A stretch of 64,000 bases of DNA from Sphaerisporangium perillae (GTDB lineage: Bacteria > Actinomycetota > Actinomycetes > Streptosporangiales > Streptosporangiaceae): positions 124,001 through 188,000 of the forward strand of contig NZ_JALLPO010000004.1 in the NCBI RefSeq assembly GCF_023276435.1, given 5' to 3'. This document shows positions 1-64,000 of this stretch, in pieces. The notes beneath the pieces are model-generated. The model saw only the letters and a program-made list of their open reading frames with translations. It was not told the DNA's origin and searched no databases. How positions within the stretch are numbered: the stretch's first letter is position 1; every line of letters starts with the position of its first letter. The position numbers and the translations under genes were made by a program.

Positions 1-22
1 CAACGGAATAACGGAGGCGTGA

Positions 23-295
23 ATGGCTGTCACCGGTATTATCAGTGCGATCATCGTGGGTCTGGTGATCGGTGTGCTCGCGCGGCTTCTCATCCCCGGG
101 CGGCAGAACATCCCGATCTGGCTCACCATCGTGATCGGCATCGTCGCGGCTCTGATCGGCACGGCCATCGCCGGGGCTCTGGGAGTCGCCACCACCAGAG
201 GCATCGACTGGATAGAGCTCATCCTGCAGATCATCCTGGCGATCATCGGAGTCCTGCTGGCCAGCACCCTGTACGGCAAACGCAGGGTCACCTGA
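23..295 (+). CDS. GlsB/YeaQ/YmgE-family small membrane stress protein
   Basis: This 90-residue protein is almost entirely hydrophobic. It shows three membrane segments: about residues 3-22, 30-56 (with the small-residue stretch GIVAALIGTAIAGALG) and 66-84. Size, segment spacing and the short basic tail (GKRRVT) match the transglycosylase-associated/YeaQ family. Those are inner-membrane proteins induced in general stress, with no settled biochemical role. The ATG follows a clear GGAGG Shine-Dalgarno at 13-17, five bases upstream. It is followed by a perfect 15-bp hairpin, so it looks monocistronic. The family call rests on architecture and sequence feel. Confidence 0.85.
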   Translation: MAVTGIISAIIVGLVIGVLARLLIPGRQNIPIWLTIVIGIVAALIGTAIAGALGVATTRGIDWIELILQIILAIIGVLLASTLYGKRRVT

Positions 296-311
296 CCGGC
301 CCCCGCCGGCC

Positions 312-348
312 GCGAGCCCGCCGGGCCTCATCCGCCCGGCGGGCTCGC
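312..348 (+). terminator. Strong hairpin after the GlsB-like gene
   Basis: A perfect 15-bp inverted repeat (arms 312-326 and 334-348, starting GCGAGCCC) surrounds a 7-base loop. It lies 17 bp after the stop codon of the upstream gene. There is no T-tract, as is common for actinobacterial terminators. Confidence 0.6.
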
Positions 349-398
349 CCGCGACCCAGCCTCCCGCGGAGCCCGGCCTCCCCCCGGCGCTCCGCCCG

Positions 399-457
399 GA
401 ACGTCCCCCCGCCCGCACGCTTCGCTTCGAACGTCCCCCACCCGCAGGCTTCGCCTG
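399..457. repeat. Imperfect 30-bp tandem repeat in a 300-bp gene-free stretch
   Basis: Two adjacent copies of a roughly 30-bp unit (399-428 and 429-457) share GAACGTCCCCC, CCCGCA and GCTTCGC, with a few substitutions and a one-base indel. The gene-free interval 296-594 otherwise holds only the hairpin at 312-348 and the upstream region of the phosphatase gene. I see no convincing promoter hexamers or small gene in it. Confidence 0.55.
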
Positions 458-594
458 GAATGCCGGAACCGGTCGCCTCCGCGTCGGCGGGCGTTCAACC
501 ATCCGGGTAGCCCGCCTGCCTGTGCGGCAGGTGTTCACGCGGCCGACATCACGCACTCGCTCGCAGGTCAGCCGGGCAGCCTGCACTAATAGAC

Positions 595-2187
595 GTGGAC
601 CAGAACCCGTCACGCAGAGCGTTCCTGATCGCCGCCGCCGTCGCGGGAGCCGGCGGCCTGATGTCACCCGCCTCCGCCGGCGCGTCCACCACGACCCGGG
701 GGAGCGTCCAGGCGGCCCCGGCGGGCGCCGGCCGCATCGCACCGGACCCGTTCACGCTGGGCATCGCCTCCGGTGACCCGGCCGCCGACGGGTTCGTGCT
801 GTGGACCCGGCTCGCGCCCGACCCCCTCGCCCCCGACGGGCACGGCGGCATGCCGGCCCGGGACGCCGAGGTGGGGTGGCAGGTGGCCACCGACGAGCGT
901 TTCCGCCAGGTGGTGCGCACCGGCACCGCGACCGCCCGTCCCGGATCCGCGCACGCGGTGCACGTGGAGCTCCAGGGCCTCGAGCCGGGACGGGAGTACT
1001 TCTACCGCTTCCGCGCGGGCGGCCACCTCTCCCCGGCCGGACGCACCCGCACCGCGCCCGCCCCGGGCACCACGCCGGCGTCCTTCACCTTCGCGGCCGT
1101 GTCCTGCGCCCAGTACGAGCACGGCTACTACACGGCCTACCGCCGGATGGCGGAGCAGCACCCCGACCTGGTCGTCCACCTCGGCGACTACATCTACGAG
1201 TACTCCGGCGGCGTCTACACGGCGGCCCAGGGCAACGTGCGCGAGCACGTGGGCGGCAAGCTGCAGACGCTCGCCGATTACCGGACGCGGCACGCGCAGT
1301 ACAAGACCGACCCCGACCTCCAGCGCGCCCACCTCAACAGCCCCTGGCTGGTGATCTTCGACGATCACGAGGTCGAGAACAACTGGGCCGGCGACAACCC
1401 GGGCACGCTCGTCCCCGGCTTCGCCGCACGCAAGGCGGCGGGCTTCCAGGCGTACTACGAGCACATGCCGCTGCGCAGGTCCGCCGTCGCCCGGGGCCAC
1501 GGCATCAGGATCAACCGGAGGGTCTCGTGGGGATCCCTCGCGACGTTCCACCTGCTCGACAGCCGGCAGTTCCGCGACGAGCAGCCGTGCGACGACGGCA
1601 TGCGCTCCGGATGCGACGAGCGTCTCGGCCAGGAGCGCGTCATGCTCGGAGCCGACCAGATGAAGTGGCTGGCCGAAGGGCTGTCGTCGGCGCCCGGCGC
1701 CTGGAACCTCATCGCCCAGCAGGTCATCGTCGGCCAGCGCGACTACCACCTCGGCCCCGGCAGGGAGCTGAACGTGGACGCCTGGGACGGCTACCCGGCC
1801 GAGCGCGACAGGCTGCTGGCCACCCTCGCCTCCTCGCCGGCGGGCGACTCCATCGTGCTCACCGGCGACGCCCACGTGGCCTCCGCCTCCGACCTGCCGG
1901 CCGACTTCGACGACCCGGACTCCGCGCGGGTCGGCGTCGAGCTGGTGGCCACCTCCATCTCCAGCGACGGGGACGGCTACCACGACCCGGCCAGGGACGC
2001 CGCGCTGGTCGCCGAGAACCCTCACCTGAAGTTCGTCAACGAGCGCCGCGGCTACATCATGTGCGACGCCACCCCGGACGAGCTGAAGGCCGACTTCCGC
2101 ACCCTCGACTACATCAGCCGCAAAGGCGCCCCCGCCAGAACCGCCGCCACCTTCACCATCCCCGCCGGCGAACGCACCCTCACCTGA
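595..2187 (+). CDS. phoD: Secreted alkaline phosphatase D (PhoD-type metallophosphatase)
   Basis: The 530-residue protein starts with a twin-arginine signal (SRRAFLIAAAVAGAGG, residues 6-21), so it should be exported folded by Tat. A PhoD N-terminal domain (about 50-160) precedes the phosphatase domain. Visible metal-site landmarks are SCAQYEHGYY (C171), VVHLGDYIYEY (D198, Y199), IFDDHEVENNW (D256-D257-H258) and LTGDAHV near residue 420. PhoD enzymes hydrolyse phosphomono- and diesters outside the cell, using iron and calcium, usually during phosphate starvation. Translation starts at GTG without an obvious Shine-Dalgarno; the next in-frame Met would destroy the signal peptide. No clear Pho box is visible upstream. 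Confidence 0.93.
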   Translation: MDQNPSRRAFLIAAAVAGAGGLMSPASAGASTTTRGSVQAAPAGAGRIAPDPFTLGIASGDPAADGFVLWTRLAPDPLAPDGHGGMPARDAEVGWQVATDERFRQVVRTGTATARPGSAHAVHVELQGLEPGREYFYRFRAGGHLSPAGRTRTAPAPGTTPASFTFAAVSCAQYEHGYYTAYRRMAEQHPDLVVHLGDYIYEYSGGVYTAAQGNVREHVGGKLQTLADYRTRHAQYKTDPDLQRAHLNSPWLVIFDDHEVENNWAGDNPGTLVPGFAARKAAGFQAYYEHMPLRRSAVARGHGIRINRRVSWGSLATFHLLDSRQFRDEQPCDDGMRSGCDERLGQERVMLGADQMKWLAEGLSSAPGAWNLIAQQVIVGQRDYHLGPGRELNVDAWDGYPAERDRLLATLASSPAGDSIVLTGDAHVASASDLPADFDDPDSARVGVELVATSISSDGDGYHDPARDAALVAENPHLKFVNERRGYIMCDATPDELKADFRTLDYISRKGAPARTAATFTIPAGERTLT

Positions 2188-2300
2188 CCCCGAGTGGGAG
2201 CCGGCCGGCATTCCCGGCTGGGCGGCGACAGGCGCCGGCCCGCCATGGCCGGCGTCGAGGGCGGCGCAGTTCCCTGAGTCAACCCTATTCGCAGCACGCC

Positions 2301-3845
2301 TCAGGAGGTGACGGCGAAGCCGAAGAGGCCGGTGGATTGACCTGAGAGCGGGTGGGCGCCGGTCGTGCGCAGGCCGGTGTAGGAGCCTTTGCGGGGCTTC
2401 GAGGGGATCAGGGTGACGCGGCCGGCGCCGGGTGAGCCGATGGTCAGGCCGGAGCGGGTGATGGCCACCGAGGAGCCGTACAGGTCGCCGGGGTGGCCGG
2501 GCCGTCCCTTCAGCAGCACGTGGTGCCGGGCGGTCAGCCCGCCGGTGCGGGTGCCGGGGAGGACCAGGACGGTGTTGCCGCCGGGAAGGCCGATGGCCAG
2601 TTCGGCGTCGCCGTCGCCGTTGAGGTCGCCGGCGGCGAGCGCCGAGCCGAGCCGGTCGGTGTTGAGGCTCTTGCCCCTGATGCCCTTGGTCTTGCGCGAC
2701 CAGAACTCGCCGCCGATCGCGGTGAGCCCCCGGGACGTGCCGTACAGGACGTGCACGCCGCCGTTGCCGTACATGGGGCCGTCCTGGAAGGCGTCCAGGC
2801 CCTCACCGGGGACGCCGATGGCCAGGTCGTCGCGGCCGTCGTGGTCGAAGTCGCCGGCCGCGAGCGCCGCGCCGAAGGAGTCCCACTTCTCGGCCTCGCC
2901 GGGCACGCCGGGGCTGTTCTGGTTGTAGACGCCGGCCTGCCGGGCCCGCAGGTCGGCGATGACGACCAGGCCACCGCCGGAGGTGGTGGCGCCGATGGTG
3001 TGGCTGGGCGCGCCGACGGCCAGTTCGGCCTTGCCGTCGCCGTCGAAGTCGCCCACCGCGAGGGCGGCCCCGAACTGGTCGGTCTCGAGGTGGTCCTGCG
3101 CGACCCAGGAGGTGGCCTGGGTGATGAGGGTTCCCTTGCCGGAGGCCGCGCGCCCCTTGAGGCCGAAGATCCCGGCGCCGCCGCCCTCGGACAGGCCGGG
3201 GATGCCGACCACCAACTCGTCGTCGCCGTCGCCGTCCAGATCGCCGGCGGCCAGCGCGGCGCCGAACCGGTCGGTGTCGCGTGAACGGCCGAGGCGGGTG
3301 ACGTCGAGGGTCCCGGCCGCCCGGAGGCCGTTCGCCGTGCCGCGCAGCAGGTACACGATGCCGTTGCCGTCGGCGCCGTCGGGCACCGGCGTGCCGGCGA
3401 ACTCCTCCGACGCGCCGATCGCCAGGTCGGCGCAGCCGTCCCCGTCGAAGTCGCCCGCGACCACCGCGGAGCCGAACGAGTCGCCGGGTTCGGGGGTGCC
3501 GGGCAGCCCGTGGGTTCCCTGGGAGAGCACGGCGGCCTTCTTGGTGCCGTCGTACAGCGTGACGGTGCCCGCGCGCGCCTGCCCGTCCACGGTGTCGTAC
3601 GGCGCGGCCACGGCGAGATAGGCGGTGTCGCACTCCTTGCCGGGCGCACGGGCCGGCACCACGGCCTGGGCGGCTACCGCGCGGTCCGGCACGGCGGAGG
3701 CGGACATGGAATGGGCCGATATGGCAGGGGAGAGGGCGGTGGGTGTGGCGCGGGCGGTCTGGGCCTGGGCGGCGGGTGGAGGGAGCAGGGGGACGACCAC
3801 GAGGGTCGCGGCGGCGAGGAGGCGGGACGCGCGCGAGGCACTCAT
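2301..3845 (-). CDS. Secreted FG-GAP (integrin-alpha-like) repeat protein
   Basis: The protein has 514 residues when started at the ATG that gives a clean signal peptide (MSASRASRLLAAATLVVVPLLPP, ending near AQA), with a GGAG element just upstream. The open frame extends another 44 codons 5' but lacks secretion features there. The body is a run of FG-GAP blades, each with an Asp-rich calcium loop: DFDGDGCADLAIG, DLDGDGDDELVVG, DFDGDGKAELAVG, DFDHDGRDDLAIG and DLNGDGDAELAIG. Such repeats fold as a seven-bladed propeller. No catalytic domain is seen; an extracellular or cell-wall binding role is inferred. It is convergent with phoD. Confidence 0.9.
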   Translation of the reverse strand: MSASRASRLLAAATLVVVPLLPPPAAQAQTARATPTALSPAISAHSMSASAVPDRAVAAQAVVPARAPGKECDTAYLAVAAPYDTVDGQARAGTVTLYDGTKKAAVLSQGTHGLPGTPEPGDSFGSAVVAGDFDGDGCADLAIGASEEFAGTPVPDGADGNGIVYLLRGTANGLRAAGTLDVTRLGRSRDTDRFGAALAAGDLDGDGDDELVVGIPGLSEGGGAGIFGLKGRAASGKGTLITQATSWVAQDHLETDQFGAALAVGDFDGDGKAELAVGAPSHTIGATTSGGGLVVIADLRARQAGVYNQNSPGVPGEAEKWDSFGAALAAGDFDHDGRDDLAIGVPGEGLDAFQDGPMYGNGGVHVLYGTSRGLTAIGGEFWSRKTKGIRGKSLNTDRLGSALAAGDLNGDGDAELAIGLPGGNTVLVLPGTRTGGLTARHHVLLKGRPGHPGDLYGSSVAITRSGLTIGSPGAGRVTLIPSKPRKGSYTGLRTTGAHPLSGQSTGLFGFAVTS

Positions 3846-4035
3846 ACTCCGGATCGTCCCCGCAGACCTGGACATCCGGCTCACAGCAGCATGAAGTCCC
3901 CACGTCGGTCGGCTGAACGGAACGTCAGATCCCGCCGTCCGGCGGCCGTGGCCCCTGACCTGCGCGGTAGCGCCCACGCCCGCGGGACGCGTTGGATCTC
4001 CCGTTGACGGCTGTTGTCAGGACGGCCCGGAGGCT

Positions 4036-4093
4036 CTACAACTGATCGCGAAGATGTTCTTCACCCCTACGACTGATCGTCGAAATGTTCTTC
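4036..4093. promoter_or_regulatory. Paired direct repeats upstream of the glycosidase/phosphoesterase gene
   Basis: Two 27-bp copies (4036-4062 and 4067-4093) start 31 bp apart, about three helical turns. Both begin CTAC, contain ACTGATCG and end ATGTTCTTC, with four substitutions. The first contains the inverted repeat GAAGA-TGT-TCTTC and the second CGAA-N6-TTCG. They sit 90-145 bp before the ATG at 4180, within the 334-bp divergent interval 3846-4179, which otherwise shows nothing. This looks like a tandem operator for an unknown regulator. Confidence 0.45.
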
Positions 4094-4179
4094 GCGATGT
4101 CACCGGTATGTCATGACATGGACCCAAGATCGGCTCCGTGTCTGTCTACCTTCAGGCCCGTTCGTACTTGGAGGTGGAA

Positions 4180-7100
4180 ATGCGTAATCTCGCGCGCGCG
4201 GTCGCCGTGGCGCTCGTCATCGGTCTTCCCGGGGTGGCCCAGGGAACGGCACAGGCCGACGCTCCGAGAGCGGGGCGGCCCGACTACCAGACGACCGTTC
4301 CCGGCGTCTCGGTAGAGGCGGGCAGAACCGATCGGACGGTGGCCCCGGGCATCGTCCTCACCACCTTCGACACCTTCGGGCGCGACGGCTGGACGCGGGC
4401 CCACGTGCTGAACGCCGACCTGTCGGGCCCAGGGGTGGACGTCGGCCTGGTCGGCGGCAGGCTGACCGAGACCCAGCCGCTGTCGAAGGCCGCGGACGCG
4501 CGGTCGGCGGTCGCCGCGGTCAACGGCGACTACTACGACATCAACGACACCAACGCCGTCATCGGGCCCGAGGTCAGGGACGGCGAGCTGCGCAAGGCCA
4601 CCAGCCAGGGCCGCACGGTCGCCGCCGTCGGGGAGGACAAGGTCGCGCGGCTCGCGAACGCCCTGCTGGAGGGCACGGTCACGGTCGCGGGCACCGGCCA
4701 CCCGGTCGCGAGCCTGAACACCGCAGCCATCCCCGCCAATGCCGTCACCGTCTTCACCGACCAGTGGGGCCCGGGCAATCGCACCCTGATCCCGCACTCC
4801 GGCGCCCTGACCGAGCTGGTGGTCACCGGCGGAGCCGTCACCGCCGTCAACGCCGCGGTCACGAACACCCCCGTGCCGGACGGCGGCCTGGTCGTCGTCG
4901 GCCAGGGGGCCGCCGCGGCCACGCTCGCCGCCGCCAAGCCCGGCGACGCCGTCGCCCTGGACGTGGGGCTGCGCACCGACTCACCGGCGAAGCTGCGGAC
5001 GGCGCTCGGCAGCGGCGAGGTGCTCGTACGCGACGGCCAGGCCATCGACTTCCCGCCGTCGACCGGCAACGACGCACCCAAGCCGCGCACCGCGATCGGC
5101 TGGGCCGACGGCGGCCGCCGGCTCCTGCTCGTGACGGTGGACGGCTCGGCCAACTTCTCGGCCGGGCTGAGCTTCGACGAGACCGCCAAGCTGCTCGTGC
5201 GGCTCGGCGCCCGCGAGGCGTTCATGCTGGACGGCGGAGGCTCCTCCGACATCGTGGCCCGTACCCCAGGAGACGCCGGGGTCAGCGTGGTCAACACCCC
5301 CTCAGACGGCGGCGAGCGGCTGATCCCGAGCGGGGTGGGCCTGTACGCGGCCAAGGGCTCTGGCACGCCGAAGGGCCTCGCGGTGCGCGCGAGCGCGGCG
5401 CGCGTGTTCCCCGGCCTGACCGTGCGGGTGTCTGCCGCGGGGTACGACGAGACCTACGCCCCCGCCGACCTCGGCGGAGACCGTGTGAGATGGGACGCGG
5501 GCCGGCTGGGCGAGGTGCGCGACGGCGTCCTGCGCGCCGAGCGCTCCGGCGAGGGCGATCTGACGGCCCGGGCCGGACGGGCGCGCGGGCACACCGATCT
5601 TCGCGTGCTCGGCGAGCTGTCCACCGCGAAGTTCACCGCCGCGAGCCTGACCCTGGAGACCGGCGACTCGACGGTGGTCGGAGTGCGCGGATACGACGCC
5701 GACGGGTTCGACGCGCCGGTCGCCGCCCGCGACGCCGATCTGGAGTACGACTCCGCGGTGGTCAAGGTCGAGGCCAGGGACGACGGGTCGCTCACGGTCA
5801 CCGGGCTGGACGCGCCCGGCGGAACGGCCACCGTCGTCACCGCGAGCGTGCAGGGCAAGGTGGCGCGGCTGCCCGTCGTGGTCGGCCTGAAACGCCAGTC
5901 GCTGGCCGAGTTCGAGGCGGGCGAGACATGGGCGGCCTCCGCCTCCAAGGCCGTCGCCTCGGTCGCGGCCGTGGACGGATCCGACCGGCCCGGCGCCCCG
6001 GCGGGGAACCGGGCGCTCGCGCTGAGGTACGACTTCACCGGGACCTCTGGGACCTCCGCCGCGTACGCGGTGGCCAAGCCCTCGGCGCTGACCCTCCCGC
6101 ACGGCACCAGGCGCCTCGGCGTGTGGGCGTACGGGGACGGCAAGAAGCACTGGCTGCGCGCGACCCTGCGCTCGCAGGGGACGACGAACGTGCCCTTCAC
6201 CTTCGCGGCCGTCGTCGACTGGACGGGCTGGAAGTGGGTGGAGGGCACGCTGCCCGCCGGGTTCTCCGAGCCGATCACCCTCAACAACCTCTACGTCGTG
6301 GAGACCTCGAACCTGGCCAAGGACGCGGGCGAGCTCAGGTTCGACGCGCTCACCGCGCTGGTCGGCCAGGAGGCCACGGCGGACACGACCGTCGGCTCCG
6401 ACCCGTTCGTCCTGCGGCAGGCGGACATCGGCAAGGATCGCTGGCGCTTCGCCGTCATGTCGGACCTGCACGTGAGCGCGGCGGCGGGGCCATCCTCGTT
6501 CGCGGCGCAGCAGGCCGCGGCGGCGCTACGGCAGGCGGTCGCCGCTAAGCCGGACTTCATCCTGATAAATGGTGACTTCGTGGATAGCAATGCGCCGGCG
6601 GACTTCGCCTTCGCGGAGCAGATCCTGAAGGACAACGTGCCCGCGGACATTCCCGTGCACTGGACTCCCGGCAACCACGAGTCCGGCGCGACGGCGACCG
6701 GGACCCTGGACGCGTTCCTCGCCACCGGCCGGCCGGCCCACCAGGTGTTCGACCACAAGGGCACCCGCTTCGTCCTGATGAACACCACGCTCGGCGGGCT
6801 GCGGATCTCCGACTGGTCGCAGGTGCCCGAGCTCCGCGACGAACTGGCGAAGGCGGAGAAGGACCGCTCGGTGAAGTCGCTGGCGCTGGTGTTCCACCAC
6901 CCGCTGCACGACCCCTCCGGAGCGGGCGGCTCGCAGTTCTCCGACCAGCTGGAGGCCGGCCTGATGGAGAAGTGGCTGGCCGGATTCCGCGAGAGCGCCG
7001 GCAAGCCTGTCGCGGTGTTCAGCGGCCACGCCCACACCGCGGCCGTCACCAGGGTGGACGGCGTGGCCGAGATCAACACCCCGGCCGTGGGCAAGACCCC

Positions 7101-7557
7101 CTACAGCTCGCCGGACAAGGGCGGATTCTTCGGCTGGATGCTCGTCGGCGTTGACCCCCGGCCCGGCGAGGTCAAGGCGGGCCTGCCGAGCCCGGCGACG
7201 CGTGAATGGCTGACGGCACGGGTGAACCCGCTGTTCGACAAGCTCTCCCTCTCGGCGCCGGGCGCGCTGACCGTGGGAGCGAGCGAGGAGGTCTCGGCCA
7301 CCGGGACCACGACGGCCTTCGGGCTCACCTTCCCCCTCCGGTACCCGGCCAGCGTGACCTGGAGCGGGGACCGGGCCCTCGCGGTCGCCGAGTCGCCGCG
7401 GGAGGCCAAGGACGCGGCGCGGCGGCACGGCGTGGTGGCGGTGCTCGACCTGTCGGCCGGCCGGCTCACCGCCGTGCGTCCAGGGCAGGCGACCCTCACC
7501 GTCTCCTCGGGCGACCGGTCCACCTCGGCCACCGTCACGGTGACCGCCGCGACCTGA
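4180..7557 (+). CDS. Secreted phosphodiester glycosidase fused to calcineurin-like phosphoesterase
   Basis: The protein has 1125 residues from the ATG behind GGAGGT at 4170-4175; a GTG 14 codons upstream is less likely because the signal peptide (MRNLARAVAVALVIGLPGVAQG) begins here. Residues about 90-390 form a NAGPA-type phosphodiester glycosidase domain, with VNGDYYDINDTNAVIGPE near 117 and MLDGGGSSDIVAR near 349. A middle beta-rich region follows (about 400-740). Residues about 755-960 form a metallophosphoesterase with the full motif set: SDLHVS, NGDFVDS, GNHESG, FHHPLHD and SGHAHTA. A C-terminal Ig-like BIG-type module ends the protein. NAGPA domains cleave GlcNAc-phosphodiester caps, so one polypeptide could uncap and then dephosphorylate a glycopolymer; that coupling is inferred. 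Confidence 0.9.
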   Translation: MRNLARAVAVALVIGLPGVAQGTAQADAPRAGRPDYQTTVPGVSVEAGRTDRTVAPGIVLTTFDTFGRDGWTRAHVLNADLSGPGVDVGLVGGRLTETQPLSKAADARSAVAAVNGDYYDINDTNAVIGPEVRDGELRKATSQGRTVAAVGEDKVARLANALLEGTVTVAGTGHPVASLNTAAIPANAVTVFTDQWGPGNRTLIPHSGALTELVVTGGAVTAVNAAVTNTPVPDGGLVVVGQGAAAATLAAAKPGDAVALDVGLRTDSPAKLRTALGSGEVLVRDGQAIDFPPSTGNDAPKPRTAIGWADGGRRLLLVTVDGSANFSAGLSFDETAKLLVRLGAREAFMLDGGGSSDIVARTPGDAGVSVVNTPSDGGERLIPSGVGLYAAKGSGTPKGLAVRASAARVFPGLTVRVSAAGYDETYAPADLGGDRVRWDAGRLGEVRDGVLRAERSGEGDLTARAGRARGHTDLRVLGELSTAKFTAASLTLETGDSTVVGVRGYDADGFDAPVAARDADLEYDSAVVKVEARDDGSLTVTGLDAPGGTATVVTASVQGKVARLPVVVGLKRQSLAEFEAGETWAASASKAVASVAAVDGSDRPGAPAGNRALALRYDFTGTSGTSAAYAVAKPSALTLPHGTRRLGVWAYGDGKKHWLRATLRSQGTTNVPFTFAAVVDWTGWKWVEGTLPAGFSEPITLNNLYVVETSNLAKDAGELRFDALTALVGQEATADTTVGSDPFVLRQADIGKDRWRFAVMSDLHVSAAAGPSSFAAQQAAAALRQAVAAKPDFILINGDFVDSNAPADFAFAEQILKDNVPADIPVHWTPGNHESGATATGTLDAFLATGRPAHQVFDHKGTRFVLMNTTLGGLRISDWSQVPELRDELAKAEKDRSVKSLALVFHHPLHDPSGAGGSQFSDQLEAGLMEKWLAGFRESAGKPVAVFSGHAHTAAVTRVDGVAEINTPAVGKTPYSSPDKGGFFGWMLVGVDPRPGEVKAGLPSPATREWLTARVNPLFDKLSLSAPGALTVGASEEVSATGTTTAFGLTFPLRYPASVTWSGDRALAVAESPREAKDAARRHGVVAVLDLSAGRLTAVRPGQATLTVSSGDRSTSATVTVTAAT

Positions 7558-7588
7558 ACCCCCGGCGAGCACGCCCACCCCGAAGCCG

Positions 7589-8140
7589 TCAGCCCTTCCC
7601 GCCGCTCGCCGGGGTGGGAAGGGCGAAGGCCACCGCCTTGCCGGCCGCGCCGCCCACGGACATCGTGGTCGGGTAGGCGTAGCAGTGGCCATGGGACAGC
7701 CGGTGGGCCAGCAGCAGCCCCCGGCCGCTCTCCGCGAACGGCGCCAGGTCGACCAGCGTGGCCGCCTGCAGGCCGGTCAGGATGGCCGGGATCTCGCCCA
7801 GCTCCCGGCCGCCGTCCACCATCTCGCACCACATCGGGATGCCGCTCAGGCAGTGGATCCGCAGCTCGTACGGCCCGTGCGCGTGCTTCTCGGCGTTGGC
7901 GGCGAGCTCGGCCACGATGATCTCGGCGTCCCCGATGCCCTCGTCGGTCACCCCGGCCCTGGACAGGGCCTCGCGCACCGCCGCGCGGGCGCAGCGCGAG
8001 GCCGAGCCCGGCCGCAGCATCGTCACCAGCACCCGGAAGGTGTCCTGGAAGGGGACCTGGGGGCCGTCGGGCGGCCGTTCCCGCGCCAGGACCCCGGTGC
8101 GGTGGTGAGCCTCCTTCGGGACGGGCTGCTCGGCGCGCAT
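7589..8140 (-). CDS. ATP-binding protein, RsbW/anti-sigma-like GHKL ATPase
   Basis: A 183-residue single-domain HATPase_c_2 protein. The N-box reads IIVAELAANAEKHAHGPY and a G-rich element (FAESGRGLLLAHRLS) follows in the second half, the usual layout of the small actinobacterial ATP-binding proteins related to SpoIIAB/RsbW. Family members act as serine kinases or anti-sigma factors, or pair with XRE regulators; the divergent neighbour at 8392 is such an XRE regulator. AAGGAG precedes the ATG by ten bases. A CCCCGGCGAG/CTCGCCGGGG stem with a long loop (about 7560-7616) spans the 3' end and could serve as a shared terminator with the convergent gene. Confidence 0.85.
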   Translation of the reverse strand: MRAEQPVPKEAHHRTGVLARERPPDGPQVPFQDTFRVLVTMLRPGSASRCARAAVREALSRAGVTDEGIGDAEIIVAELAANAEKHAHGPYELRIHCLSGIPMWCEMVDGGRELGEIPAILTGLQAATLVDLAPFAESGRGLLLAHRLSHGHCYAYPTTMSVGGAAGKAVAFALPTPASGGKG

Positions 8141-8391
8141 GGGCTGATCACTCCTTGGGCTTGTCTACCGATGAGCCGGCGGAGGATGCGCGCGGTGATC
8201 CCCCGGGATTGGCCTCCATGGTGGGGCACCTGCGCCAATGGTGGTAAGCCGCCTCACCGATACCCATCTCCGGTCTCCTTCGATCGGTGGAGCCGATCTG
8301 CCCGGGCGATCGGTCCGACCGTTATCCCCTCCGAAACCCCGCGGCACCTGGTTACCTGAGAGGTCAGCACAGTTCACTGTGGAAGGTCGGC

Positions 8392-9759
8392 ATGAACGTC
8401 ACTCATGCGAACGAGCAGGCGATCAGCTTCGCCATCTGGGAGCGGCCCCAGATGCGCCAGGCTCTGGCGGTGCGCGACATCGCCACCGTCTACCTGCTCC
8501 TGCAGCGCGTCGGGATCTCCCAGCGGCGCATCGCCGCGCTCACAGGGCAGTCGCAGTCGGAGATATCCGAGATCCTCAACGGCCGGCAGGTCATGGCCTA
8601 CGACGTGCTGGTGCGCATCGCCGACGGCCTCGGCGTGCCGCGCGGGTACATGGGCCTGGCCTACGACGACGCCTCCCAGAGCGTCATCTGCCCGCTGCCC
8701 GCCGGCTACGAGGACGACGCCGACGAGGACGAGCAGGTCCGCCGGCTGCTGGCCCACGCCGCGCAGGTCACCATCGGGGCCGTGGTGGCGACCGCCGACG
8801 ACTGGCGCATGCCGCTGGCCCGCGTCGACACCCCCGTGCCCGCCCGCATCGGCGACGTCGAGGTGGAGCAGGTGGAGACCGTCACCCAGTCGCTCCGCGC
8901 GCTCGACTACCGCTACGGCGGCGGCGTCTGCCGGGACGCGGTGGTCGCCCAGCTCACCTGGTCGCAGCACCTGCTGCGCGCCACCTGCTCCGAGCGCGTC
9001 GGGCACCGCCTGCACCGCGCCCTGGCCGACCAGCACAACCTCGCCGGATGGACGTCCTTCGACGTCGGCCTCTACGGCGCCGCGCGCCGGCACCTCGCCC
9101 GCGCCCTCGAACAGGCCAAGCACGCCCACGACCCCTCGCTGGCGGCGAACATCCTGTACCGGATGGGGCGGGTCCACCTGCACCTCGGCCGCACCGAGGA
9201 CGCGTTACGGTTCTTCCAGCTCGGCCAGATCTGCGCGCAGGACGCCAGCTGCGAGCTGACCGTCGCCATGCTGTGCGCCAACGAGGCCTGGGCGTACGCC
9301 CTGCTCGGCGACGAGCGGCTCGCGATGAAGTCCATCAACAGGGCACGCGACGAGTTCAACCGGGCCGACCGCGAGGCGGCCCCGTCCTGGGTGCGGTTCT
9401 TCGGCGAGGTCGACCTGGAGGCCGCCGGCGGCATGACCCACGCGGCCCTCGCGAGCGCCGAACCCGGCCACCTGCCCATGGCCGCCGAGCTGCTGTCCAG
9501 CAGCGTCCGGAGCCGGGAACAGGACATGGCGCGCAGCAAGGTGTTCGAGCTGATCGGCCTCGCGACGGTGCGGCTGCTGCTCGGCGAGGTCGACAGCGGC
9601 GTCATCGACGGGCACGAGGCCGTCACCCTGGTCACCCAGATCAGGTCCGTGCGGACCATCGACCGCCTGGCCCCGCTGGAGGCGGCCGCGGCGAGCCGGC
9701 CGCACAGCTCGGACGCCCGGGAGCTCTGCCGGCGCATCGCGGACCTGCGGGCCGTATGA
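8392..9759 (+). CDS. XRE-family transcriptional regulator with TPR-like C-terminal domain
   Basis: 455 residues from the ATG behind GGAAGG; the frame is open 35 codons further upstream but without a ribosome site. Residues about 38-88 form a lambda-repressor-type helix-turn-helix (QRRIAALTGQSQSEISEILNG). The rest, about 110-450, is Ala/Leu-rich helical repeat sequence (LGRTEDALRFFQLGQIC and similar) resembling tetratricopeptide sensor domains of Streptomyces regulators. Its stop overlaps the next gene by ATGA, so the regulator and the phosphotransferase are translationally coupled. The 250-bp region up to the divergent ATPase gene probably holds promoters for both, but I see no clear operator. 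Confidence 0.85.
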   Translation: MNVTHANEQAISFAIWERPQMRQALAVRDIATVYLLLQRVGISQRRIAALTGQSQSEISEILNGRQVMAYDVLVRIADGLGVPRGYMGLAYDDASQSVICPLPAGYEDDADEDEQVRRLLAHAAQVTIGAVVATADDWRMPLARVDTPVPARIGDVEVEQVETVTQSLRALDYRYGGGVCRDAVVAQLTWSQHLLRATCSERVGHRLHRALADQHNLAGWTSFDVGLYGAARRHLARALEQAKHAHDPSLAANILYRMGRVHLHLGRTEDALRFFQLGQICAQDASCELTVAMLCANEAWAYALLGDERLAMKSINRARDEFNRADREAAPSWVRFFGEVDLEAAGGMTHAALASAEPGHLPMAAELLSSSVRSREQDMARSKVFELIGLATVRLLLGEVDSGVIDGHEAVTLVTQIRSVRTIDRLAPLEAAAASRPHSSDARELCRRIADLRAV

Positions 9760-10667
9760 GCGTCACCACGGTCGACCCCTCGGGCGGGCTCACCCGGGAC
9801 AACCTGCGCTTCCTCCTTGAAGCCCTCTGCGCCGAGACGGGCCTGGACCCCGACCGGGCCGAGCTGATCAAGTTCACCAACAACGCGGTGTTCCGGCTGC
9901 GCGCCGACCCGGTGGTGGTGCGCATCGCCGGGTCCACCGCCGCCCGCGAGCGGGCCGGGCTCGTCGTACGGGTCGCCCGCTGGCTCGCCGCGCACGACTA
10001 CCCCGCGGTGCGGCTGCTGCCGGGGTTCGAGCAGCCCATCCGGCTGCACGGCCAGATGATCACGCTGTGGGAGCACGTCCCGGACACCGGGCCCCGGCCG
10101 GACGGCGCCGGCCTGGCCGTCCTGCTCAAGCGCCTGCACCGCCTGCCCGGCGCCCCCGCGGGCCTGCCGCAGTGGCGTCCGATGCAGGAGGTGCGCCAGC
10201 GGCTGGCCGAGCCCGAGGAGCTGGACGCCGGCGACCACACGTTCCTGCTGCAGGAGTGCGACGAGGTCGAGGAGCAGCTCGCGCGGCTGCGCTTCGTGCT
10301 GCCGCCGGGCGTCATCCACGGGGACGCGTTCCTCGGCAACGTCATCGCCGGCCCGCACGGCCCGGTGCTGTGCGACTTCGACAGCACCGGCCTCGGCCCG
10401 CGCGAGTGGGACCTGGCCCCGGTCGCGGTCGGCAGGCTGCGCCTGGACTACGCGACCGACGACCACGCGATGCTGGCCAAGCACTACGGCGCCGACGTCA
10501 CCGAGTGGGACGGTTTCCCGGTGCTGCGGCGCCTGCGGGAGCTGAAGCTCGTCACCAGCGTCCTGCCCATCCTGCGCAGCAACCCCTCGATCCGCTCCCA
10601 GTGGGAGCATCGCATGCGGACCTTCCGGGCCCGCGACCTGACCACGAGATGGCAGCCGTACCGCTGA
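9756..10667 (+). CDS. Aminoglycoside phosphotransferase-family kinase
   Basis: 303 residues. The C-terminal lobe shows the APH/choline kinase catalytic loop VIHGDAFLGNVI (about 186-197), with Asp and Asn in place, and the metal-binding LCDFDSTGLG (about 204-213). The N-lobe has VVVRIAG as the nucleotide-binding strand. Substrates in this family include aminoglycosides, choline, homoserine and hydroxyurea; none can be assigned here. The start overlaps the XRE gene stop by ATGA, so the kinase is probably controlled with that regulator. No other antibiotic-resistance context is seen, so a housekeeping small-molecule kinase is equally possible. Confidence 0.85.
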   Translation: MSVTTVDPSGGLTRDNLRFLLEALCAETGLDPDRAELIKFTNNAVFRLRADPVVVRIAGSTAARERAGLVVRVARWLAAHDYPAVRLLPGFEQPIRLHGQMITLWEHVPDTGPRPDGAGLAVLLKRLHRLPGAPAGLPQWRPMQEVRQRLAEPEELDAGDHTFLLQECDEVEEQLARLRFVLPPGVIHGDAFLGNVIAGPHGPVLCDFDSTGLGPREWDLAPVAVGRLRLDYATDDHAMLAKHYGADVTEWDGFPVLRRLRELKLVTSVLPILRSNPSIRSQWEHRMRTFRARDLTTRWQPYR

Positions 10668-10746
10668 CCGGCGACGACCGGGCCCAGGGGCGTGCAAGAT
10701 CTCGGGCCCGCGGGCGGGCGGGTAAAGGGCGTGCCAGGATAGGACC

Positions 10747-11994
10747 GTGACAACGGCGGTGGACACAGGCATCGACCTCGCGGGCCTCGCGTTCTGGCGC
10801 AGGCCGCCGAGTGAGCGCGAACGCGACTTCGCGCGGCTGAGGCGGCTCGACCATCCGGTGTTCTTCCCCGAGCGCCGGGTGCCCCTGCTCCGTTCGGGCA
10901 AGGGGTTCTACGCCCTGGTGCGGCACGCCGACGTGGTGGAGGCGAGCCGCAACGCCAAGGTGTTCTCCAGCGAGCCGGCCGTGACCAATCCCGAGCCGCC
11001 CGGCTGGGTGAAGCACGTCTTCGGCGACTCGATGGTCAACCTGGACGACCCCCGCCACGCGCGCCTGCGCCGCATCGTCTCGCGCGCGTTCTCGCCCAAG
11101 ATGCTGAGCGGCCTCAACGACGACATCGCGAAGGCCGCCGAGCGCATCGTGGACGACGTGGTGAAGGAGGGGCCGCGCGACTTCGTGGCGCAGGTCGCCT
11201 CCCGGCTGCCCATCCACGTCATCTGCGACATGATGGGCGTTCCCGACGGCATCCGGGCCAAGGTCCACGAGCACGTGGACGCCTCCACGGCCTACACCGG
11301 CGTGCGCATGAGCCTTCCCCGCACCGTCGCGATGGCGGGGCGCAACATGGCGGCGCTGTTCGCCCTCCAGCGCCTGGTGATCAACCTGGGGCGCGAGCGG
11401 GAGAAGAACCCCGCGAGCGACCTGGTGTCCGCGCTGGTCAACGCCAACGTCGACGGTGAGCGGCTGACGCCGAAGGAGCTCGGCTCCTTCTTCACCCTGC
11501 TGCTCGTCGCGGGCAACGAGACCGCCCGCAACACGATGGCCCACGGGCTCAAGCTGCTCACCGACAACCCCGGCGAGCGCGAGCGCCTCGTCGGCGACTT
11601 CGACGGCCACATCGGCGGCGCGATCGAGGAGACCGTCCGCCACGTCTCGCCGATCATGCAGTTCCGGCGGACGGTCACCGAGGAGTACGAGATCCGCGGG
11701 GTACGGCTCGCGCCCGGCGACAAGGTGGTGCTGTTCTACGGCTCCGCCAACCGGGACGAGGACGTCTTCGACCACCCCGACCGGTACGACATCACCCGCA
11801 AACCGAACCCGCACGTCGGCTTCGGCGGGCCCGGCCCGCACTTCTGCCTCGGCGCCAACCTCGCCCGCCAGGAAATCAAGATCATGTACCGCGAGCTGTT
11901 CACCCGCCTGCCCGGCATCCAGGCCGTCGGCGACCCCGAGCTCCTGCTGTCCAACTTCGACAACAGCGTCCGCACCCAGCGCTTCACCTTCTGA
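10747..11994 (+). CDS. Cytochrome P450 monooxygenase
   Basis: 415 residues, normal for a soluble bacterial P450. The I-helix reads LLLVAGNETARN (about 251-262) with the acid-alcohol pair Glu-Thr. The ExxR element is EETVRH (about 297-302), and the haem loop FGGPGPHFCLGAN carries the thiolate Cys367. A GTG start follows AGGATAGGACC. The N-terminal motifs (LDDPRHARLRRIVSRAFSP) resemble CYP125/CYP142-like steroid or lipid hydroxylases, but I would not assign a subfamily. No ferredoxin gene is adjacent, so electrons must come from elsewhere. Confidence 0.93.
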   Translation: MTTAVDTGIDLAGLAFWRRPPSERERDFARLRRLDHPVFFPERRVPLLRSGKGFYALVRHADVVEASRNAKVFSSEPAVTNPEPPGWVKHVFGDSMVNLDDPRHARLRRIVSRAFSPKMLSGLNDDIAKAAERIVDDVVKEGPRDFVAQVASRLPIHVICDMMGVPDGIRAKVHEHVDASTAYTGVRMSLPRTVAMAGRNMAALFALQRLVINLGREREKNPASDLVSALVNANVDGERLTPKELGSFFTLLLVAGNETARNTMAHGLKLLTDNPGERERLVGDFDGHIGGAIEETVRHVSPIMQFRRTVTEEYEIRGVRLAPGDKVVLFYGSANRDEDVFDHPDRYDITRKPNPHVGFGGPGPHFCLGANLARQEIKIMYRELFTRLPGIQAVGDPELLLSNFDNSVRTQRFTF

Positions 11995-12128
11995 CCGCGG
12001 CGGTCTCATCCGCCGCGGCGGTCGCGCCGGAGAGGAGCGGCCGCGCCGCCGGCGCTCGGGTTCGTGCCGCGGGTGGCGTACCGGATGCCGGGGGAAGGGC
12101 TGGCGTCCTGCGGCGGAGGGGGACCGGT

Positions 12129-12134
12129 TAATGT
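12129..12134 (+). promoter_or_regulatory. Leaderless-type -10 element for the aminotransferase
   Basis: TAATGT fits the TANNNT -10 pattern and ends seven bases before the GTG at 12142, the spacing expected when transcription begins at the start codon. There is no Shine-Dalgarno within 15 bases of that GTG, which supports leaderless translation. Confidence 0.45.
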
Positions 12135-12141
12135 CCCGGTT

Positions 12142-13278
12142 GTGAACATTGACGACTTCAGCTTGGATCCCTCGGTCGCGCATCTGAACCACGGCTCGTT
12201 CGGCGCGGTGCCGCATCGCGTGCGGGTGGCGCAGAACGAGTTGCGCCTGGAGCTCGAGCGCAACCCCGACGTGTTCTTCGCCACGGTCATGGACCGCGTC
12301 GCCAAGGCGAGGAACGAGGTGGCGGCGTTCCTCGGGGCCGAGCCCGACGGCCTCGCGTTCGTCTCCAACGTGACCGAGGGCGTCGCGGTCGCGCTGAACA
12401 GCGTGCCGCTCGCCCCCGGAGACCAGATCCTGATCAGCGACCACACCTACGGGGCCGTCGAGATCGCGGTACGGCGGGCGGCCGAGCGGGCCGGGGCCGA
12501 GGTCGTCATGGTGACTCTTCCGGGTCAGGCGGACGGCGAGTGGTCGGGCGACGAGGCCGCCGATGCCTTCCTCGGCTCGGTCACGCCGCGCACCAAGGTG
12601 GCCGTCTTCGACCACATCACCTCCAACACGGCTCGCCTGCTGCCGGCGCGCCGGCTGGTGGACGGGTTCCGGGCCCTCGGCGTCGTCACGATCGTGGACG
12701 CGGCGCACGCGCCCGGCATGCTGGAGCTGGACCTGAGCGAGCTGGGCGCCGACTTCTGGACCGGCAACCTGCACAAATGGGCGTTCGGGCCGCGGCCGTC
12801 GGGCGTGCTGGCCGTCGCGCCGGCGTGGCGCGACCGGGTGGAGCCGCTGATCCCCTCCTTCTATCAGGAGGCGGGCTTCCCCAAGAGCGTCGAGTTCCAG
12901 GGCACGCGGGACTACACGGCCTGGCTGGCGGCGCCGCACGGCCTGCGGGTGTTCGACGACCTCGGGCTGCACGCCGTCCAGGCCCGCAACGCCGAGCTGG
13001 TCGCGCGGGGCCGGTCCATCGTCGCCGGCGCCACCGGGCTGCGCCCCTGGCGCTCGGACCCGGAGCTGGCGATGTGCGTCCTGCGGCTCCCGGACGGCGT
13101 GGCCGAGACGCAGCCGCGCGCCGAGGCCCTGTCCGCCGAGATCTACCGCAAGCTCGGCTGCCGGGCGGGCATCAAGCCCTGGCCCGGCGCCGGCCTCCTG
13201 CGCCTGTCGGCCCAGGTCTACAACCGCGAGCAGGACTACGAACGCCTCGCCACCGGCCTGCGCGGCATCCTCACCTGA
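12142..13278 (+). CDS. Class V aminotransferase, isopenicillin-N-epimerase-like
   Basis: 378 residues from the GTG chosen here, because family members start just before the conserved LDPSVAHLNHGSFGAVP; upstream in-frame starts at 12064 and 12085 would add unconserved residues. Fold type I PLP enzyme: the PLP lysine is K212 in GNLHKWAFGPRPSGVL, and VDAAHAPGM carries the cofactor-binding Asp/His. Relatives include isopenicillin N epimerase and ergothioneine EgtE-like lyases. No beta-lactam or ergothioneine genes lie nearby, so the substrate is open. The gene probably has its own leaderless promoter. Confidence 0.85.
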   Translation: MNIDDFSLDPSVAHLNHGSFGAVPHRVRVAQNELRLELERNPDVFFATVMDRVAKARNEVAAFLGAEPDGLAFVSNVTEGVAVALNSVPLAPGDQILISDHTYGAVEIAVRRAAERAGAEVVMVTLPGQADGEWSGDEAADAFLGSVTPRTKVAVFDHITSNTARLLPARRLVDGFRALGVVTIVDAAHAPGMLELDLSELGADFWTGNLHKWAFGPRPSGVLAVAPAWRDRVEPLIPSFYQEAGFPKSVEFQGTRDYTAWLAAPHGLRVFDDLGLHAVQARNAELVARGRSIVAGATGLRPWRSDPELAMCVLRLPDGVAETQPRAEALSAEIYRKLGCRAGIKPWPGAGLLRLSAQVYNREQDYERLATGLRGILT

Positions 13279-13325
13279 CCGCACCACGCCATGGATGGCA
13301 CGAATCCCGGAGCGCCGGATCGTCA

Positions 13326-13994
13326 TCACCGGGAAGGTGACGCCAGGCCTGCCTCGTAGGCGATGATGACGAGCTGGACGCGGTCGCGGGCGTCGAGCTT
13401 GGCCAGCAGCCGTGTCACGTACGCCTTGACGGTGGAGACGCTGATGACCAGGTCGGCGGCGATCTCGGTGTTGGACATGCCGCGTGCGACCAGGGTCAGC
13501 ACCTCGCGCTCCCGCTCGGTGATGCCCTCGACCCTGCGTGGCGCGGGCGCGAGTGCTGCTGCGGGCTCGGGGCGGCCGGCGAACTCCGCGATCAGGCGGC
13601 GGGTGACGCTGGGCGCGATCAGGGCGTCGCCGGCGGCGACGACACGGATCGCCGCGAGGATGTCGTCCAGGGCCATGTCCTTGACGAGGAATCCTGATGC
13701 GCCGGCGCGCAGCGCGCCATAGACGTGGTCGTCGTCATCGAAGGTGGTCAGGACGATGACGCGGGCTCCGCCGGGACCTGCGGTGACCAGCCGGGTCGCC
13801 TCGATGCCGTCCATGCCCGGCATGCGGATGTCCATCACCACGACATCGGGGTGGAGGTTCTCGGCCAGATGGACCGCTTCCGCGCCGGTTCCGGCCTCCC
13901 CGACGACTTCGAGATCGGGGATGTCGGCGATGACCATCTGCAGAGCGGTGCGGATCAGGGGCTGGTCGTCGGCGAGTACGACGCGGACGGTCAT
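13326..13994 (-). CDS. NarL/LuxR-type response regulator (module A)
   Basis: 222 residues: receiver domain about 1-120 with acidic pair D9/D10, phospho-acceptor D55 (VVVMDIRMPGMDG), switch Thr in VLTTFDDDD and Lys in FLVKDMA. A C-terminal LuxR helix-turn-helix (ITEREREVLTLVARGMSN) follows. It overlaps the kinase gene by ATGA, so the pair is one transcript. Divergent from this operon are a secreted hydrolase and an acyltransferase, the natural candidate targets; the same four families recur at 45-49 kb. Confidence 0.93.
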   Translation of the reverse strand: MTVRVVLADDQPLIRTALQMVIADIPDLEVVGEAGTGAEAVHLAENLHPDVVVMDIRMPGMDGIEATRLVTAGPGGARVIVLTTFDDDDHVYGALRAGASGFLVKDMALDDILAAIRVVAAGDALIAPSVTRRLIAEFAGRPEPAAALAPAPRRVEGITEREREVLTLVARGMSNTEIAADLVISVSTVKAYVTRLLAKLDARDRVQLVIIAYEAGLASPSR

Positions 13995-15208
13995 CGGACT
14001 CCGGCCGGTACGGGCAGGCGGGCCGACACCCGGAAGCCGCCTTCGGGACGCGGTCCGGCGGAGAACTCTCCGTGGAGCAGGCCGACCCGCTCGCGCATCC
14101 CGACCAGGCCGTATTGGCTTCCTCCAGTGCGACTGCGCCCGCGCCCGCTGTCGAGGACCTCGATGGACAACTCCTTGTCCTGGTAATCGATGGACACCCG
14201 GCAGGAGTGGGTGCCGGCATGGCGCACCACGTTGGTGAGTGCCTCCTGAATGATGCGATAGGCGGCTGTGTCGATCTCCGCAGGCAGGGGACGCCGCTCG
14301 CCTCGCCACCGCACGTCGACACGGACGCCGGCATCTGTCGTCGTCGCGGCCAGCCGGTCGACGTCGGCCAGACCGAGCCCCGGACCGAGCCCCGGATCGA
14401 GCGGCGCCGCCTGTGGTGGCCGCCCCGGTTCGGGCTGACGGAGCGCGCCGAGCATCCGGCGCAGCCCCGACAACGTCTCCCGGCCGACCGTCTCGATCTC
14501 GCCCAGCGCGTCGCGCGCCCGCGCCGGCTGCGTGCCGATGACCCGGCGTGCCGCGCCGGCCTGCAGGGCAATGATGCCGATGCTGTGGGCGACCATGTCG
14601 TGCAGCTCGCGCGCGATCCGGAGCCGTTCGTCGGTGACCGCCTGCGCCGCGGCCTGGTCCCGCAGTTTCTCGGCGTACTCGTGGGCCTGGTGCGCCGAAT
14701 TGCCGACCAGCCACGCGATGGCGGCCGTCAGGGCCACGGCCAGCTCCGCCGAGGTTCCGACGACCCAGCCGGACAGCAGCCGCGTGGTCAGGTAGCCGGC
14801 CAGTACGGCGAGCGCCATGGCGACGGCGACGATCCCGGTCCGGCGCGACCGGGTGGCCGCGATGAAGTACAGCGCGACATCGACCGCGAGGAACTGAGCC
14901 AACGGGATCTCCCCGACGCCCAGCGGGACGCACGCGATGGTGGACGCGGCCAGCAACAGGGCCATGGCCGGCATCGGCCGACGGCGCTGCAGAGCGCTAC
15001 CGGCCAGCACCAGCGCGGTGGCCACCGCCAGGAACGCCAAACCGTCCCACCGGTAGACCAAGACCCCGGCGACCACGGCGGGCTCCGACTCACCGGGCAG
15101 CCTGACGCGCATGAGGAACGTGAACGCCAGGCCCGCACACCAGGTCAGAGTCGTCCAAACGCCTGGCGGCACTCGCTTCAGCAGAGGTAGCGGCGGTGCG
15201 ACGTGCAT
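13991..15208 (-). CDS. Sensor histidine kinase, HisKA_3 type (module A)
   Basis: 405 residues. Several hydrophobic segments fill about residues 15-165 with only short loops, so the sensor is membrane-embedded. The dimerisation/phospho-acceptor box is [20 protein letters not shown] with H203. ATP-lid elements occur in the C-terminal 150 residues (ALTNVVRHAG N-box and GGSQYGLVGMRERV G-box). I start it at the ATG at 15208, because TACGCT (15220-15215) lies six bases upstream as a leaderless -10 element and the more upstream codons lack any ribosome site. It faces the hydrolase gene across 132 bp. Confidence 0.92.
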   Translation of the reverse strand: MHVAPPLPLLKRVPPGVWTTLTWCAGLAFTFLMRVRLPGESEPAVVAGVLVYRWDGLAFLAVATALVLAGSALQRRRPMPAMALLLAASTIACVPLGVGEIPLAQFLAVDVALYFIAATRSRRTGIVAVAMALAVLAGYLTTRLLSGWVVGTSAELAVALTAAIAWLVGNSAHQAHEYAEKLRDQAAAQAVTDERLRIARELHDMVAHSIGIIALQAGAARRVIGTQPARARDALGEIETVGRETLSGLRRMLGALRQPEPGRPPQAAPLDPGLGPGLGLADVDRLAATTTDAGVRVDVRWRGERRPLPAEIDTAAYRIIQEALTNVVRHAGTHSCRVSIDYQDKELSIEVLDSGRGRSRTGGSQYGLVGMRERVGLLHGEFSAGPRPEGGFRVSARLPVPAGVR

Positions 15209-15340
15209 GTCCAGAGCGTAGCCGGATGCTCTTCGCCCGAGCATCGGACCACGGGTGTACACCCACGGTCCACCGGCGTTGTCGCGAATGCCACCAGCGG
15301 TCCGATGTGGTGCGGATGCCGCCTGCGGCACCTTTGTCGG

Positions 15341-16306
15341 GTGATCGAAGTCAACCGGCCCCGGCTGCGCCGTGCCCTGCTCGCCGCGCTCATCGCGGCT
15401 TCGGTGGTGGTGCCGGTGACGGGCGCGGCACGCCCCGCGGCCGTCCCGGCGCCCGTTCCCGCCACCCTGGCCCCGTTACGGGCCGCGACACCCGCGGTCC
15501 TCGCCGAGCGGTACGCCGCCAGCCGGGATGGCATCTGGGCGGCTGAACGGATGGCCGCGGGTCATGGCGATCGGTGGCGGGCCGCGATGCTCCGCGCCAT
15601 GGCGGATCCCGCGCGCCGATTCCTGTCCTTCGACGGCCGCGACGGCGGTCGCGCCGTCGAGGTCTTCGGCGACCTGACGGCGGCCGAGCGGATCGCCGTG
15701 CTGGTCCCCGGCTCCGACACCGACCTCGACAAGTACGGGCTCCTGCGAGGCGGTTCGATGAGGCTGCGACAGGCGCTCGGCGACCGGTCCGCCGTCATCG
15801 CCTGGCTCGGATACCGGACCCCCGGTACCGTGACCCTTCAGGCGCTGATGCCCGGCCGCGCCGACCGGGCGGCCCCGGACCTGCGCGCGTTCGTGCGGGA
15901 GCTGAGCGCGGTCAAGCCCGGCGCCCGCGTCTCCCTTCTGTGTCACTCCTATGGGAGCGTGGTCTGCGGCCGTGCCGCGCCCGGGCTGGACGTCGCCGAC
16001 ATCGTCCTGTACGGCAGCGCCGGGGCCGCCGTCGACGACGCCGCCGCGCTGCGCACCCGGGCCACCGTCTGGGCCGGCCGGGGGACCGGCGACTGGATCG
16101 CCCACGTGCCGCACACGCGGCTCCGGCTTCCCTTCGTCACCATCGGATTCGGCACCGACCCGGTCTCCCCGCGGTTCGGCGCCCGGCTCTTCGCGGCGGG
16201 CGACGGCGGCCACAGCGATTACCTGAAAGCCGGTTCCCTATCGCTTTCGAACATCGCCCGGATCGTCTCCGGACGGGCCCCCGCCGAGGCGGGCCGTGAT
16301 GCGTGA
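15341..16306 (+). CDS. Secreted alpha/beta hydrolase (DUF1023-like), module A
   Basis: 321 residues from GTG, chosen because a signal peptide (RRALLAALIAASVVVPVTG) begins directly after it. The hydrolase fold shows nucleophile elbow LLCHSYGSVVC (S203), IVLYGSAG on a later strand, WAGRGTGDWI, and a C-terminal GGHSDYLKAGSLS whose His is the likely catalytic base. A paralogue of 257 residues at 46390-47163 shares VFGDL, VIAWLGY, LLCHSYGSVVC, FGAR.FAAG and GHSDY. The acyltransferase start codon lies inside its 3' end, so both are one operon. An ester-cleaving role outside the cell is inferred; no substrate is evident. Confidence 0.85.
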   Translation: MIEVNRPRLRRALLAALIAASVVVPVTGAARPAAVPAPVPATLAPLRAATPAVLAERYAASRDGIWAAERMAAGHGDRWRAAMLRAMADPARRFLSFDGRDGGRAVEVFGDLTAAERIAVLVPGSDTDLDKYGLLRGGSMRLRQALGDRSAVIAWLGYRTPGTVTLQALMPGRADRAAPDLRAFVRELSAVKPGARVSLLCHSYGSVVCGRAAPGLDVADIVLYGSAGAAVDDAAALRTRATVWAGRGTGDWIAHVPHTRLRLPFVTIGFGTDPVSPRFGARLFAAGDGGHSDYLKAGSLSLSNIARIVSGRAPAEAGRDA

Positions 16307-17738
16307 TCTCGTCGAGCGCGTCCATACGGCGACGCCCCCCGGCCGCGACCGCGCCCTCGACGCACTGCGCGCCTTGGCCATCCTCGGCGTGGTGCTCGGC
16401 CACTGGCTGGTGACCGCCCTGGTCACCGACAGCGGCACCGTCCGCGTCGCCAGCCCGCTCCGGAACATGCCCCAACTCGCCCCCGCCTCCTGGATCCTGC
16501 AGACCATGGCGGTGTTCTTCCTGGTAGGCGGGCAGGTGGCGGCCAAGAGCCACGCCTCCGCGCGCCTCCGGGGCACCGCGTACGGGCAGTGGCTCAGCAC
16601 CCGGATGACCCGCCTGTTCAGGCCGCTCGCCGCCGTGGTGGCGGTGTGGAGCGTGCTGGCGGTCACGATGCTCGCCTTCGGCGCCGACCTGGGGACCGTA
16701 CGCACGCTGGCCAAGCTGGTGTGGTCCCCGCTGTGGTTCCTGCTGGTCTTCGCGGCGCTGACGGCGGCGACCCCGATGGTCGCCAGGCTGCACCCGTCGT
16801 GGCCGCTCGTCACCGTCGCGCTCGTCGACCTGGTCCGGTTCGGCCTGGGCGGGCCCGCCTGGCTGTGCTGGATCAACGTGGCGGCCGGCTGGCTGGTCCC
16901 GTACTGCCTGGGCGCTGCCTGGGCGCGCGACCGGCTGCGCAGCCGCGCGACCGGATGGGCGATGCTGCTCGGCGGCGCCGCCGCCACCGCCGCGCTCGTC
17001 CTGTGGGCCGGCTACCCGGCCGCCATGGTGGGGGTTCCAGGCGCCCGCATCTCCAACCAGGCCCCGCCCACCCTCGCGGCCGTCGCCTTCGGCCTCGCCC
17101 AGTGCGGGGCGGCCCTGCTGCTGCTCGGCCCGCTGCGGCGGGTGCTACGCCGCCCCGCCGCCTGGGCGGTCGTGGCACTCGCCAACCTCTCCGCGATGAC
17201 GGTCTTCCTCTGGCACCAGACCGCCATGATCGCGATCACCGCGCTCGGCATGCTCACCGGCGAGGCGCTGCCCGGCCTGCACACCGCCCCCGACGGTCCC
17301 GGCTGGCTGTTCGCCCGGCTGGCCTGGCTACCGGCGTTCGCGCTGGCCCTGCTGGCGTGCTGGGTCGCCTTCCACTCCCACGAGCAGAGACGGCCCCGAA
17401 TACCCTGCCATGCCACGCCCGCACCCGAGCGGCCAGGGGACGCCGCGCGCACCGCCGGCCGCGCCGGACCCGTGTGGGACCGGCCGAGGCCCGGGTCAGC
17501 CGGTCAGTTCGCGGATGCCCTCCAGCAGCCGGTCGACGTCGGACTCGTCGGTGTACGGCGCGATCCCGGCGCGGACCGCTCCGTCGTCGCCGAGCCCCAG
17601 CCACCGGCTGCACTCAAGTGCGTAGAAGCTCCCCGCCGGGGCGTTGACCCCGCGCGCCGCCAGGAACTCGTAGACCTCGTCCGCCGCGACACCGTCGACC
17701 GAGAACAACGTGGTGGGCGTGCGCCTGCGCCGGGCTGA
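16296..17738 (+). CDS. Membrane acyltransferase (acyltransferase-3 family), module A
   Basis: 480 residues; start GTG at 16296 or ATG at 16299, overlapping the hydrolase stop. About ten membrane segments run through residues 28-365. Family landmarks are RDRALDALRALAILGVVLGHWLVT with the catalytic-type His, ILQTMAVFFLVGGQVA, and NLSAMTVFLWHQTA near 300. Such enzymes O-acylate sugars, polymers or lipids at the membrane. Homologous along its whole membrane part to the protein at 45095-46393. The last 110 or so residues are Pro/Arg/Gly-rich and nonhomologous, and the final 243 bp lie antisense over the next gene, so the tail may be a read-through accident of recent stop-codon loss. Confidence 0.88.
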   Translation: MMRDLVERVHTATPPGRDRALDALRALAILGVVLGHWLVTALVTDSGTVRVASPLRNMPQLAPASWILQTMAVFFLVGGQVAAKSHASARLRGTAYGQWLSTRMTRLFRPLAAVVAVWSVLAVTMLAFGADLGTVRTLAKLVWSPLWFLLVFAALTAATPMVARLHPSWPLVTVALVDLVRFGLGGPAWLCWINVAAGWLVPYCLGAAWARDRLRSRATGWAMLLGGAAATAALVLWAGYPAAMVGVPGARISNQAPPTLAAVAFGLAQCGAALLLLGPLRRVLRRPAAWAVVALANLSAMTVFLWHQTAMIAITALGMLTGEALPGLHTAPDGPGWLFARLAWLPAFALALLACWVAFHSHEQRRPRIPCHATPAPERPGDAARTAGRAGPVWDRPRPGSAGQFADALQQPVDVGLVGVRRDPGADRSVVAEPQPPAALKCVEAPRRGVDPARRQELVDLVRRDTVDREQRGGRAPAPG

Positions 17739-18698
17739 ACCGTGCAGGGTGACCCCGGTGATCTCCGCCAGCCCGGTGTCGAGCCGGTCCAGCATGGCCT
17801 CCTCGTGCCGTTCCAGCTCGTCCATCGAGCGGGCCAGGCGTTCTCTGCGGTCTCCCTCGCCGGGGACCAGGCCGGCGAGGAAGTCGACCGCCGCCGTCGT
17901 GCCCGCGAGCAGCTCGTAGGGCAGCGTGCCCAGCTCGAAGCGCTCGGGCACCGCGTTCGTGGCCGGGAGCAGCTTGTCCGGGTGTACGGTCTCGAGCAGC
18001 TCCGGGCGGGCGGCGAGGACGCCGAGGTGCGGGCCGAGGAACTTGTACGGCGAGCAGGCGTAGAAGTCGGCGCCCAGCGATCCCACGTCGACCAGGCTGT
18101 GCGGGGTCAGGTGCACGCCGTCGACGTACAGCAGCGCCCCGGCCGCGTGCACCCGCTCGGCGATCGCCGGGATGTCCGGCCGGGTGCCGAGCAGGTTGGA
18201 CGCCCCGGTGACGGCGACGATCCTGGTGCGCTCGGTGAGCAGGCCGGCGATGGCGGCGACGTCCAGCTCGCCGCTCTCACGATCGAAGTCCGCCCAGCGC
18301 ACCGTGACCCCGCGCGGCTCGGCGGCGTGCACCCACGGGCGGATGTTCGCGTCGTGGTCGAGCCGGGTGACCACGACCTCGTCCTGTGGCCCCCACTCCT
18401 TGGCCAGGGCGCGGGCCAGGTCGTAGGTCAGCTGCGTCATGCTGCGGCCGAACACGATGCCGGCCGGCGTGCCGGCGAGCAGGTCGGCCATCGCCTGACG
18501 CGCCGCGATGACGATCTCGTCGGCGCGGCGCTCGGCGGCCGTCTGCGATCCGCGGTTGGCGACGGCCGCCCTGAGCGCGGCGGCCACCGCCTCGGCGACG
18601 TCATCGGGCGTCTGAGAGCCGCCGGGGCCGTCGAAGTGCGCCGCGCCTTCCTCCAGCGCGGGGAACCGCGCCCGTACCTTCGTCACGTCGTACGTCAC
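17496..18698 (-). CDS. Cysteine-desulfurase-like PLP enzyme (class V aminotransferase)
   Basis: 400 residues from a GTG four bases behind GGGAGG. The N-terminal FDGPGGSQTPDDVAEAV and GSQTAAERRADEIV match the cysteine desulfurase-like (TIGR01976-type) subgroup. PLP elements are TRLDHDANIRPW, YVDGVHLTPH and the Schiff-base lysine K219 in ACSPYKFLGPHLG. A SufS-type mobile cysteine loop is not obvious, so true desulfurase activity is doubtful. Its 3' end overlaps the tail of the convergent acyltransferase gene by 243 bp. Confidence 0.88.
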   Translation of the reverse strand: MTYDVTKVRARFPALEEGAAHFDGPGGSQTPDDVAEAVAAALRAAVANRGSQTAAERRADEIVIAARQAMADLLAGTPAGIVFGRSMTQLTYDLARALAKEWGPQDEVVVTRLDHDANIRPWVHAAEPRGVTVRWADFDRESGELDVAAIAGLLTERTRIVAVTGASNLLGTRPDIPAIAERVHAAGALLYVDGVHLTPHSLVDVGSLGADFYACSPYKFLGPHLGVLAARPELLETVHPDKLLPATNAVPERFELGTLPYELLAGTTAAVDFLAGLVPGEGDRRERLARSMDELERHEEAMLDRLDTGLAEITGVTLHGSARRRRTPTTLFSVDGVAADEVYEFLAARGVNAPAGSFYALECSRWLGLGDDGAVRAGIAPYTDESDVDRLLEGIRELTG

Positions 18699-18805
18699 AA
18701 AACCTCCCAGACCACCATGCACCCACATCTAACGGCACGACGATATGCCCTGGGCGGGCGAAGGTGAGCGCGCGGGACCATGACCGGCGGGGTCGTCACC
18801 GCCTC

Positions 18806-18847
18806 GCGTGCTGCCGCGAAACGCCGCCATGCGTGCTGCCGCGAAAC
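18806..18847. repeat. 17-bp direct repeat upstream of the SnoaL-like gene
   Basis: An exact 17-base repeat beginning GCGTGCTGCCGCGAAAC occurs at 18806-18822 and 18831-18847, starting 25 bp apart. The 266-bp interval 18699-18964 otherwise holds no supportable gene; a 62-codon frame across it has no coding character. Confidence 0.5.
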
Positions 18848-18964
18848 GGTGAAAGAAACTTCGCCGGAGACCGATGAGCCGAAGCCGTGCCGCCGGTATA
18901 CCCACCGACCGGCCGGCCGCTCCTGGCCGTTCCGGTACCGCGAAGCAGGGAAGGACGACTTCAG

Positions 18965-19384
18965 ATGATCAGTAATGAGTCGAGCGATACCCGTACCGGC
19001 ACCGGCGACTCGGGCGCTGTGCGCGATGTGCTCCGCCGGATTTACGCGGCATGGGCCGACAACGACGCCGACGCCTTCGCCGCGTTGTACGCCGACGACG
19101 CCACCGTGGTGATGCCTGGGGTGTTCCACCGGGGCCGGTCCGCGGTCCGCGACTACATGGCCGGCGCGTTCGCCGGCCCCTTGAAGGGGTCCCGGGCGAT
19201 CGACGACCCGCAGGACATCCGTGTCATCGGCGGGGACACCGCCATCGTGGTGAGCAAGGCCGGCATCGTCATGGCCGGGGAGCGGCACTTCCCGGCCGAG
19301 CGTGAGCGGCTCGCCACCTGGGTCCTGTCCAAGCAGGACGGGCGATGGCTGGTCGCGGCCTACGCGAATGCGCCCGCTCGCTGA
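18965..19384 (+). CDS. SnoaL-like / DUF4440 NTF2-fold protein
   Basis: 139 residues from the ATG behind GGAAGGA. The sequence has the classic NTF2-like pattern: helix [34 protein letters not shown], a cone strand with [12 protein letters not shown], and a final strand ending [22 protein letters not shown]. Members are ketosteroid-isomerase-like enzymes, polyketide cyclases or stand-alone domains paired with ECF sigma factors. The next gene downstream is a damaged sigma factor whose family often carries a SnoaL-like C-terminal domain, so the two may once have worked together. Enzymatic role unknown. Confidence 0.85.
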
Positions 19385-19467
19385 CCGGCGTCATGGCGAT
19401 GGGTGCGGCCCGCTGACCGGGCATCATGGCGATGGGTGCGGCCCGCGCGACGCGGGTCGCACCCATC
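19381..19467. repeat. Tandem 32/33-bp repeat running into a 17-bp hairpin
   Basis: Two near-identical units (19381-19412, 19413-19445) carry TCATGGCGATGGGTGCGG. The second unit's GATGGGTGCG... (19431-19447) pairs with 19451-19467 around a CGA loop, a 17-bp stem with a single G-T wobble. The first unit could pair with the same right arm, giving two alternative hairpins. It lies between the SnoaL-like stop and the sigma remnant and may terminate transcription. Confidence 0.6.
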
Positions 19468-19487
19468 CCGCACTGAGGGGATCCACC

Positions 19488-19847
19488 GTGCCGAACACGA
19501 TCGACGAGGACTTCGAGGCGCACGCCGGACCATACCGGCATGAGCTCCTGGTGCACTGCTACCGGATGCTCGGCTCGGTCCACGAGGCGGAGGACCTGGT
19601 CCAGGAGACGATGCTGCGCGCCTGGGGAGCCAGGGGGCGCTACGACCACGAGCTGGCCTCGGTTCGCACCTGGCTCTACAAGATCGCGACGAACGCCTCC
19701 CGGGCCGACGACGGCGCCTACCGGCTGCACACCCTGCAGGTGCTCACCGTGACACCGGCGGGGATCACCCACAACGTGGTATTCCAGGACCAGCAGGTGT
19801 TCACCGCGTTCGGGCTCCCCGCGGCCCTCTTCCCGTCCATCCCGTGA
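19488..19847 (+). pseudogene. Internally deleted sigma-70 family (TIGR02960-like) sigma factor
   Basis: The 119-codon frame starts at a GTG. Residues about 14-70 are an intact sigma region 2 ([31 protein letters not shown]). Without a frameshift it jumps to a C-terminal tail, [34 protein letters not shown], typical of the extreme end of 300-340-residue sigma factors with a SnoaL-like C-terminal domain. Region 4, which contacts the -35 element, and about 200 residues in all are missing. The junction lies near 19690-19710. It is probably a dead gene, although a region-2-only protein could still bind core RNA polymerase. Confidence 0.8.
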
Positions 19848-19959
19848 ACCGGAGTCGGCGCGGCGGCGGCCGTCGCCGACTCCGCGCCAGGGGTCGCGTA
19901 ACGATTACAGGGCCGCGAAGATCACCGTGTTTGCGCCTTTACCTTCGGAAGGAATACGG

Positions 19960-20097
19960 GTGCCCCAAACCCCCCACAGCGAATCGGGAACCCGAGGCCT
20001 GCTCCTGGCCCCGCTCGCGGCCTGCCCGCAGGCGGACAACAGGGACCACTACTACAACTACTCGTCGCTGACCTCGTACATGAAGGTCGCCGGCTGA
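19960..20097 (+). CDS. Possible 45-residue peptide
   Basis: A GTG at 19960 is preceded by GGAAGGA at 19947-19953. The frame runs 45 codons to the TGA at 20095-20097, eleven bases before the next ATG. The predicted peptide has a short hydrophobic stretch ending in LLLAPLAACPQ and a Tyr-rich tail (DHYYNYSSLTSYMKVAG). I recognise no family; it could be a truncated remnant in this scarred region. The spacing and ribosome site make translation plausible. Confidence 0.35.
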   Translation: MPQTPHSESGTRGLLLAPLAACPQADNRDHYYNYSSLTSYMKVAG

Positions 20098-20108
20098 GGA
20101 CGGGACAC

Positions 20109-21089
20109 ATGTCGAAGATGCTCCAATCCCGCACCGCGGGGGTGGGCCTCACCCTCGTCGTCGCACTCGGCCTGGTGACCGCCGACGGAGTGGCCGCCTC
20201 CTGGCCGGGCGAGGCCGCTCCCTCGTTCTGGTCCTTGATGCGCTCCGGCGCGGGTGAGTCGACCGGCACGTACCTGTACGACTCGCTGGACGACCTGACG
20301 CCCGGCGCGCCCGCCTCCGGCGCCTTCACCCCCGCCGCGGCGCTGCTGGAGGGCACCGTCGTCGGCATCGAGCCGGGGATCGCCTTCGGCTCCGACGACA
20401 GCGCGGGCGCCGCGCCCGTCGTCGGCTACGACACTCCCGACGCGGCGATCCGCAAAGCCAGTCTCGTCGTCAAGGTGGACCGCGTCCTGTCCGGAAAGCT
20501 CGGCCTGGGCCAGCAGAACGGCCAGATCCGGCTGCAGATCGAGCAGCCGAAGGAGAGCACCCTGGCCGACCTGCGGGCCTCCATCGGCAGCGCGGGGCAC
20601 GGCCTGTTCTACGTGCACAACGCCCTGGAGCGGTACCAGGCCGAGGGGCGGGCGGTGCCCCAGGCGCTGGCCGGCTACCTGGCCTCGGTGCATGTGCCGA
20701 TCGGCGAGGGCGTGTTCGTCGAGCAGGCACCGGGCCGGCCGGTCATCGCGCCGCTCATGGACGACCCGGAACGGGTGAACCAGATTCTCAACGGCGCCCC
20801 GGCGCCCGTGGAGGAGCCGCCGGACATGCCCTCCCCGAGGCCCCCCAAGCCCTCGGACTTCCCGCACGACGACAACCCGGACGGGACGTCGACGGCTGCC
20901 CCCGTCCCGGACCCCACGGACGACCCTGACGCCTCGGCGGTGGACGTCCCCGACCCGGTCACGACGGACAACCCCGTCCCCGTGGCAAGCGAGCCCGCGG
21001 TCGGCACGCCCACCTTGGACCAGCTGAGGAGCCGCGCGGTGCTCGCGGCGTGCGCGGCCGGCACCAGCACCACGCCGACCGCCTGCTGA
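20109..21089 (+). CDS. Secreted protein of unknown function with Pro/Asp-rich tail
   Basis: 326 residues. A signal peptide occupies about 1-30 (RTAGVGLTLVVALGLVTADGVAA). Residues about 80-225 are a compact beta-containing region (LLEGTVVGIEPGIAF, SLVVKVDRVLSGK, GQIRLQIEQP, GHGLFYVHNALERY). Residues about 230-310 are a disordered Pro/Asp/Thr stretch (PSPRPPKPSDFPHDDNPDG). Two cysteines close the C-terminus. I do not recognise the family. The ATG has no strong Shine-Dalgarno; an upstream 45-codon frame could couple to it. A 23-bp piece of its coding sequence is repeated downstream of its stop. Confidence 0.7.
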   Translation: MSKMLQSRTAGVGLTLVVALGLVTADGVAASWPGEAAPSFWSLMRSGAGESTGTYLYDSLDDLTPGAPASGAFTPAAALLEGTVVGIEPGIAFGSDDSAGAAPVVGYDTPDAAIRKASLVVKVDRVLSGKLGLGQQNGQIRLQIEQPKESTLADLRASIGSAGHGLFYVHNALERYQAEGRAVPQALAGYLASVHVPIGEGVFVEQAPGRPVIAPLMDDPERVNQILNGAPAPVEEPPDMPSPRPPKPSDFPHDDNPDGTSTAAPVPDPTDDPDASAVDVPDPVTTDNPVPVASEPAVGTPTLDQLRSRAVLAACAAGTSTTPTAC

Positions 21090-21141
21090 CCGAACTCCCA
21101 CGGGACACGAGCCCTCCGAGGCCGAGGGGCGGGCGGTGCCC
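20638..21141. repeat. Exact 23-bp direct repeat bracketing the 3' part of the secreted-protein gene
   Basis: AGGCCGAGGGGCGGGCGGTG plus CCC occurs at 20638-20660, inside the gene, and again at 21119-21141, 30 bp after its stop. The copies are 481 bp apart and enclose the Pro-rich tail and stop codon. This suggests a partial duplication or a recombination scar next to the transposase remnant. Confidence 0.6.
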
Positions 21142-21199
21142 GCGGGGGCTGTGGACGGTGGGTTCTGCTCACGTCGATCTGGGAACGCCTCCGCACAGG

Positions 21200-21490
21200 T
21201 AGTCGGGATGAGAGTGCCATCCAGGATGGTGTAGGCCAGCCGGGATGCGCGCTCGACGGCGGGGCGCACGTCGTCGGCCAGGGCGGCCAGGAGATCGACG
21301 ACTTCGCGAACGTAGCGCCAGGCCGTGGTGGTCCCCACGGCGAAACCGGCGGCCAGGCGAGGGATGGGCACGGGGCGTACGTCGTCGCGGCCCCGGTGCT
21401 TGAGCCCGCGTTGCTCGTGGGCGTCGCCGCTGTCGGTCCACTGTGTGTTGACCTCGGGGCGCGAGACGTCGACGAGGAGTCGGCATACGA
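21200..21490 (-). pseudogene. Remnant of an IS5-type transposase (helix-turn-helix part)
   Basis: One minus-strand frame reads IPRLAAGFAVGTTTAWRYV followed by REVVDLLAALADDVRPA and AYTILDGTLIPT. This matches the HTH_Tnp_4 region and the start of the DDE catalytic domain (the D of LDGTLIP) of IS5-like transposases common in streptomycetes. Upstream it shades into unrelated sequence and downstream the similarity stops, so no complete transposase exists. The gene-free interval 21090-21598 holds this remnant, one copy of the 23-bp repeat and a long hairpin; nothing else is seen. Confidence 0.7.
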
Positions 21491-21545
21491 CCAGCCATGA
21501 GCGTGCTCCGGTTCATCAGACGGAGCACGCCACATGGCTGGTCGT
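21487..21545. repeat. Long inverted repeat next to the transposase remnant
   Basis: Arms 21487-21510 and 21521-21545 pair over 13 plus 10 bp (ACGACCAGCCATG and GCGTGCTCCG) with a one/two-base bulge and a 10-base loop. It lies between the transposase remnant and the 3' end of the glucanase gene, and could be a terminator or an element end. Confidence 0.55.
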
Positions 21546-21598
21546 CGTTCACGCACCGAACCCCACGTGGTCGTTATGCGAGGCGGTTCTCGAAAGGA

Positions 21599-24500
21599 CT
21601 AGCCGCCTGTGATCACGAAGGTCGACCCTGGTTGCGTCACGATGTTGCCCTTGGCCGAGTTGGTTATGGTCACGTTCGTCAGCGTCGCGTTACCGCGAGC
21701 GCCGCTCATGGCCAGAATGCCGGCGCCGTTGTTGGACTTGTCGATCTTCACATTGGTGATCGCGACGCCCGGCATGTTGCCGCCACCTGTCTTGAACTGG
21801 ATGCCGTCGTAGGTCGAGTCGTAGATGTCGGTGTCGCGGATGGTGACACCGGTGATGTCCTTGCTCGACGGGAACAACGTGATGGCGCCGAACTCCTGAT
21901 CCTCATTCCAGAAGACGCCGCCACCGCGGTAGATCGCGTTGTTGGCGATCAACGTGGTCCCCGAGAAGGGCAGGGGACTGTGGTCGGTCGCCAGCATGAT
22001 GCCCGGGTAGTTCATGGTGTCGTAGATCAGGTTGTTCTCGATCGAGTTGTCGTAGCCGCCGTAGATCGCGATGCCGTTCGCTCGCCAGGGCAGCTGGACG
22101 GTGTTGTTGATGAAGTGGTTGTCGTGCGTGTTGTCGACGACCTGGTCCTTCACGGCCTGGTTGGCCCAGACCGCCAGGGCGTCGTCGCCGGTGGTGCGGA
22201 AGGATGAGTTGAACACCTTCGAGTTGCGCGTGCCGTTGGTGAAGTTGATGCCGTCGGCGTAGGTGTCGCGGATGCGCATGCCGCTGAACTCAAGCCCATC
22301 GGCAGGCCCCCACAGCGCAGGGATGTTGTCGTAGTCACGACCGACCCAGACACCCACGTTGGCGTGTTCGATCCACACGTTGGAGATTTTGGTGTTCTTG
22401 CCGAACCGCCCGTTCAGGCCCACTCCGCCTTCGTCATTGCCGTCTCCACCGCGAATACGCCCCGAGCCGAAGATGGCGATGTCGGAGATCTGGACGTTGT
22501 CGTCGATGTCGAAGCCGAAGTTGCCCTCGTGCGGGTGGTTGATGCCGCCCACCACGTCCTGCGGCTCGGTGAGGGTGTACAGCTGGGAGTGCCACATGCC
22601 CGCGCCGCGGATCGTGACGTTGCTGATGCCCACCTGGTTGTACTGACCCCGGTTCAGCGGGTCGTCGGTGAGGATCTTCTGCTCCTGGCGCCATTGCCCC
22701 GCCGGGATCCACACGCAGCTGATGACCCCGTTCTGGTCGTCCGTCACCGCCCGCTGGATGGCGGCCGTGTCGTCGAGCCCGTCGTTGGGCACCGCACCGT
22801 AGGCCGTGATCGAGGTGCAGCCGGCCGGCTGGCTCGCCGGTGCCGCCACCTGCTCCAGGTCGATCAGGTCGATGATGTAGAAGGAGGCCGTGTCGGTCGC
22901 ATCGCGCTGCAACCGGAACTTGGTGCCCGCCGGGTAGCTCGTCGACAGGAGTGCATGCGCCTCGTCGAACAACCGCCGGGCGTCGGCCTGGGGGGTGTTC
23001 GTCAGTGCTTCGGGGCCGTCGGTGTTCCCGTACAGCCAGCTGTGACGCGACGAGAGGGTCAGCTTCTGCGCGAAGGTGTCGTTGATGTAGAGGCTGATGG
23101 TGGCGTCGATGCCGCCGCCGTTCGGCGCATCGGGGATGGAGTTGCGCACCACGATCGAGTTGGTCGGGTTGGTCGAGGTGAACTCGACGAACTGGCCTGT
23201 GCTGTTCAGGCGCACCGACTGCCTGCCGGAGGACTCGGTGGCGAAGTTGGTGTGCCCGAAGGTGCGCAGCGGGTCGGCCGTCAGCAGGGTGCCCTGGTAA
23301 CTGGCGGCCTCGGCCTCGTACTCGACCCACGGAACCGCCGCCCCGCGGCCGACCACGATCGCCTGCGAGAACGCGTTGTTGGTCTCGTTGGTCTCGGTGA
23401 CGACGTTCGTCGCATCGGCGGTTGCGGTGATGGTGGCGCCGCCACTGGTCGCCGTCCAGCTGCCGCTGATGGCCACGTTCGTCGTCGCCCCTGCCGCGAT
23501 CGACGGGGTGTTGGTGTTGAGCGTGGTGCCGCCCACCGCCACACGAGTGACTGTGGTCGCGCCCGACGCGGTGGTGCCGCGGTTCTTCACCGCCACGTTG
23601 AACGTCACCGCCGCTCCGACGGCCGGGTTCGGCGGATTGGAGCTGATGCTGAGGACCTGTAGGTCGGGGCCGGGAGCCTGCGAGACCACCAGCGACGACG
23701 TCGCGGTGAAGGTGTTGTTGTTCTCGTTCTGCTCGAAGACCGTGTTGTCCGCGTCCACCCTGGCGCTGACCGTGTAGGTCCCTTCACCGCGGGTGCCGAT
23801 GTCGTGGGTCACCGTGGCGGTGCCGTTGATGGCCAGGGCGGGGACCGCGACGGTGCCGACCAGGGCGCCGCCTAGGTTGAAGTTGACGCTGTCCGCAGGG
23901 GAGGCCAGGGTGCCCGAGTTCCTGACCGTGGCTGACAGCGTGATCGCGTTGGTCTCGTTCGGGGAGGCCGGAGTCCACGAGACGTCGGTGACCGTGAGGT
24001 CGGGGTTCGGCGCTGGGACGCCGATGACCTGGAACTCGGCGGCCTGGCCCGCGGGGGCGCCGGAGTTGCTCGTGAACTTGAGCTGCACGTCGGCGACCCT
24101 GCCGCTGACCGGGAACGACACGGTGTTGCCGCTGTCGGGGGCGAACTGGGCGACGATCGGCTGGGTCAGGTTGGTGAACGTGCTGGAGCTCTGCTCACGC
24201 CCGAGCACCTGGATGGTCTGGGTCCGGGGCCCCCAGGAGCTGTCGGGGTTCAGCTTGACGACGACCTGGCTGACGTCGGCGTTCGACCCGAGCTGCACGG
24301 TGAGCGTGTTGGGGTAGCTGCCGCCGGCGCCTTCCCAGTACGTCGCGGTGCTGTTGTCGTTGGCGTTGGCCGGCACGAACGTGAAGACCGAGCCGGACGC
24401 GGTGATCGGCTTGCCGACCGCCAGGTTGGTCCCGGGACCGCCCGTGCCGGTGCGCGTGACCGTGTCGCTGGGATTGGACTGGTTGCCCGCGGCGTCCTTG

Positions 24501-25243
24501 GCCCTGACGTAGTACGACACCGTGGCCGTGTCCGGCTGCGTGTCGGTGTAGGTCAGGACGTTGCCCGCCACGCTGCCGCGCAGCGCGTTGTTGGCGTAGA
24601 CGTCATAGCCGGTGACGCCGACGTTGTCGGTGGAGGCGTTCCACGTCAGCCTGATCTGGCCGGAGCCGGGCTCGGTGTAGGCGAGGTTGCCCGGCACGGA
24701 CGGAGGCTCGTTGTCGACACCCGGGCCCGCTGGGCCGTACACCTCGAACTCGGAGATCTGGCCGGCCGGCCAACCGGTGTTGCCGGTGATGTTCAGCCGG
24801 ACGTACCGCGCGGTCGTCGCGGTGAAGTTGATCGTCACAGTGTTGCCGGTGGCGGGGTTGAAGGTGTATCCCGCGGAGCCGACGGTCGTGGTGGTCGGGG
24901 TGCCCGAGGTCCCGGTCAGGACCGACAGGGTCTCCGTCCTGGTGGCCCACCCGCTCGGGGCGGGGACCTTCAGGATGACCTGGTTCACGCTGACGGCGGA
25001 CCCGAGGTCCACCTGGATCCACTGCGGGAAGGCGTTGTTGGCGCTCTCCCAGTAGGTGTTCTGGTTGCCGTCGTTGGCGTTGCCCGCTCCGTAGACGTCG
25101 GTGGAGCTGCTCGCCGACATGGTCTTGCCGGCCGCCAGGTTGGGGCCCGCGGCCGAGGCCGGGAGTACCGGTCCGGCGAGGACGAGCAGGCTGGTCGCCA
25201 GCACCGCCCCGATCAGCCGTAAAACAGGGTGCTTTTTGCTCAT
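21599..25243 (-). CDS. Secreted multi-domain GH87-type alpha-1,3-glucanase (mycodextranase-like)
   Basis: 1214 residues with signal peptide (LIGAVLATSLLVLAGPVLPASA). Domains in order: F5/8-type discoidin (about 35-175), fibronectin III (178-265), second discoidin (271-395), two CARDB modules (411-510, 525-615), CBM6/35-like module (641-790), and a C-terminal right-handed beta-helix (about 805-1214). The helix contains DTYADGINFTNGTRNS and FRTTGDDALAVW. The Asp996 to Asp1019-Asp1020 spacing of 23 matches, from memory, the catalytic aspartates of Bacillus circulans GH87 enzymes. Such enzymes degrade fungal cell-wall or bacterial alpha-1,3-glucan. The start was chosen for the signal peptide; the ribosome site is weak. 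An inverted repeat near -240 suggests sugar-responsive control. Confidence 0.85.
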   Translation of the reverse strand: MSKKHPVLRLIGAVLATSLLVLAGPVLPASAAGPNLAAGKTMSASSSTDVYGAGNANDGNQNTYWESANNAFPQWIQVDLGSAVSVNQVILKVPAPSGWATRTETLSVLTGTSGTPTTTTVGSAGYTFNPATGNTVTINFTATTARYVRLNITGNTGWPAGQISEFEVYGPAGPGVDNEPPSVPGNLAYTEPGSGQIRLTWNASTDNVGVTGYDVYANNALRGSVAGNVLTYTDTQPDTATVSYYVRAKDAAGNQSNPSDTVTRTGTGGPGTNLAVGKPITASGSVFTFVPANANDNSTATYWEGAGGSYPNTLTVQLGSNADVSQVVVKLNPDSSWGPRTQTIQVLGREQSSSTFTNLTQPIVAQFAPDSGNTVSFPVSGRVADVQLKFTSNSGAPAGQAAEFQVIGVPAPNPDLTVTDVSWTPASPNETNAITLSATVRNSGTLASPADSVNFNLGGALVGTVAVPALAINGTATVTHDIGTRGEGTYTVSARVDADNTVFEQNENNNTFTATSSLVVSQAPGPDLQVLSISSNPPNPAVGAAVTFNVAVKNRGTTASGATTVTRVAVGGTTLNTNTPSIAAGATTNVAISGSWTATSGGATITATADATNVVTETNETNNAFSQAIVVGRGAAVPWVEYEAEAASYQGTLLTADPLRTFGHTNFATESSGRQSVRLNSTGQFVEFTSTNPTNSIVVRNSIPDAPNGGGIDATISLYINDTFAQKLTLSSRHSWLYGNTDGPEALTNTPQADARRLFDEAHALLSTSYPAGTKFRLQRDATDTASFYIIDLIDLEQVAAPASQPAGCTSITAYGAVPNDGLDDTAAIQRAVTDDQNGVISCVWIPAGQWRQEQKILTDDPLNRGQYNQVGISNVTIRGAGMWHSQLYTLTEPQDVVGGINHPHEGNFGFDIDDNVQISDIAIFGSGRIRGGDGNDEGGVGLNGRFGKNTKISNVWIEHANVGVWVGRDYDNIPALWGPADGLEFSGMRIRDTYADGINFTNGTRNSKVFNSSFRTTGDDALAVWANQAVKDQVVDNTHDNHFINNTVQLPWRANGIAIYGGYDNSIENNLIYDTMNYPGIMLATDHSPLPFSGTTLIANNAIYRGGGVFWNEDQEFGAITLFPSSKDITGVTIRDTDIYDSTYDGIQFKTGGGNMPGVAITNVKIDKSNNGAGILAMSGARGNATLTNVTITNSAKGNIVTQPGSTFVITGG

Positions 25244-25483
25244 TGCGTTCTCTATCTCTCGCCAGGGCCGCAGGGGGCGGCGGGGAGCCGTCGCGGGGGG
25301 TGCTGATCTCAACGCAGAGGAAGGAAAGCGCTGGGTCGGTGCCGCTTTGGGCGGCGACCGACCGCGCAATGCGGTAGCCGACATCACCTGGTCCCTCCAT
25401 GGGGATGGGGGCGGGGCCAGGCGCACGGACGCAGTGCGCTCCAACCAGAACTTGCGGAGAATAGAGAGAAATGAACAGTGATT

Positions 25484-25498
25484 TGCAAGGTTCTTGCA
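25484..25498 (-). promoter_or_regulatory. TGCAAG-N3-CTTGCA operator over the glucanase promoter
   Basis: A perfect 6-bp inverted repeat with a 3-base centre overlaps a minus-strand -35-like TTGCAA, followed 19 bases later by TATTCT; another CTTGC half-site lies at 25451. CTTGCA repeats are known from MalR-controlled amylase and maltose promoters in Streptomyces, so a LacI-family sugar repressor is a reasonable guess. The 330-bp region 25244-25569 is the glucanase leader and promoter and holds no gene. Confidence 0.45.
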
Positions 25499-25569
25499 GG
25501 ACATTGCCCGAAGGTTACATTTACACTACGGTCACGTCAACTGTTAGGAAGCGGCTTTCTGAATTGGCC

Positions 25570-25791
25570 CTACGCCAGATGTGAAACCGTGTCGCCGCGC
25601 CCTGCTGGGCCGACTTCCACCGGATGGCGTCGACGCTGGGCCGGCTGCTGGAGCCGCCTGGCACGGCGAAGAACTACGACGAGAACTGCAACGAGAACCA
25701 CTCCGACGAAGATCTCCAGTGGGCCCAGCAAGAAGCGGGTCGTGACGGTGTATCCGCCTGCGGGCTGAGCCTCTTGCAGGGCGTCAGCCAT
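25570..25791 (-). CDS. Small single-pass membrane protein, possibly N-terminally truncated
   Basis: 73 residues from an ATG behind AAGAGAG. The centre is one hydrophobic helix (FLLGPLEIFVGVVLVAVLVVVLRRARR), followed by a basic Arg/Gln-rich tail. Protein-like sequence continues upstream in frame (ITTTDAQRFHAEWENPGQ) without any ATG or GTG, so the present start may be internal to a decayed gene. No family recognised. Confidence 0.35.
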   Translation of the reverse strand: MADALQEAQPAGGYTVTTRFLLGPLEIFVGVVLVAVLVVVLRRARRLQQPAQRRRHPVEVGPAGRGDTVSHLA

Positions 25792-25892
25792 CTCTCTTGC
25801 CTGGCCGGGGTTCTCCCACTCGGCGTGGAAGCGTTGAGCATCGGTGGTCGTGATATCGCGCGGGCTGGGTGGTCGGGTGGGTGCTGGGGCGG

Positions 25893-26357
25893 TCAGGTGG
25901 GGGATGGGGTGGGGTGGCGTTGCGGGCTGTGGTGGTCGAGCAGGTCGGCCAGGCGGTTCAGTAGGGGAAGCAGGGTGGCGCGTTCGTCAGGGGTGAGGGC
26001 TTCCAGGGCGGCGCGGACGGAGTGCAGTTCGTCGCGGATGAGGTGGGCGAGCTCGGTTCCCTCCGTGGTGGCCGTCACGACCTTGATGCGCCGGTCCGAG
26101 GGGGAGAGGGCTCGCTGGACCAGGCCGCGGGCCTCCATGCGGGCGATGAGCCCGGTGGCGTTGGAGGCGTCGCACAGCAGGTGGTCGGCGAGGGCGCGCA
26201 TGGACAGCGGCTCCTCCAGCGCGATCAGTACGCGGGCCTGAGCGGTGGTCAGGCCATGGCGCGCCGAGACGACGGCGAAGTCGTCGTAGTAGCCGCGGAC
26301 CGCACGTGCCAGGGGCTCGATCAGGTCGTCGGCGGCCGGCGCAGTGGTGTCGGGCAT
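25893..26357 (-). CDS. MarR-family transcriptional regulator
   Basis: 154 residues. The winged helix spans about 35-115: LTTAQARVLIALEEPLSMRALADHL, recognition helix CDASNATGLIARMEARGLVQR, and wing SPSDRRIKVVTATTEG. Dimerisation helices flank it. The ATG at 26357 has no Shine-Dalgarno, but TATGCT (26370-26365) lies seven bases upstream, so the transcript is probably leaderless. A palindrome overlaps that -10 element and also the promoter of the divergent oxidoreductase, which points to autorepression and control of the neighbour. Confidence 0.9.
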   Translation of the reverse strand: MPDTTAPAADDLIEPLARAVRGYYDDFAVVSARHGLTTAQARVLIALEEPLSMRALADHLLCDASNATGLIARMEARGLVQRALSPSDRRIKVVTATTEGTELAHLIRDELHSVRAALEALTPDERATLLPLLNRLADLLDHHSPQRHPTPSPT

Positions 26358-26367
26358 GGACTCAAGC

Positions 26368-26426
26368 ATACTTGACATCATCAAGTATCGGGGATTACAT
26401 GAAGACGGTTGCTTGAGCATCTCAAG
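26368..26426. promoter_or_regulatory. Double MarR operator in the marR-oxidoreductase divergent promoter
   Basis: Site 1 (26368-26388) has perfect arms ATACTTGA and TCAAGTAT around five bases. Site 2 (26412-26426) has CTTGA-N5-TCAAG with the same geometry; centres are 41 bp apart. Site 1 covers the marR -10 element and a plus-strand TTGACA -35 (26372-26377), whose -10 would be TTACAT at 26395-26400. Site 2 lies just past the expected start of that transcript. Confidence 0.65.
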
Positions 26427-26552
26427 TTCCTCTCCGGTCTCCCCCGCCGCCGCCACCGGTACGCCGCCGTGGACGAACAGGAAGGCCATGGCCGCGTAGC
26501 ACGCGTGAGCCGCCGCCGGCCGGCGATCCGACCCCTGAAAGGAAGCATCATC

Positions 26553-27572
26553 ATGACGACTCCGCACGGCACCAGCCGCGAATGGCACCTGGTCGCACGC
26601 CCCCGGGGTGTGCCCACGCCCGCGGACTTCGCCCTGCGCGAGGTCCCGATTCCCGAGCCGGGACCGGGCCAGATCCTCGTGCGGAACCTGTACCTGTCCG
26701 TCGACCCCTACATGCGCGGACGCATGAACGACGCGAAGTCCTATGCCGAGCCCTACCGGCTCGACCACCCAATGCACGGCGGGGCCCTCGGCCGGGTGGT
26801 GGCCTCCGGCGCCGAGGGCGTGGCGGTGGGCGACCACGTCCTGCACGGGCTGGGCTGGCGCGAGTACGCGCTGGCCGGCGCCGCGGAAGCCGTCCGCGTC
26901 GATCCGGCGGCGGCTCCGCTCAGCGCCAACCTCGGCGTGCTGGGCATGACCGGCCTGACCGCGTACGCGGGTCTGCTCCGCACGGCGGAGTTCGCCGAGG
27001 GCGACACCGTCTTCGTCTCCGGCGCGGCGGGCGCGGTCGGCAGCGAGGTCGGGCAGATCGCCAAGCTGAAGGGCGCCGCCCGCGTCATCGGGAGCGCGGG
27101 TTCCGATGAGAAGGTCAAGCTGCTGGTGGAGGAGTACGGCTTCGACGCCGCCTTCAACTACAAGAACGGCCCGGTCGCCGAGCAGCTCGCCCAGGCCGCG
27201 CCCGGCGGCATCGACGTCTACTTCGACAACGTCGGCGGGGAGCATCTGGAGGCCGCGCTGTCCGCCCTGAACCTGCACGGCCGCGTCGCGCTGTGCGGGA
27301 TGATCGCCCAGTACAACGCGACCGAGCCGGCCTCCGCTCCGCGCAACCTCTTCCTGACCATCGGCAAGCGGCTCACGCTGCGGGGCATGCTGGTCGGCGA
27401 CCACTACGATCTGCGGCCGAAGTTCGTCGAAGAGGTCGGCGGCTGGATCCGCGAGGGCCGGCTGCGCTACCACGAGACCTTCGTCGAGGGCATCGAGAAC
27501 AACGTCGAAGCCTTCCTCGGCATGCTCCGCGGCGAGAACACCGGGAAGATGATCGTCAGCCTGCCGGAATGA
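26553..27572 (+). CDS. NADP-dependent oxidoreductase (zinc-free MDR, CurA-like)
   Basis: 339 residues from the ATG behind AAAGGAAG; the frame is open upstream but without a start signal. N-terminal GroES-like domain with LSVDPYMRGRMNDAKSYAEP, the signature of the prostaglandin/leukotriene reductase and curcumin reductase group, then a Rossmann fold with VSGAAGAVGSEVGQIAKLKG and IGSAGSDEK. No structural-zinc cysteines. Such enzymes reduce activated double bonds of enones and quinones with NADPH. Its promoter carries the two MarR operators, so induction by a reactive or phenolic compound is likely. Confidence 0.9.
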   Translation: MTTPHGTSREWHLVARPRGVPTPADFALREVPIPEPGPGQILVRNLYLSVDPYMRGRMNDAKSYAEPYRLDHPMHGGALGRVVASGAEGVAVGDHVLHGLGWREYALAGAAEAVRVDPAAAPLSANLGVLGMTGLTAYAGLLRTAEFAEGDTVFVSGAAGAVGSEVGQIAKLKGAARVIGSAGSDEKVKLLVEEYGFDAAFNYKNGPVAEQLAQAAPGGIDVYFDNVGGEHLEAALSALNLHGRVALCGMIAQYNATEPASAPRNLFLTIGKRLTLRGMLVGDHYDLRPKFVEEVGGWIREGRLRYHETFVEGIENNVEAFLGMLRGENTGKMIVSLPE

Positions 27573-27680
27573 ACCGGTATCGGCCGCTTTGGCGATCGCC
27601 TTCGGTGACCTTGGTGGCGTGACCGCTGACCTTGGCGGCCTCCTGTCGCGGTATGGGGCCGGGCTCCCGCGCGGGGAGGG

Positions 27681-28127
27681 TCAGCCGGCCGGCCAGGCGA
27701 AGCGGTGGGTGTGGATGCCGAAGTAGGTGAACGCCTCGGCCCGGGTGACGCCCGGGACGCGTTTGATGTGGTCGTTGAGGATGGCGAGCAGCTCGGCGGG
27801 CTCCTTGCACACCACCTCGACGAACATGTCGAACGAGCCCGAGGTGAGCACCACGTAGATCACACCGGACAGCTCGCTGACGCGGTCGGCCACGGTGTGC
27901 ACGTCGGTGTCCACCCGCACGCCGATCAGCGCCATGACGGGCAGCCCGAGCGCCATCGGGTCGGTGACCCCGACGATCTGGACGACCCCCTCGTCGCGCA
28001 GCCGCTGCACCCGCTGCCGTACGGCGGGGGCCGAGAGCCCGGTCGCCTCGGCGAGCGCGGTGTAGGAGACCCGGCCGTCCCGCTGCAGCTCGCGCAGCAC
28101 GATGCGGTCGATGTCGTCGAGGTTCAC
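27681..28127 (-). CDS. Lrp/AsnC-family transcriptional regulator
   Basis: 148 residues from a GTG behind GAGGGCGGGCC. N-terminal winged helix-turn-helix (LDDIDRIVLRELQRDGRVSYT, then LAEATGLSAPAVRQRVQRLRDEG) and a C-terminal RAM/AsnC ligand-binding domain (GVRVDTDVHTVADRVSEL through SGSFDMFVEVVCK). Feast/famine regulators bind amino acids. It lies 103 bp after the class III aminotransferase on the same strand, so it probably controls that gene and itself. In the gap, GGCGGGCTC recurs three times at 27-bp steps (28170, 28197, 28224), which may be chance. Confidence 0.92.
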   Translation of the reverse strand: MNLDDIDRIVLRELQRDGRVSYTALAEATGLSAPAVRQRVQRLRDEGVVQIVGVTDPMALGLPVMALIGVRVDTDVHTVADRVSELSGVIYVVLTSGSFDMFVEVVCKEPAELLAILNDHIKRVPGVTRAEAFTYFGIHTHRFAWPAG

Positions 28128-28230
28128 CGGCCCGCCCTCTGGCGGTCCCGCGCCGGCAGGACCATGGATGGCGGGCTCACCTGGCCCGCCGCGACCGGCG
28201 GGCTCGTGGGACCGGTTCCGGACGGCGGGC

Positions 28231-29586
28231 TCACGCGACGAGCTCCGACACGGCGGCCGCGAAGATCTCGTAGTGGCGGTCGACGTCGGACTCGGTGGTG
28301 TCCGGGCACATCAGCGCCATGTTGTGGAACGGGGTGAGCAGCACGCCCCGGTTGGCCAGGTACACGTGCAGGTAGTCGTCCAGCTCGGGGTCGCCGGCCG
28401 CGTTGGACTCGCCGCCGTCGCGCGGCGCCGGGCTGGTGAAGCGGTACTCGGCGCGGGCCCCGAGCCGGGTGACCGACCAGGGCAGCGCGTTCCGGTCGAT
28501 GACCTCCTGGACGCCCTTGGTGAAGCGGACGGCCAGGGCGATCATCCGATCGAACGCCTCGTCGGTGAGCACGTGCTCCAGCGTGGCGCGCATGGCGGCG
28601 ACCGACAGCGCGTTGCCGGCGAGCGTGCCGCCGACGCCGCCCATGTCGACCAGGTCCAGGCCGGTCATGCCGTCGACCCTGGCCGCGACCTCGGCCGACA
28701 GGCCGTACCCGCCGCTCGGGATGCCGCCGCCGATCGCCTTGCCGATGGTGACGATGTCGGGCCGCAGCCCCCACGCCCGCGTGCAGCCGCCGGGCCCGGC
28801 TGAGAAGGTGTGCGTCTCGTCGTTGACCAGCAGGGTGCCGTACCGCCGGGTCAGCTCCCGCACCTCGTCGAGGTAACCGGGTTCGGGCAGGACGATGCCG
28901 ATGTTGGTGAGGGCGGGCTCCATGAGGACGGCGGCGACGTCGCCGTAGGACAGTTCGCGCTCCAGCGACGCCAGATCGTTGAACTCGACCACGCGGGAGG
29001 TCACGGTGGGGTCGACCGGGGCGCCGACGTTGCCCTCGCGGGACACCTGCTCGCCGTCCGGGCCGACCACCAGCAGGACCTCGTCGACGCTGCCGTGGTA
29101 GCAGTAGCTGTTCACCAGGATCCTGGGCCGCCCGGTGACCGCGCGGGCCAGCCGGATGGCCCAGCGGTTGGCGTCGGTGGCGGTCAGCGAGAAGCTCCAG
29201 TAGGGCACACCGAAGCGGCGGCCGAGCTCGGCGCCGACCCAGGTCGCGTCCTCGGTGGGCATCATGACCGTGGCGCCGCCGAGCACGGCGAAGCGTTCGG
29301 CCACCGCGTCCACGGTCGCCCGGGGCGAGTGTCCCGCCATGGCGCCGGTGTCGCCGAGGCACAGGTCGACGTACTCGTGGCCGTCCAGGTCGGTGACCCG
29401 GGCGCCGCGCGCCCGGTCCATGTAGAGGGGGAAGCCGGCGGCGGTCTTGTTCATCCACGTCATCGGCACGCCGCCGAACAGGTGCGCCCGCGCCTGCTGG
29501 TACGCCGCCGCCGACCGCGGGTTCCGCTCCCGGAACGCACCGCGCTCCCGCGCGAGCAGCCCGGCCAGACGCGTGCGGTCGATCAT
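28231..29586 (-). CDS. Class III aminotransferase (glutamate-1-semialdehyde aminomutase-like group)
   Basis: 451 residues. PLP enzyme of fold type I, class III: cofactor segment GRPRILVNSYCYHGSVDEVL, VNDETHTFSAGPGG with the Asp that contacts the pyridine nitrogen, and Schiff-base lysine K283 in VTIGKAIGGGIPSGGYG. N-terminal YMDRARGARVTDLDGHEYVDLCLGDTGAM is typical. HemL function is unlikely because no haem genes are nearby; beta-amino acid or omega-amino acid transamination is more probable. The Lrp regulator downstream supports an amino-acid role. Confidence 0.88.
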   Translation of the reverse strand: MIDRTRLAGLLARERGAFRERNPRSAAAYQQARAHLFGGVPMTWMNKTAAGFPLYMDRARGARVTDLDGHEYVDLCLGDTGAMAGHSPRATVDAVAERFAVLGGATVMMPTEDATWVGAELGRRFGVPYWSFSLTATDANRWAIRLARAVTGRPRILVNSYCYHGSVDEVLLVVGPDGEQVSREGNVGAPVDPTVTSRVVEFNDLASLERELSYGDVAAVLMEPALTNIGIVLPEPGYLDEVRELTRRYGTLLVNDETHTFSAGPGGCTRAWGLRPDIVTIGKAIGGGIPSGGYGLSAEVAARVDGMTGLDLVDMGGVGGTLAGNALSVAAMRATLEHVLTDEAFDRMIALAVRFTKGVQEVIDRNALPWSVTRLGARAEYRFTSPAPRDGGESNAAGDPELDDYLHVYLANRGVLLTPFHNMALMCPDTTESDVDRHYEIFAAAVSELVA

Positions 29587-29696
29587 GATCTATACCTCGG
29601 ATTACATTGTGATCAGCCGCTCAGCCGACCGATTCTGAAGTCAACGTACCCCAAGGCATCCGGAAACCGAAGTGATGCGGCGCCCGTTGATATGAG

Positions 29697-29732
29697 CGCG
29701 CTCTGCCACGAGGCGACTCGTGGCAGGGCGCG
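29697..29732 (-). terminator. 16-bp hairpin between the DUF11 and aminotransferase genes
   Basis: Arms 29697-29712 and 29717-29732 form a 16-bp stem with one G-T wobble and a GCGA loop. It lies 50-90 bases past the stop of the minus-strand DUF11 gene. On the plus strand it is followed by TCTTTC, so it may act in both directions. Confidence 0.65.
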
Positions 29733-29783
29733 TCTTTCCCGGAGCGGAGCCCGGCGAGAGGAATGCCGCAGACCCCGAGCGGG

Positions 29784-31343
29784 TCAGGACCCTGTCGTCC
29801 GCCCCTGCCCTGGCCTGCAGTACGGGCAGAAGGGCTCGGGATCGACGCAGACCTTGACGGTGTCGGTGTTGTTGGCCGGGTCGAGGTCCATCTCCTTGCC
29901 GCTGACGGTGGCGGTGTTGGTCGTCTCTCCGACCGCTGTCGCCTTGGCATGGATGGTCAGCGTGGCCGTGGCGCCACTGGCCAGCGCGCCCACCGTCCAC
30001 GTCCCGCCGGCCGGTGCGTAGTCGCCGGCGGACGGCGTCGCGGACAGCAGGCCGAGGTTGGCCGGGAGCACGTCCTTGACGGTGACGCCGGTGGCGTCGC
30101 TGGGCCCGGCGTTGTGGACGGCCACGCGGTAGGTGACGGTCTGGCCCACGGTGACCCTGGTCAGGTCGGCGGACTTGACCACGCTCAGGTCCACGGCCGG
30201 GTTGACCCTGGTGGCGACCTCGCCGCTGGTGGAGGTCAGCGGCTGAGGGGCCGGGCCGAGCCGGTCCTCGTAGCCGGCGACGCCCTGGTTGGCGATCTGC
30301 TTGCCCGCGGCGGCCCGATCGACCTTGACCCGGAACTCCACGGTGGTGCCGTCCGGCAGGGTGGTGGTGTTGGGCAGCCGGCCCGCGGCCGTGCCGGTCG
30401 CGCCGTCCCCGAGGGCGAAGGAGAGCTTGCCGGTCGCCGGATCGAATTCGGCCTGGTCGTCGCCGAGCCGGTCGGTCTTGGCGCCGCTGTTGGGGCCGTC
30501 CACCACGCGGAGCGAGCCGGGCACGTAGGCGGCCCCCGCCGGGATGGTGTCGGTGAGCCGGACGTTCTCCGCCGCGCCGCCGCCCTTGTTGGTGGCGGTC
30601 AGCCGGTAGGTGACCACGTCCCCGACGTCGACCGGCCCCTGCGGGCTCGCGGTCTTGGTGACGATGACGCACGGCGGGGTTCCGAAGGAGATGTCGTCCA
30701 GGAGGTTGCCGACGGAGCGGCTTCCCCCGGCCGCCGAGATGGACCGGAAGGCGAATCTGGTGGTCGTCTGGCCGACGGGCACGGTGTAGGTGCCGGAGTA
30801 GGTGCCCCACTTCGCGGTGCCGTCGGACATGACCTGCTGTTGCACCGGGGCTGCCGGGGCGCCGATGTCCAGCGCCATCGTGTCGACGCCCATCCGGCCA
30901 CGGTGGGACAGCCGCCAGTACAGCGTCTTGCCGGGCGTGGTCGGGCGGTCCTGGTAGAGGGTCGAGACCTGGTTCGCGTTCAGCTCGGCGAGCTGCCTGC
31001 CCTCGGCGGGCGGGGTGTTGGTCGGGTTCGGCGGGCTGGCCCAGATCTCGATCATGTGGTCGGTGGCGGTGGTCAGCCAGCCCGGCACCGAGTTCGGTGC
31101 GCCGGGCTGCGAGGCGTCGGGGAGCGAGGCCCACGTTCTGCCGGTGACGGCCGGCTGCTCGAACCCGCCGTTGAGCAGTGACACCTGTTCGGGGCACGTC
31201 GCGGGATCCGGCGCGGCCCGCAGGGCCGTCCGGGCGGGGGCGGCCGGCGTGGCCTCGGCCTGGGCCGCGCCGAGCGTTGTCAGCGGTACTGCCGCCACCG
31301 CCAGGGCGGCGAGCGGGTAACACATCCGTGGGATGTGCCTCAT
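29784..31343 (-). CDS. Secreted DUF11-repeat surface protein
   Basis: 519 residues behind AGAGGAAC. Signal peptide about 1-30 (CYPLAALAVAAVPLTTLGAAQA). Residues about 45-220 form a jelly-roll-like domain (VSLLNGGFEQPAVTG, YWRLSHRGRMGVDTMALDIG, RFAFRSISAAGG) with ligand-binding character. Two DUF11 beta-sandwich repeats follow, about 225-350 (VDVGDVVTYRLTATNKGGG) and 375-490 (VTVGQTVTYRVAVHNAGPS). A CVDPEPFCPYC motif near the end gives a cysteine cluster. There is no sortase signal or C-terminal membrane helix, so it is probably released or held non-covalently. Confidence 0.88.
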   Translation of the reverse strand: MRHIPRMCYPLAALAVAAVPLTTLGAAQAEATPAAPARTALRAAPDPATCPEQVSLLNGGFEQPAVTGRTWASLPDASQPGAPNSVPGWLTTATDHMIEIWASPPNPTNTPPAEGRQLAELNANQVSTLYQDRPTTPGKTLYWRLSHRGRMGVDTMALDIGAPAAPVQQQVMSDGTAKWGTYSGTYTVPVGQTTTRFAFRSISAAGGSRSVGNLLDDISFGTPPCVIVTKTASPQGPVDVGDVVTYRLTATNKGGGAAENVRLTDTIPAGAAYVPGSLRVVDGPNSGAKTDRLGDDQAEFDPATGKLSFALGDGATGTAAGRLPNTTTLPDGTTVEFRVKVDRAAAGKQIANQGVAGYEDRLGPAPQPLTSTSGEVATRVNPAVDLSVVKSADLTRVTVGQTVTYRVAVHNAGPSDATGVTVKDVLPANLGLLSATPSAGDYAPAGGTWTVGALASGATATLTIHAKATAVGETTNTATVSGKEMDLDPANNTDTVKVCVDPEPFCPYCRPGQGRTTGS

Positions 31344-31565
31344 CTGCGTGTTCCTCTCGTCGGGCAGAAAGCCTTCGTCCGCCGGGCCGGGTGACCGGCA
31401 CCGGCGCTGGACGGAAGATTCGCCTGGCGGGAGCGGCAGAGGGCATCCGACACGTGCCGCCGTTCCAACAGTTGGCCGGATCTTGGTCTGCGGGACGCGC
31501 GCAGAGAAGATCTCGATCTACCGTTCACGGATTCCCCGGGCCCGGCGGCGAGCACGAGTCGCTCG

Positions 31566-32579
31566 CTAGTGTCCTGGGCCTGGAGTGGCGGTGCTCTCCC
31601 TGATCACCAGCTCGTAGTCGGCGCGGATCTCTGCGACGGGACGGTAGGCGGGGCCGTCGAGGCGTTGCTTGAGCAGGTCGACGGCGATGCGGGCGAGCTG
31701 GGCCTTGTCGGGGGCGACGGTGGTGAGGGTGGGGGTGTGGAACCTGCCGTCCTCGATGTCGTCCAGCCCGGCGACGGCGATGTCCTGCGGGACGCGCAGG
31801 CCGGAGGACAGGATGGCCCGCATGGCGCCGAGGGCGAGCAGGTCGTTGAAGCAGAAGACGGCGTCGGGCCGCTCGGGGGAGGCCAGGAGGGCCGACATGG
31901 CGGCGGCGCCCTCCGGCCTGCCGTACCGCTCGACCTCCAGCACCGTCTCCGGCAGGCCGTGCGCGGCGATCGCCTCGCGGTAGCCGGCCAGCCGCAGCGG
32001 CGCGGTGCCGCTGGCGGCGTTCTCCTGGGCGCCGAGCGCGGCGATGCGGGTGCGGCCGAGGCCGATCAGGTGCTCGGTGATGTCCCTGGCGGCGCGCACG
32101 TTGTCGATGGCCACATGGTCGGCGGGGCCGTCGTGGATGCGCTCGCCGAGCAGGACCAGCGCGGTGTCGTCGGTGCGCGCGGCGAGCTCCTCCTTGCCGA
32201 TCGCCACCGGGCTGAGGATGAGCCCGTCGATGCGGTGGTCGCGTACCCCGTCGAGCACCTGGCGCTCGCGCCGCAGGTCGCCGTCGGTCTGCTCGATGAC
32301 CACGATCCAGCGGTGCTCGGCCGCGGCGGCGATGACGAATCGCGACAGCTCGGCGAAGTACGGCATGTCGATCTCGGGCAGGCCGAGCGCGATCACCCCG
32401 GTGCGGCCCTGGCGGAGGTTGCGGGCCGAGAGGTTCGGCCGGTAGTCCAGCTCCGACAGCGCCTGCTCGACCTTCCGCCTGGTGGCCGGTGAGACGTGCG
32501 CGTAGCCGTTGACCACGTTGGAGACGGTCTTCACCGACACTCCGGCCAGGTGCGCGACATCGCGCAGGCTCACTCCCAC
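31566..32579 (-). CDS. LacI-family repressor of the arabinofuranosidase operon
   Basis: 337 residues from a GTG behind AAAGGTGG; 26 more codons are open upstream but are unlike the family. N-terminal LacI headpiece VSLRDVAHLAGVSVKTVSNVVNG with hinge helix LSARNLRQGRTGVI, then a periplasmic-binding-protein-like sensor domain ending GLDDIEDGRFHTPTLTTVAPD. The gene is divergent from the arabinofuranosidase/ABC operon, whose promoter is filled by a 23-bp palindrome. An arabinose- or arabino-oligosaccharide-responsive repressor is inferred. Confidence 0.92.
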   Translation of the reverse strand: MGVSLRDVAHLAGVSVKTVSNVVNGYAHVSPATRRKVEQALSELDYRPNLSARNLRQGRTGVIALGLPEIDMPYFAELSRFVIAAAAEHRWIVVIEQTDGDLRRERQVLDGVRDHRIDGLILSPVAIGKEELAARTDDTALVLLGERIHDGPADHVAIDNVRAARDITEHLIGLGRTRIAALGAQENAASGTAPLRLAGYREAIAAHGLPETVLEVERYGRPEGAAAMSALLASPERPDAVFCFNDLLALGAMRAILSSGLRVPQDIAVAGLDDIEDGRFHTPTLTTVAPDKAQLARIAVDLLKQRLDGPAYRPVAEIRADYELVIRESTATPGPGH

Positions 32580-32680
32580 GTGCGGCCACCTTTCACGTCG
32601 TAGGCCCCGGCTCGCGGCCCAGGTCGACCGTACCGGCCCGGTCGATCGTAACGTCACGATATCGACCCGGAGGGGACCTG

Positions 32681-32709
32681 TTTACAACGTTGAAACAACG
32701 TTGTACAAA
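32681..32709 (+). promoter_or_regulatory. Arabinofuranosidase promoter with LacI operator
   Basis: A perfect palindrome at 32683-32705 has 10-bp arms (TACAACGTTG and its complement) around AAA. It fits exactly between TTTACA (-35, 32681-32686) and TACAAA (-10, 32704-32709), which are 17 bp apart. Binding would block RNA polymerase outright. The central CG steps are typical of LacI/GalR operators. Confidence 0.75.
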
Positions 32710-32751
32710 CACACCTACCACTGACCGCGCAGAAACAAGAGAGGTCGTGCC

Positions 32752-34272
32752 TTGGCACCGGCTGCTCGTCTCACCCTTGACCCCTCCTTCCGGATCGGAC
32801 CAGTGGAGCCGCGCCTGTTCGGCTCGTTCGTCGAGCACATGGGCAGGAGCGTCTACACCGGCGTCTTCGAGCCGGGACACCCGCTGGCCGACGCCGACGG
32901 CTTCCGCGCCGACGTGCTGGAGCTGACCCGCGAGCTCGGCGTCACCGTGGTGCGCTATCCGGGCGGGAACTTCGTCTCCAACTACCGATGGGAGGACGGC
33001 GTCGGCCCCGTGGCGGACCGGCCGGCCCGCCTCGACCTCGCCTGGCGCAGCCGCGAGGACAACAGCTTCGGGCTCAACGAATTCATGACCTGGGCCGCCA
33101 AGGCGGGCGTCGAGCCGATGATGGCGCTCAACCTCGGCACCCGCGGCGTCGCCGAGGCGCTGGAGCTGGTCGAGTACGCCAACTACCCCGGCGGCACCCG
33201 CCTGTCGGAGCTGCGCCGCGCCCACGGTGTCGACAAGCCGCACGACATCCGCCTGTGGTGCCTGGGCAACGAGCTGGACGGCCCCTGGCAGATGGGGCAC
33301 AAGACCGCGGGGGAGTACGGCAGGCTGGCCGCCGAGACGGCGAGGGCCCTCAAGCGCTTCGACCCCGCGCTGTCCCTGGTCGCCTGCGGCAGCTCCAACA
33401 GCGGGATGCCCACCTTCGGCGCCTGGGAGGCCGAGGTGCTCGAGGCGACCTACGACATGGTCGACTACATCTCGCTGCACGCGTACTACGACCCCTCCGA
33501 CGGGGACGCCGACTCCTTCCTGGCCAGTGCCGCCGACATGGACCACATGATCGGGTCCATCGTGGCGACGGCCGACCATGTCGGCGCCAAGCTGCGCGAC
33601 CGCAAGCAGATCAAGCTGTCGTTCGACGAGTGGAACGTCTGGTACCAGAGCCGCTTCCACGGCGAGTCGTCGCTGGAGTGGTCCGAGCACCCCCGGCTCA
33701 TCGAGGACTCCTACGACGTCACCGACGCCGTCGTGGTCGGCAGCCTGCTGATCACGCTGCTGCGCAACGCCGACCGGGTGGGCGTCGCCTGCCAGGCGCA
33801 GCTCGCGAACGTGATCGCGCCGATCATGACCGAGCCCGGCGGGCCGGCGTGGCGGCAGACGATCTTCCACCCGTTCGCGCTGACCGCGCGGTACGCCCGC
33901 GGCGAGGTGCTGCGGGTGGAGCCCGAGTGCCGCACGATCAGCACCGCCAAGTACGGCGAGGTGCCCGCGATCTGGGCGACCGCCACCCATGACCCGGATT
34001 CCGGCGAGCTCACGCTGTTCGCCGTCAACCGCGACCGCCACGGCCCCTGCGCGATGGAGATCGAGCTTCCCGCGGGGACGCGCGTCGTGGAGCACCTCGA
34101 GCTCGCCGACCAGGACGCCTCCGCGCGCAACACCGCGAGCGCGCCCGACCGGGTCGTCCCCCGTCCCGGCGCCGGCCTGGCCCTCGACGGCCGCCGCGCC
34201 ACTCTTGCGCTTCCGCCCGTTTCTTGGACTATTGTCCGCTTCGCTCCCCTCACCGCCAGGAGTGCACCATGA
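32752..34272 (+). CDS. abfA: GH51 alpha-L-arabinofuranosidase
   Basis: 506 residues, no signal peptide, so it acts in the cytoplasm on imported arabino-oligosaccharides. GH51 landmarks: LFGSFVEHMGRSVYTGVFEP, VRYPGGNFVSNYRWEDGVGP, acid/base E174 in WCLGNELDGPWQMGHKT, SLHAYY, and nucleophile E293 in LSFDEWNVWY. The enzyme starts at TTG seven bases after GAGAGG; no ATG or GTG lies in a suitable place. It overlaps the next gene by ATGA, forming a four-gene operon under the LacI operator. Confidence 0.95.
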   Translation: MAPAARLTLDPSFRIGPVEPRLFGSFVEHMGRSVYTGVFEPGHPLADADGFRADVLELTRELGVTVVRYPGGNFVSNYRWEDGVGPVADRPARLDLAWRSREDNSFGLNEFMTWAAKAGVEPMMALNLGTRGVAEALELVEYANYPGGTRLSELRRAHGVDKPHDIRLWCLGNELDGPWQMGHKTAGEYGRLAAETARALKRFDPALSLVACGSSNSGMPTFGAWEAEVLEATYDMVDYISLHAYYDPSDGDADSFLASAADMDHMIGSIVATADHVGAKLRDRKQIKLSFDEWNVWYQSRFHGESSLEWSEHPRLIEDSYDVTDAVVVGSLLITLLRNADRVGVACQAQLANVIAPIMTEPGGPAWRQTIFHPFALTARYARGEVLRVEPECRTISTAKYGEVPAIWATATHDPDSGELTLFAVNRDRHGPCAMEIELPAGTRVVEHLELADQDASARNTASAPDRVVPRPGAGLALDGRRATLALPPVSWTIVRFAPLTARSAP

Positions 34273-35609
34273 CCAGTCCCCTGTCCCGCCGCTCCTTCCT
34301 CGGCCTGTCCGGGGCCGTCGGGCTGACCGCGACACTGGCCGCCTGCGGCGGCGGCACCAAGATCGGGAGCGGGTCCTCCGCGCCCGCCTCGGCCGCGCCC
34401 ACCTTCTCCGGTGGGGAGTACAACGGGCCCAAGGTCAACCTGGAGTTCTGGAACGGCTTCACCGGCGGGGACGGCCCGCACTTCCGCGCCATGCTCGACG
34501 CCTTCAACAAGGAGTACGCCGGCAGGATCGAGGTCCGCAACGTCACCCGCCGCTGGGAGGACCTCTACCCGGCGATGCCCACCGCCATCGCCGCGGGCAA
34601 GGGCCCGGACGTGGCGGTCATCCACATCGACTGGATCGGCACCTTCGCCGTCCGCTCGGTGCTGAGCCCGCTCGACGACGTCGTCTCCGCGCTCAAGCTC
34701 AGCGACGCCGACTTCATCCCCGCCGTCTGGCAGGCCGGCGTCTACGGCGGCAAGCGCTACAGCGTTCCGCTGGACGTCCACTGCCTGGGCGACTACTGGA
34801 ACGCCGCCCACCTGGACAAGATCGGCCTCAAGGAGGCCCCCGCGGACAAGGCCACCTACCAGGACGCGCTCGCCGAACTGGCCAAGGCCGGCGTCGCCAA
34901 GCCGTTCTGGATGCCCAACAAGTGGCCCGCGCACCTGATGTTCATGACCCTGCTGTGGCAGAACGGCGGCCGGCTGTACAGCGAGGACGGCACCAAGGCG
35001 CTCTGGGGTTCCGACCAGGGGGCGCAGGCGCTGGCGTGGATGGTCGAGCAGATCGACAAGGGGTACAGCCCCGAGAAGGTCGCGATCGACACCCAGTACG
35101 CCGCCTTCAAGAACGACAAGGTGAGCTTCACCTGGGACGGCATCTGGCAGATCAACGACCTCAAGACCAACGCCCCGAACCTGCGCTGGGGACTGTCCCC
35201 GGTCCCGGCCATCGGCGACAGCGCGGCCGTGTGGAGCTCCTCGCACAACCTGGTGATGACCGCCCAGGCGGCCAAGGACGCCAACAAGGTGCAGGCGGCG
35301 AAGTTCTTCATCGACCACATCAGCCGGCAGTCCACCGAATGGGCCAAGGCCGGGATGATCCCCGCCCGCAACTCCGTCCGGCAGGACCCGTCGATCGCCG
35401 ACCTGCCGCAGATCAAGCTGGCCGCCGACCCGGGTGTCTTCCACTTCCTGCCCGCCCTGCCCGGCGTCGGCGACGTCCAGTCCAAGGCCCTGGAGCTGGC
35501 CGTCGCCAAGGCGGTGCTCAAGCAGTCGAGCCCCGCTGACGCGCTGAAGGAGGGCGTGGTGACCGCCGACAAGCTGCTGGCCGACAACAAGAGGAAGTAC
35601 GCCCAGTGA
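34269..35609 (+). CDS. ABC transporter sugar-binding lipoprotein
   Basis: 446 residues. The N-terminus combines a twin-arginine motif (SRRSFLGLSG) with a lipobox (LAAC, Cys about 25), so it is exported and lipid-anchored. The body is a family-1 extracellular solute-binding protein (VNLEFWNGFTGGDGPHFRAM, AAGKGPDVAVIHIDW, FTWDGIWQIND). It captures a sugar, presumably arabinose or arabino-oligosaccharides given the GH51 partner, and delivers it to the two permeases downstream. It overlaps the preceding gene by ATGA and the next by GTGA. Confidence 0.95.
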   Translation: MTSPLSRRSFLGLSGAVGLTATLAACGGGTKIGSGSSAPASAAPTFSGGEYNGPKVNLEFWNGFTGGDGPHFRAMLDAFNKEYAGRIEVRNVTRRWEDLYPAMPTAIAAGKGPDVAVIHIDWIGTFAVRSVLSPLDDVVSALKLSDADFIPAVWQAGVYGGKRYSVPLDVHCLGDYWNAAHLDKIGLKEAPADKATYQDALAELAKAGVAKPFWMPNKWPAHLMFMTLLWQNGGRLYSEDGTKALWGSDQGAQALAWMVEQIDKGYSPEKVAIDTQYAAFKNDKVSFTWDGIWQINDLKTNAPNLRWGLSPVPAIGDSAAVWSSSHNLVMTAQAAKDANKVQAAKFFIDHISRQSTEWAKAGMIPARNSVRQDPSIADLPQIKLAADPGVFHFLPALPGVGDVQSKALELAVAKAVLKQSSPADALKEGVVTADKLLADNKRKYAQ

Positions 35610-36541
35610 GCGTGCTCACCCGCTCGGCGGACCTCGCGGGAGCGGCCACCGCCGCTCCCGCGGGGGCCGCGCGCAGGATGCGCTGGTGGACCCCGTACGC
35701 CTTCCTCGCGCCGTACCTGCTGCTGTTCGCCGTGTTCATGGTGCTGCCGATCGGCTTCGGGTTCTGGACCAGCCTGCACGAATGGGACATCAGCCTGCCG
35801 GCCAAGCCGTTCGTGGGGCTGGAGCACTACACCGAGCTGTTCGACCCCGCGAGCGTCGACGGCTCGCGCTTCTGGATGGCCATGCGCGCCACCGGCGTGT
35901 TCACCGTCGCCTCGGTGCCGCTGCTCATCCTGCTGCCCCTGCTGGTCGCACTGCTGATGAACGGCCGGTTCCGGGGGCGCAACGTCTACCGCGCCGTCTA
36001 CTTCGCCCCGTACGTGCTCGGCGTGGCCGTCGTCGGGTTCGTCTGGCGGTACCTGCTTGACGGCAACATCGGCCTGGTCGACCATTACCTCGGCCTCGAC
36101 GTGCAGTGGACCACTGACGTGCCGCCGGCGTGGATCGCCCTGGTCGGCGTCACCGTGTGGTGGACCCTCGGCCTGAACGCCGTGATCTTCCTGGCCGGGC
36201 TGCAGGACATCCCGCGCGAGCTGTACGAGGCGGCCATGGTGGACGGCGCCGGCCCGCTGGCCCGGTTCCGCGCGGTGACGCTCCCCGGGCTGCGGCCGGT
36301 CACCGTGTTCGTGGTCAACGCCACGATCCTCGCCTCGGCCAACATGTTCGGCCAGTCGTACCTGATCACCTCGGGCGCGCCCGCCGACCAGACCAAGACC
36401 GCGATCTACCTCATCGCCGAGACCGGCCTGCGGCAGTTCGACATGGGGACCGCCTCGGCGATGAGCTTCATCCTCGCCGGGTTCCTGATGTGCGCGAGCG
36501 CCCTGGTCTTCGGCGCCTTCCGCGACAGGAGCAAGCCATGA
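35606..36541 (+). CDS. ABC sugar permease, MalF-like
   Basis: 311 residues, GTG start overlapping the binding-protein stop. Six membrane segments are visible, beginning with YAFLAPYLLLFAVFMVLPIGFGFW. The EAA loop that contacts the ATPase reads ELYEAAMVDGAGPLARFRAVTLPGL. No ATPase gene is in the operon; such importers in actinomycetes normally share the MsiK ATPase encoded elsewhere. The 3' end (coding for GAFRDRSKP) is part of a local duplication described separately. Confidence 0.93.
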   Translation: MSVLTRSADLAGAATAAPAGAARRMRWWTPYAFLAPYLLLFAVFMVLPIGFGFWTSLHEWDISLPAKPFVGLEHYTELFDPASVDGSRFWMAMRATGVFTVASVPLLILLPLLVALLMNGRFRGRNVYRAVYFAPYVLGVAVVGFVWRYLLDGNIGLVDHYLGLDVQWTTDVPPAWIALVGVTVWWTLGLNAVIFLAGLQDIPRELYEAAMVDGAGPLARFRAVTLPGLRPVTVFVVNATILASANMFGQSYLITSGAPADQTKTAIYLIAETGLRQFDMGTASAMSFILAGFLMCASALVFGAFRDRSKP

Positions 36542-36585
36542 ACACCGCGGCCTCCGGTGCCTTCGGCGAGAGGAGCGAGCCTTGA
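36512..36585 (+). repeat. Duplicated stop/ribosome-site unit and 15-codon mini-frame between permease genes
   Basis: The 30 bases 36512-36541, ending the first permease with AGGAGCAAGCCATGA, recur at 36556-36585 with 25/30 identity, ending AGGAGCGAGCCTTGA. The first ATGA opens a 15-codon frame (36538-36585) whose stop overlaps the TTG start of the next permease. The ancestral start was probably the first ATG, displaced by a duplication. Confidence 0.7.
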
Positions 36586-37424
36586 CCGCCGCCCCGGCCG
36601 CCCGGCGGGTCCGACGCGCCCTGCTCCACCTGGTGCTGGCCGTCGTCGCCGCGCTCTACATCAGCCCGCTCGTGTACATGCTGCTGACCTCCTTCAAGAC
36701 GCGCGAGGGCGCCGGGTCCACCGAACCGCAGTGGATCCCGAGCCCGGCCACCACCGGCGCCTACCGGGAGATCCTCAACAGCCCCGACAGCCCGATCCTG
36801 ACCTGGTTCGCCAACAGCCTCATCGCGGCGACCGGCCACGCCGTCCTGGTGCTGCTCACCGCGGCCCCGGCCGCCTACGCGCTCGCGCGGCTGCGCTTCC
36901 GCGGGCGGTCGGCCATCTTCACCGTGGTCGTCGCGACGCTGTTCGTGCCGCCGGTCGTGCTGCTCATCCCGAACTTCCTCATCGTCAACGAGCTGTCCTG
37001 GGTCGACAGCCTGCCCGCCGTCATCGTCCCGGCCGCGGCGGGCGGCTTCGGGGTCTTCTTCCTGCGGCAGTTCTTCCTCACGCTCCCCGGCGAGCTGGAG
37101 GAGGCCGCCGAGCTGGACGGCTGCAACCGCTGGCAGATCTTCACCGCCATCGCGCTCCCACTGGCCAGGCCCGCGCTCGTCACGCTGTTCCTGCTGTCGT
37201 TCCTGACCAACTGGAACGACTTCCTGTGGCCCATCTACGTGCTGCTCAGCCCCGACTCGCTGACCCTGCCCGCCGGCCTCGGCAACTTCCAGAGCGCCAA
37301 CAACATCCGCTACGACCTGCTCATGGCCGGAGCGGTGATCGCCAGCCTCCCGGTGATCCTGCTCTACCTGGCGGCACAACGATGGGTGATCGAGGGCATC
37401 TCCCGCTCAGGCCTCAAGGGCTGA
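36582..37424 (+). CDS. ABC sugar permease, MalG-like
   Basis: 280 residues from TTG, behind AGAGGAG in the duplicated unit; there is no ATG or GTG in this frame nearby. Six membrane segments, with the EAA motif ELEEAAELDGCNRWQIFTAIALPLARP. It ends the arabinose-type import operon. A 6-bp stem (37481-37500) about 60 bases past the stop may terminate transcription. Use of TTG together with a coupling mini-frame suggests this subunit is made at a reduced or tightly coupled rate. Confidence 0.92.
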   Translation: MTAAPAARRVRRALLHLVLAVVAALYISPLVYMLLTSFKTREGAGSTEPQWIPSPATTGAYREILNSPDSPILTWFANSLIAATGHAVLVLLTAAPAAYALARLRFRGRSAIFTVVVATLFVPPVVLLIPNFLIVNELSWVDSLPAVIVPAAAGGFGVFFLRQFFLTLPGELEEAAELDGCNRWQIFTAIALPLARPALVTLFLLSFLTNWNDFLWPIYVLLSPDSLTLPAGLGNFQSANNIRYDLLMAGAVIASLPVILLYLAAQRWVIEGISRSGLKG

Positions 37425-37480
37425 GGCCTGGCCAACCGGCGGCACCTCGTCGCGGAGGCCTGACGGCGATCACGGAAAGT

Positions 37481-37500
37481 CAAGGGATCTCGACCCCTTG
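37481..37500 (+). terminator. Weak hairpin after the sugar importer operon
   Basis: CAAGGG and CCCTTG form a 6-bp stem with an 8-base loop, located 57 bases after the permease stop and 75 bases before the next gene. It is short, so termination is only suggested. Confidence 0.35.
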
Positions 37501-37574
37501 TCAGTGCCGGTCGGCCGAGAGGATGATCTGGCCTGGACTGCCGGTTCCGTGGGTGGGTGCGCATGGGAGACGTC

Positions 37575-37967
37575 ATGGGTACGGATGATGGGCTCAGTCT
37601 GGCGCTGGTCATCGTCCCTGAGGCGGGCACCGAGCCCGAGCAGGCTGAGCGGCTCGTCCGGCGGCTGCGAGGCGAGCTCGCCGAACTCGATGTGGAGTCG
37701 GTCGGCTGGGCGCCGGGCGAGGCGGCTCCGGAGGGCGCCAAGGGCGCCGACCCGCTCACGCTGGGGGCGATCGTGGTGGCGTTGAGCGCCTCGGGAGGCG
37801 TCTTCACGGCGCTGATCGACACGGTACGCGACTGGCTCGGCCGGCAGCAGGGCAGGCACCGGGTCGCGGTGACCATCGACGGCGACACCATCGAGCTGGA
37901 GCGGGCATCGCCCGACCAGCAGCGTGACCTCGTCGAGGCGTACCTGCGCCGCCATTCGACGCGGTAG
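37575..37967 (+). CDS. EACC1 (effector-associated constant component 1) protein
   Basis: 130 residues from the ATG behind GGGAG (37565-37569); ATG 37563 is an alternative. The pattern LSLALVIVPEAGTEPEQAERLVRRLRGEL, then GADPLTLGAIVVALSASGGVFTAL (a hydrophobic helix), then HRVAVTIDGDTIELERASPDQQRDLV matches EACC1 domains. In the actinobacterial conflict systems described by the Aravind group, these are encoded next to effector proteases such as caspases. The caspase gene follows after ten bases. EACC1 is thought to be a signalling or adaptor module; biochemical function is unproven. Family assignment is from memory of the pattern. Confidence 0.75.
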   Translation: MGTDDGLSLALVIVPEAGTEPEQAERLVRRLRGELAELDVESVGWAPGEAAPEGAKGADPLTLGAIVVALSASGGVFTALIDTVRDWLGRQQGRHRVAVTIDGDTIELERASPDQQRDLVEAYLRRHSTR

Positions 37968-37977
37968 CGGGGCTCCC

Positions 37978-40900
37978 ATGGGCCGACGACTGGCGCTGGT
38001 GATCGCCAGCTATGCGTACGAGGACCCCGGGCTGCGGCGGCTCACGTCGCCCGCCCACGACGCGGAGGCCTTCGCCGCCGTCCTGCGGGACCCGCAGATC
38101 GCCGGTTTCGAGGTCACCACCCTGATCAACGAGCCGCACCACCGGGTGGGCGAGGCCATCGGCGAGCTCTACCGGGATCGGCGGCGGGACGACCTGACAT
38201 TGCTGTACTTCACCGGGCACGGGCTGAAGGACGACGCGGGCCGGCTGTTCCTGGCGATGGCCAACACGCGCCGGGACGGGCTGCTGTTCACGGCCCTGTC
38301 CGCCGAGCAGATCGACCAGGCGATGGAGGGATGCGCCTCGCGGCAGAAGATCCTCATCCTCGACTGCTGCTACAGCGGCGCGTTCCCGCCGGGACGGCTG
38401 GCGAAGGCCGACCCTGACGTGCACTCCCTGGAGCGCTTCCGGGGCCGCGGGCGTGCCGTCCTCACCGCATCCGACGCCACCCAGTACTCCTTCGAGGGCG
38501 ACCGGCTGCGGGGCGAGGCCGCGCAGTCGGTGTTCACCCGCCACCTGGTGGAGGGCCTGAGGGACGGCCGCGCCGATCTGGACGGGGACGGGGACATCAC
38601 CGTCGACGAGCTGTACAGCTACGTGCACGAGCGCGTGGTCGACGAGATGCCGCAGCAGCGCCCCAAGAAGCAGGACGACGTCGAGGGCCGCATCGTCATC
38701 GCCCGGAACGTCCACTGGACCCTGCCGGCGCATCTGCGCAACGCGCTCGGCAGCCCCATCGCGACGGACCGGCTCGACGCGCTTGACGGGCTCGCCCACC
38801 TCCACCGCATCGGCAACGACACCGTCCGCGCCACCGTCCAGGCCGAGCTCGAGCGCCTGGCCCACGACGACAGCAGGCTCGTCTCGACGGCGGCGTCCGC
38901 GCGGCTGGCGTCTCTGGCCGGGGGTGCGTCCGCGCCGGGCGCCCCCGACCGGCGGGCGGGCGATTCCGCGCCCGCGTCGCCCTCGAGCGCCGGCGGCGAG
39001 AGGTCGCGGTCCGCGCCGGGCCCGGCCGGATGGCCGGGGAAGGCCGCGCGCGTCCTCCTTGCGCCGTGGCGGCACATCTCCACGGTGGCCGGAGCCCTCG
39101 CGGCCTCGGCCGGGGTGCTGCTGACCGTGGGGGAGGTGGTGTGGCACGCTTCCCGGGCGTCCGCCGTGGAGTCGGAGCTGCGCCACAGTGCTTCCTTCTT
39201 CAAGCTGGAGCCGGGTGCCGGGGCCGTCTTCGCCTGGTACACGGCCTGCATGGCCGCACTGGCCCTGATCGGGGCCGTCCTGGCGGTCCTGCCTCGGACG
39301 AGATCGCTCATCGGGCCCGGCGTCCTGATCGGCGCCGGCGCCGCCTCGGCCTGCGGCCTGGCCTTCTTCGCCGGCGACTTCGGGTTGGGTCCGGACTTCG
39401 CCGGCAGGCTCCCGGCCGAGCCCGCAGGGCACGCGATCATGGTCCTGGCGGCCGTCTGCGCCGGGCTCGCGCTCTGGCGGGACCCGGCCGCGCGTTTCGC
39501 GCTCGTCCTGCCCCGGGGCCGGGTCCGGTGGTCGGTGGTGGTCTCCGCGATCCTGGGCACGCTGGCCCTGCTCGGCGAGCTCGCGGAGGTCGCCGCCACG
39601 AAACGGGTCGACAGGGATCTGCGGGTCTGGGTCGCGCCGTTCTTCGTGGCGGCGGTGCTCGCGCTCGTCCTGCCGGCCGGCGCGGTGGCGGCCACCTCGC
39701 GCCGGCTCGGGCTCTCGCTGCTCGCCGGCTGGATCGCGGGCGGCACGGCGATCTTCGCCGGCGGGCTCGCGCTCGTCCTGGGCCATGAGTCGCTCGGATC
39801 CGCCGAGGTCGTCGCCTTCGGCTGCACGCTCGTGCCGCTTCTCCTGGCGGCCGGGCTCTGGCGGCGCGCGCCGGATCCGGCCGCGGAACCACCCACACCG
39901 GACAGCACCACCACGGCACCGGAAACACCCGGTGCGGCACCGGATCCCTCTGCGCCCGGCACGGCACCGGAACCGTCCGCACTGACCACCGCACCGGAAA
40001 CGACGGCGCCGGAACCGTCCGCACTGGCCACGGCAGCGGAACCGTCCGCGGCGACCACGGCACCGGAGACGCCGTCGCCGGAGCGGGCGCGGACGTCGCG
40101 TTTCAGCGCGCGCACGGGCCTGCTCACCCTGCTGGTCCTCGCAGGTCTCACCGTGGGGACCGGGTCGGCCGTCGTCGTCCGCTACGACGAGCTTTCCGTC
40201 ATGATGACCTCCGTCGCCGTCAGCCCGGACGGCACCCGCGTCTACGCCGTCGGAGACCTCCGCTACTCCGGCGGGGCGCGGATGTGGACCATCGACGCCG
40301 CCACCAAGCGGGTCATCGGGCGGCCGGTCGTGCTCGGGAACGGCTACCAGCCCTTCTACCAGATGGCGCTCACCCCCGACGGCCGCCGCGCGTACATCAC
40401 CCGCGCCGACACCGACACGGTCCGGGTGGTGGACACCGGGACGAACGCGATCGTCGGGCAGCCGATCAGCGTGGGCAAGGGGCCCGCGGGCATCGCCATC
40501 TCCCCGGACGGCCGGCGCGCCTACGTGTCGAACCGTGACTCCGGCAGCGTGTCGGTGATCGACACGACCACGAACGCGACCGTGGGCCGGCCCATCCCCG
40601 TCGGTGCCGGGCCTTCCGGGATCGTCGTCAGCCTGGACGGGCGGCGCGTCTACGTGGCCGACAGCGACTCGGACCAGGTGTCGGTGATCGACACGGCGAC
40701 CGGCACGACCACGGGAGCGCCCATTTCCGTCGGCGACCATCCCGGCGGACTGGCCATCAGCCAGGACGGTGCCCGTCTCTACGTCAGCACGGGCGGGATC
40801 TGGAACCTCAGCGACGAAGGCTTCGAGGTGATCAACACTGCGACCGGCGGCATCGTCGGGAAGCGGCTGGACCTCAGCATCGAAGCCAACATGATGGGCC

Positions 40901-41157
40901 TCTTCGACGGCTGGTCGGGGGTAGTCGTCGGCGGTGGCGGTGGCCAGGTGTACGTCACCAACGGCTGGTCCGACGGCGTTACCGTCATAGACGTGATGGC
41001 CGTCCGTGTCGTGCCCCGGGCGATCAAGGTGGGCGCGTTCGCCACCGGGATGGCGGCGAGCCCGGACGGCCGCTACCTCTACGCGGCGACCGCCGACGGC
41101 ATCTCGATCATCGACTCCCCCTCCTGGACGAGCGAACTCCTCACGATCTTCCCCTAG
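37978..41157 (+). CDS. Membrane-anchored caspase with C-terminal YVTN beta-propeller
   Basis: 1059 residues. Residues 1-250: caspase/C14 domain with catalytic His81 (YFTGHG) and Cys131 (LDCCYSGAF), and an EF-hand-like loop DLDGDGDITVDE at 200-211. Residues about 250-325: helical linker. Residues about 366-630: eight hydrophobic segments. Residues about 632-700: Pro/Thr/Glu linker with 14-residue repeats. A ninth segment lies at about 714-737. Residues about 740-1059: some six or seven YVTN repeats (SPDGRRAYVSNRDSGSVSVI type). With nine segments and a cytosolic caspase, the propeller would face outward. It pairs with the EACC1 gene ten bases upstream. Proposed role: a sensor-protease in a cell-suicide or conflict response. 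Confidence 0.88.
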   Translation: MGRRLALVIASYAYEDPGLRRLTSPAHDAEAFAAVLRDPQIAGFEVTTLINEPHHRVGEAIGELYRDRRRDDLTLLYFTGHGLKDDAGRLFLAMANTRRDGLLFTALSAEQIDQAMEGCASRQKILILDCCYSGAFPPGRLAKADPDVHSLERFRGRGRAVLTASDATQYSFEGDRLRGEAAQSVFTRHLVEGLRDGRADLDGDGDITVDELYSYVHERVVDEMPQQRPKKQDDVEGRIVIARNVHWTLPAHLRNALGSPIATDRLDALDGLAHLHRIGNDTVRATVQAELERLAHDDSRLVSTAASARLASLAGGASAPGAPDRRAGDSAPASPSSAGGERSRSAPGPAGWPGKAARVLLAPWRHISTVAGALAASAGVLLTVGEVVWHASRASAVESELRHSASFFKLEPGAGAVFAWYTACMAALALIGAVLAVLPRTRSLIGPGVLIGAGAASACGLAFFAGDFGLGPDFAGRLPAEPAGHAIMVLAAVCAGLALWRDPAARFALVLPRGRVRWSVVVSAILGTLALLGELAEVAATKRVDRDLRVWVAPFFVAAVLALVLPAGAVAATSRRLGLSLLAGWIAGGTAIFAGGLALVLGHESLGSAEVVAFGCTLVPLLLAAGLWRRAPDPAAEPPTPDSTTTAPETPGAAPDPSAPGTAPEPSALTTAPETTAPEPSALATAAEPSAATTAPETPSPERARTSRFSARTGLLTLLVLAGLTVGTGSAVVVRYDELSVMMTSVAVSPDGTRVYAVGDLRYSGGARMWTIDAATKRVIGRPVVLGNGYQPFYQMALTPDGRRAYITRADTDTVRVVDTGTNAIVGQPISVGKGPAGIAISPDGRRAYVSNRDSGSVSVIDTTTNATVGRPIPVGAGPSGIVVSLDGRRVYVADSDSDQVSVIDTATGTTTGAPISVGDHPGGLAISQDGARLYVSTGGIWNLSDEGFEVINTATGGIVGKRLDLSIEANMMGLFDGWSGVVVGGGGGQVYVTNGWSDGVTVIDVMAVRVVPRAIKVGAFATGMAASPDGRYLYAATADGISIIDSPSWTSELLTIFP

Positions 41158-41236
41158 GCCGCCCGTCCGGGTACGTCCGCGAGGTCGCCGGGCGCCGCAC
41201 GTACGCGGACGCAGGGGAAGTCTCGCGGAGACCACG

Positions 41237-42733
41237 CTAGGCGTGCTTACGGGCCTCCTCGCTGGGCTCGCAGGGCTCCAGGGGTGGGGCGTCCAGATTG
41301 CAGGCCATCTTGCGTTCGGGTTCGCGCAGGACGTTCGTCCTGATCGTGAGGAAGGTCAGCAGCGCCGCGCAGACCATCATGGCCGCGCTGAGCAGGATGG
41401 CGGTCCGGAAGCCCGAGGTGAAGGCGGTCGCCGAGGTGTAGGCGGCGCCGGTGAGCCCGACCAGCGGGGGAACGGCGGCGACGGCGAGCAGGCTGCCCGT
41501 CCGGGCGACGGCGTTGTTGACGCCGCTGGCGACTCCCGCGTACCGCTCCTCGGCCGTGGCCAGCACCGTCGCGGTCAGCGGGGCGACCGCGGAGGATAGC
41601 CCGAGGCCGAAGACCGCGACCGCGGGCAGCACGTCCAGAAGGTAGGACGCGCCCGGCCCGACGCGGCTCATCAGCAGCAGCCCTCCCGCGCACAGCAGGA
41701 TGCCGACGGTCATCGGCAGGCGCGGCCCGATCCGCTTGGCGAGCTCTCCCGCGCGGGGGGACAGCAGCAGCATCAGCAGCATGACGGGGAGCATCGCCGA
41801 CCCGGCGGCCAGCGGCGAGAACCCGGCGGCGACCTGCAGTTCCACGACGAGCAGGAAGAACACCACGCCCATCGCCGCGTACATGATCAGCGTCACCACG
41901 TTCACGGCGGTGAACTCGCGGGAGGCGAAGACGCGGACCGGCACCAGTGGGGACACGGCGCCGCCCCGGGAGCGGCGGGCCTCCAGCACCACGAAGGCCA
42001 CTCCCAGTGCGACGCCCACGACCGCCGCGACGACCGGCACCGCGGTCCCGCGCTCGATCAGCCCGTAGGTGATCCCGGCCAGGGAGGCGGCGGCGAGCGC
42101 GGCGCCCAGCACGTCGAAGCGGCCGGAGGTGCCCTCGTCCCGGGTCTCGGGCACGTGCCGCGCGGCGACCACGATCGTGAGCGCCGCGAGCGGCAGGTTG
42201 ATCAGGAACACCCAGCGCCAGCCCGCCGTCTCCACGAGCCAGCCGCCGAGCAGCGGGCCGATGGCGCCGGCGACGCCGCCGAGGCCCGACCAGGCGCCGA
42301 CGGCACGCGGACGGTCGTCACGGACGAAGGACGACTGGATGATCGCGAGCGAGCCGGGGGTGAGGAGCGCTCCGCCGATCCCCTGCAGCGCGCGGGCGAG
42401 GACCAGCGTCTGGATGTTGGGCGCCAGCCCGCACAGGGCCGAGGCGAGGGCGAACCACGCGACGCCGATGACGAAGATCTTACGACGGCCGTACCGGTCG
42501 CCGAGGGAGCCGCCGAGCAGGATCAACCCGGCGAGGGTGAGGGTGTAGGCGTTCACCGTCCACTGGAGCCCGGACATCGAGGCGCCGAGTTCCTCGCCGA
42601 GCCTCGGCAGCGCCACGTTGACGACGGTGCCGTCCAGGAAGGCCATGCCGGAGCCGAGGACGGTGGCGAACAGCACCCATCGGCCGCGGGGGGACCTGAG
42701 ACGTATGCCGTCGTTCTCCATGCGAACCATCAT
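41237..42733 (-). CDS. MFS multidrug exporter, DHA2 (EmrB/QacA) family
   Basis: 498 residues, about 14 membrane segments, the DHA2 layout. Motif A appears as GGSLGDRYGRRKIFVIG; motif C-like sequence is GPLLGGWLVETAGWRWVFLINLP. The N-terminus (MAFLDGTVVNVALPRLGEEL) matches EmrB-like proton antiporters that expel drugs or secreted metabolites. Starts at ATG 42733, or at ATG 42721 four codons later; neither has a strong ribosome site. No adjacent TetR regulator. The region downstream towards the caspase gene has a GTCCGCG/CGCGGAC stem that may terminate both genes. Confidence 0.92.
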   Translation of the reverse strand: MMVRMENDGIRLRSPRGRWVLFATVLGSGMAFLDGTVVNVALPRLGEELGASMSGLQWTVNAYTLTLAGLILLGGSLGDRYGRRKIFVIGVAWFALASALCGLAPNIQTLVLARALQGIGGALLTPGSLAIIQSSFVRDDRPRAVGAWSGLGGVAGAIGPLLGGWLVETAGWRWVFLINLPLAALTIVVAARHVPETRDEGTSGRFDVLGAALAAASLAGITYGLIERGTAVPVVAAVVGVALGVAFVVLEARRSRGGAVSPLVPVRVFASREFTAVNVVTLIMYAAMGVVFFLLVVELQVAAGFSPLAAGSAMLPVMLLMLLLSPRAGELAKRIGPRLPMTVGILLCAGGLLLMSRVGPGASYLLDVLPAVAVFGLGLSSAVAPLTATVLATAEERYAGVASGVNNAVARTGSLLAVAAVPPLVGLTGAAYTSATAFTSGFRTAILLSAAMMVCAALLTFLTIRTNVLREPERKMACNLDAPPLEPCEPSEEARKHA

Positions 42734-42860
42734 GCTGGACCTGGCGGAGTCCTATGTCCTTTGCTGATCCGTCACTATTTGTCGGGCATGCCTGGCTTGC
42801 CGTGGACCGGCCGGGCGGGCCCGGCCCCGGCTGTACCGTTGCGGGCGCTCCGGCCGGGCG

Positions 42861-44924
42861 TCAGCGGGGCAACCGGCGGAGATAAACGCGCCTGGCCTCG
42901 TCGATCAGCGCGAGGTGGTCCTCGAGCTGTCGCTTGCTGTCGAACCGTGCCCGGCCGCGGATCAGGTCCTCCAGCCGTTCCAGCCACGAAAGGCACCACC
43001 GGACGTCCTCGGGCCGGGCGACCCTGCGACCGCCGACGTCCACGTACACCGGGCTGGTGTGCGCGAACACCGAGGTGTACAGGGATCGCGGATGGGGGCC
43101 GCCCTCCGCGATCGCGAGGATGTAGGTCGGCTCCCCGACGACAAGCTCGGCGGTGACCTGCGCGGGCGGCCCGTCGGCGAGCACACCGTCCGCGGTGCGG
43201 ATCTCCAGCCGCTCCACCTCCGGACCGATGACCCTGGCCGTGACCGCGACCCGGTCGCCTGGCACACGGTCCAGGCGGTCCCCCGGCTCGTGTCCGTCCA
43301 CGCTGAGCTCGACGAACGGGCCCGTGGTCGCGAACGTCCGGCCCCGGCGCACGGCCTTGGCGTAGGATTCGGCGGTCAGCGGTCCGCTGACCTTGGCGTA
43401 CGTCCGCTCCCAGCCGAGCGGGCTCGCCACCATCTCCATCCGCTGGCGGGTGAACGACACCATCGAGTCGCTGCCCGCGACGGCGGCGAGCCGGTTGCCC
43501 GCGCCGAGCAGCCGGCGGTACACCGCCGACGATCCGGCGGCGGACGCGAAGTGCAGGATCTCCATGCTGTCGACCAGGCCGAGCGCGGCGTCCACCACCG
43601 CCATCCGCGCCGAGCACTGTGGCCGCCCGGTGCCGATGATGTCCTCCGGCGTTTCGATCAGCGACATGAAAGGGTGGGCGTAGCCGACGATCGCGCCGAG
43701 GTCGCGCAACTCCTTGCACACCATGGCGTGGGGCGGCCAGTCGGGGTCGCCGTCGAACCCGCTGTGGTAGTGGCCGGGCGGAGCGGTCATGCCGAAGGCG
43801 TGGAGGTGCCCGAGCAGGTCGTTGCGGTACTCGACGCCCATGCGGGCCAGGTGGGTCGCGTCCGACCACGGCAGATCCCGGCCCGCCCAGTGCTCCAGCG
43901 CCTCCTGGTCGAACACCCGCGGGCCGGACACGTTCGCGGCGAGCAGATTGAGGACGTGCAGGTCCTCGCCGTGCTGCATGGCCGCCGCCATGGCCGGGGT
44001 GGCGACGAGGTCCCCGACGAAGTTGAGGTGCACGTGCAGGTCCGCCCCATACCATCCTGTGGCGGCCGCGTCGTACAGCCGCTCGGGTACCAGCTCGAGC
44101 AGCGTCTCTCCCGACGGGGTGACCTTCGTCTCGGCGAAGCCGTACTCCATCCCCCGCGTCACCCGGACGGTCAGCGGCTCGGAGGGGACCTCCAGCTCGA
44201 TGTCGTCACCGTGGAAGTACGGGATGCCGTGATGGTCGCGCCTCGCGGGCGCGGCATCGGGATACCAGCCCTGGTGCCCCGCACTCCACACGCTCCACCG
44301 GCAGGGGAACCCCGCGCGTAACCTGAGCCGCGCCGGGGTGGCCGGGCGAGTGAGCCCGGACAGGTCCACCCGCTCAACCTCGCCGGTCGCCTCGGCCCTG
44401 GCGCTCGCCTCGGCCGTGGCGTCCAGAGGGCCTCGGGGGAAGGCGGCCACCTCGGTATCGGTGTCCAGGTCGACCAGGCGGGCGCCGCCCGCGGCGAGGC
44501 GGTACGCCTTGTCACCGGCGACGACCTCCACCGCCGACGCGCGAGCGTTGTCGATCAGCAGGGTCAGCGGCACCGGCCGCGAGCCCAGCACGGTGCGCGC
44601 GCGGCCGTGCAGGCGGTGCCCTTCCTCCGTGAGCCGCAGCACGGCGAGCGCGTCCGGCGGCTCCTCGTCGAGCGTGAGCATGTCCCGGAGCACCTCGTCG
44701 AAGTCCAGCTCGAACACCCGGGCCTCGTGTTCGGCTTCGGTGCCCTCCGGCAGTTCGGCCCGCACCCGGGCGAAGGCGGCGCGGAAGAACCGCTCCTCGT
44801 CGGCGAACCGCGACACGCTCATCAGCCTGACGTAGGGGATCAGCGGCTCGCCCCAGCTCATGCCGTGCTCGGCAAGCGCCGCCCGGTACGTCGCGAGCGC
44901 TTCGGCCACCACATTCGGGAGCAT
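42861..44924 (-). CDS. CehA/McbA-type metallohydrolase (PHP-like)
   Basis: 687 residues from the ATG behind GAAGGA; 58 more codons are open upstream but poorly coding. An N-terminal region (1-330) has beta-rich, non-catalytic sequence. The catalytic part starts at WYGADLHVHLNF, the DxHxH metal motif of PHP-like amidohydrolases, and continues with GAIVGYAHPF, VDSMEILHFAS and VAGSDSMVSF. CehA/McbA relatives hydrolyse carbamates, but most family members act on unknown substrates. No signal peptide, so cytoplasmic. A promoter-like region with a small palindrome lies at 45025-45046. Confidence 0.82.
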   Translation of the reverse strand: MLPNVVAEALATYRAALAEHGMSWGEPLIPYVRLMSVSRFADEERFFRAAFARVRAELPEGTEAEHEARVFELDFDEVLRDMLTLDEEPPDALAVLRLTEEGHRLHGRARTVLGSRPVPLTLLIDNARASAVEVVAGDKAYRLAAGGARLVDLDTDTEVAAFPRGPLDATAEASARAEATGEVERVDLSGLTRPATPARLRLRAGFPCRWSVWSAGHQGWYPDAAPARRDHHGIPYFHGDDIELEVPSEPLTVRVTRGMEYGFAETKVTPSGETLLELVPERLYDAAATGWYGADLHVHLNFVGDLVATPAMAAAMQHGEDLHVLNLLAANVSGPRVFDQEALEHWAGRDLPWSDATHLARMGVEYRNDLLGHLHAFGMTAPPGHYHSGFDGDPDWPPHAMVCKELRDLGAIVGYAHPFMSLIETPEDIIGTGRPQCSARMAVVDAALGLVDSMEILHFASAAGSSAVYRRLLGAGNRLAAVAGSDSMVSFTRQRMEMVASPLGWERTYAKVSGPLTAESYAKAVRRGRTFATTGPFVELSVDGHEPGDRLDRVPGDRVAVTARVIGPEVERLEIRTADGVLADGPPAQVTAELVVGEPTYILAIAEGGPHPRSLYTSVFAHTSPVYVDVGGRRVARPEDVRWCLSWLERLEDLIRGRARFDSKRQLEDHLALIDEARRVYLRRLPR

Positions 44925-45024
44925 CGGATCGTCCTTCAAGTGAACTCCTCTGACTCGACGTGCCGCAATGATCACATCGGGAAGGCGATCCGAAGGCGGG
45001 CGGTCACGCCGGAGGATGGATTTG

Positions 45025-45046
45025 CTCCACCTTGGAGTGATGTATA
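45025..45046 (-). promoter_or_regulatory. Promoter and small palindrome upstream of the metallohydrolase
   Basis: On the minus strand TATACA (45046-45041) is a plausible -10 element, and CTCCA-N3-TGGAG (45025-45037) lies immediately downstream, where a repressor would block transcript initiation. It stands 100 bases before the start codon, within the 170-bp gap to the acyltransferase gene. Confidence 0.35.
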
Positions 45047-45094
45047 TGTGCGGGCGAATAACTCGATATGGGACCATCAGCCGGTTCGCCGTGG

Positions 45095-46393
45095 TCACCG
45101 AGCCGTGTCACGTGCCCGGAGAGACGTCTCCAACCCGGCTGCCGGCTGCCTTCCGTACGGGCCACTCCGGCGGAAGAAGATCGCACAGGCTGCGGCGACC
45201 AGGGCGGCCGGGAGCGGCAGCCAGGACAGCCGCTGCACCACCCAGGCGGCCGAGTCGGGCGGGGCGAGCAGTCCCGGGACGGCGGTGCCGAAGGGAAGCG
45301 CGGCCAGCACGACCACCGCCAGCGCCGTCTGGTGCCACAGGAAGACGGTCATCGCGGAGAGGTTCGCCAGCACCACCCCGGCCCACAGCCGCGGGCGGCG
45401 CATCAGGGCGGCCAGCGGCCGGTGGAGCAGCAGGGCCAGTCCGACCTGGGCGACCCCGAAGCAGACGGCGGCCAGCGTGGGCGGGCTCAGGTTGGACACC
45501 CGCGCCCCGGTGACGCCGATCATGCTGGCGGGGTAGCCGAACGCGGTGACCAGGACGACGGTCCCGGCCACCCCGCCGGTCAGCATGGCCACCGCCCCCC
45601 ACCTGCCCTCGATCCACCTGCGCGCACGCCCCGGGTGCGGGATGCCGGACGCCTCCGCGGAGGGTCCCGAGGCGGCACGCGGCGAGGACGGGGACAGGCC
45701 GGTGCGCGCCCGGGCGAGCCCGAGGGCGTAGGGGACCAGCCAGCCCGCGGCCACGTTCGTCCAGCCGAGCCAGCCCGGGCCGCCGGACCCGAAGCGCACC
45801 GCGTCGACGACCAGCACCACCGCCACCATCGCGCAGACCAGCAGGTAGGGCCGCACCCTGACCAGCAGCGGCGTGGCGGCGGTGAGCAGGCCGAACACCG
45901 CGAGGAACCACAGCGGGCCGAGAGCGGGCACGGCGAGCGAGCGCAGCGACCCCGGCGGCATCCCGATGCCGGCCAGCACGGCGAGCAGGGCGGCCCACAC
46001 CAGCAGGAGCGGCCCGACCGGGCCCAGCAGGCGGCGGATCCGCGCCCGCAGCCAGGACCGGGCGTCCCGGGAGCGGGCCAGGCTTCCACCGGCCGCGTAC
46101 CCGCCCACGAAGAAGAAGACGGCCAGGGTCTGCAGCACCCACGACAGCGGCGTGAAGCCCGGCATGGAGGCGAGCGGACTGGTGACGCGAACGTGCCCCA
46201 GGCCGTCCACCACCCAGGCCGTGACCAGCCAGTGCCCGGCGATGACCCCGACGATGGCGATGGCCCGCAGCGCGTCGGCCCCTCGATCCCGCCCCTCCGG
46301 TGTGGCCGCCTCGGTCCGCTCCGCGAACCGCGCCCAGCTCCGCGCGACCCTCGTCCCCGCGAGTCCTGCCCGCCTCCGCCCGATCGTGCTCAT
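45095..46393 (-). CDS. Membrane acyltransferase (acyltransferase-3 family), module B
   Basis: 432 residues with about ten membrane segments. It is a clear paralogue of the protein at 16296-17738: GADALRAIAIVGVIAGHWLVTAW, LASMPGFTPLSWVLQTLAVFFFVGG, GPLWFLAVFGLLTAATPLL, INVAAGWLVPY-like TNVAAGWLVPYALG and NLSAMTVFLWHQTA all have counterparts. It has an extra Pro/Ser-rich loop of about 35 residues near the middle and, unlike module A, ends soon after the last membrane segment. Its start overlaps the hydrolase stop by ATGA. Acylation of a surface or exported compound is inferred. Confidence 0.88.
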   Translation of the reverse strand: MSTIGRRRAGLAGTRVARSWARFAERTEAATPEGRDRGADALRAIAIVGVIAGHWLVTAWVVDGLGHVRVTSPLASMPGFTPLSWVLQTLAVFFFVGGYAAGGSLARSRDARSWLRARIRRLLGPVGPLLLVWAALLAVLAGIGMPPGSLRSLAVPALGPLWFLAVFGLLTAATPLLVRVRPYLLVCAMVAVVLVVDAVRFGSGGPGWLGWTNVAAGWLVPYALGLARARTGLSPSSPRAASGPSAEASGIPHPGRARRWIEGRWGAVAMLTGGVAGTVVLVTAFGYPASMIGVTGARVSNLSPPTLAAVCFGVAQVGLALLLHRPLAALMRRPRLWAGVVLANLSAMTVFLWHQTALAVVVLAALPFGTAVPGLLAPPDSAAWVVQRLSWLPLPAALVAAACAIFFRRSGPYGRQPAAGLETSLRARDTAR

Positions 46394-47163
46394 CGGAGGA
46401 TGCCCACTTCGGAGAGGCGGCCGAGGGCGATCAGCGTCAGGTTGCGCAGGGAGACGCTTCCCGGCTGGAAGTAGTCGCTGTGCCCGGCCGCGCCGGCGGC
46501 GAAGATCCGCGCGCCGAACGACGGCCGTACCGGATCGGCGCCGAACCCGAGGGGCCCGAACCTCAGCGGCGGGACGAAACGCACCCAGTCGTTCGCGCCC
46601 CGCCCCGCCCACAGCCGCGCCGCCGAGCCGAGGTCGCCCGCGCTGCCCACCCCGAGCCCCGGGCTGCCGAACACGGCCACGTCGTCGACGGGCAGACCGG
46701 GCAAGGCCTTGGCGCAGACGACGGAACCGTAGCTGTGGCAAAGAAGGGTCACCGGAGCGCGCGTGACGCGCTTGATCTCCCCGACGGTGCGGCGCAGCGC
46801 GTCGGCGCCTCGCGCGGCGGCGAGGTCGGTGGCCACCGCGAGGCTGATCGTCCGCGGGCTGTCGTACCCCAGCCACGCGATCACCGCGGGTCGCGCCCGG
46901 GAGTCGACGGCCCGTGCCTCGGCGATCAGGGCCCGAGCCGCTCCGCCCGGCGTGCTGTACGGCTTGCGCCGGCCGCCGTCGAAGGTGGCACGTGTGACGT
47001 CGGAGCCGGGGACGATGACCGTCACGCGGTCGGCGGTGGCGAGGTCGCCGAAGACCCGCACCATGTGATCGCCGGTGGCGGGGGCCAGCAGGGTGAGCGC
47101 GCCGAGGGCGCCGGTGAGGGACAAGGCGGTGAAGGACACGGCGGTGAAGACGCTCCGGGCCAC
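46390..47163 (-). CDS. Exported alpha/beta hydrolase (DUF1023-like), module B
   Basis: 257 residues from a GTG behind AGGAGG. The first 28 residues are a signal peptide or anchor (FTAVSFTALSLTGALGALTLLAPA). The hydrolase core has VTVIVPGSDV, PAVIAWLGYDSP, nucleophile S144 in TLLCHSYGSVVCAKALPG, VAVFGSPGLG, WAGRGANDWVRFVPP and GHSDYFQPGS with the likely catalytic His. It is a paralogue of the module A enzyme but lacks about 60 N-terminal residues of it. It forms an operon with the acyltransferase and follows a two-component system on the same strand. Confidence 0.85.
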   Translation of the reverse strand: MARSVFTAVSFTALSLTGALGALTLLAPATGDHMVRVFGDLATADRVTVIVPGSDVTRATFDGGRRKPYSTPGGAARALIAEARAVDSRARPAVIAWLGYDSPRTISLAVATDLAAARGADALRRTVGEIKRVTRAPVTLLCHSYGSVVCAKALPGLPVDDVAVFGSPGLGVGSAGDLGSAARLWAGRGANDWVRFVPPLRFGPLGFGADPVRPSFGARIFAAGAAGHSDYFQPGSVSLRNLTLIALGRLSEVGILR

Positions 47164-47335
47164 GAGGAAGCCTCCTGTCTGATCGCGCTAAATGCTGCGA
47201 ACCAGACGAAAGCTACGAACCAAGATCCCTAACCCGCGTCCCCTCACGGAGTGGTCCTCCGCGTCACCCTCCAGCGCGACCTCGCCGACCCGGCGCTCGC
47301 TTTTCCCAACTCCCGGTGTGTCGGTCGTGGATGTT

Positions 47336-47989
47336 CTATTCGTTGGGGCGGACCAGGCCGGTCTCGTAGGCGAAGACAATGGCCTGGGCGCGGTCGCGCA
47401 GGCCGAGCTTCATGAGGATCCGGCCGACGTGGGTCTTGACGGTCTGCTCGGAGACCACGAGCCGGCCCGCGATCTCGCCGTTGGACAGGCCCTGGGCTAT
47501 CAAGGCCAGCACCTCGGTCTCGCGTTCGGTCAGGTCGTCCAGCCGCTTGACGGTGGGGGCGCGCGGACCGCCGAGGCGGGCGAACTCGGCGATGAGCCGC
47601 TTGGTGACCGAGGGGGCCAGCAGGGCCTCCCCGGACGCGACGATCCTGACGGCCTCGACGAGCTGCTGGGCGGAGGCGTCCTTGAGCAGGAAGCCGCTCG
47701 CCCCCGCTCGCAGCGCCTCGTAGACGTAGTCGTCGAGGTCGAAGGTGGTCAGGATGAGGATCTTCGTGAGCGTGCAGGCGAGGATCCGGCGGGTCGCCTC
47801 CAGCCCGTCCATCACCGGCATCCGGACATCCATCAGCACCACGTCCGGCTCGAGCTCGGCGGCCCTGGCGACCGCCTCCAGGCCGTTGACGGCCTCGCCG
47901 ACGACCTCGATGTCGGGTTGCGTGCCGAGGAAGGTGGTGAAGCCGGTGCGGACCATGCCTTGGTCGTCGGCGATCAGGACCCGGATCAC
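47336..47989 (-). CDS. NarL/LuxR-type response regulator (module B)
   Basis: 217 residues. Receiver domain with D8/D9, phospho-acceptor D54 ([13 protein letters not shown]), Thr in ILTTFDLDD and Lys in FLLKDAS; LuxR DNA-binding domain [23 protein letters not shown]. It overlaps the kinase gene by ATGA. The hydrolase gene begins 172 bp downstream on the same strand, so read-through is possible but an own promoter is likely. Confidence 0.93.
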
Positions 47990-49347
47990 TCGTCCTCCAC
48001 GATGGGCAGGGTCGCGGTGACGGCGAAGCCGCCGCCGGGGGTCGGCGCGGCCTCCAGGGTGCCGCCCAGCAGGATGGCCCGCTCCCGCATGCCGATGATC
48101 CCCTGACCGCCGCCGGAAGGAGGCGGGGTACGCTCCTGGCGGTCGCGCGGGGGCCGTCCGGTGAGGTCAGGGCCTGTGCCGGGGGAGGCCGGCCTGCGCC
48201 CGGGACCGCTGGTCACCTGAAGCCGCAGCTCTGTGGTCGTGCGGACGATCTCGATGCGCACGGACGACCCCGGCGCGTGCCGCATGGCGTTGCTCAGCGA
48301 CTCCTGCAGGATCCGGTACGCGGACAGGCCCACCGCCGGGGGGAGCTCCAGCGAGCCGGTGACGTCCACCGTGACCGCGAGCCCGCCGGAACGGGCGTTC
48401 CCGGTCAGGTCGTCGAGCCGGCCGAGCCCCGGCTGCGGCGCGGTCTCGCGGCGGCCGTCCTCGCCGCGCAGTGCCCCGAGCACCTGGCGCATCTCCGCCA
48501 GGGCCGCGAGCGACAGGACGCGGATCTCGGCGAGCCCGGCCTCCAGCCGCACGGGGTCGCCGGTGGCCCGCAGCGGCACGGCCTCCGCCTGGATCGCGAT
48601 CACCGACATGTGGTGGGCCACGATGTCGTGCAACTCGCGGGCGATGCGGGCGCGCTCCTCCAGTACTGACCTGGCGGCCCGCTGCTCCTCGCCCCGCTGC
48701 CGCTCTTCGGCCAGCCGGTTGGTCGCCCGCCTGCGCGCCCGCACGTTGTAGCCGAAGAGCAGGGCGACGGTCACCATGGTGGAGGCCAGGAACATCGAGT
48801 TGGGGTGGATGATCCACGAGCCCACGACGGACACGATCCACACGCCGAGCGTGACCTCCCCACCGGCGCGGACGGCCACGGAGTAGGCACAGAGCAGGTA
48901 GCAGATCGTCTCGCCGGCGTTGTAGGGGAGTACCTCGCCCGCCGGAACGGATGCTTCCACGCCGAGCACGTCGAGGTTGGCGGCGCCGAGGATCACCGTC
49001 GCGGCGGTGATCCGCCACGCCGCGACCGGCCAGCGGTCGCGCAGCGCGAGCGGCACGGAGAAACCGGCGGCCAGGAGATACATGATCGGTCCGTGGCTGC
49101 CGGGCTCGGGCAGGGTCGCCGCTCCCTGCATCACGGATATGCCGCTGGCGTAGAGGATGTAGGCGAGTACGAAGTCGCCCACGACGACGAGATCGACGGT
49201 GGCGAAGGGAAGCGGGCGCAGAGCGAGGGGCAGACGGAGCCGCAGCCGCGGTGACCGGGGGGTCGCCGGCTCGGCGGTGCCGGTCACCAGCGCCGAGACC
49301 AGCGGCCGCACCGGCCGCACCAGACTGGCCCAGGCACGGGAGCTCAT
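47986..49347 (-). CDS. Sensor histidine kinase, HisKA_3 type (module B)
   Basis: 453 residues from an ATG behind AAGGAG. Membrane segments run through about residues 40-190 with short loops. The phospho-acceptor box is [20 protein letters not shown] with H240; the ATP-binding domain has [11 protein letters not shown] and [18 protein letters not shown] Gly/Pro/Arg-rich insertion (about 390-420) lies before the G-box. The gene start abuts an IS200/IS605-like relic that begins about ten bases upstream of its ribosome site, so the native promoter may have been displaced. Confidence 0.92.
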
Positions 49348-49357
49348 CGAATCTCCT

Positions 49358-49570
49358 TAAGCGTGGAGACCTCCGCCTTCAGGCGGGGAGGTAACGCGGC
49401 ACGGGGGTGGAACGGTGTCGTCGCACGGTGTGGAACGGTGTCGGATGGTGTGGAGTCGAATCGGTGGACCTCAAAGAGAGAGTCCTCTCTGGCGGGCGAC
49501 CGGCGGTGAAGCAGGAAACCTGACCCGCGAGGGTCGGGATCCCCCTCGTTCACGAGGGGGAGGAGGTCAA
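49358..49570. mobile_element. IS200/IS605-type relic without transposase (PATE-like)
   Basis: Left side: a subterminal hairpin, arms ACCTCCGCC (49369-49377) and GGCGGGGAGGT (49382-49392), loop TTCA, with a small bulge. Right side: GAAGCAGGAAACC, hairpin GACCC-GCGA-GGGTC (49522-49535), then a 9-bp hairpin (49540-49561, loop TTCA), ending AGGAGGTCAA at 49570. This right end resembles the omega-RNA/right-end sequences of actinobacterial tnpB elements, where the guide begins after the final TCAA. No tnpA or tnpB remains. Short GGTGTGGAACGGTGTCG-type repeats fill the interior. The identification is by pattern memory. Confidence 0.6.
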
Positions 49571-49749
49571 CTGGCCAAGGTTACGAGCGCTCTGCGAGCG
49601 TGACGTCGTACCTAGGGAGGATCTTCCGCCGTCACCCCAGAGAGCCAGTGCACCGATCACGAACGCTCGCCGGGTCCCGCCGCACGATGGCGCCGGGTCC
49701 GCCGCACCCCTTCCCGCCGCCCCGGCGCCAAGTACCCGAGCACCACACC

Positions 49750-49950
49750 GCGGGAAGGGGGCACTCGTGCGGGGAGGGAAGTTGCCCGGCGGCGGAGAGG
49801 GTTCCCGGGCGGGTGGGGGTTCCCGGACGGAGAGGGGTTCTCGGGGGGTCTCGGGCGGAGAGTGAGCTGCCTGTGGGAGCGGAGAGGTGCCGGGACGGGG
49901 AGGGGAAGCGGCCGGGATGGAGGGGGGCGGAGGGGTGCTGGGGGGTGAGG
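49750..49950 (+). repeat. G-rich purine tract in the gene-free region upstream of lon
   Basis: The gene-free interval 49571-50017 is dominated by imperfect repeats of CGGAGAGGGGTTCTCGGG type and runs of four to six G, most densely at 49922-49948. Several four-tract combinations could form a G-quadruplex. No coding frame here has normal codon bias, and apart from the HAIR site I see no other element. Confidence 0.5.
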
Positions 49951-50017
49951 ATTACAGAATTACGATCGCTGCAAGCGAACATGCGCAGGGTTGGGAACAA
50001 TCTCGGGCTCTCATTAA

Positions 50018-50036
50018 TTGAGTCGGTGTAACTCAA
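50018..50036. promoter_or_regulatory. HAIR element (HspR operator) upstream of lon
   Basis: TTGAGT at 50018-50023 and ACTCAA at 50031-50036 form a perfect inverted repeat with a 7-base spacer. This is the HspR-associated inverted repeat consensus (CTTGAGT-N7-ACTCAAG) apart from the outermost base on each side. It ends 14 bases before the lon ATG. HspR control of lon is established in Streptomyces. Confidence 0.85.
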
Positions 50037-50050
50037 CCTTTGGAGTTCGC

Positions 50051-52426
<2,376 letters not shown>

Positions 52427-52507
52427 CGGGACGGCGCATCGGCCCGGGCCGCCTGACCTGGGCATCGGTGCCGGGCCGGCTCCGGCCGGACCGGTAGGCG
52501 CACAAAT

Positions 52508-52549
52508 ATGGACGAATCATCCGGTTGCTTGATCGGATGATTCGTCCAT
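52508..52549. promoter_or_regulatory. Perfect 16-bp inverted repeat in front of fic
   Basis: Arms ATGGACGAATCATCCG (52508-52523) and its exact complement (52534-52549) surround a 10-base loop and end 14 bases before the fic ATG. It may be a DNA operator for the Fic protein's own winged-helix domain, or a 5' RNA hairpin that hides the ribosome site. Confidence 0.65.
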
Positions 52550-52563
52550 GCTGTTATGAGGCC

Positions 52564-53700
52564 ATGCTGTACGGAACGCCGGAGCTGGAACCGGCCGACA
52601 AGGCGGTCCTCGATGAGATCGAGGACATGCGGCGCGACCTCAAATACCGCCTTGCCGAGCCGCATCGCTGGGACGGCCAGCTCAGGCGGCAGCTCCAGGC
52701 GCGGGCGATCCAGGGGTCCAACTCCATCGAGGGATACCGCGCCAGCGTGGAGGACATCGAGTCCATCATGCTGGGCGAGGAGCCGCTGGAGACCTCCTCG
52801 GCGGTGGCGCGCGAGATCGCCGGATGCCGGCGGGCGCTCACCTATGTCCGGCATCTGTCCACGGCGCGCGCGTTCCGCTTCGACGCGGGATCGCTGAACG
52901 CGCTGAACTTCATGATGATCGGCCATCACCACGACAAGAGCCCGGGCACCGTGCGGCCGGGCGGCATCTACGTCCGCAACTCCGCGACCGGTGAGGTCGT
53001 CTACGAGGGCCCGGACGCGGAAGAGGTCCCGGGTCTGCTCGACGAGCTGATCGAGTGGCTCAATGGAGGAGACCTCGACGTGCCGAGGTACGTCCGGGCC
53101 GCGATGGCACATTTCAATCTTGTCGCGATCCACCCCTGGCGCGACGGCAACGGACGCATGTCCAGGGCTCTGCAGACGCTGGTTCTCGGCAGGGAGCGGA
53201 TCCTCACCCCCGAGTTCTGCTCAATCGAGGAATGGCTGGGCCTGGGCGAGAACACCGTCGACTATTACCGGGCTCTGCGTGAGGTCCAGCAGGGAGCCTG
53301 GAATCCGCATGATCACACGCTCTCCTGGGTCCGCTTCTGCCTGCGGGCGCATCACATGCAGGCCCAGCGGGTGCGGCGTCGCCTCGCCGAGGCGGGGGAG
53401 GTGTGGCTGCTGCTGGAGGAGCAGGTCGACAAGGAGGGCCTGCACACCCGGTGCGTGCCGGCCCTCTACCAGGTCTTCGTGAGCAGGCGGCTCCGGCGCG
53501 GCACCTACCAGGCGAAGGAGTCGCTGAGCCAGGGGCAGGCGGCGCGCGACCTGCGGGAACTGGCCGCCCGTGACTGGCTCACCCCTTACGGCGAGACCAA
53601 GGGCCGCTTCTACGCTCCGGGGCCGAAGATGGAGCGGGTGAAGGCCGAGTTCGCCGCGCGTGTGGAGCCGCTTCGCGATCCCTACCGGACCGGCGTATGA
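52564..53700 (+). CDS. Fic-domain AMP-transferase with C-terminal winged helix
   Basis: 378 residues. N-terminal Fic_N-like region with inhibitory motif SNSIEG (52-57, pattern [S/T]xxxE[G/N], class II autoinhibition). The catalytic motif is HPWRDGNGRMSR (190-201), with Trp at the usual Phe position. The C-terminal third (about 285-370) has helices and a winged-helix-like end (QAARDLRELAARDWLTPYGETKGRFYAPG), as in DNA-binding Fic proteins of the SoFic group. Fic enzymes AMPylate target proteins. No antitoxin gene is present, consistent with built-in inhibition. The long palindrome just upstream suggests self-regulation. Confidence 0.92.
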   Translation: MLYGTPELEPADKAVLDEIEDMRRDLKYRLAEPHRWDGQLRRQLQARAIQGSNSIEGYRASVEDIESIMLGEEPLETSSAVAREIAGCRRALTYVRHLSTARAFRFDAGSLNALNFMMIGHHHDKSPGTVRPGGIYVRNSATGEVVYEGPDAEEVPGLLDELIEWLNGGDLDVPRYVRAAMAHFNLVAIHPWRDGNGRMSRALQTLVLGRERILTPEFCSIEEWLGLGENTVDYYRALREVQQGAWNPHDHTLSWVRFCLRAHHMQAQRVRRRLAEAGEVWLLLEEQVDKEGLHTRCVPALYQVFVSRRLRRGTYQAKESLSQGQAARDLRELAARDWLTPYGETKGRFYAPGPKMERVKAEFAARVEPLRDPYRTGV

Positions 53701-53865
53701 GCGAGGCCGCGGCCCGGAAACGGCCGGGAGCGATCAGGTGAGAGCTTCCGCGCGCGGTGAGCGGGCACGGCGGATCCTGAGGCCGCGGGGCTCGATCGAG
53801 AGTGCCGGGACGCCCGGTAAGTGGGTGCTTTTCACGGGGCAGGCAACCGAGTAGCGTTCGGTTTT

Positions 53866-55401
53866 ATGCATCCGGGAGCAGTCGCAGCCAAGACGCCCGA
53901 CAAGCCGGCCGTGATCATGGCCGCTTCCGGGCGTGTGGTCACCTATCGCGAGCTGGACGAGGAGTCCAACCGGCTCGCGCGGGTCTTCCGCTCCGCCGGG
54001 CTCCGGCCGGGGCAGCACGTCGCCTTCATGCTGGAGAACCACCCGCTGTTCCTGGTCGTCGCTTGGGCCGCGCACCGCTCCGGGCTGTACTACACGGCGA
54101 TCAGCTCCCGGCTCCAGCCGGACGAGCTCGCCTACATCGTCGACAACTGCGGGGCCGAGGTCTTCATCTCCTCGGCGGCGCTTGCCGGGGTGGCGACCTC
54201 GATCACCGAGCGGACCCCGCACGTGCGGCTCAGGCTGATGATCGACGGTGTCGCCCCGGGCTTCGAGTCCTACGAGGAGGCGGTGGCGGCGCAGCCGCCG
54301 GTCCCCGTCGAGGACGAGTGCCAGGGCTCGGACATGCTGTACTCCTCCGGCACCACCGGGCGCCCGAAGGGGGTCAAGCCGCCGCTGGGCAACGCGCCGC
54401 TCGACACGCCGGGCGCGCTGCTGCAGCTCGTGCAGTTCCTGTTCGCCCCGTCGGCCGATTCGGTGTACCTCTCGCCGGCCCCGCTGTACCACGCCGCGCC
54501 GCTGCGTTACTGCATGACGTTCCAGCGCGTCGGCGCGACCGTCGTGGTGATGGAGAGGTTCGACCCCGAGCAGGCGCTCGCGCTGATCGAGAAGTACCGC
54601 GTCACGCACTCCCAGTGGGTCCCGACGATGTTCATCAAGATGCTGAAGCTGCCGGAGGCCGTGCGGAACAAGTACGACCTGTCCTCGCTGACCTGCGCCA
54701 TCCACGCCGCCGCGCCGTGCCCGGTCCCGGTCAAGGAACAGATGATGGACTGGTGGGGCCCGATCGTGCACGAGTACTACGCCGGCACCGAGGGCAACGG
54801 CTTCCTCTACGCCGGACCGCAGGACTGGCTCGCCCACAAGGGCACGGTCGGGCGCCCGCTGCTCGGCGTCACGCACGTGTGCGACGAGAACGGCGACGAG
54901 CTGCCGCCCGGCGAGCACGGCACGGTCTACTTCTCCGACGGCCCGCGGTTCGAGTACCACGGTGACCCGGAGAAGACCCGGGCGTCGCAGGACCCGCGCG
55001 GGCGGGGCTGGACGACGCTGGGGGACGTCGGCTACCTGGACCAGGACGGGTTCCTGTACCTCACCGACCGCCGCTCGTACATGATCATCTCGGGCGGGGT
55101 GAACATCTACCCGCAGGAGGCGGAGAACGTCCTGTCGGTCCACCCCAAGGTGGCGGACGTGGCCGTCTTCGGCGTGCCGGACGAGGAGATGGGGGAGGCG
55201 GTCAAGGCCGTCGTCCAGCCCGTCGACCCTGCTGAGGCGGGGCCGGCGCTGGAGGCGGAGCTGATCGAGTACTGCCGGTCCCGCCTGGCCCACTACAAGT
55301 GCCCGAAATCGGTCGACTTCCGGGCGGAGCTTCCCCGTCATCCGACGGGGAAGCTCTACAAGCGCCTGCTGAGGGACGAGTACTGGCGCGCCGCCTTCTG
55401 A
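53866..55401 (+). CDS. Acyl-CoA synthetase (FadD-like, ANL superfamily)
   Basis: 511 residues. Adenylate-forming motifs: MLYSSGTTGRPKGVK (P-loop, about 158-172), EYYAGTEGNG, GDVGYLDQDGFLYLTDRRS and ISGGVNIYPQEAENVL hinge, with the C-terminal catalytic lysine in HPTGKLYKR. It activates a carboxylic acid with ATP and transfers it to CoA. Chain-length preference cannot be read; the group includes FadD4/FadD13-like enzymes. The ATG lacks a Shine-Dalgarno, but TAGCGT (53852-53857) ends eight bases before it, consistent with a leaderless transcript. Confidence 0.93.
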   Translation: MHPGAVAAKTPDKPAVIMAASGRVVTYRELDEESNRLARVFRSAGLRPGQHVAFMLENHPLFLVVAWAAHRSGLYYTAISSRLQPDELAYIVDNCGAEVFISSAALAGVATSITERTPHVRLRLMIDGVAPGFESYEEAVAAQPPVPVEDECQGSDMLYSSGTTGRPKGVKPPLGNAPLDTPGALLQLVQFLFAPSADSVYLSPAPLYHAAPLRYCMTFQRVGATVVVMERFDPEQALALIEKYRVTHSQWVPTMFIKMLKLPEAVRNKYDLSSLTCAIHAAAPCPVPVKEQMMDWWGPIVHEYYAGTEGNGFLYAGPQDWLAHKGTVGRPLLGVTHVCDENGDELPPGEHGTVYFSDGPRFEYHGDPEKTRASQDPRGRGWTTLGDVGYLDQDGFLYLTDRRSYMIISGGVNIYPQEAENVLSVHPKVADVAVFGVPDEEMGEAVKAVVQPVDPAEAGPALEAELIEYCRSRLAHYKCPKSVDFRAELPRHPTGKLYKRLLRDEYWRAAF

Positions 55402-55420
55402 GGCGGGGTCCGCGCCGGCG

Positions 55421-56368
55421 CTACGCGCAGCCGTACAGCGTGCGGACGGCGGCCAGGTCCGCCGGGCTGAAACCGTCTCGCTGGCCGATCTGCGCCGGGA
55501 CGTTGGGCACGAGCGTGTCCAGCCCGTTGGCGCTGAAGAAATTGCGCCCGTACAGCATCACGGAACCGTAGTCGAGGGTGCCGAAGAGGCGGTTCTGCGG
55601 GGGCGAGAGCTTCTGGAACTGGGGCTCGTAACCCTTCATCACGTTCTCCAGGTGAACGGTCACCGCGCCGTCCCGATCGGCACGGGAATGCTCGTGATAG
55701 AAGCCGATGGCGTGCAGGAGTTCGTGAATGGCGATGCCCTTCCGCTCGCAGCCGTTGCCGATCGAGACGTCCTGCGGCCGATAACCCACCCGTCCGACAT
55801 AGGAGTAACAGCCCCTGCCGGAGATGATGTTCAGATACCCCGTCTCGCCGGTGCGGGGGATGAAACGCACGCAGGTGTTGTCGTGGAAGTCCTTCATCGC
55901 CTGCGTGACCGCGTCTCGGGCCGCCGTGGAAAGGGTGGGGGACAGGACGTAGGGCACCTTCTTGTCCGGCCACAGGGCTCCGGCCTGCGTCGTGGCCACG
56001 CCGGCCGAGGATCTCGGGCAGTCCGCCGAGCGGGCCGGCCGGTCGGCGAGCGTCGAGTCCGGGAACGCCGCTGCGGAGCGGAGGTCCGGGTCGGCCTCGG
56101 GGAATATGCCCGGCATCAGGATCTTCCCGGCGAAGGCGTCGGCGGGGGTGCCGATGACGATGTCCCCCTCGGTCACGGCGTGCCCGTCGATGTCGACGAA
56201 GCCGATCGTGTGGGGATGGCCGGTGATGTCGGGAGTCGTGATGGAAAGGGAGGGACGCTCGGTCTGCTGCAGCCAGAGCGAGTCGAGAGGATCGTCCTCG
56301 GCGGCGGCCGGCGAGGCACCCATCGTCAGTCCCGCCAGCGTGGCCACCAATATAGCTATATGTCTCAT
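55421..56368 (-). CDS. Secreted astacin-like zinc metalloprotease (M12A)
   Basis: 315 residues with signal peptide (HIAILVATLAGLTMGASPAAA). A propeptide-like stretch (about 25-130) is followed by the astacin domain: WPDKKVPYVLSPTLSTAARD, zinc site HELLHAIGFYHEHSRADRD (H215, H219, H225, catalytic E216) and Met-turn SVMLYG, with C-terminal cysteine. It should cleave extracellular proteins. The first codons are strikingly AT-rich (AGA CAT ATA GCT ATA TTG), unusual for this genome. The frame is open 41 codons upstream, but the signal peptide and GGGGGG upstream favour this ATG. The gene is divergent from the HtrA-like protease. Confidence 0.93.
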   Translation of the reverse strand: MRHIAILVATLAGLTMGASPAAAEDDPLDSLWLQQTERPSLSITTPDITGHPHTIGFVDIDGHAVTEGDIVIGTPADAFAGKILMPGIFPEADPDLRSAAAFPDSTLADRPARSADCPRSSAGVATTQAGALWPDKKVPYVLSPTLSTAARDAVTQAMKDFHDNTCVRFIPRTGETGYLNIISGRGCYSYVGRVGYRPQDVSIGNGCERKGIAIHELLHAIGFYHEHSRADRDGAVTVHLENVMKGYEPQFQKLSPPQNRLFGTLDYGSVMLYGRNFFSANGLDTLVPNVPAQIGQRDGFSPADLAAVRTLYGCA

Positions 56369-56657
56369 ATTTAATACCCCCCGAAGCGCCCGTAACGGTG
56401 GACGGGCTTGTGCCTGGAGAAACCTACCCCGGCGATCATCCGGCACTCTCTGGAATGGCCACCGGAGGTCGCGGGCATGCTCCTTCGCCATGCGCCCGGC
56501 ACCGGTATTTCCGAAGGCTTTCCTCCTTATCCCGGCTTTACATTTCCGGCCGGCCCGCGCACGGGGTCGTGCCTGTTGCGAGGCCTGTGGCGCCCGCTGA
56601 TCAGCCCGTCCGCGGTACCGTCCATGGATGTTCCACTCTGTCCGCCGGAGGCGCGCG

Positions 56658-56676
56658 GGACGTTCAGGTAACGTCC
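56658..56676. promoter_or_regulatory. GGACGTT-N5-AACGTCC inverted repeat between two protease genes
   Basis: A perfect 7-bp inverted repeat with a 5-base centre lies in the 415-bp divergent interval 56369-56783, 108 bases before the HtrA-like ATG. The rest of the interval shows no gene; its coding-like frames lack normal codon bias. Confidence 0.45.
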
Positions 56677-56783
56677 AGTCAGGGCTTAGGCAGCTCTTAT
56701 CGCCCGTGCGCCATCATTGATTTACCGGTCCTCAACCGGCCGCCGCACAATAGCGGCGAGTGCGGACGAGCTTGGGGGAAGAG

Positions 56784-58130
56784 ATGAGCACCGAAGACCC
56801 GCGTGAGCAGGCGACAGAAAACACCACTCCGGCCGAGGCGCCGAAGTCGCGGGGGTGGACCCAGTTCGGCCGGACCCCGCCCGAGACGGGAGGCTTCCGG
56901 AGCCACTGGAGCGCCGCCGGCCCTTCCGCCGGCGACACCGACCGCATGCCCACCCTGCGGGAAGGCGCCGTGCCGGCCGGCGCGGCGCCCGGATGGTGGA
57001 CGACCGGCCGCAAGGCGGTGGCGGGCCTCGCGCTCGCGGCCGTGGCGGTAGGAGGCGGAGCCGCGGGGGCCTTCGTCGCCACGGCCGCCGCCGGGACCCG
57101 GACCGTGATCTCCAGCCCGATCGTCCGGCCCGCGTCCGACGCCGCCGTGACGACGGTCGCCGACGTGGCCCGGGCCGTGCAGCCCTCGGTGGTGTCCATC
57201 ACCGTGAGCAGCGCCGCCGGCCAGGGCGAGGGGTCAGGCGTGGTCCTGTCGCAGGACGGCCTGATCCTCACCAACAACCATGTGGTCTCGGGCGTCGGGC
57301 AGGACGCCAAGGTCCAGGTGAAGTTCAGTGACGGCAAGACCGCCTCGGCCACCGTCGTCGGCACCGACCCCGCCACCGACCTCGCGGTCGTGCGCGCGCA
57401 GGGCGTGTCCGGGCTGACCGCGGCGACGCTCGGCGACAGCGACAAGCTGAGCGTCGGCGACGCGGTGCTGGCCATCGGCAGCCCGCTGGGGCTGGAGGGC
57501 TCGGTCACCGCCGGCATCGTAAGCGCGCTCGACCGCACGCTGACCGTCGGCGACCAGTCTCAGCAGCAGCGCCAGCAGCAGTTGCCGCCCGGCTGGGGCG
57601 ACGGCGGTTTCGGCCAGGGCCAGACGCAGCCGCAGAGCACCGGCACGACCATCGGCGGCGCCATCCAGACCGACGCGGCCATCAACCCCGGCAACTCGGG
57701 CGGCGCCCTGGTCAACGCCTCGGGCGAGGTCGTGGGCATCAACAGCGCCATCGCGACCAACGGCGGCGACGGCAACATCGGCGTGGGCTTCGCGATCCCG
57801 ATCAACACCGCCCACCAGGTGGCCGACCAGCTGATCAAGTCGGGCAAGGTCACCCACGCCTTCCTCGGCGTCAGCGTGGCGGACGCCACCGGCGACGTCC
57901 AGGGGGCCGTCGTCGGCTCCGTGCAGAGCGGCAGCCCGGCCGAGCAGGCGGGGCTCAAGGCGGGCGACCTGATCACCCAGATCGACGGCAAGCCCGTGTC
58001 CGGCGCCGAGACGGTGGTGGGCGCCGTCCGCGGCTACCAGCCGGGCACCAAGGTCGCGCTGACGTACGTGCGCGGCGGCGCCACCTCGACGGTCACCGTC
58101 ACCCTGACGCAGAAGACGACCACGAGCTGA
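56784..58130 (+). CDS. HtrA/DegP-type membrane serine protease with PDZ domain
   Basis: 448 residues behind GGGGGAAGAG. A disordered cytoplasmic N-terminus (1-70) precedes one membrane helix (about 75-100, AVAGLALAAVAVGGGAAGAF), so the protease domain is outside. Trypsin-like triad: H166 (TNNHVVSG), D199 (DPATDLAVV) and S305 (INPGNSGGAL). A Gln-rich insertion (SQQQRQQQLPPGW) sits between Asp and Ser. A C-terminal PDZ domain (about 350-440) contains GSPAEQAGLKAGDLITQIDG. Such proteins handle envelope protein damage and secretion stress. A bidirectional terminator follows. Confidence 0.95.
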   Translation: MSTEDPREQATENTTPAEAPKSRGWTQFGRTPPETGGFRSHWSAAGPSAGDTDRMPTLREGAVPAGAAPGWWTTGRKAVAGLALAAVAVGGGAAGAFVATAAAGTRTVISSPIVRPASDAAVTTVADVARAVQPSVVSITVSSAAGQGEGSGVVLSQDGLILTNNHVVSGVGQDAKVQVKFSDGKTASATVVGTDPATDLAVVRAQGVSGLTAATLGDSDKLSVGDAVLAIGSPLGLEGSVTAGIVSALDRTLTVGDQSQQQRQQQLPPGWGDGGFGQGQTQPQSTGTTIGGAIQTDAAINPGNSGGALVNASGEVVGINSAIATNGGDGNIGVGFAIPINTAHQVADQLIKSGKVTHAFLGVSVADATGDVQGAVVGSVQSGSPAEQAGLKAGDLITQIDGKPVSGAETVVGAVRGYQPGTKVALTYVRGGATSTVTVTLTQKTTTS

Positions 58131-58143
58131 GCACCTCATGACG

Positions 58144-58184
58144 GGATGCGCCGCCGGGTACGCTGCGGGCCCGGCGGCGCATCC
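58144..58184. terminator. Bidirectional terminator hairpin
   Basis: Perfect 15-bp arms (GGATGCGCCGCCGGG at 58144-58158 and its complement at 58170-58184) with an 11-base loop lie between the convergent htrA-like and ABC-2 permease genes. It is well placed to end both transcripts. Confidence 0.8.
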
Positions 58185-58197
58185 GCTTCTCTGATGG

Positions 58198-58935
58198 TCA
58201 GGAGAACCTGCGGCCCTCGTCGCGGCGGTAGGCCCATGCGGCGAGCGCGCCGGCGACGACGGTCCAGACGGCGAGCATGACCAGCGAGACCACGTGCGGC
58301 GTGAAGTCTCCCGTGGCCGCCCAGACCAGCTCGACCGAGCCGCGGGTCGGCAGGAACGGCGCGATGGTCTCGATGAACGACGGCGCGTTGCCCGGGGCGC
58401 TCAGCAGCCCACCGCCGAAGGCCAGCGGGAAGAACAGGATCTGCGCGACCGCGATCGCCGCCTTCGACGGCAGGGCGTACCCGATGAGCAGGCCGAGCAA
58501 GGTGAACGGGAGCGAGGCGATGGCCAGCGCCCCAAGCCCAAGCAGCGCTCCGAGCGGGCTGACGGTCGCCTTGGTGAGGAACGCCGCGATCAGGACGACG
58601 GGCACCAGCGCGATGCCCATGAACGCCATGCCGGTCACCAGCCGCCCGGCGAACCTCGGCCAGGGGCCGGCGGGCAGCGTGCGCAGATAGGGATCCCACG
58701 GTTGCGCCCGGTCCTCCGAGACGCCGATGCCGTAGGTGAACAGGCAGGTGGACATCACCGCGAACGTCATCATCGACCCGGTCGCGTACGTCGCGGCCAC
58801 CGGGTCGTCGCCCGCGAACGGGACGACGAAGAACAGCATCGACGCGGCGGGGAAGAACATGTTGCCGATCACCGCGATGGGGATGCGGATGGTCTCCAGG
58901 AACTGGTACTTCACGTGCGTGACGACGAGTGACAT
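58198..58935 (-). CDS. ABC-2 type exporter permease
   Basis: 245 residues with six membrane segments (IGNMFFPAASMLFFVVPFAG, GMAFMGIALVPVVLIAAFLT, LGLGALAIASLPFTLLGLLIGYALP and others). The layout, with SSP-type gaps and GNAPSFIETIAPFLPTRGSVEL near the end, is that of drug/lipid ABC-2 permeases. It follows the ATPase gene by 110 bp on the same strand and completes the exporter. Start: the ATG at 58935, after a run of coding-poor sequence. The cargo is unknown. Confidence 0.9.
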   Translation of the reverse strand: MSLVVTHVKYQFLETIRIPIAVIGNMFFPAASMLFFVVPFAGDDPVAATYATGSMMTFAVMSTCLFTYGIGVSEDRAQPWDPYLRTLPAGPWPRFAGRLVTGMAFMGIALVPVVLIAAFLTKATVSPLGALLGLGALAIASLPFTLLGLLIGYALPSKAAIAVAQILFFPLAFGGGLLSAPGNAPSFIETIAPFLPTRGSVELVWAATGDFTPHVVSLVMLAVWTVVAGALAAWAYRRDEGRRFS

Positions 58936-59045
58936 CGGGCTCTCCCTGAGGGCGTGGTCGGGGGGTGTCGGAGCGGCGGCGCCGGTACGGGCCCTGGGCG
59001 GAGGGCGTGGGTCCAGAGCGCCGGGCCGATGTGCCGGACGGGGGC

Positions 59046-59936
59046 TCAGACCGCCGTGGGGTGGGCGTCCTGGGCGGTGATCGCCAGGAACGCCTCCTCC
59101 AGGGTGGTGGCCCGGATCTCCAGCCCGGAGAAGGGGACGTCGGCCAGGACCAGCTCGCGGACCAGCCGGTCGGCGTCGGAGGTCAGCAGGTGCGTCCTTG
59201 CCCCGTCGGTCTCGACGCCGAGCACGCCCGGCAGCTCGGGCAGGCCGGCGGCGGTCAGGGTGACCCGGCGGACGCCGACCATGCCGCGCACCGACGCGAG
59301 GCTGTCGTCGGCGAGGACGCGGCCCTCGCCGAGGACGACCACCCGTTCGGCCAGTGCCTCGATCTCCTCCAGGTAGTGGCTGGTCAGCAACACCGTGCCG
59401 CCGCCGGCGTGGAAGTCGCGGATGGCGTCCCACAGCGCGCGGCGGGCCTCCACGTCCAGGCCGGTGGTCGGCTCGTCGAGCAGGACGAGCCGGGGACGCC
59501 CGGCGAACGCCAGGGCGACCGCGATCCGCCGCTTCTGGCCGCCGGACAGGCCGCCGATCTGCCGGTCGCGCAGCTCGGCGAGCCCGAAGCGCTCGAGCAA
59601 CTCGTCGCGGTCGGCCCGCGAGGGATAGTGCGCGGAGACGAAGTCGACGCACTCGCGGACCTTCAGGGTCGGCGGCAGCCCGGTCTCCTGGGGGGTCGTG
59701 CCGAGCGAGCGGCGGTGGACCGGGTCGCCGGGCGATCCGCCGAACAGGCTGATCGAGCCGGAGGTGGGCCGACGCAGCCCGGCGAGGAGGTTGACCAGCG
59801 TCGACTTGCCCGCGCCGTTCGGGCCGAGCAGGCCGATGAGCTCGCCGGCGCGGATGTCCAGGGAGGTCGGGTGGAGCGCCGTCACGTCGCCGTACCGGCG
59901 GCTGACCTCCACCGCGCGGGCGAGTGTCTCGGTCAT
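59046..59936 (-). CDS. ABC exporter ATPase (DrrA/CcmA-like)
   Basis: 296 residues. Walker A GLLGPNGAGKST (about 35-46), Q-loop TPQETGLP, signature LSGGQKRRIAVALAF, Walker B LVLLDEPTTGLD and switch SHYLEE. The C-terminal extension is typical of ABC-2 exporter ATPases. Its start overlaps the winged-helix regulator stop by ATGA. It powers the permease encoded downstream. Confidence 0.95.
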   Translation of the reverse strand: MTETLARAVEVSRRYGDVTALHPTSLDIRAGELIGLLGPNGAGKSTLVNLLAGLRRPTSGSISLFGGSPGDPVHRRSLGTTPQETGLPPTLKVRECVDFVSAHYPSRADRDELLERFGLAELRDRQIGGLSGGQKRRIAVALAFAGRPRLVLLDEPTTGLDVEARRALWDAIRDFHAGGGTVLLTSHYLEEIEALAERVVVLGEGRVLADDSLASVRGMVGVRRVTLTAAGLPELPGVLGVETDGARTHLLTSDADRLVRELVLADVPFSGLEIRATTLEEAFLAITAQDAHPTAV

Positions 59937-60310
59937 GGTTTCTGCCCCGTCTCTTTCGGATTCGTGTCGGATGTCGGCCGCCCCTGCGCCGGGTGGGTGC
60001 CGGCCATGTCGAGCAGCGCGCGGATGGCGGTGGTGTAGTCGTCGAAGGCCAGGCGGCCCCGCCGGGTGAGCGCCACGTAGGTCACGGGGGTCCGTCCCCG
60101 GTGGGTCTTGCCGATCTCGACGTATCCCGCGTCCTCGAGCTTGCTGAGGTGGACCGACAGGTTGCCCGCCGTCATGCCGAGGAGGTCCTTCAGCCCCGGG
60201 AAGCTGATCTGGTCTCCCTCCGGCAACGTGGACAGCGCGGTGACGACGCGCAGGCGTGCCTGGGCATGGATGACCGGGTCAAGCTCGGGGAGCGCGCCGG
60301 CGGGGCTCAT
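59933..60310 (-). CDS. Winged-helix regulator of the ABC-2 exporter operon
   Basis: 125 residues: a MarR/ArsR-like winged helix of the HTH_34 type. LDPVIHAQARLRVVTALSTL leads into ISFPGLKDLLGMTAGNLSVHLSKLEDAGYVEIGKTHRGRTPVTYVALTR cut here into helix, recognition helix and wing, ending RRGRLAFDDYTTAIRALL. Such regulators are commonly encoded with an ABC-2 exporter and a small membrane protein. ATGA overlaps on both sides place it in the middle of the operon. Two matching inverted repeats upstream of the operon are its likely operators. Confidence 0.9.
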   Translation of the reverse strand: MSPAGALPELDPVIHAQARLRVVTALSTLPEGDQISFPGLKDLLGMTAGNLSVHLSKLEDAGYVEIGKTHRGRTPVTYVALTRRGRLAFDDYTTAIRALLDMAGTHPAQGRPTSDTNPKETGQKP

Positions 60311-60963
60311 GCCTTCCCCGGGCGCAGCCGCACGCGCAGGACCGCGCCGATGGCGATGAAGCCGCCGCCGACCCCGGCCGACACGAGCAGCGCGTGCCAG
60401 CCCGGCCCGGCCGGCACCCCGACCATGTTGACGGCGGCGATCCACACGCCGACGAAGAACATCGCCGGCTGGCGCCACACCGCCGCCCCCGCCATGAACA
60501 GGATGCTGACGATCCAGACCGACAGGGACGCCCAGAGCAGGCCCGACTCGGCCGGCGGCAGCACCTTGTCGAAGTGGCTGCCGATGATGCCCATACCGAA
60601 GAACGCGAAGAACCATGACAGGCCGTACATCGTTGCGCGGTCCTGCGACACCCCGCGCACCTGGCTGTTCTGCTTCCACCCCACGTAGGAGGTGATGGCG
60701 ATGGCCAGTGCCATCGCCGCGAAGAGGATCGCCGTGGCCGAGCCGACGGAGATGGGCGCGTACGACCGGCCGGAGAGGCCGTAGTGCAGGAAGAACGCGC
60801 CGAACCCGACCAGCCACGCCAGCCCCCAGACGACGTAGAACACCGGAGGGTCGCCCCCGAGCCGGCGCGCCGTCACGGCGCGCTGGCTCTCGATGATCCG
60901 GAGCATCTCCTCCGGGCTCAGCGCCCGCTCGTCCTCGGCGTCCTCAGCGTCGCCAGGCCGCAT
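60307..60963 (-). CDS. Membrane protein of unknown function, first gene of the exporter operon
   Basis: 218 residues from the ATG five bases behind GAGGAG; a GTG at 60969 is too close to that site. An acidic, helical N-terminus (about 1-35, LSPEEMLRIIESQRAVTARRL) is followed by five or six membrane segments (VFYVVWGLAWLVGFGAFFLH, AILFAAMALAIAITSYVGW and others). I know this type only as a conserved neighbour of winged-helix/ABC-2 operons; its role is unknown. It is led by a promoter buried in two operators. Confidence 0.8.
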   Translation of the reverse strand: MRPGDAEDAEDERALSPEEMLRIIESQRAVTARRLGGDPPVFYVVWGLAWLVGFGAFFLHYGLSGRSYAPISVGSATAILFAAMALAIAITSYVGWKQNSQVRGVSQDRATMYGLSWFFAFFGMGIIGSHFDKVLPPAESGLLWASLSVWIVSILFMAGAAVWRQPAMFFVGVWIAAVNMVGVPAGPGWHALLVSAGVGGGFIAIGAVLRVRLRPGKA

Positions 60964-60989
60964 GACCACTCCTCGATAGGAACCGTAAA

Positions 60990-61031
60990 CTGGTTTGAAC
61001 TATAAACCAGAGTGGTTTGCGTTGTAAACCA
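60990..61031 (-). promoter_or_regulatory. Exporter operon promoter with two operators
   Basis: Site 1: CTGGTTT-N7-AAACCAG (60990-61010). Site 2: TGGTTT-N7-AAACCA (61013-61031). Centres are 22 bp apart, on the same DNA face. They cover the minus-strand promoter TTTACA (61028-61023), 18-bp spacer, TATAGT (61004-60999). Autorepression by the winged-helix protein is the simplest reading. Confidence 0.75.
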
Positions 61032-61100
61032 GTGTGCGGCGCAGAGTGGGAAGGCGGTTCGCCGGGGACGGCGGCGGGCGAGCGCGAAGAGCCGCCGGTG

Positions 61101-61158
61101 TACGGGGGCGAGGTGTCAGTACGGGGGCGAGGTGTCAGTGCGGGTGCGGGGACGTCAG
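61101..61158. repeat. 19-bp tandem repeat after cydC
   Basis: TACGGGGGCGAGGTGTCAG occurs twice head to tail (61101-61119, 61120-61138), followed by a degenerate third copy that runs into the cydC stop codon. It lies between the cydC 3' end and the divergent exporter operon promoter. Confidence 0.7.
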
Positions 61159-62906
61159 GAGGCCGGCGCGGTGAGGGCCTCGGACTCCCACAGGTCCCGG
61201 TAGTAGCCCGGTACGGCCACCAGCTCGTCGTGGTGGCCGCGCTGTGTCACCCGGCCGCCCGAAAGGACGATGATCTCGTCCACGCTTTCCAGGCCGTGCA
61301 GGCGGTGGGTCACCAGCAGCGTCGTGCGCCCGTGGGTGACGTCGAGCAGGTCGGCCATCAGCGCGTCGGCCGTGGCCCCGTCCAGAGACTCCGCCGGCTC
61401 GTCGAGCAGGAGGATCTCGGGATCGTGCAGCAGCGCGCGGGCCAGGGCGAGCCGCTGGAGCTGGCCTCCCGACACCGTGCGGCCGTCCTCGCCGAGCGTC
61501 ACGTCCCAGCCGATCCGCTCGACCCAGGTGGAAAGGCGCGCCCGGTGCACGGCCCGCGCGAGCTCTTCCTCGTCCGCCTCCGGACCGGCCAGCCGCAGGT
61601 TGTCGCGCAGGGTCGCGCGGAAGACGTACGGGTCCTGCGTCAGGCCGGTGATCATGGCGCGGACGTCGTCGGGGGAGAGCTCGCGGACGTCGGTGTCGTT
61701 GATCAGGATCCGGCCCGCCTCGAAATCGACGGTGCGCATGAGCGCGGACAGCAGGGTGCTCTTGCCGGCCCCGCTCGGCCCGACCACGGCCACCCGCCTG
61801 CCGGGGGTCAAGGTCAGGGAGACCCCGTCGAGGGCGGGTGCCCTGCCCGCGGCGTGGCGCACCACCAGGTCCGCGACCCGCACGGTCAGCGGCGCGTCCG
61901 GCGGGGGCGCGGGCGCCGCCGGCTCCGGTACGGCGGCCGGCGTGGCCTGGACCTCCCGCAGCCTGCGCAGCGCCGCCGTCACCCCGGCGAACCGCTCGCC
62001 CGCCGCCGCCAGCGGCAGCACCGGCTCGAACGACACCAGCGCGGTCAGCGCCAGCACGGCGGTCGGCACCTGCCCGATTCCGGCGCGGTGGGCGACGAGC
62101 ACGATCGCCGCCACGGTGAGGCCCTGGACCAGCGTGCCGAGCGCGAGAGCGGCGGCGTTCGCCCTGCTCTGCCGCCGCTCCAGCGCCGCCAGCTTCGCGT
62201 CGGACTCGGCGGAGGCGGCCAGCGCCCGCTCGCCGGCCCCGTACGCGGCGAGGTCGGCGCTCCCGTGCACCAGGTCGGCGACCCGTGCCGCCAGCTCCGC
62301 CCGCGCCGGGGCGACACGGGCCGACCAGCGCCGGGCGGCGGCGGCCGCGCCGGCGGGCAGCAGCAACCCCGCGACGAGCAGCCCCGCCAGAAGGACCAGG
62401 GCGGCGGCGGGCAGCAGGAACGCGCCGAGCGTCACCGCGGCGACGGCGGTCACCGCGGCGGCGAGCGCGGGCTGCAGGCAGCGGACCAGCAGGTCCTGGA
62501 CAGCGTCGGTGTCGTCCACCATCCGGCTCAGCAGGTCGGCGCCCCGGTGGCCGAGCGGCCCCGACGGGATGAGCGCCGCGTACAGCCGCTCGCGCGTCGT
62601 GGCCTGCGCGCGCAGCGCGACGTCGTGCCCGGCGAGGCGCTCGCCGTACCGGAAGAGGCCACGGCTGGTCGCGAAGGCCCGCACGGCGACGATCGCGACG
62701 CTGAGGGCGGCGAGCGGCGGCTGCTCCGCCGCCCGGGTGATCAGCCACGCCGCCGCCCCGATGAGCCCGAGGGCGGCCAGCTCGGCGGCTGCGCCCGCGG
62801 CGACGGCGGCCAGCATCCGGCCGCCCATCCCCGCTAGCAGCCCCCGGCCGTTCGGGGAGGCCGCGCGCTCGCTCGCCGTGGTGCCGGGCAGGGTTCCTGT
62901 GCTCAT
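61155..62906 (-). CDS. cydC: CydC-type ABC transporter subunit (cytochrome bd assembly)
   Basis: 583 residues: an N-terminal six-helix ABC exporter domain (about 25-310; LIGAAAWLITRAAEQPPLAAL, FRYGERLAGHDVALRA are typical of CydC), and a C-terminal nucleotide-binding domain with Walker A VVGPSGAGKSTLL, signature VSGGQLQRLALARALL and Walker B ILLLDEPAESLD. CydDC exports cysteine/glutathione or handles haem, and is needed to assemble cytochrome bd oxidase in the membrane. It overlaps cydD by ATGA. Confidence 0.93.
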   Translation of the reverse strand: MSTGTLPGTTASERAASPNGRGLLAGMGGRMLAAVAAGAAAELAALGLIGAAAWLITRAAEQPPLAALSVAIVAVRAFATSRGLFRYGERLAGHDVALRAQATTRERLYAALIPSGPLGHRGADLLSRMVDDTDAVQDLLVRCLQPALAAAVTAVAAVTLGAFLLPAAALVLLAGLLVAGLLLPAGAAAAARRWSARVAPARAELAARVADLVHGSADLAAYGAGERALAASAESDAKLAALERRQSRANAAALALGTLVQGLTVAAIVLVAHRAGIGQVPTAVLALTALVSFEPVLPLAAAGERFAGVTAALRRLREVQATPAAVPEPAAPAPPPDAPLTVRVADLVVRHAAGRAPALDGVSLTLTPGRRVAVVGPSGAGKSTLLSALMRTVDFEAGRILINDTDVRELSPDDVRAMITGLTQDPYVFRATLRDNLRLAGPEADEEELARAVHRARLSTWVERIGWDVTLGEDGRTVSGGQLQRLALARALLHDPEILLLDEPAESLDGATADALMADLLDVTHGRTTLLVTHRLHGLESVDEIIVLSGGRVTQRGHHDELVAVPGYYRDLWESEALTAPAS

Positions 62907-64000
62907 CGCGAACCTCCGACCTGCGCGCCGCCCGAAGTTCTCGGTTCCTGGGCGGGTTCCGCGCCGTCTGGGGTTCTCGGTTCCCGGACGGGTTCCGCGC
63001 CGCCGGAGGGCCGGGGTACCAGGTGGTCGGACACGACCTTCCCCGCCTCCACGCGGACGACCCGGTCGGCCAGATCGATCATGGCGGGGCGGTGTGCGAC
63101 GATCACGGCGGTGCGTCCTTCGGCGAGCGTCCGGGTGGCCTCGACGATGGCGGCCTCGCTCCTGCCGTCCAGGCGCGCGGTCGGCTCGTCCAGCAGCAGC
63201 ATCTCGGCGTCCGGCCGGCAGAAGGCCCGGGCGAGGGCGATGCGCTGCCGCTGGCCCGCCGACAGCCCGGCCCCGCGCTCGCCGATCACGGTGGCGTACC
63301 CCTCGGGCAGGGCCGCCACGAACTCGCCGGCCCGGGCGGCCTCCGCCGCCGCGCGGACCTCCTCGGGGGAGGCGGACGAGCCGAGCCGGATGTTGTCGGC
63401 CACGGAGGTGGCGAACAGGTGGGGCCGTTGCGGCACGAACGCCAGCCGCCGGCGCCACAGATCGACGTCCAGGGCCGAAAGGTCGACCCCGCCGACCAGC
63501 ACGCGGCCCTCGGACGGGGTCACGAAGCCGAGCAGCAGGTGCAGCAGGGTGCTCTTGCCCGCGCCGCTCTCGCCCACCAGGGCCAGGCGCTCGCCGGGGG
63601 CGACGACCAGCGAGACGTCGTCGAGCGCGGCGTCCTCGCGGCCCGGGTAGCGGACCGTGACGTTCTCCAGCCGGATCTCCGGCACGCCCTGCGGCGGCAG
63701 GACCGCCGGATCCCCGCCGGTCGCGGCCTCGTCCGTGGCGGGCGCCGGTCGCGGCGCCCGTCGCGATCCAGGAGCCGATTCCGGCTCCGGCTCGGGCTCA
63801 GGAGCCGGCTCCGGGTCCGGTTCCAGGACGGCGAAGGTGTCGTCCGCGGCGGCGACGCCCTCCATGGCGGCGTGGAACTTCGTGCCCATCGCCCGCAGCG
63901 GGATGTACGCCTCCGGGGCGAGCAGCAGGACCAGCAGGGCCGTGCGCAGGTCCAGCGAGCCCGACAGCAGCCGCAGGCCGACCGGTACGGCGACGAGCGC
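62903..64000 (-). CDS. cydD: CydD-type ABC transporter subunit, 5' end outside the window
   Basis: The frame enters from the window edge with the last membrane-domain residues (LLVLLLAPEAYIPLRAMGTKFHAA, the hallmark CydD segment), so the gene is cut; 365 codons plus stop are present. A Pro/Glu-rich linker (EPDPEPAPEPEPEPE) precedes the nucleotide-binding domain with Walker A VGESGAGKSTLLHLLL, signature LSAGQRQRIALARAF and Walker B MLLLDEPTARLD. An additional Pro/Arg tail (REPRTPDGAEPAQEPRTSGG) closes it. cydAB would be expected just beyond the window. Confidence 0.92.
   Translation of the reverse strand, partial: ALVAVPVGLRLLSGSLDLRTALLVLLLAPEAYIPLRAMGTKFHAAMEGVAAADDTFAVLEPDPEPAPEPEPEPESAPGSRRAPRPAPATDEAATGGDPAVLPPQGVPEIRLENVTVRYPGREDAALDDVSLVVAPGERLALVGESGAGKSTLLHLLLGFVTPSEGRVLVGGVDLSALDVDLWRRRLAFVPQRPHLFATSVADNIRLGSSASPEEVRAAAEAARAGEFVAALPEGYATVIGERGAGLSAGQRQRIALARAFCRPDAEMLLLDEPTARLDGRSEAAIVEATRTLAEGRTAVIVAHRPAMIDLADRVVRVEAGKVVSDHLVPRPSGGAEPVREPRTPDGAEPAQEPRTSGGAQVGGSR

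What the first reader, a model, noticed from the sequence alone, without database searches (positions are those of the whole stretch)
49358..49570. Transposase-free IS200/IS605 relic sitting on the kinase gene's promoter
Two TTCA-looped subterminal hairpins and a right end closing in AGGAGGTCAA resemble the termini and omega-RNA 3' scaffold of tnpB elements, yet only about 210 bp remain. It lies directly upstream of the module B kinase ribosome site. It may now supply that operon's promoter, or it could still yield an RNA with a guide taken from the flanking CTGGCCAAGG.
Basis: partly seen in the sequence, partly recalled or inferred. Interest (0 to 1): 0.6.

Follow-up and report, generated by a model that had tools for sequence, protein, structure and literature searches.

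The report
Mobile element landing on start codons
A short, transposase-free jumping element sits exactly at the first codon of a sensor-kinase gene, with what looks like a ribosome-binding signal in its own tip; its relatives in the same bacterial family sit at start codons far more often than chance, apparently leaving the genes on both sides intact.

Summary
In detail: this is a 223-bp, transposase-free IS200/IS605-type element (49348-49570). The same ends flank an intact tnpB elsewhere in the genome, and relatives lack the insert. The element sits 3' of TCAT, which on the other strand is ATGA, the kinase start codon; the tip reads AAGGAG-ATTCG|ATG, a Shine-Dalgarno (SD) at good spacing.

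In a scan that ignored the target, TCAT preceded 30 of 31 copies from Streptosporangiaceae. Of 67 copies with both ends, 38 sit at start-like sites, against 285 of 2,740 background TCATs (odds ratio 11). At all 15 ATGA stop/start overlaps among them, the right end (TCA = TGA) regenerates the upstream stop. Exact empty sites were read for aspS and gcl. A relative carrying both Y1 TnpA and TnpB is docked the same way.

The element probably supplies leader and ribosome site, not a promoter; its guide-RNA part is truncated. Some subfamilies dock without an SD, so docking does not depend on it. Ten literature searches found no description of this. Effects on translation are inferred, not measured.

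The parts
49344..49347 (-). Target TCAT; on the minus strand ATGA, the kinase start codon plus one base
   Evidence: Alignment of copies; target-free scan: TCAT before 30 of 31 loci
49348..49570 (+). Non-autonomous IS200/IS605-type element, 223 bp, oriented left end to right end on the plus strand
49353..49358 (-). Shine-Dalgarno-like AAGGAG in the element's left tip, 5 nt before the kinase ATG
   Evidence: Sequence; statistics; use by ribosomes is inferred
49369..49392 (+). Left subterminal hairpin with TTCA loop (49378-49381)
49404..49454 (+). Short direct repeats of the GGTGTGGAACGGTGTCG type in the left part
49466..49467 (.). Internal deletion junction between left and right parts
   Evidence: most copies match 49344-49466 or 49467-49570 separately
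49467..49570 (+). Right part; in fuller copies it follows the tnpB 3' end; HgcC-like, probably a truncated guide-RNA scaffold
49541..49560 (+). Right subterminal hairpin with TTCA loop (49549-49552)
49561..49570 (+). Right tip AGGAGGTCAA; its TCA is TGA on the minus strand, in the register of an ATGA overlap
49578..49583 (-). -10-like box TAACCT of the kinase, 7 nt before ATG once the flanks are joined, now on the far side of the element
   Evidence: promoter function is inferred
47986..49347 (-). Histidine kinase gene whose start codon is the element's target
   Evidence: HisKA_3, HATPase_c

Best explanation
The feature is an internally deleted, non-autonomous member of an IS200/IS605-type family that inserts 3' of TCAT. 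On the opposite strand TCAT is ATGA, so an insertion there leaves a gene's ATG in place and puts the element's left tip directly in front of it. In many subfamilies that tip carries a Shine-Dalgarno (SD) (AAGGAG, or GGAGG-like) at good spacing, so the gene would trade its own leader for the element's leader and ribosome site. The right end closes in TCA plus one base, which is TGA on the opposite strand in the same register; where the target is a 4-bp ATGA stop/start overlap the upstream gene therefore keeps its stop. At the kinase the native gene looks leaderless (a TANNNT box 6 nt before the start in four relatives); the element now lies between that box and the start codon and would turn the mRNA into an SD-led one with a leader of about 220 nt. 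Shown: ends, target, exact empty sites at aspS and gcl and absence of the element at the kinase in relatives, tnpB-bearing copies, start-site enrichment, stop regeneration, SD position. Inferred: that ribosomes use this SD, that the native promoter still drives the gene, that a Y1 TnpA moved the copy in trans, and that loss of damaging insertions (perhaps with target bias) makes the enrichment.
For: Target-free scan: CAT before 31 of 31 and TCAT before 30 of 31 loci. Start-like sites: 38 of 67 two-ended copies against 285 of 2,740 other TCATs in the same loci, odds ratio 11.3, P=1e-19. Gene-breaking sites: 4 of 66 against 1,561 of 2,713. Non-disrupting sites only: 37 start to 25 noncoding against 170 to 871, odds ratio 7.6, or 4.6, P=1.5e-8, with 111 ambiguous background sites counted as starts. 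Exact empty sites: aspS in 8 relatives, gcl in 4; kinase without element in 4. Upstream stop regenerated at 15 of 15 overlap sites, last residue unchanged in 14. tnpB between the same ends in L015. L241, with Y1 TnpA and TnpB domains and the same end plan, lies at the start of a pterin-4a-carbinolamine dehydratase gene. SD in 30 of 30 start copies and 15 of 20 other copies of type I not chosen on the tip, P=0.007. 17 distinct tips: 8 with SD, shuffle mean 2.1, reached in 1 of 2,000.
Against: Tips without SD also dock: 7 start to 7 noncoding, odds ratio 5.1 (P=0.004) or 3.1 (P=0.053) against background; over all left ends SD and start are only weakly linked, 63 of 99 against 9 of 21, P=0.09. 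25 of 66 copies lie in sequence scored noncoding. Predicted mean unpaired probability of the kinase SD is 0.35. The coding score is home-made and shared ancestry is not corrected. No TnpA gene was found joined to this family in the own genome; only two contig-edge Y1 fragments exist there. No RNA or protein data.
Confidence: 0.83

Rival explanations
1. Ordinary PATE/MITE relic with a fixed TCAT target. Docking is only survivorship: insertions that break genes are lost, and TCATs at start codons are a harmless place. The SD-like tip is a coincidence of the left-end linker.
For: Only 4 of 66 copies break a gene against 1,561 of 2,713 background TCATs, so loss of harmful insertions is strong. Subfamilies without SD dock too. 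PATEs are a known class (PMC3119063, PMC7290912, passages).
Against: Start sites stay over-represented among harmless TCATs, odds ratio 7.6 or 4.6. SD retained in 30 of 30 type I start copies against 15 of 20 others. 8 of 17 distinct tips have an SD against a shuffle mean of 2.1. In one orthologous pair not chosen on the tip (L165/L207) the first 22 bp are identical and 18 of the next 98 differ, P=0.04.
Confidence: 0.3
2. The element supplies a promoter to the kinase operon.
For: It lies directly before the gene, and insertion of mobile ends often brings promoters (general knowledge, recalled).
Against: No sigma-70-type pattern in 49300-49750 (other promoter types are not covered by that tool). 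A -10-like box shared in position with four orthologues lies outside the element.
Confidence: 0.12
3. The relic still yields a guide RNA with a guide from the flanking CTGGCCAAGG.
For: HgcC-like below threshold here and in 3 of 5 loci tested. tnpB copies exist in the genome.
Against: Only 104 bp of the right part remain and the tnpB 3' end seen in fuller copies is missing; the ISDra2 reRNA is about 150 nt (PMC8612924, passages).
Confidence: 0.08
4. A normal conserved leader of the kinase gene, not a mobile element.
For: It lies in the leader position.
Against: 49 matches elsewhere in the genome; absent at the kinase in four relatives.
Confidence: 0.01

Closest known systems
IS608 (Helicobacter pylori), IS200/IS605 family
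   Same: Insertion 3' of a fixed tetranucleotide kept in the left flank, subterminal hairpins, right cleavage site TCAA (PMC5934647, passages; here). GAAT, the IS608 right guide, precedes the right hairpin in 43 of 67 two-ended copies.
   Different: Target TCAT instead of TTAC. The left-guide position reads GANA in 91 of 120 left ends, against AAAG in IS608; the window copy has GGAT, not GAAT, before its right hairpin. Start-codon docking and an SD in the tip were not seen in the passages read.
PATEs (palindrome-associated transposable elements)
   Same: Short, palindromes near the termini, no terminal inverted repeats, no target duplication, too short for a transposase (definition in PMC3119063, passages).
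   Different: PATEs are not described there as landing on start codons or carrying a ribosome site.
tnpB-bearing IS605/IS1341-type elements with guide RNA (ISDra2 as model)
   Same: Copies of about 1.2-1.4 kb with the same ends hold a tnpB frame in the cases read (L015, L019).
   Different: The window copy has lost tnpB and the 5' part of the likely guide-RNA scaffold.
IStrons (IS605 joined to a group I intron; recalled, no call)
   Same: Both would lower the cost of insertion to the host gene.
   Different: IStrons act by RNA splicing; here the fit would be to start codon, stop codon and ribosome site.

Membership tests
IS200/IS605 family, as non-autonomous derivative | Subterminal hairpins at both ends, no terminal inverted repeats | tested here: met
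   the left hairpin is weak on its own
IS200/IS605 family, as non-autonomous derivative | Insertion 3' of a fixed short target, no target duplication | tested here: met
   exact empty sites at aspS and gcl
IS200/IS605 family, as non-autonomous derivative | Right cleavage site of the TCAA type | tested here: met
   GTCAA in 62 of 67 two-ended copies, window included
IS200/IS605 family, as non-autonomous derivative | Guide tetranucleotides at the hairpin feet | tested here: inconclusive
   GAAT in 43 of 67 right ends, GGAT in the window; GANA in 91 of 120 left ends; pairing not tested
IS200/IS605 family, as non-autonomous derivative | Y1 (HUH) TnpA in the element itself | tested here: not met
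   No room in 223 bp; own genome has only two contig-edge Y1 fragments. Met in the relative L241
IS200/IS605 family, as non-autonomous derivative | Same ends around tnpB in related copies | tested here: met
   L015: OrfB_IS605, Cas12f1-like_TNB and HTH_OrfB_IS605
IS200/IS605 family, as non-autonomous derivative | Transposition through single-stranded DNA by TnpA | not testable with these tools
   Needs a transposition assay
PATE / MITE | Short, palindromes near the ends, no transposase gene, several copies | tested here: met
   223 bp; 12 of 67 two-ended copies are 54-300 bp and 9 are 53 bp
TnpB guide-RNA (omega RNA) locus | Complete scaffold including the region at the tnpB 3' end | tested here: not met
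   The tnpB 3' end seen in fuller copies is missing; HgcC match below the gathering score

The most novel reading that the evidence does not exclude
A lineage of IS200/IS605-type elements in Streptosporangiaceae has evolved a translation-compatible landing: target TCAT equals ATGA, the left tip carries a Shine-Dalgarno, and the right tip carries a stop codon in register. It can insert between two coupled genes, even hisS and aspS, keep both proteins intact and install its own ribosome site. Its smallest copies, 53 bp with one hairpin, would be mobile ribosome-binding-site cassettes.
Probability: 0.55. Interest if true: 0.85.

Novelty: new variant of a known kind. Interest (0 to 1): 0.74.

Why it matters
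It would be a way for a transposon to make insertion nearly harmless without splicing and without avoiding genes: target, left end and right end fit the grammar of gene starts and stops. It would also make such insertions a source of new leaders and ribosome sites for existing genes, including a tRNA-synthetase gene, and could turn a leaderless gene into an SD-led one. The prediction can be tested with reporters and RNA 5'-end mapping.

Tried and rejected
Promoter carried by the element: no pattern found, and the -10-like box lies outside. Normal conserved leader: absent in the four relatives aligned; a fifth (L110) could not be aligned at the start and was left out. Link to the own-genome Y1 tnpA: one of the two contig-edge fragments was read (L135) and has other flanking sequence; the other (L136) was not read. 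Wider spread: in the class-level search 12 of 394 genomes matched, eleven in the same family and one weak match outside.

Counts not used, or used with care. The 25 left ends are no evidence for the target, since the pattern required CAT. In one search the queries began with TCAT and CAT was looked for within -6 to +7, so 116 TCAT and 4 CCAT of 120 kept is partly by construction; the target-free scan is the clean measure. In one search, 16 of 136 unique hits had no CAT and were dropped; by eye many are right-end or internal hairpins or truncated ends, two look like left ends after TCAC (L179, L189) and one (L140) is a left-end-like tip without CAT. Of the 120, 53 had no accepted right end and were left out of the two-ended tests; L064 also fell out for a short flank. 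Two left ends of L079 share one right end, and L014 counts as a 3-kb copy with a second, truncated left end inside; both loci were scored noncoding. Right-end scores of the 53-bp copies are weak (E 0.005-0.73); without all right ends with E>0.01 the split is 31 start, 22 noncoding, 3 gene-breaking (counted by hand). The 19 docked genes put through Pfam were picked because they looked real (of 72 left ends with coding sequence downstream). Of five orthologous pairs only L165/L207 is free of choice on the tip; L205/L206 are the same contigs as L069/L074 of the exact-tip scan, so the pooled P=0.006 is not relied on.

Literature: ten searches of the held open-licence library gave no paper that I could see describing start-codon docking; most results were seen as listings only, and subscription papers are not held.

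Full report
What is there. 49348-49570 is a 223-bp non-autonomous element with the plan of the IS200/IS605 family. Aligning copies from the same genome (49 matches; alignment) shows that it starts at 49348, directly after TCAT (49344-49347), and ends in AGGAGGTCAA at 49570. Both TTCA-looped hairpins exist; the right one is matched or beaten by 1 of 300 shuffles, the left one by 22 of 300. Most matches cover the left half (to 49466) or the right half (from 49467) alone, so the window copy looks like an internal deletion. Copies L015 and L019 hold an open frame of 419 codons between the ends; in L015 it has the TnpB domains OrfB_IS605, Cas12f1-like_TNB and HTH_OrfB_IS605. In the own genome Y1 TnpA occurs only as two contig-edge fragments, neither next to a match. 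In a relative, L241 has a Y1 TnpA and a TnpB by Pfam between ends of the same plan, after CCAT, at the start of a pterin-4a-carbinolamine dehydratase gene.

The target is a start codon. TCAT reads ATGA on the other strand, and here that is the start of the kinase gene (HisKA_3, HATPase_c). A scan with a pattern that leaves out the target found 31 loci in Streptosporangium, Nonomuraea, Microtetraspora and Spongiactinospora; CAT precedes 31 of 31 and TCAT 30 of 31. The last three genera belong to Streptosporangiaceae; for Streptosporangium this is recalled. In the wider set 120 left ends were kept, 116 with TCAT and 4 with CCAT (partly by construction, see Tried and rejected). In the family search 90 of 297 genomes matched (at most three candidates scored per genome); in the class search 12 of 394, eleven of them in the same family.

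More than chance? A codon score trained on 160 long ORFs was applied alike to element sites, with flanks joined, and to other TCATs in the same loci. Start-like: 38 of 67 two-ended copies against 285 of 2,740 background TCATs, odds ratio 11.3, P=1e-19. Gene-breaking: 4 of 66 against 1,561 of 2,713. Among non-disrupting sites the split is 37 start to 25 noncoding against 170 to 871, odds ratio 7.6, or 4.6 (P=1.5e-8) if 111 ambiguous background sites count as starts. The score is my own and shared ancestry is not corrected. Nineteen docked genes, picked because they looked real, all gave Pfam matches, among them an aspartyl-tRNA synthetase type enzyme, a glyoxylate-carboligase-like TPP enzyme, an IPP transferase and a nucleotidyl transferase.

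Empty sites. For aspS, 8 relatives read ...AAGGAGA...CTGACC..|ATGATCCG, and this genome has the element exactly at the bar; the search gave a match in 8 of the 10 other genomes. For gcl, 4 relatives show the site without the element. For the kinase, 4 relatives lack the element and have TANNNT 6 nt before the start codon, GTG in three of them; joining the window's flanks gives TAACCT 7 nt before ATG. This fits a leaderless gene whose start codon has been moved away from its -10 box. That is inference; there are no transcript data.

How both neighbours may survive. In gene sense the left tip reads AAGGAGATTCG|ATG. The right tip, TCA plus one base, is TGA on the other strand, in the register of an ATGA overlap. 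Of the 38 start-like sites 15 are such overlaps and 21 have a native SD-like motif. At 15 of 15 overlaps the upstream gene keeps a TGA stop, and in 14 its last residue is unchanged. Upstream of aspS the last codon goes from ACA to ACT, both threonine; that this upstream gene is hisS is my reading of its end and was not tested.

Is the ribosome site kept by selection? In type I copies not chosen on tip sequence, an SD is present in 30 of 30 start copies and 15 of 20 others (P=0.007); in the own genome 17 of 17 and 6 of 10 (P=0.012). Of 17 distinct tips 8 have an SD, shuffle mean 2.1, reached in 1 of 2,000 runs. In the orthologous pair L165/L207 the first 22 bp are identical while 18 of the next 98 differ (P=0.04). 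Against this, tips without SD also dock (7 start, 7 noncoding), and over all left ends the link is weak (63 of 99 against 9 of 21, P=0.09). So docking follows from the TCAT target and from survival; the SD looks like a refinement in some subfamilies. In the kinase leader the SD is predicted unpaired with probability 0.35; in five other copies 0.30-0.59.

Promoter and guide RNA. No promoter-like or terminator-like pattern was found in 49300-49750. The right part resembles Rfam HgcC below threshold here and in L015, L021 and L027, not in L019 or L241. The window copy lacks the tnpB 3' end, so a working guide RNA is unlikely.

Miniatures. Of 67 two-ended copies 37 are 1.2-1.41 kb, 8 are 301-1,100 bp, 12 are 54-300 bp, 9 are 53 bp and 1 is longer. 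Five of the nine 53-bp copies are start-like; they consist of the tip, one hairpin and the right tip.

Comparison with the known. IS608 inserts 3' of TTAC, with right site TCAA and guides GAAT and AAAG (PMC5934647, passages). PATEs are short palindrome-ended elements without transposase (PMC3119063, PMC7290912, passages). ISDra2 TnpB uses a right-end RNA of about 150 nt (PMC8612924, passages). The element belongs to this known kind; docking at start codons with a carried ribosome site is what appears new, within the ten searches named in Tried and rejected.

Noticed in passing
L039, L044, L047, L054, L055, L064, L068, L071, L079: Copies of only 53 bp: tip with SD, a single hairpin and the right tip. 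Five of nine are start-like. Whether they moved as such or arose by recombination between the two hairpins is open.
   Followed up: partly
L175, L176, L180, L193: Tips without SD (subfamilies III and IV) still sit at start codons; how those genes are translated is unexplained.
   Followed up: no
L021, L022, L027, L038: A group of 274-279-bp copies with similar inner structure in the own genome, apparently a second miniature line that multiplied.
   Followed up: no
window 49353-49367: TCTCC and GGAGA in the left tip form a short inverted repeat; in the mRNA it could partly hide the SD (structure).
   Followed up: partly
L035, near 3900: Long G and C runs just inside the left end, perhaps an assembly artefact.
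   Followed up: no
window 47986-47989: Kinase and response-regulator genes overlap by 4 bp, itself an ATGA-type junction.
   Followed up: no
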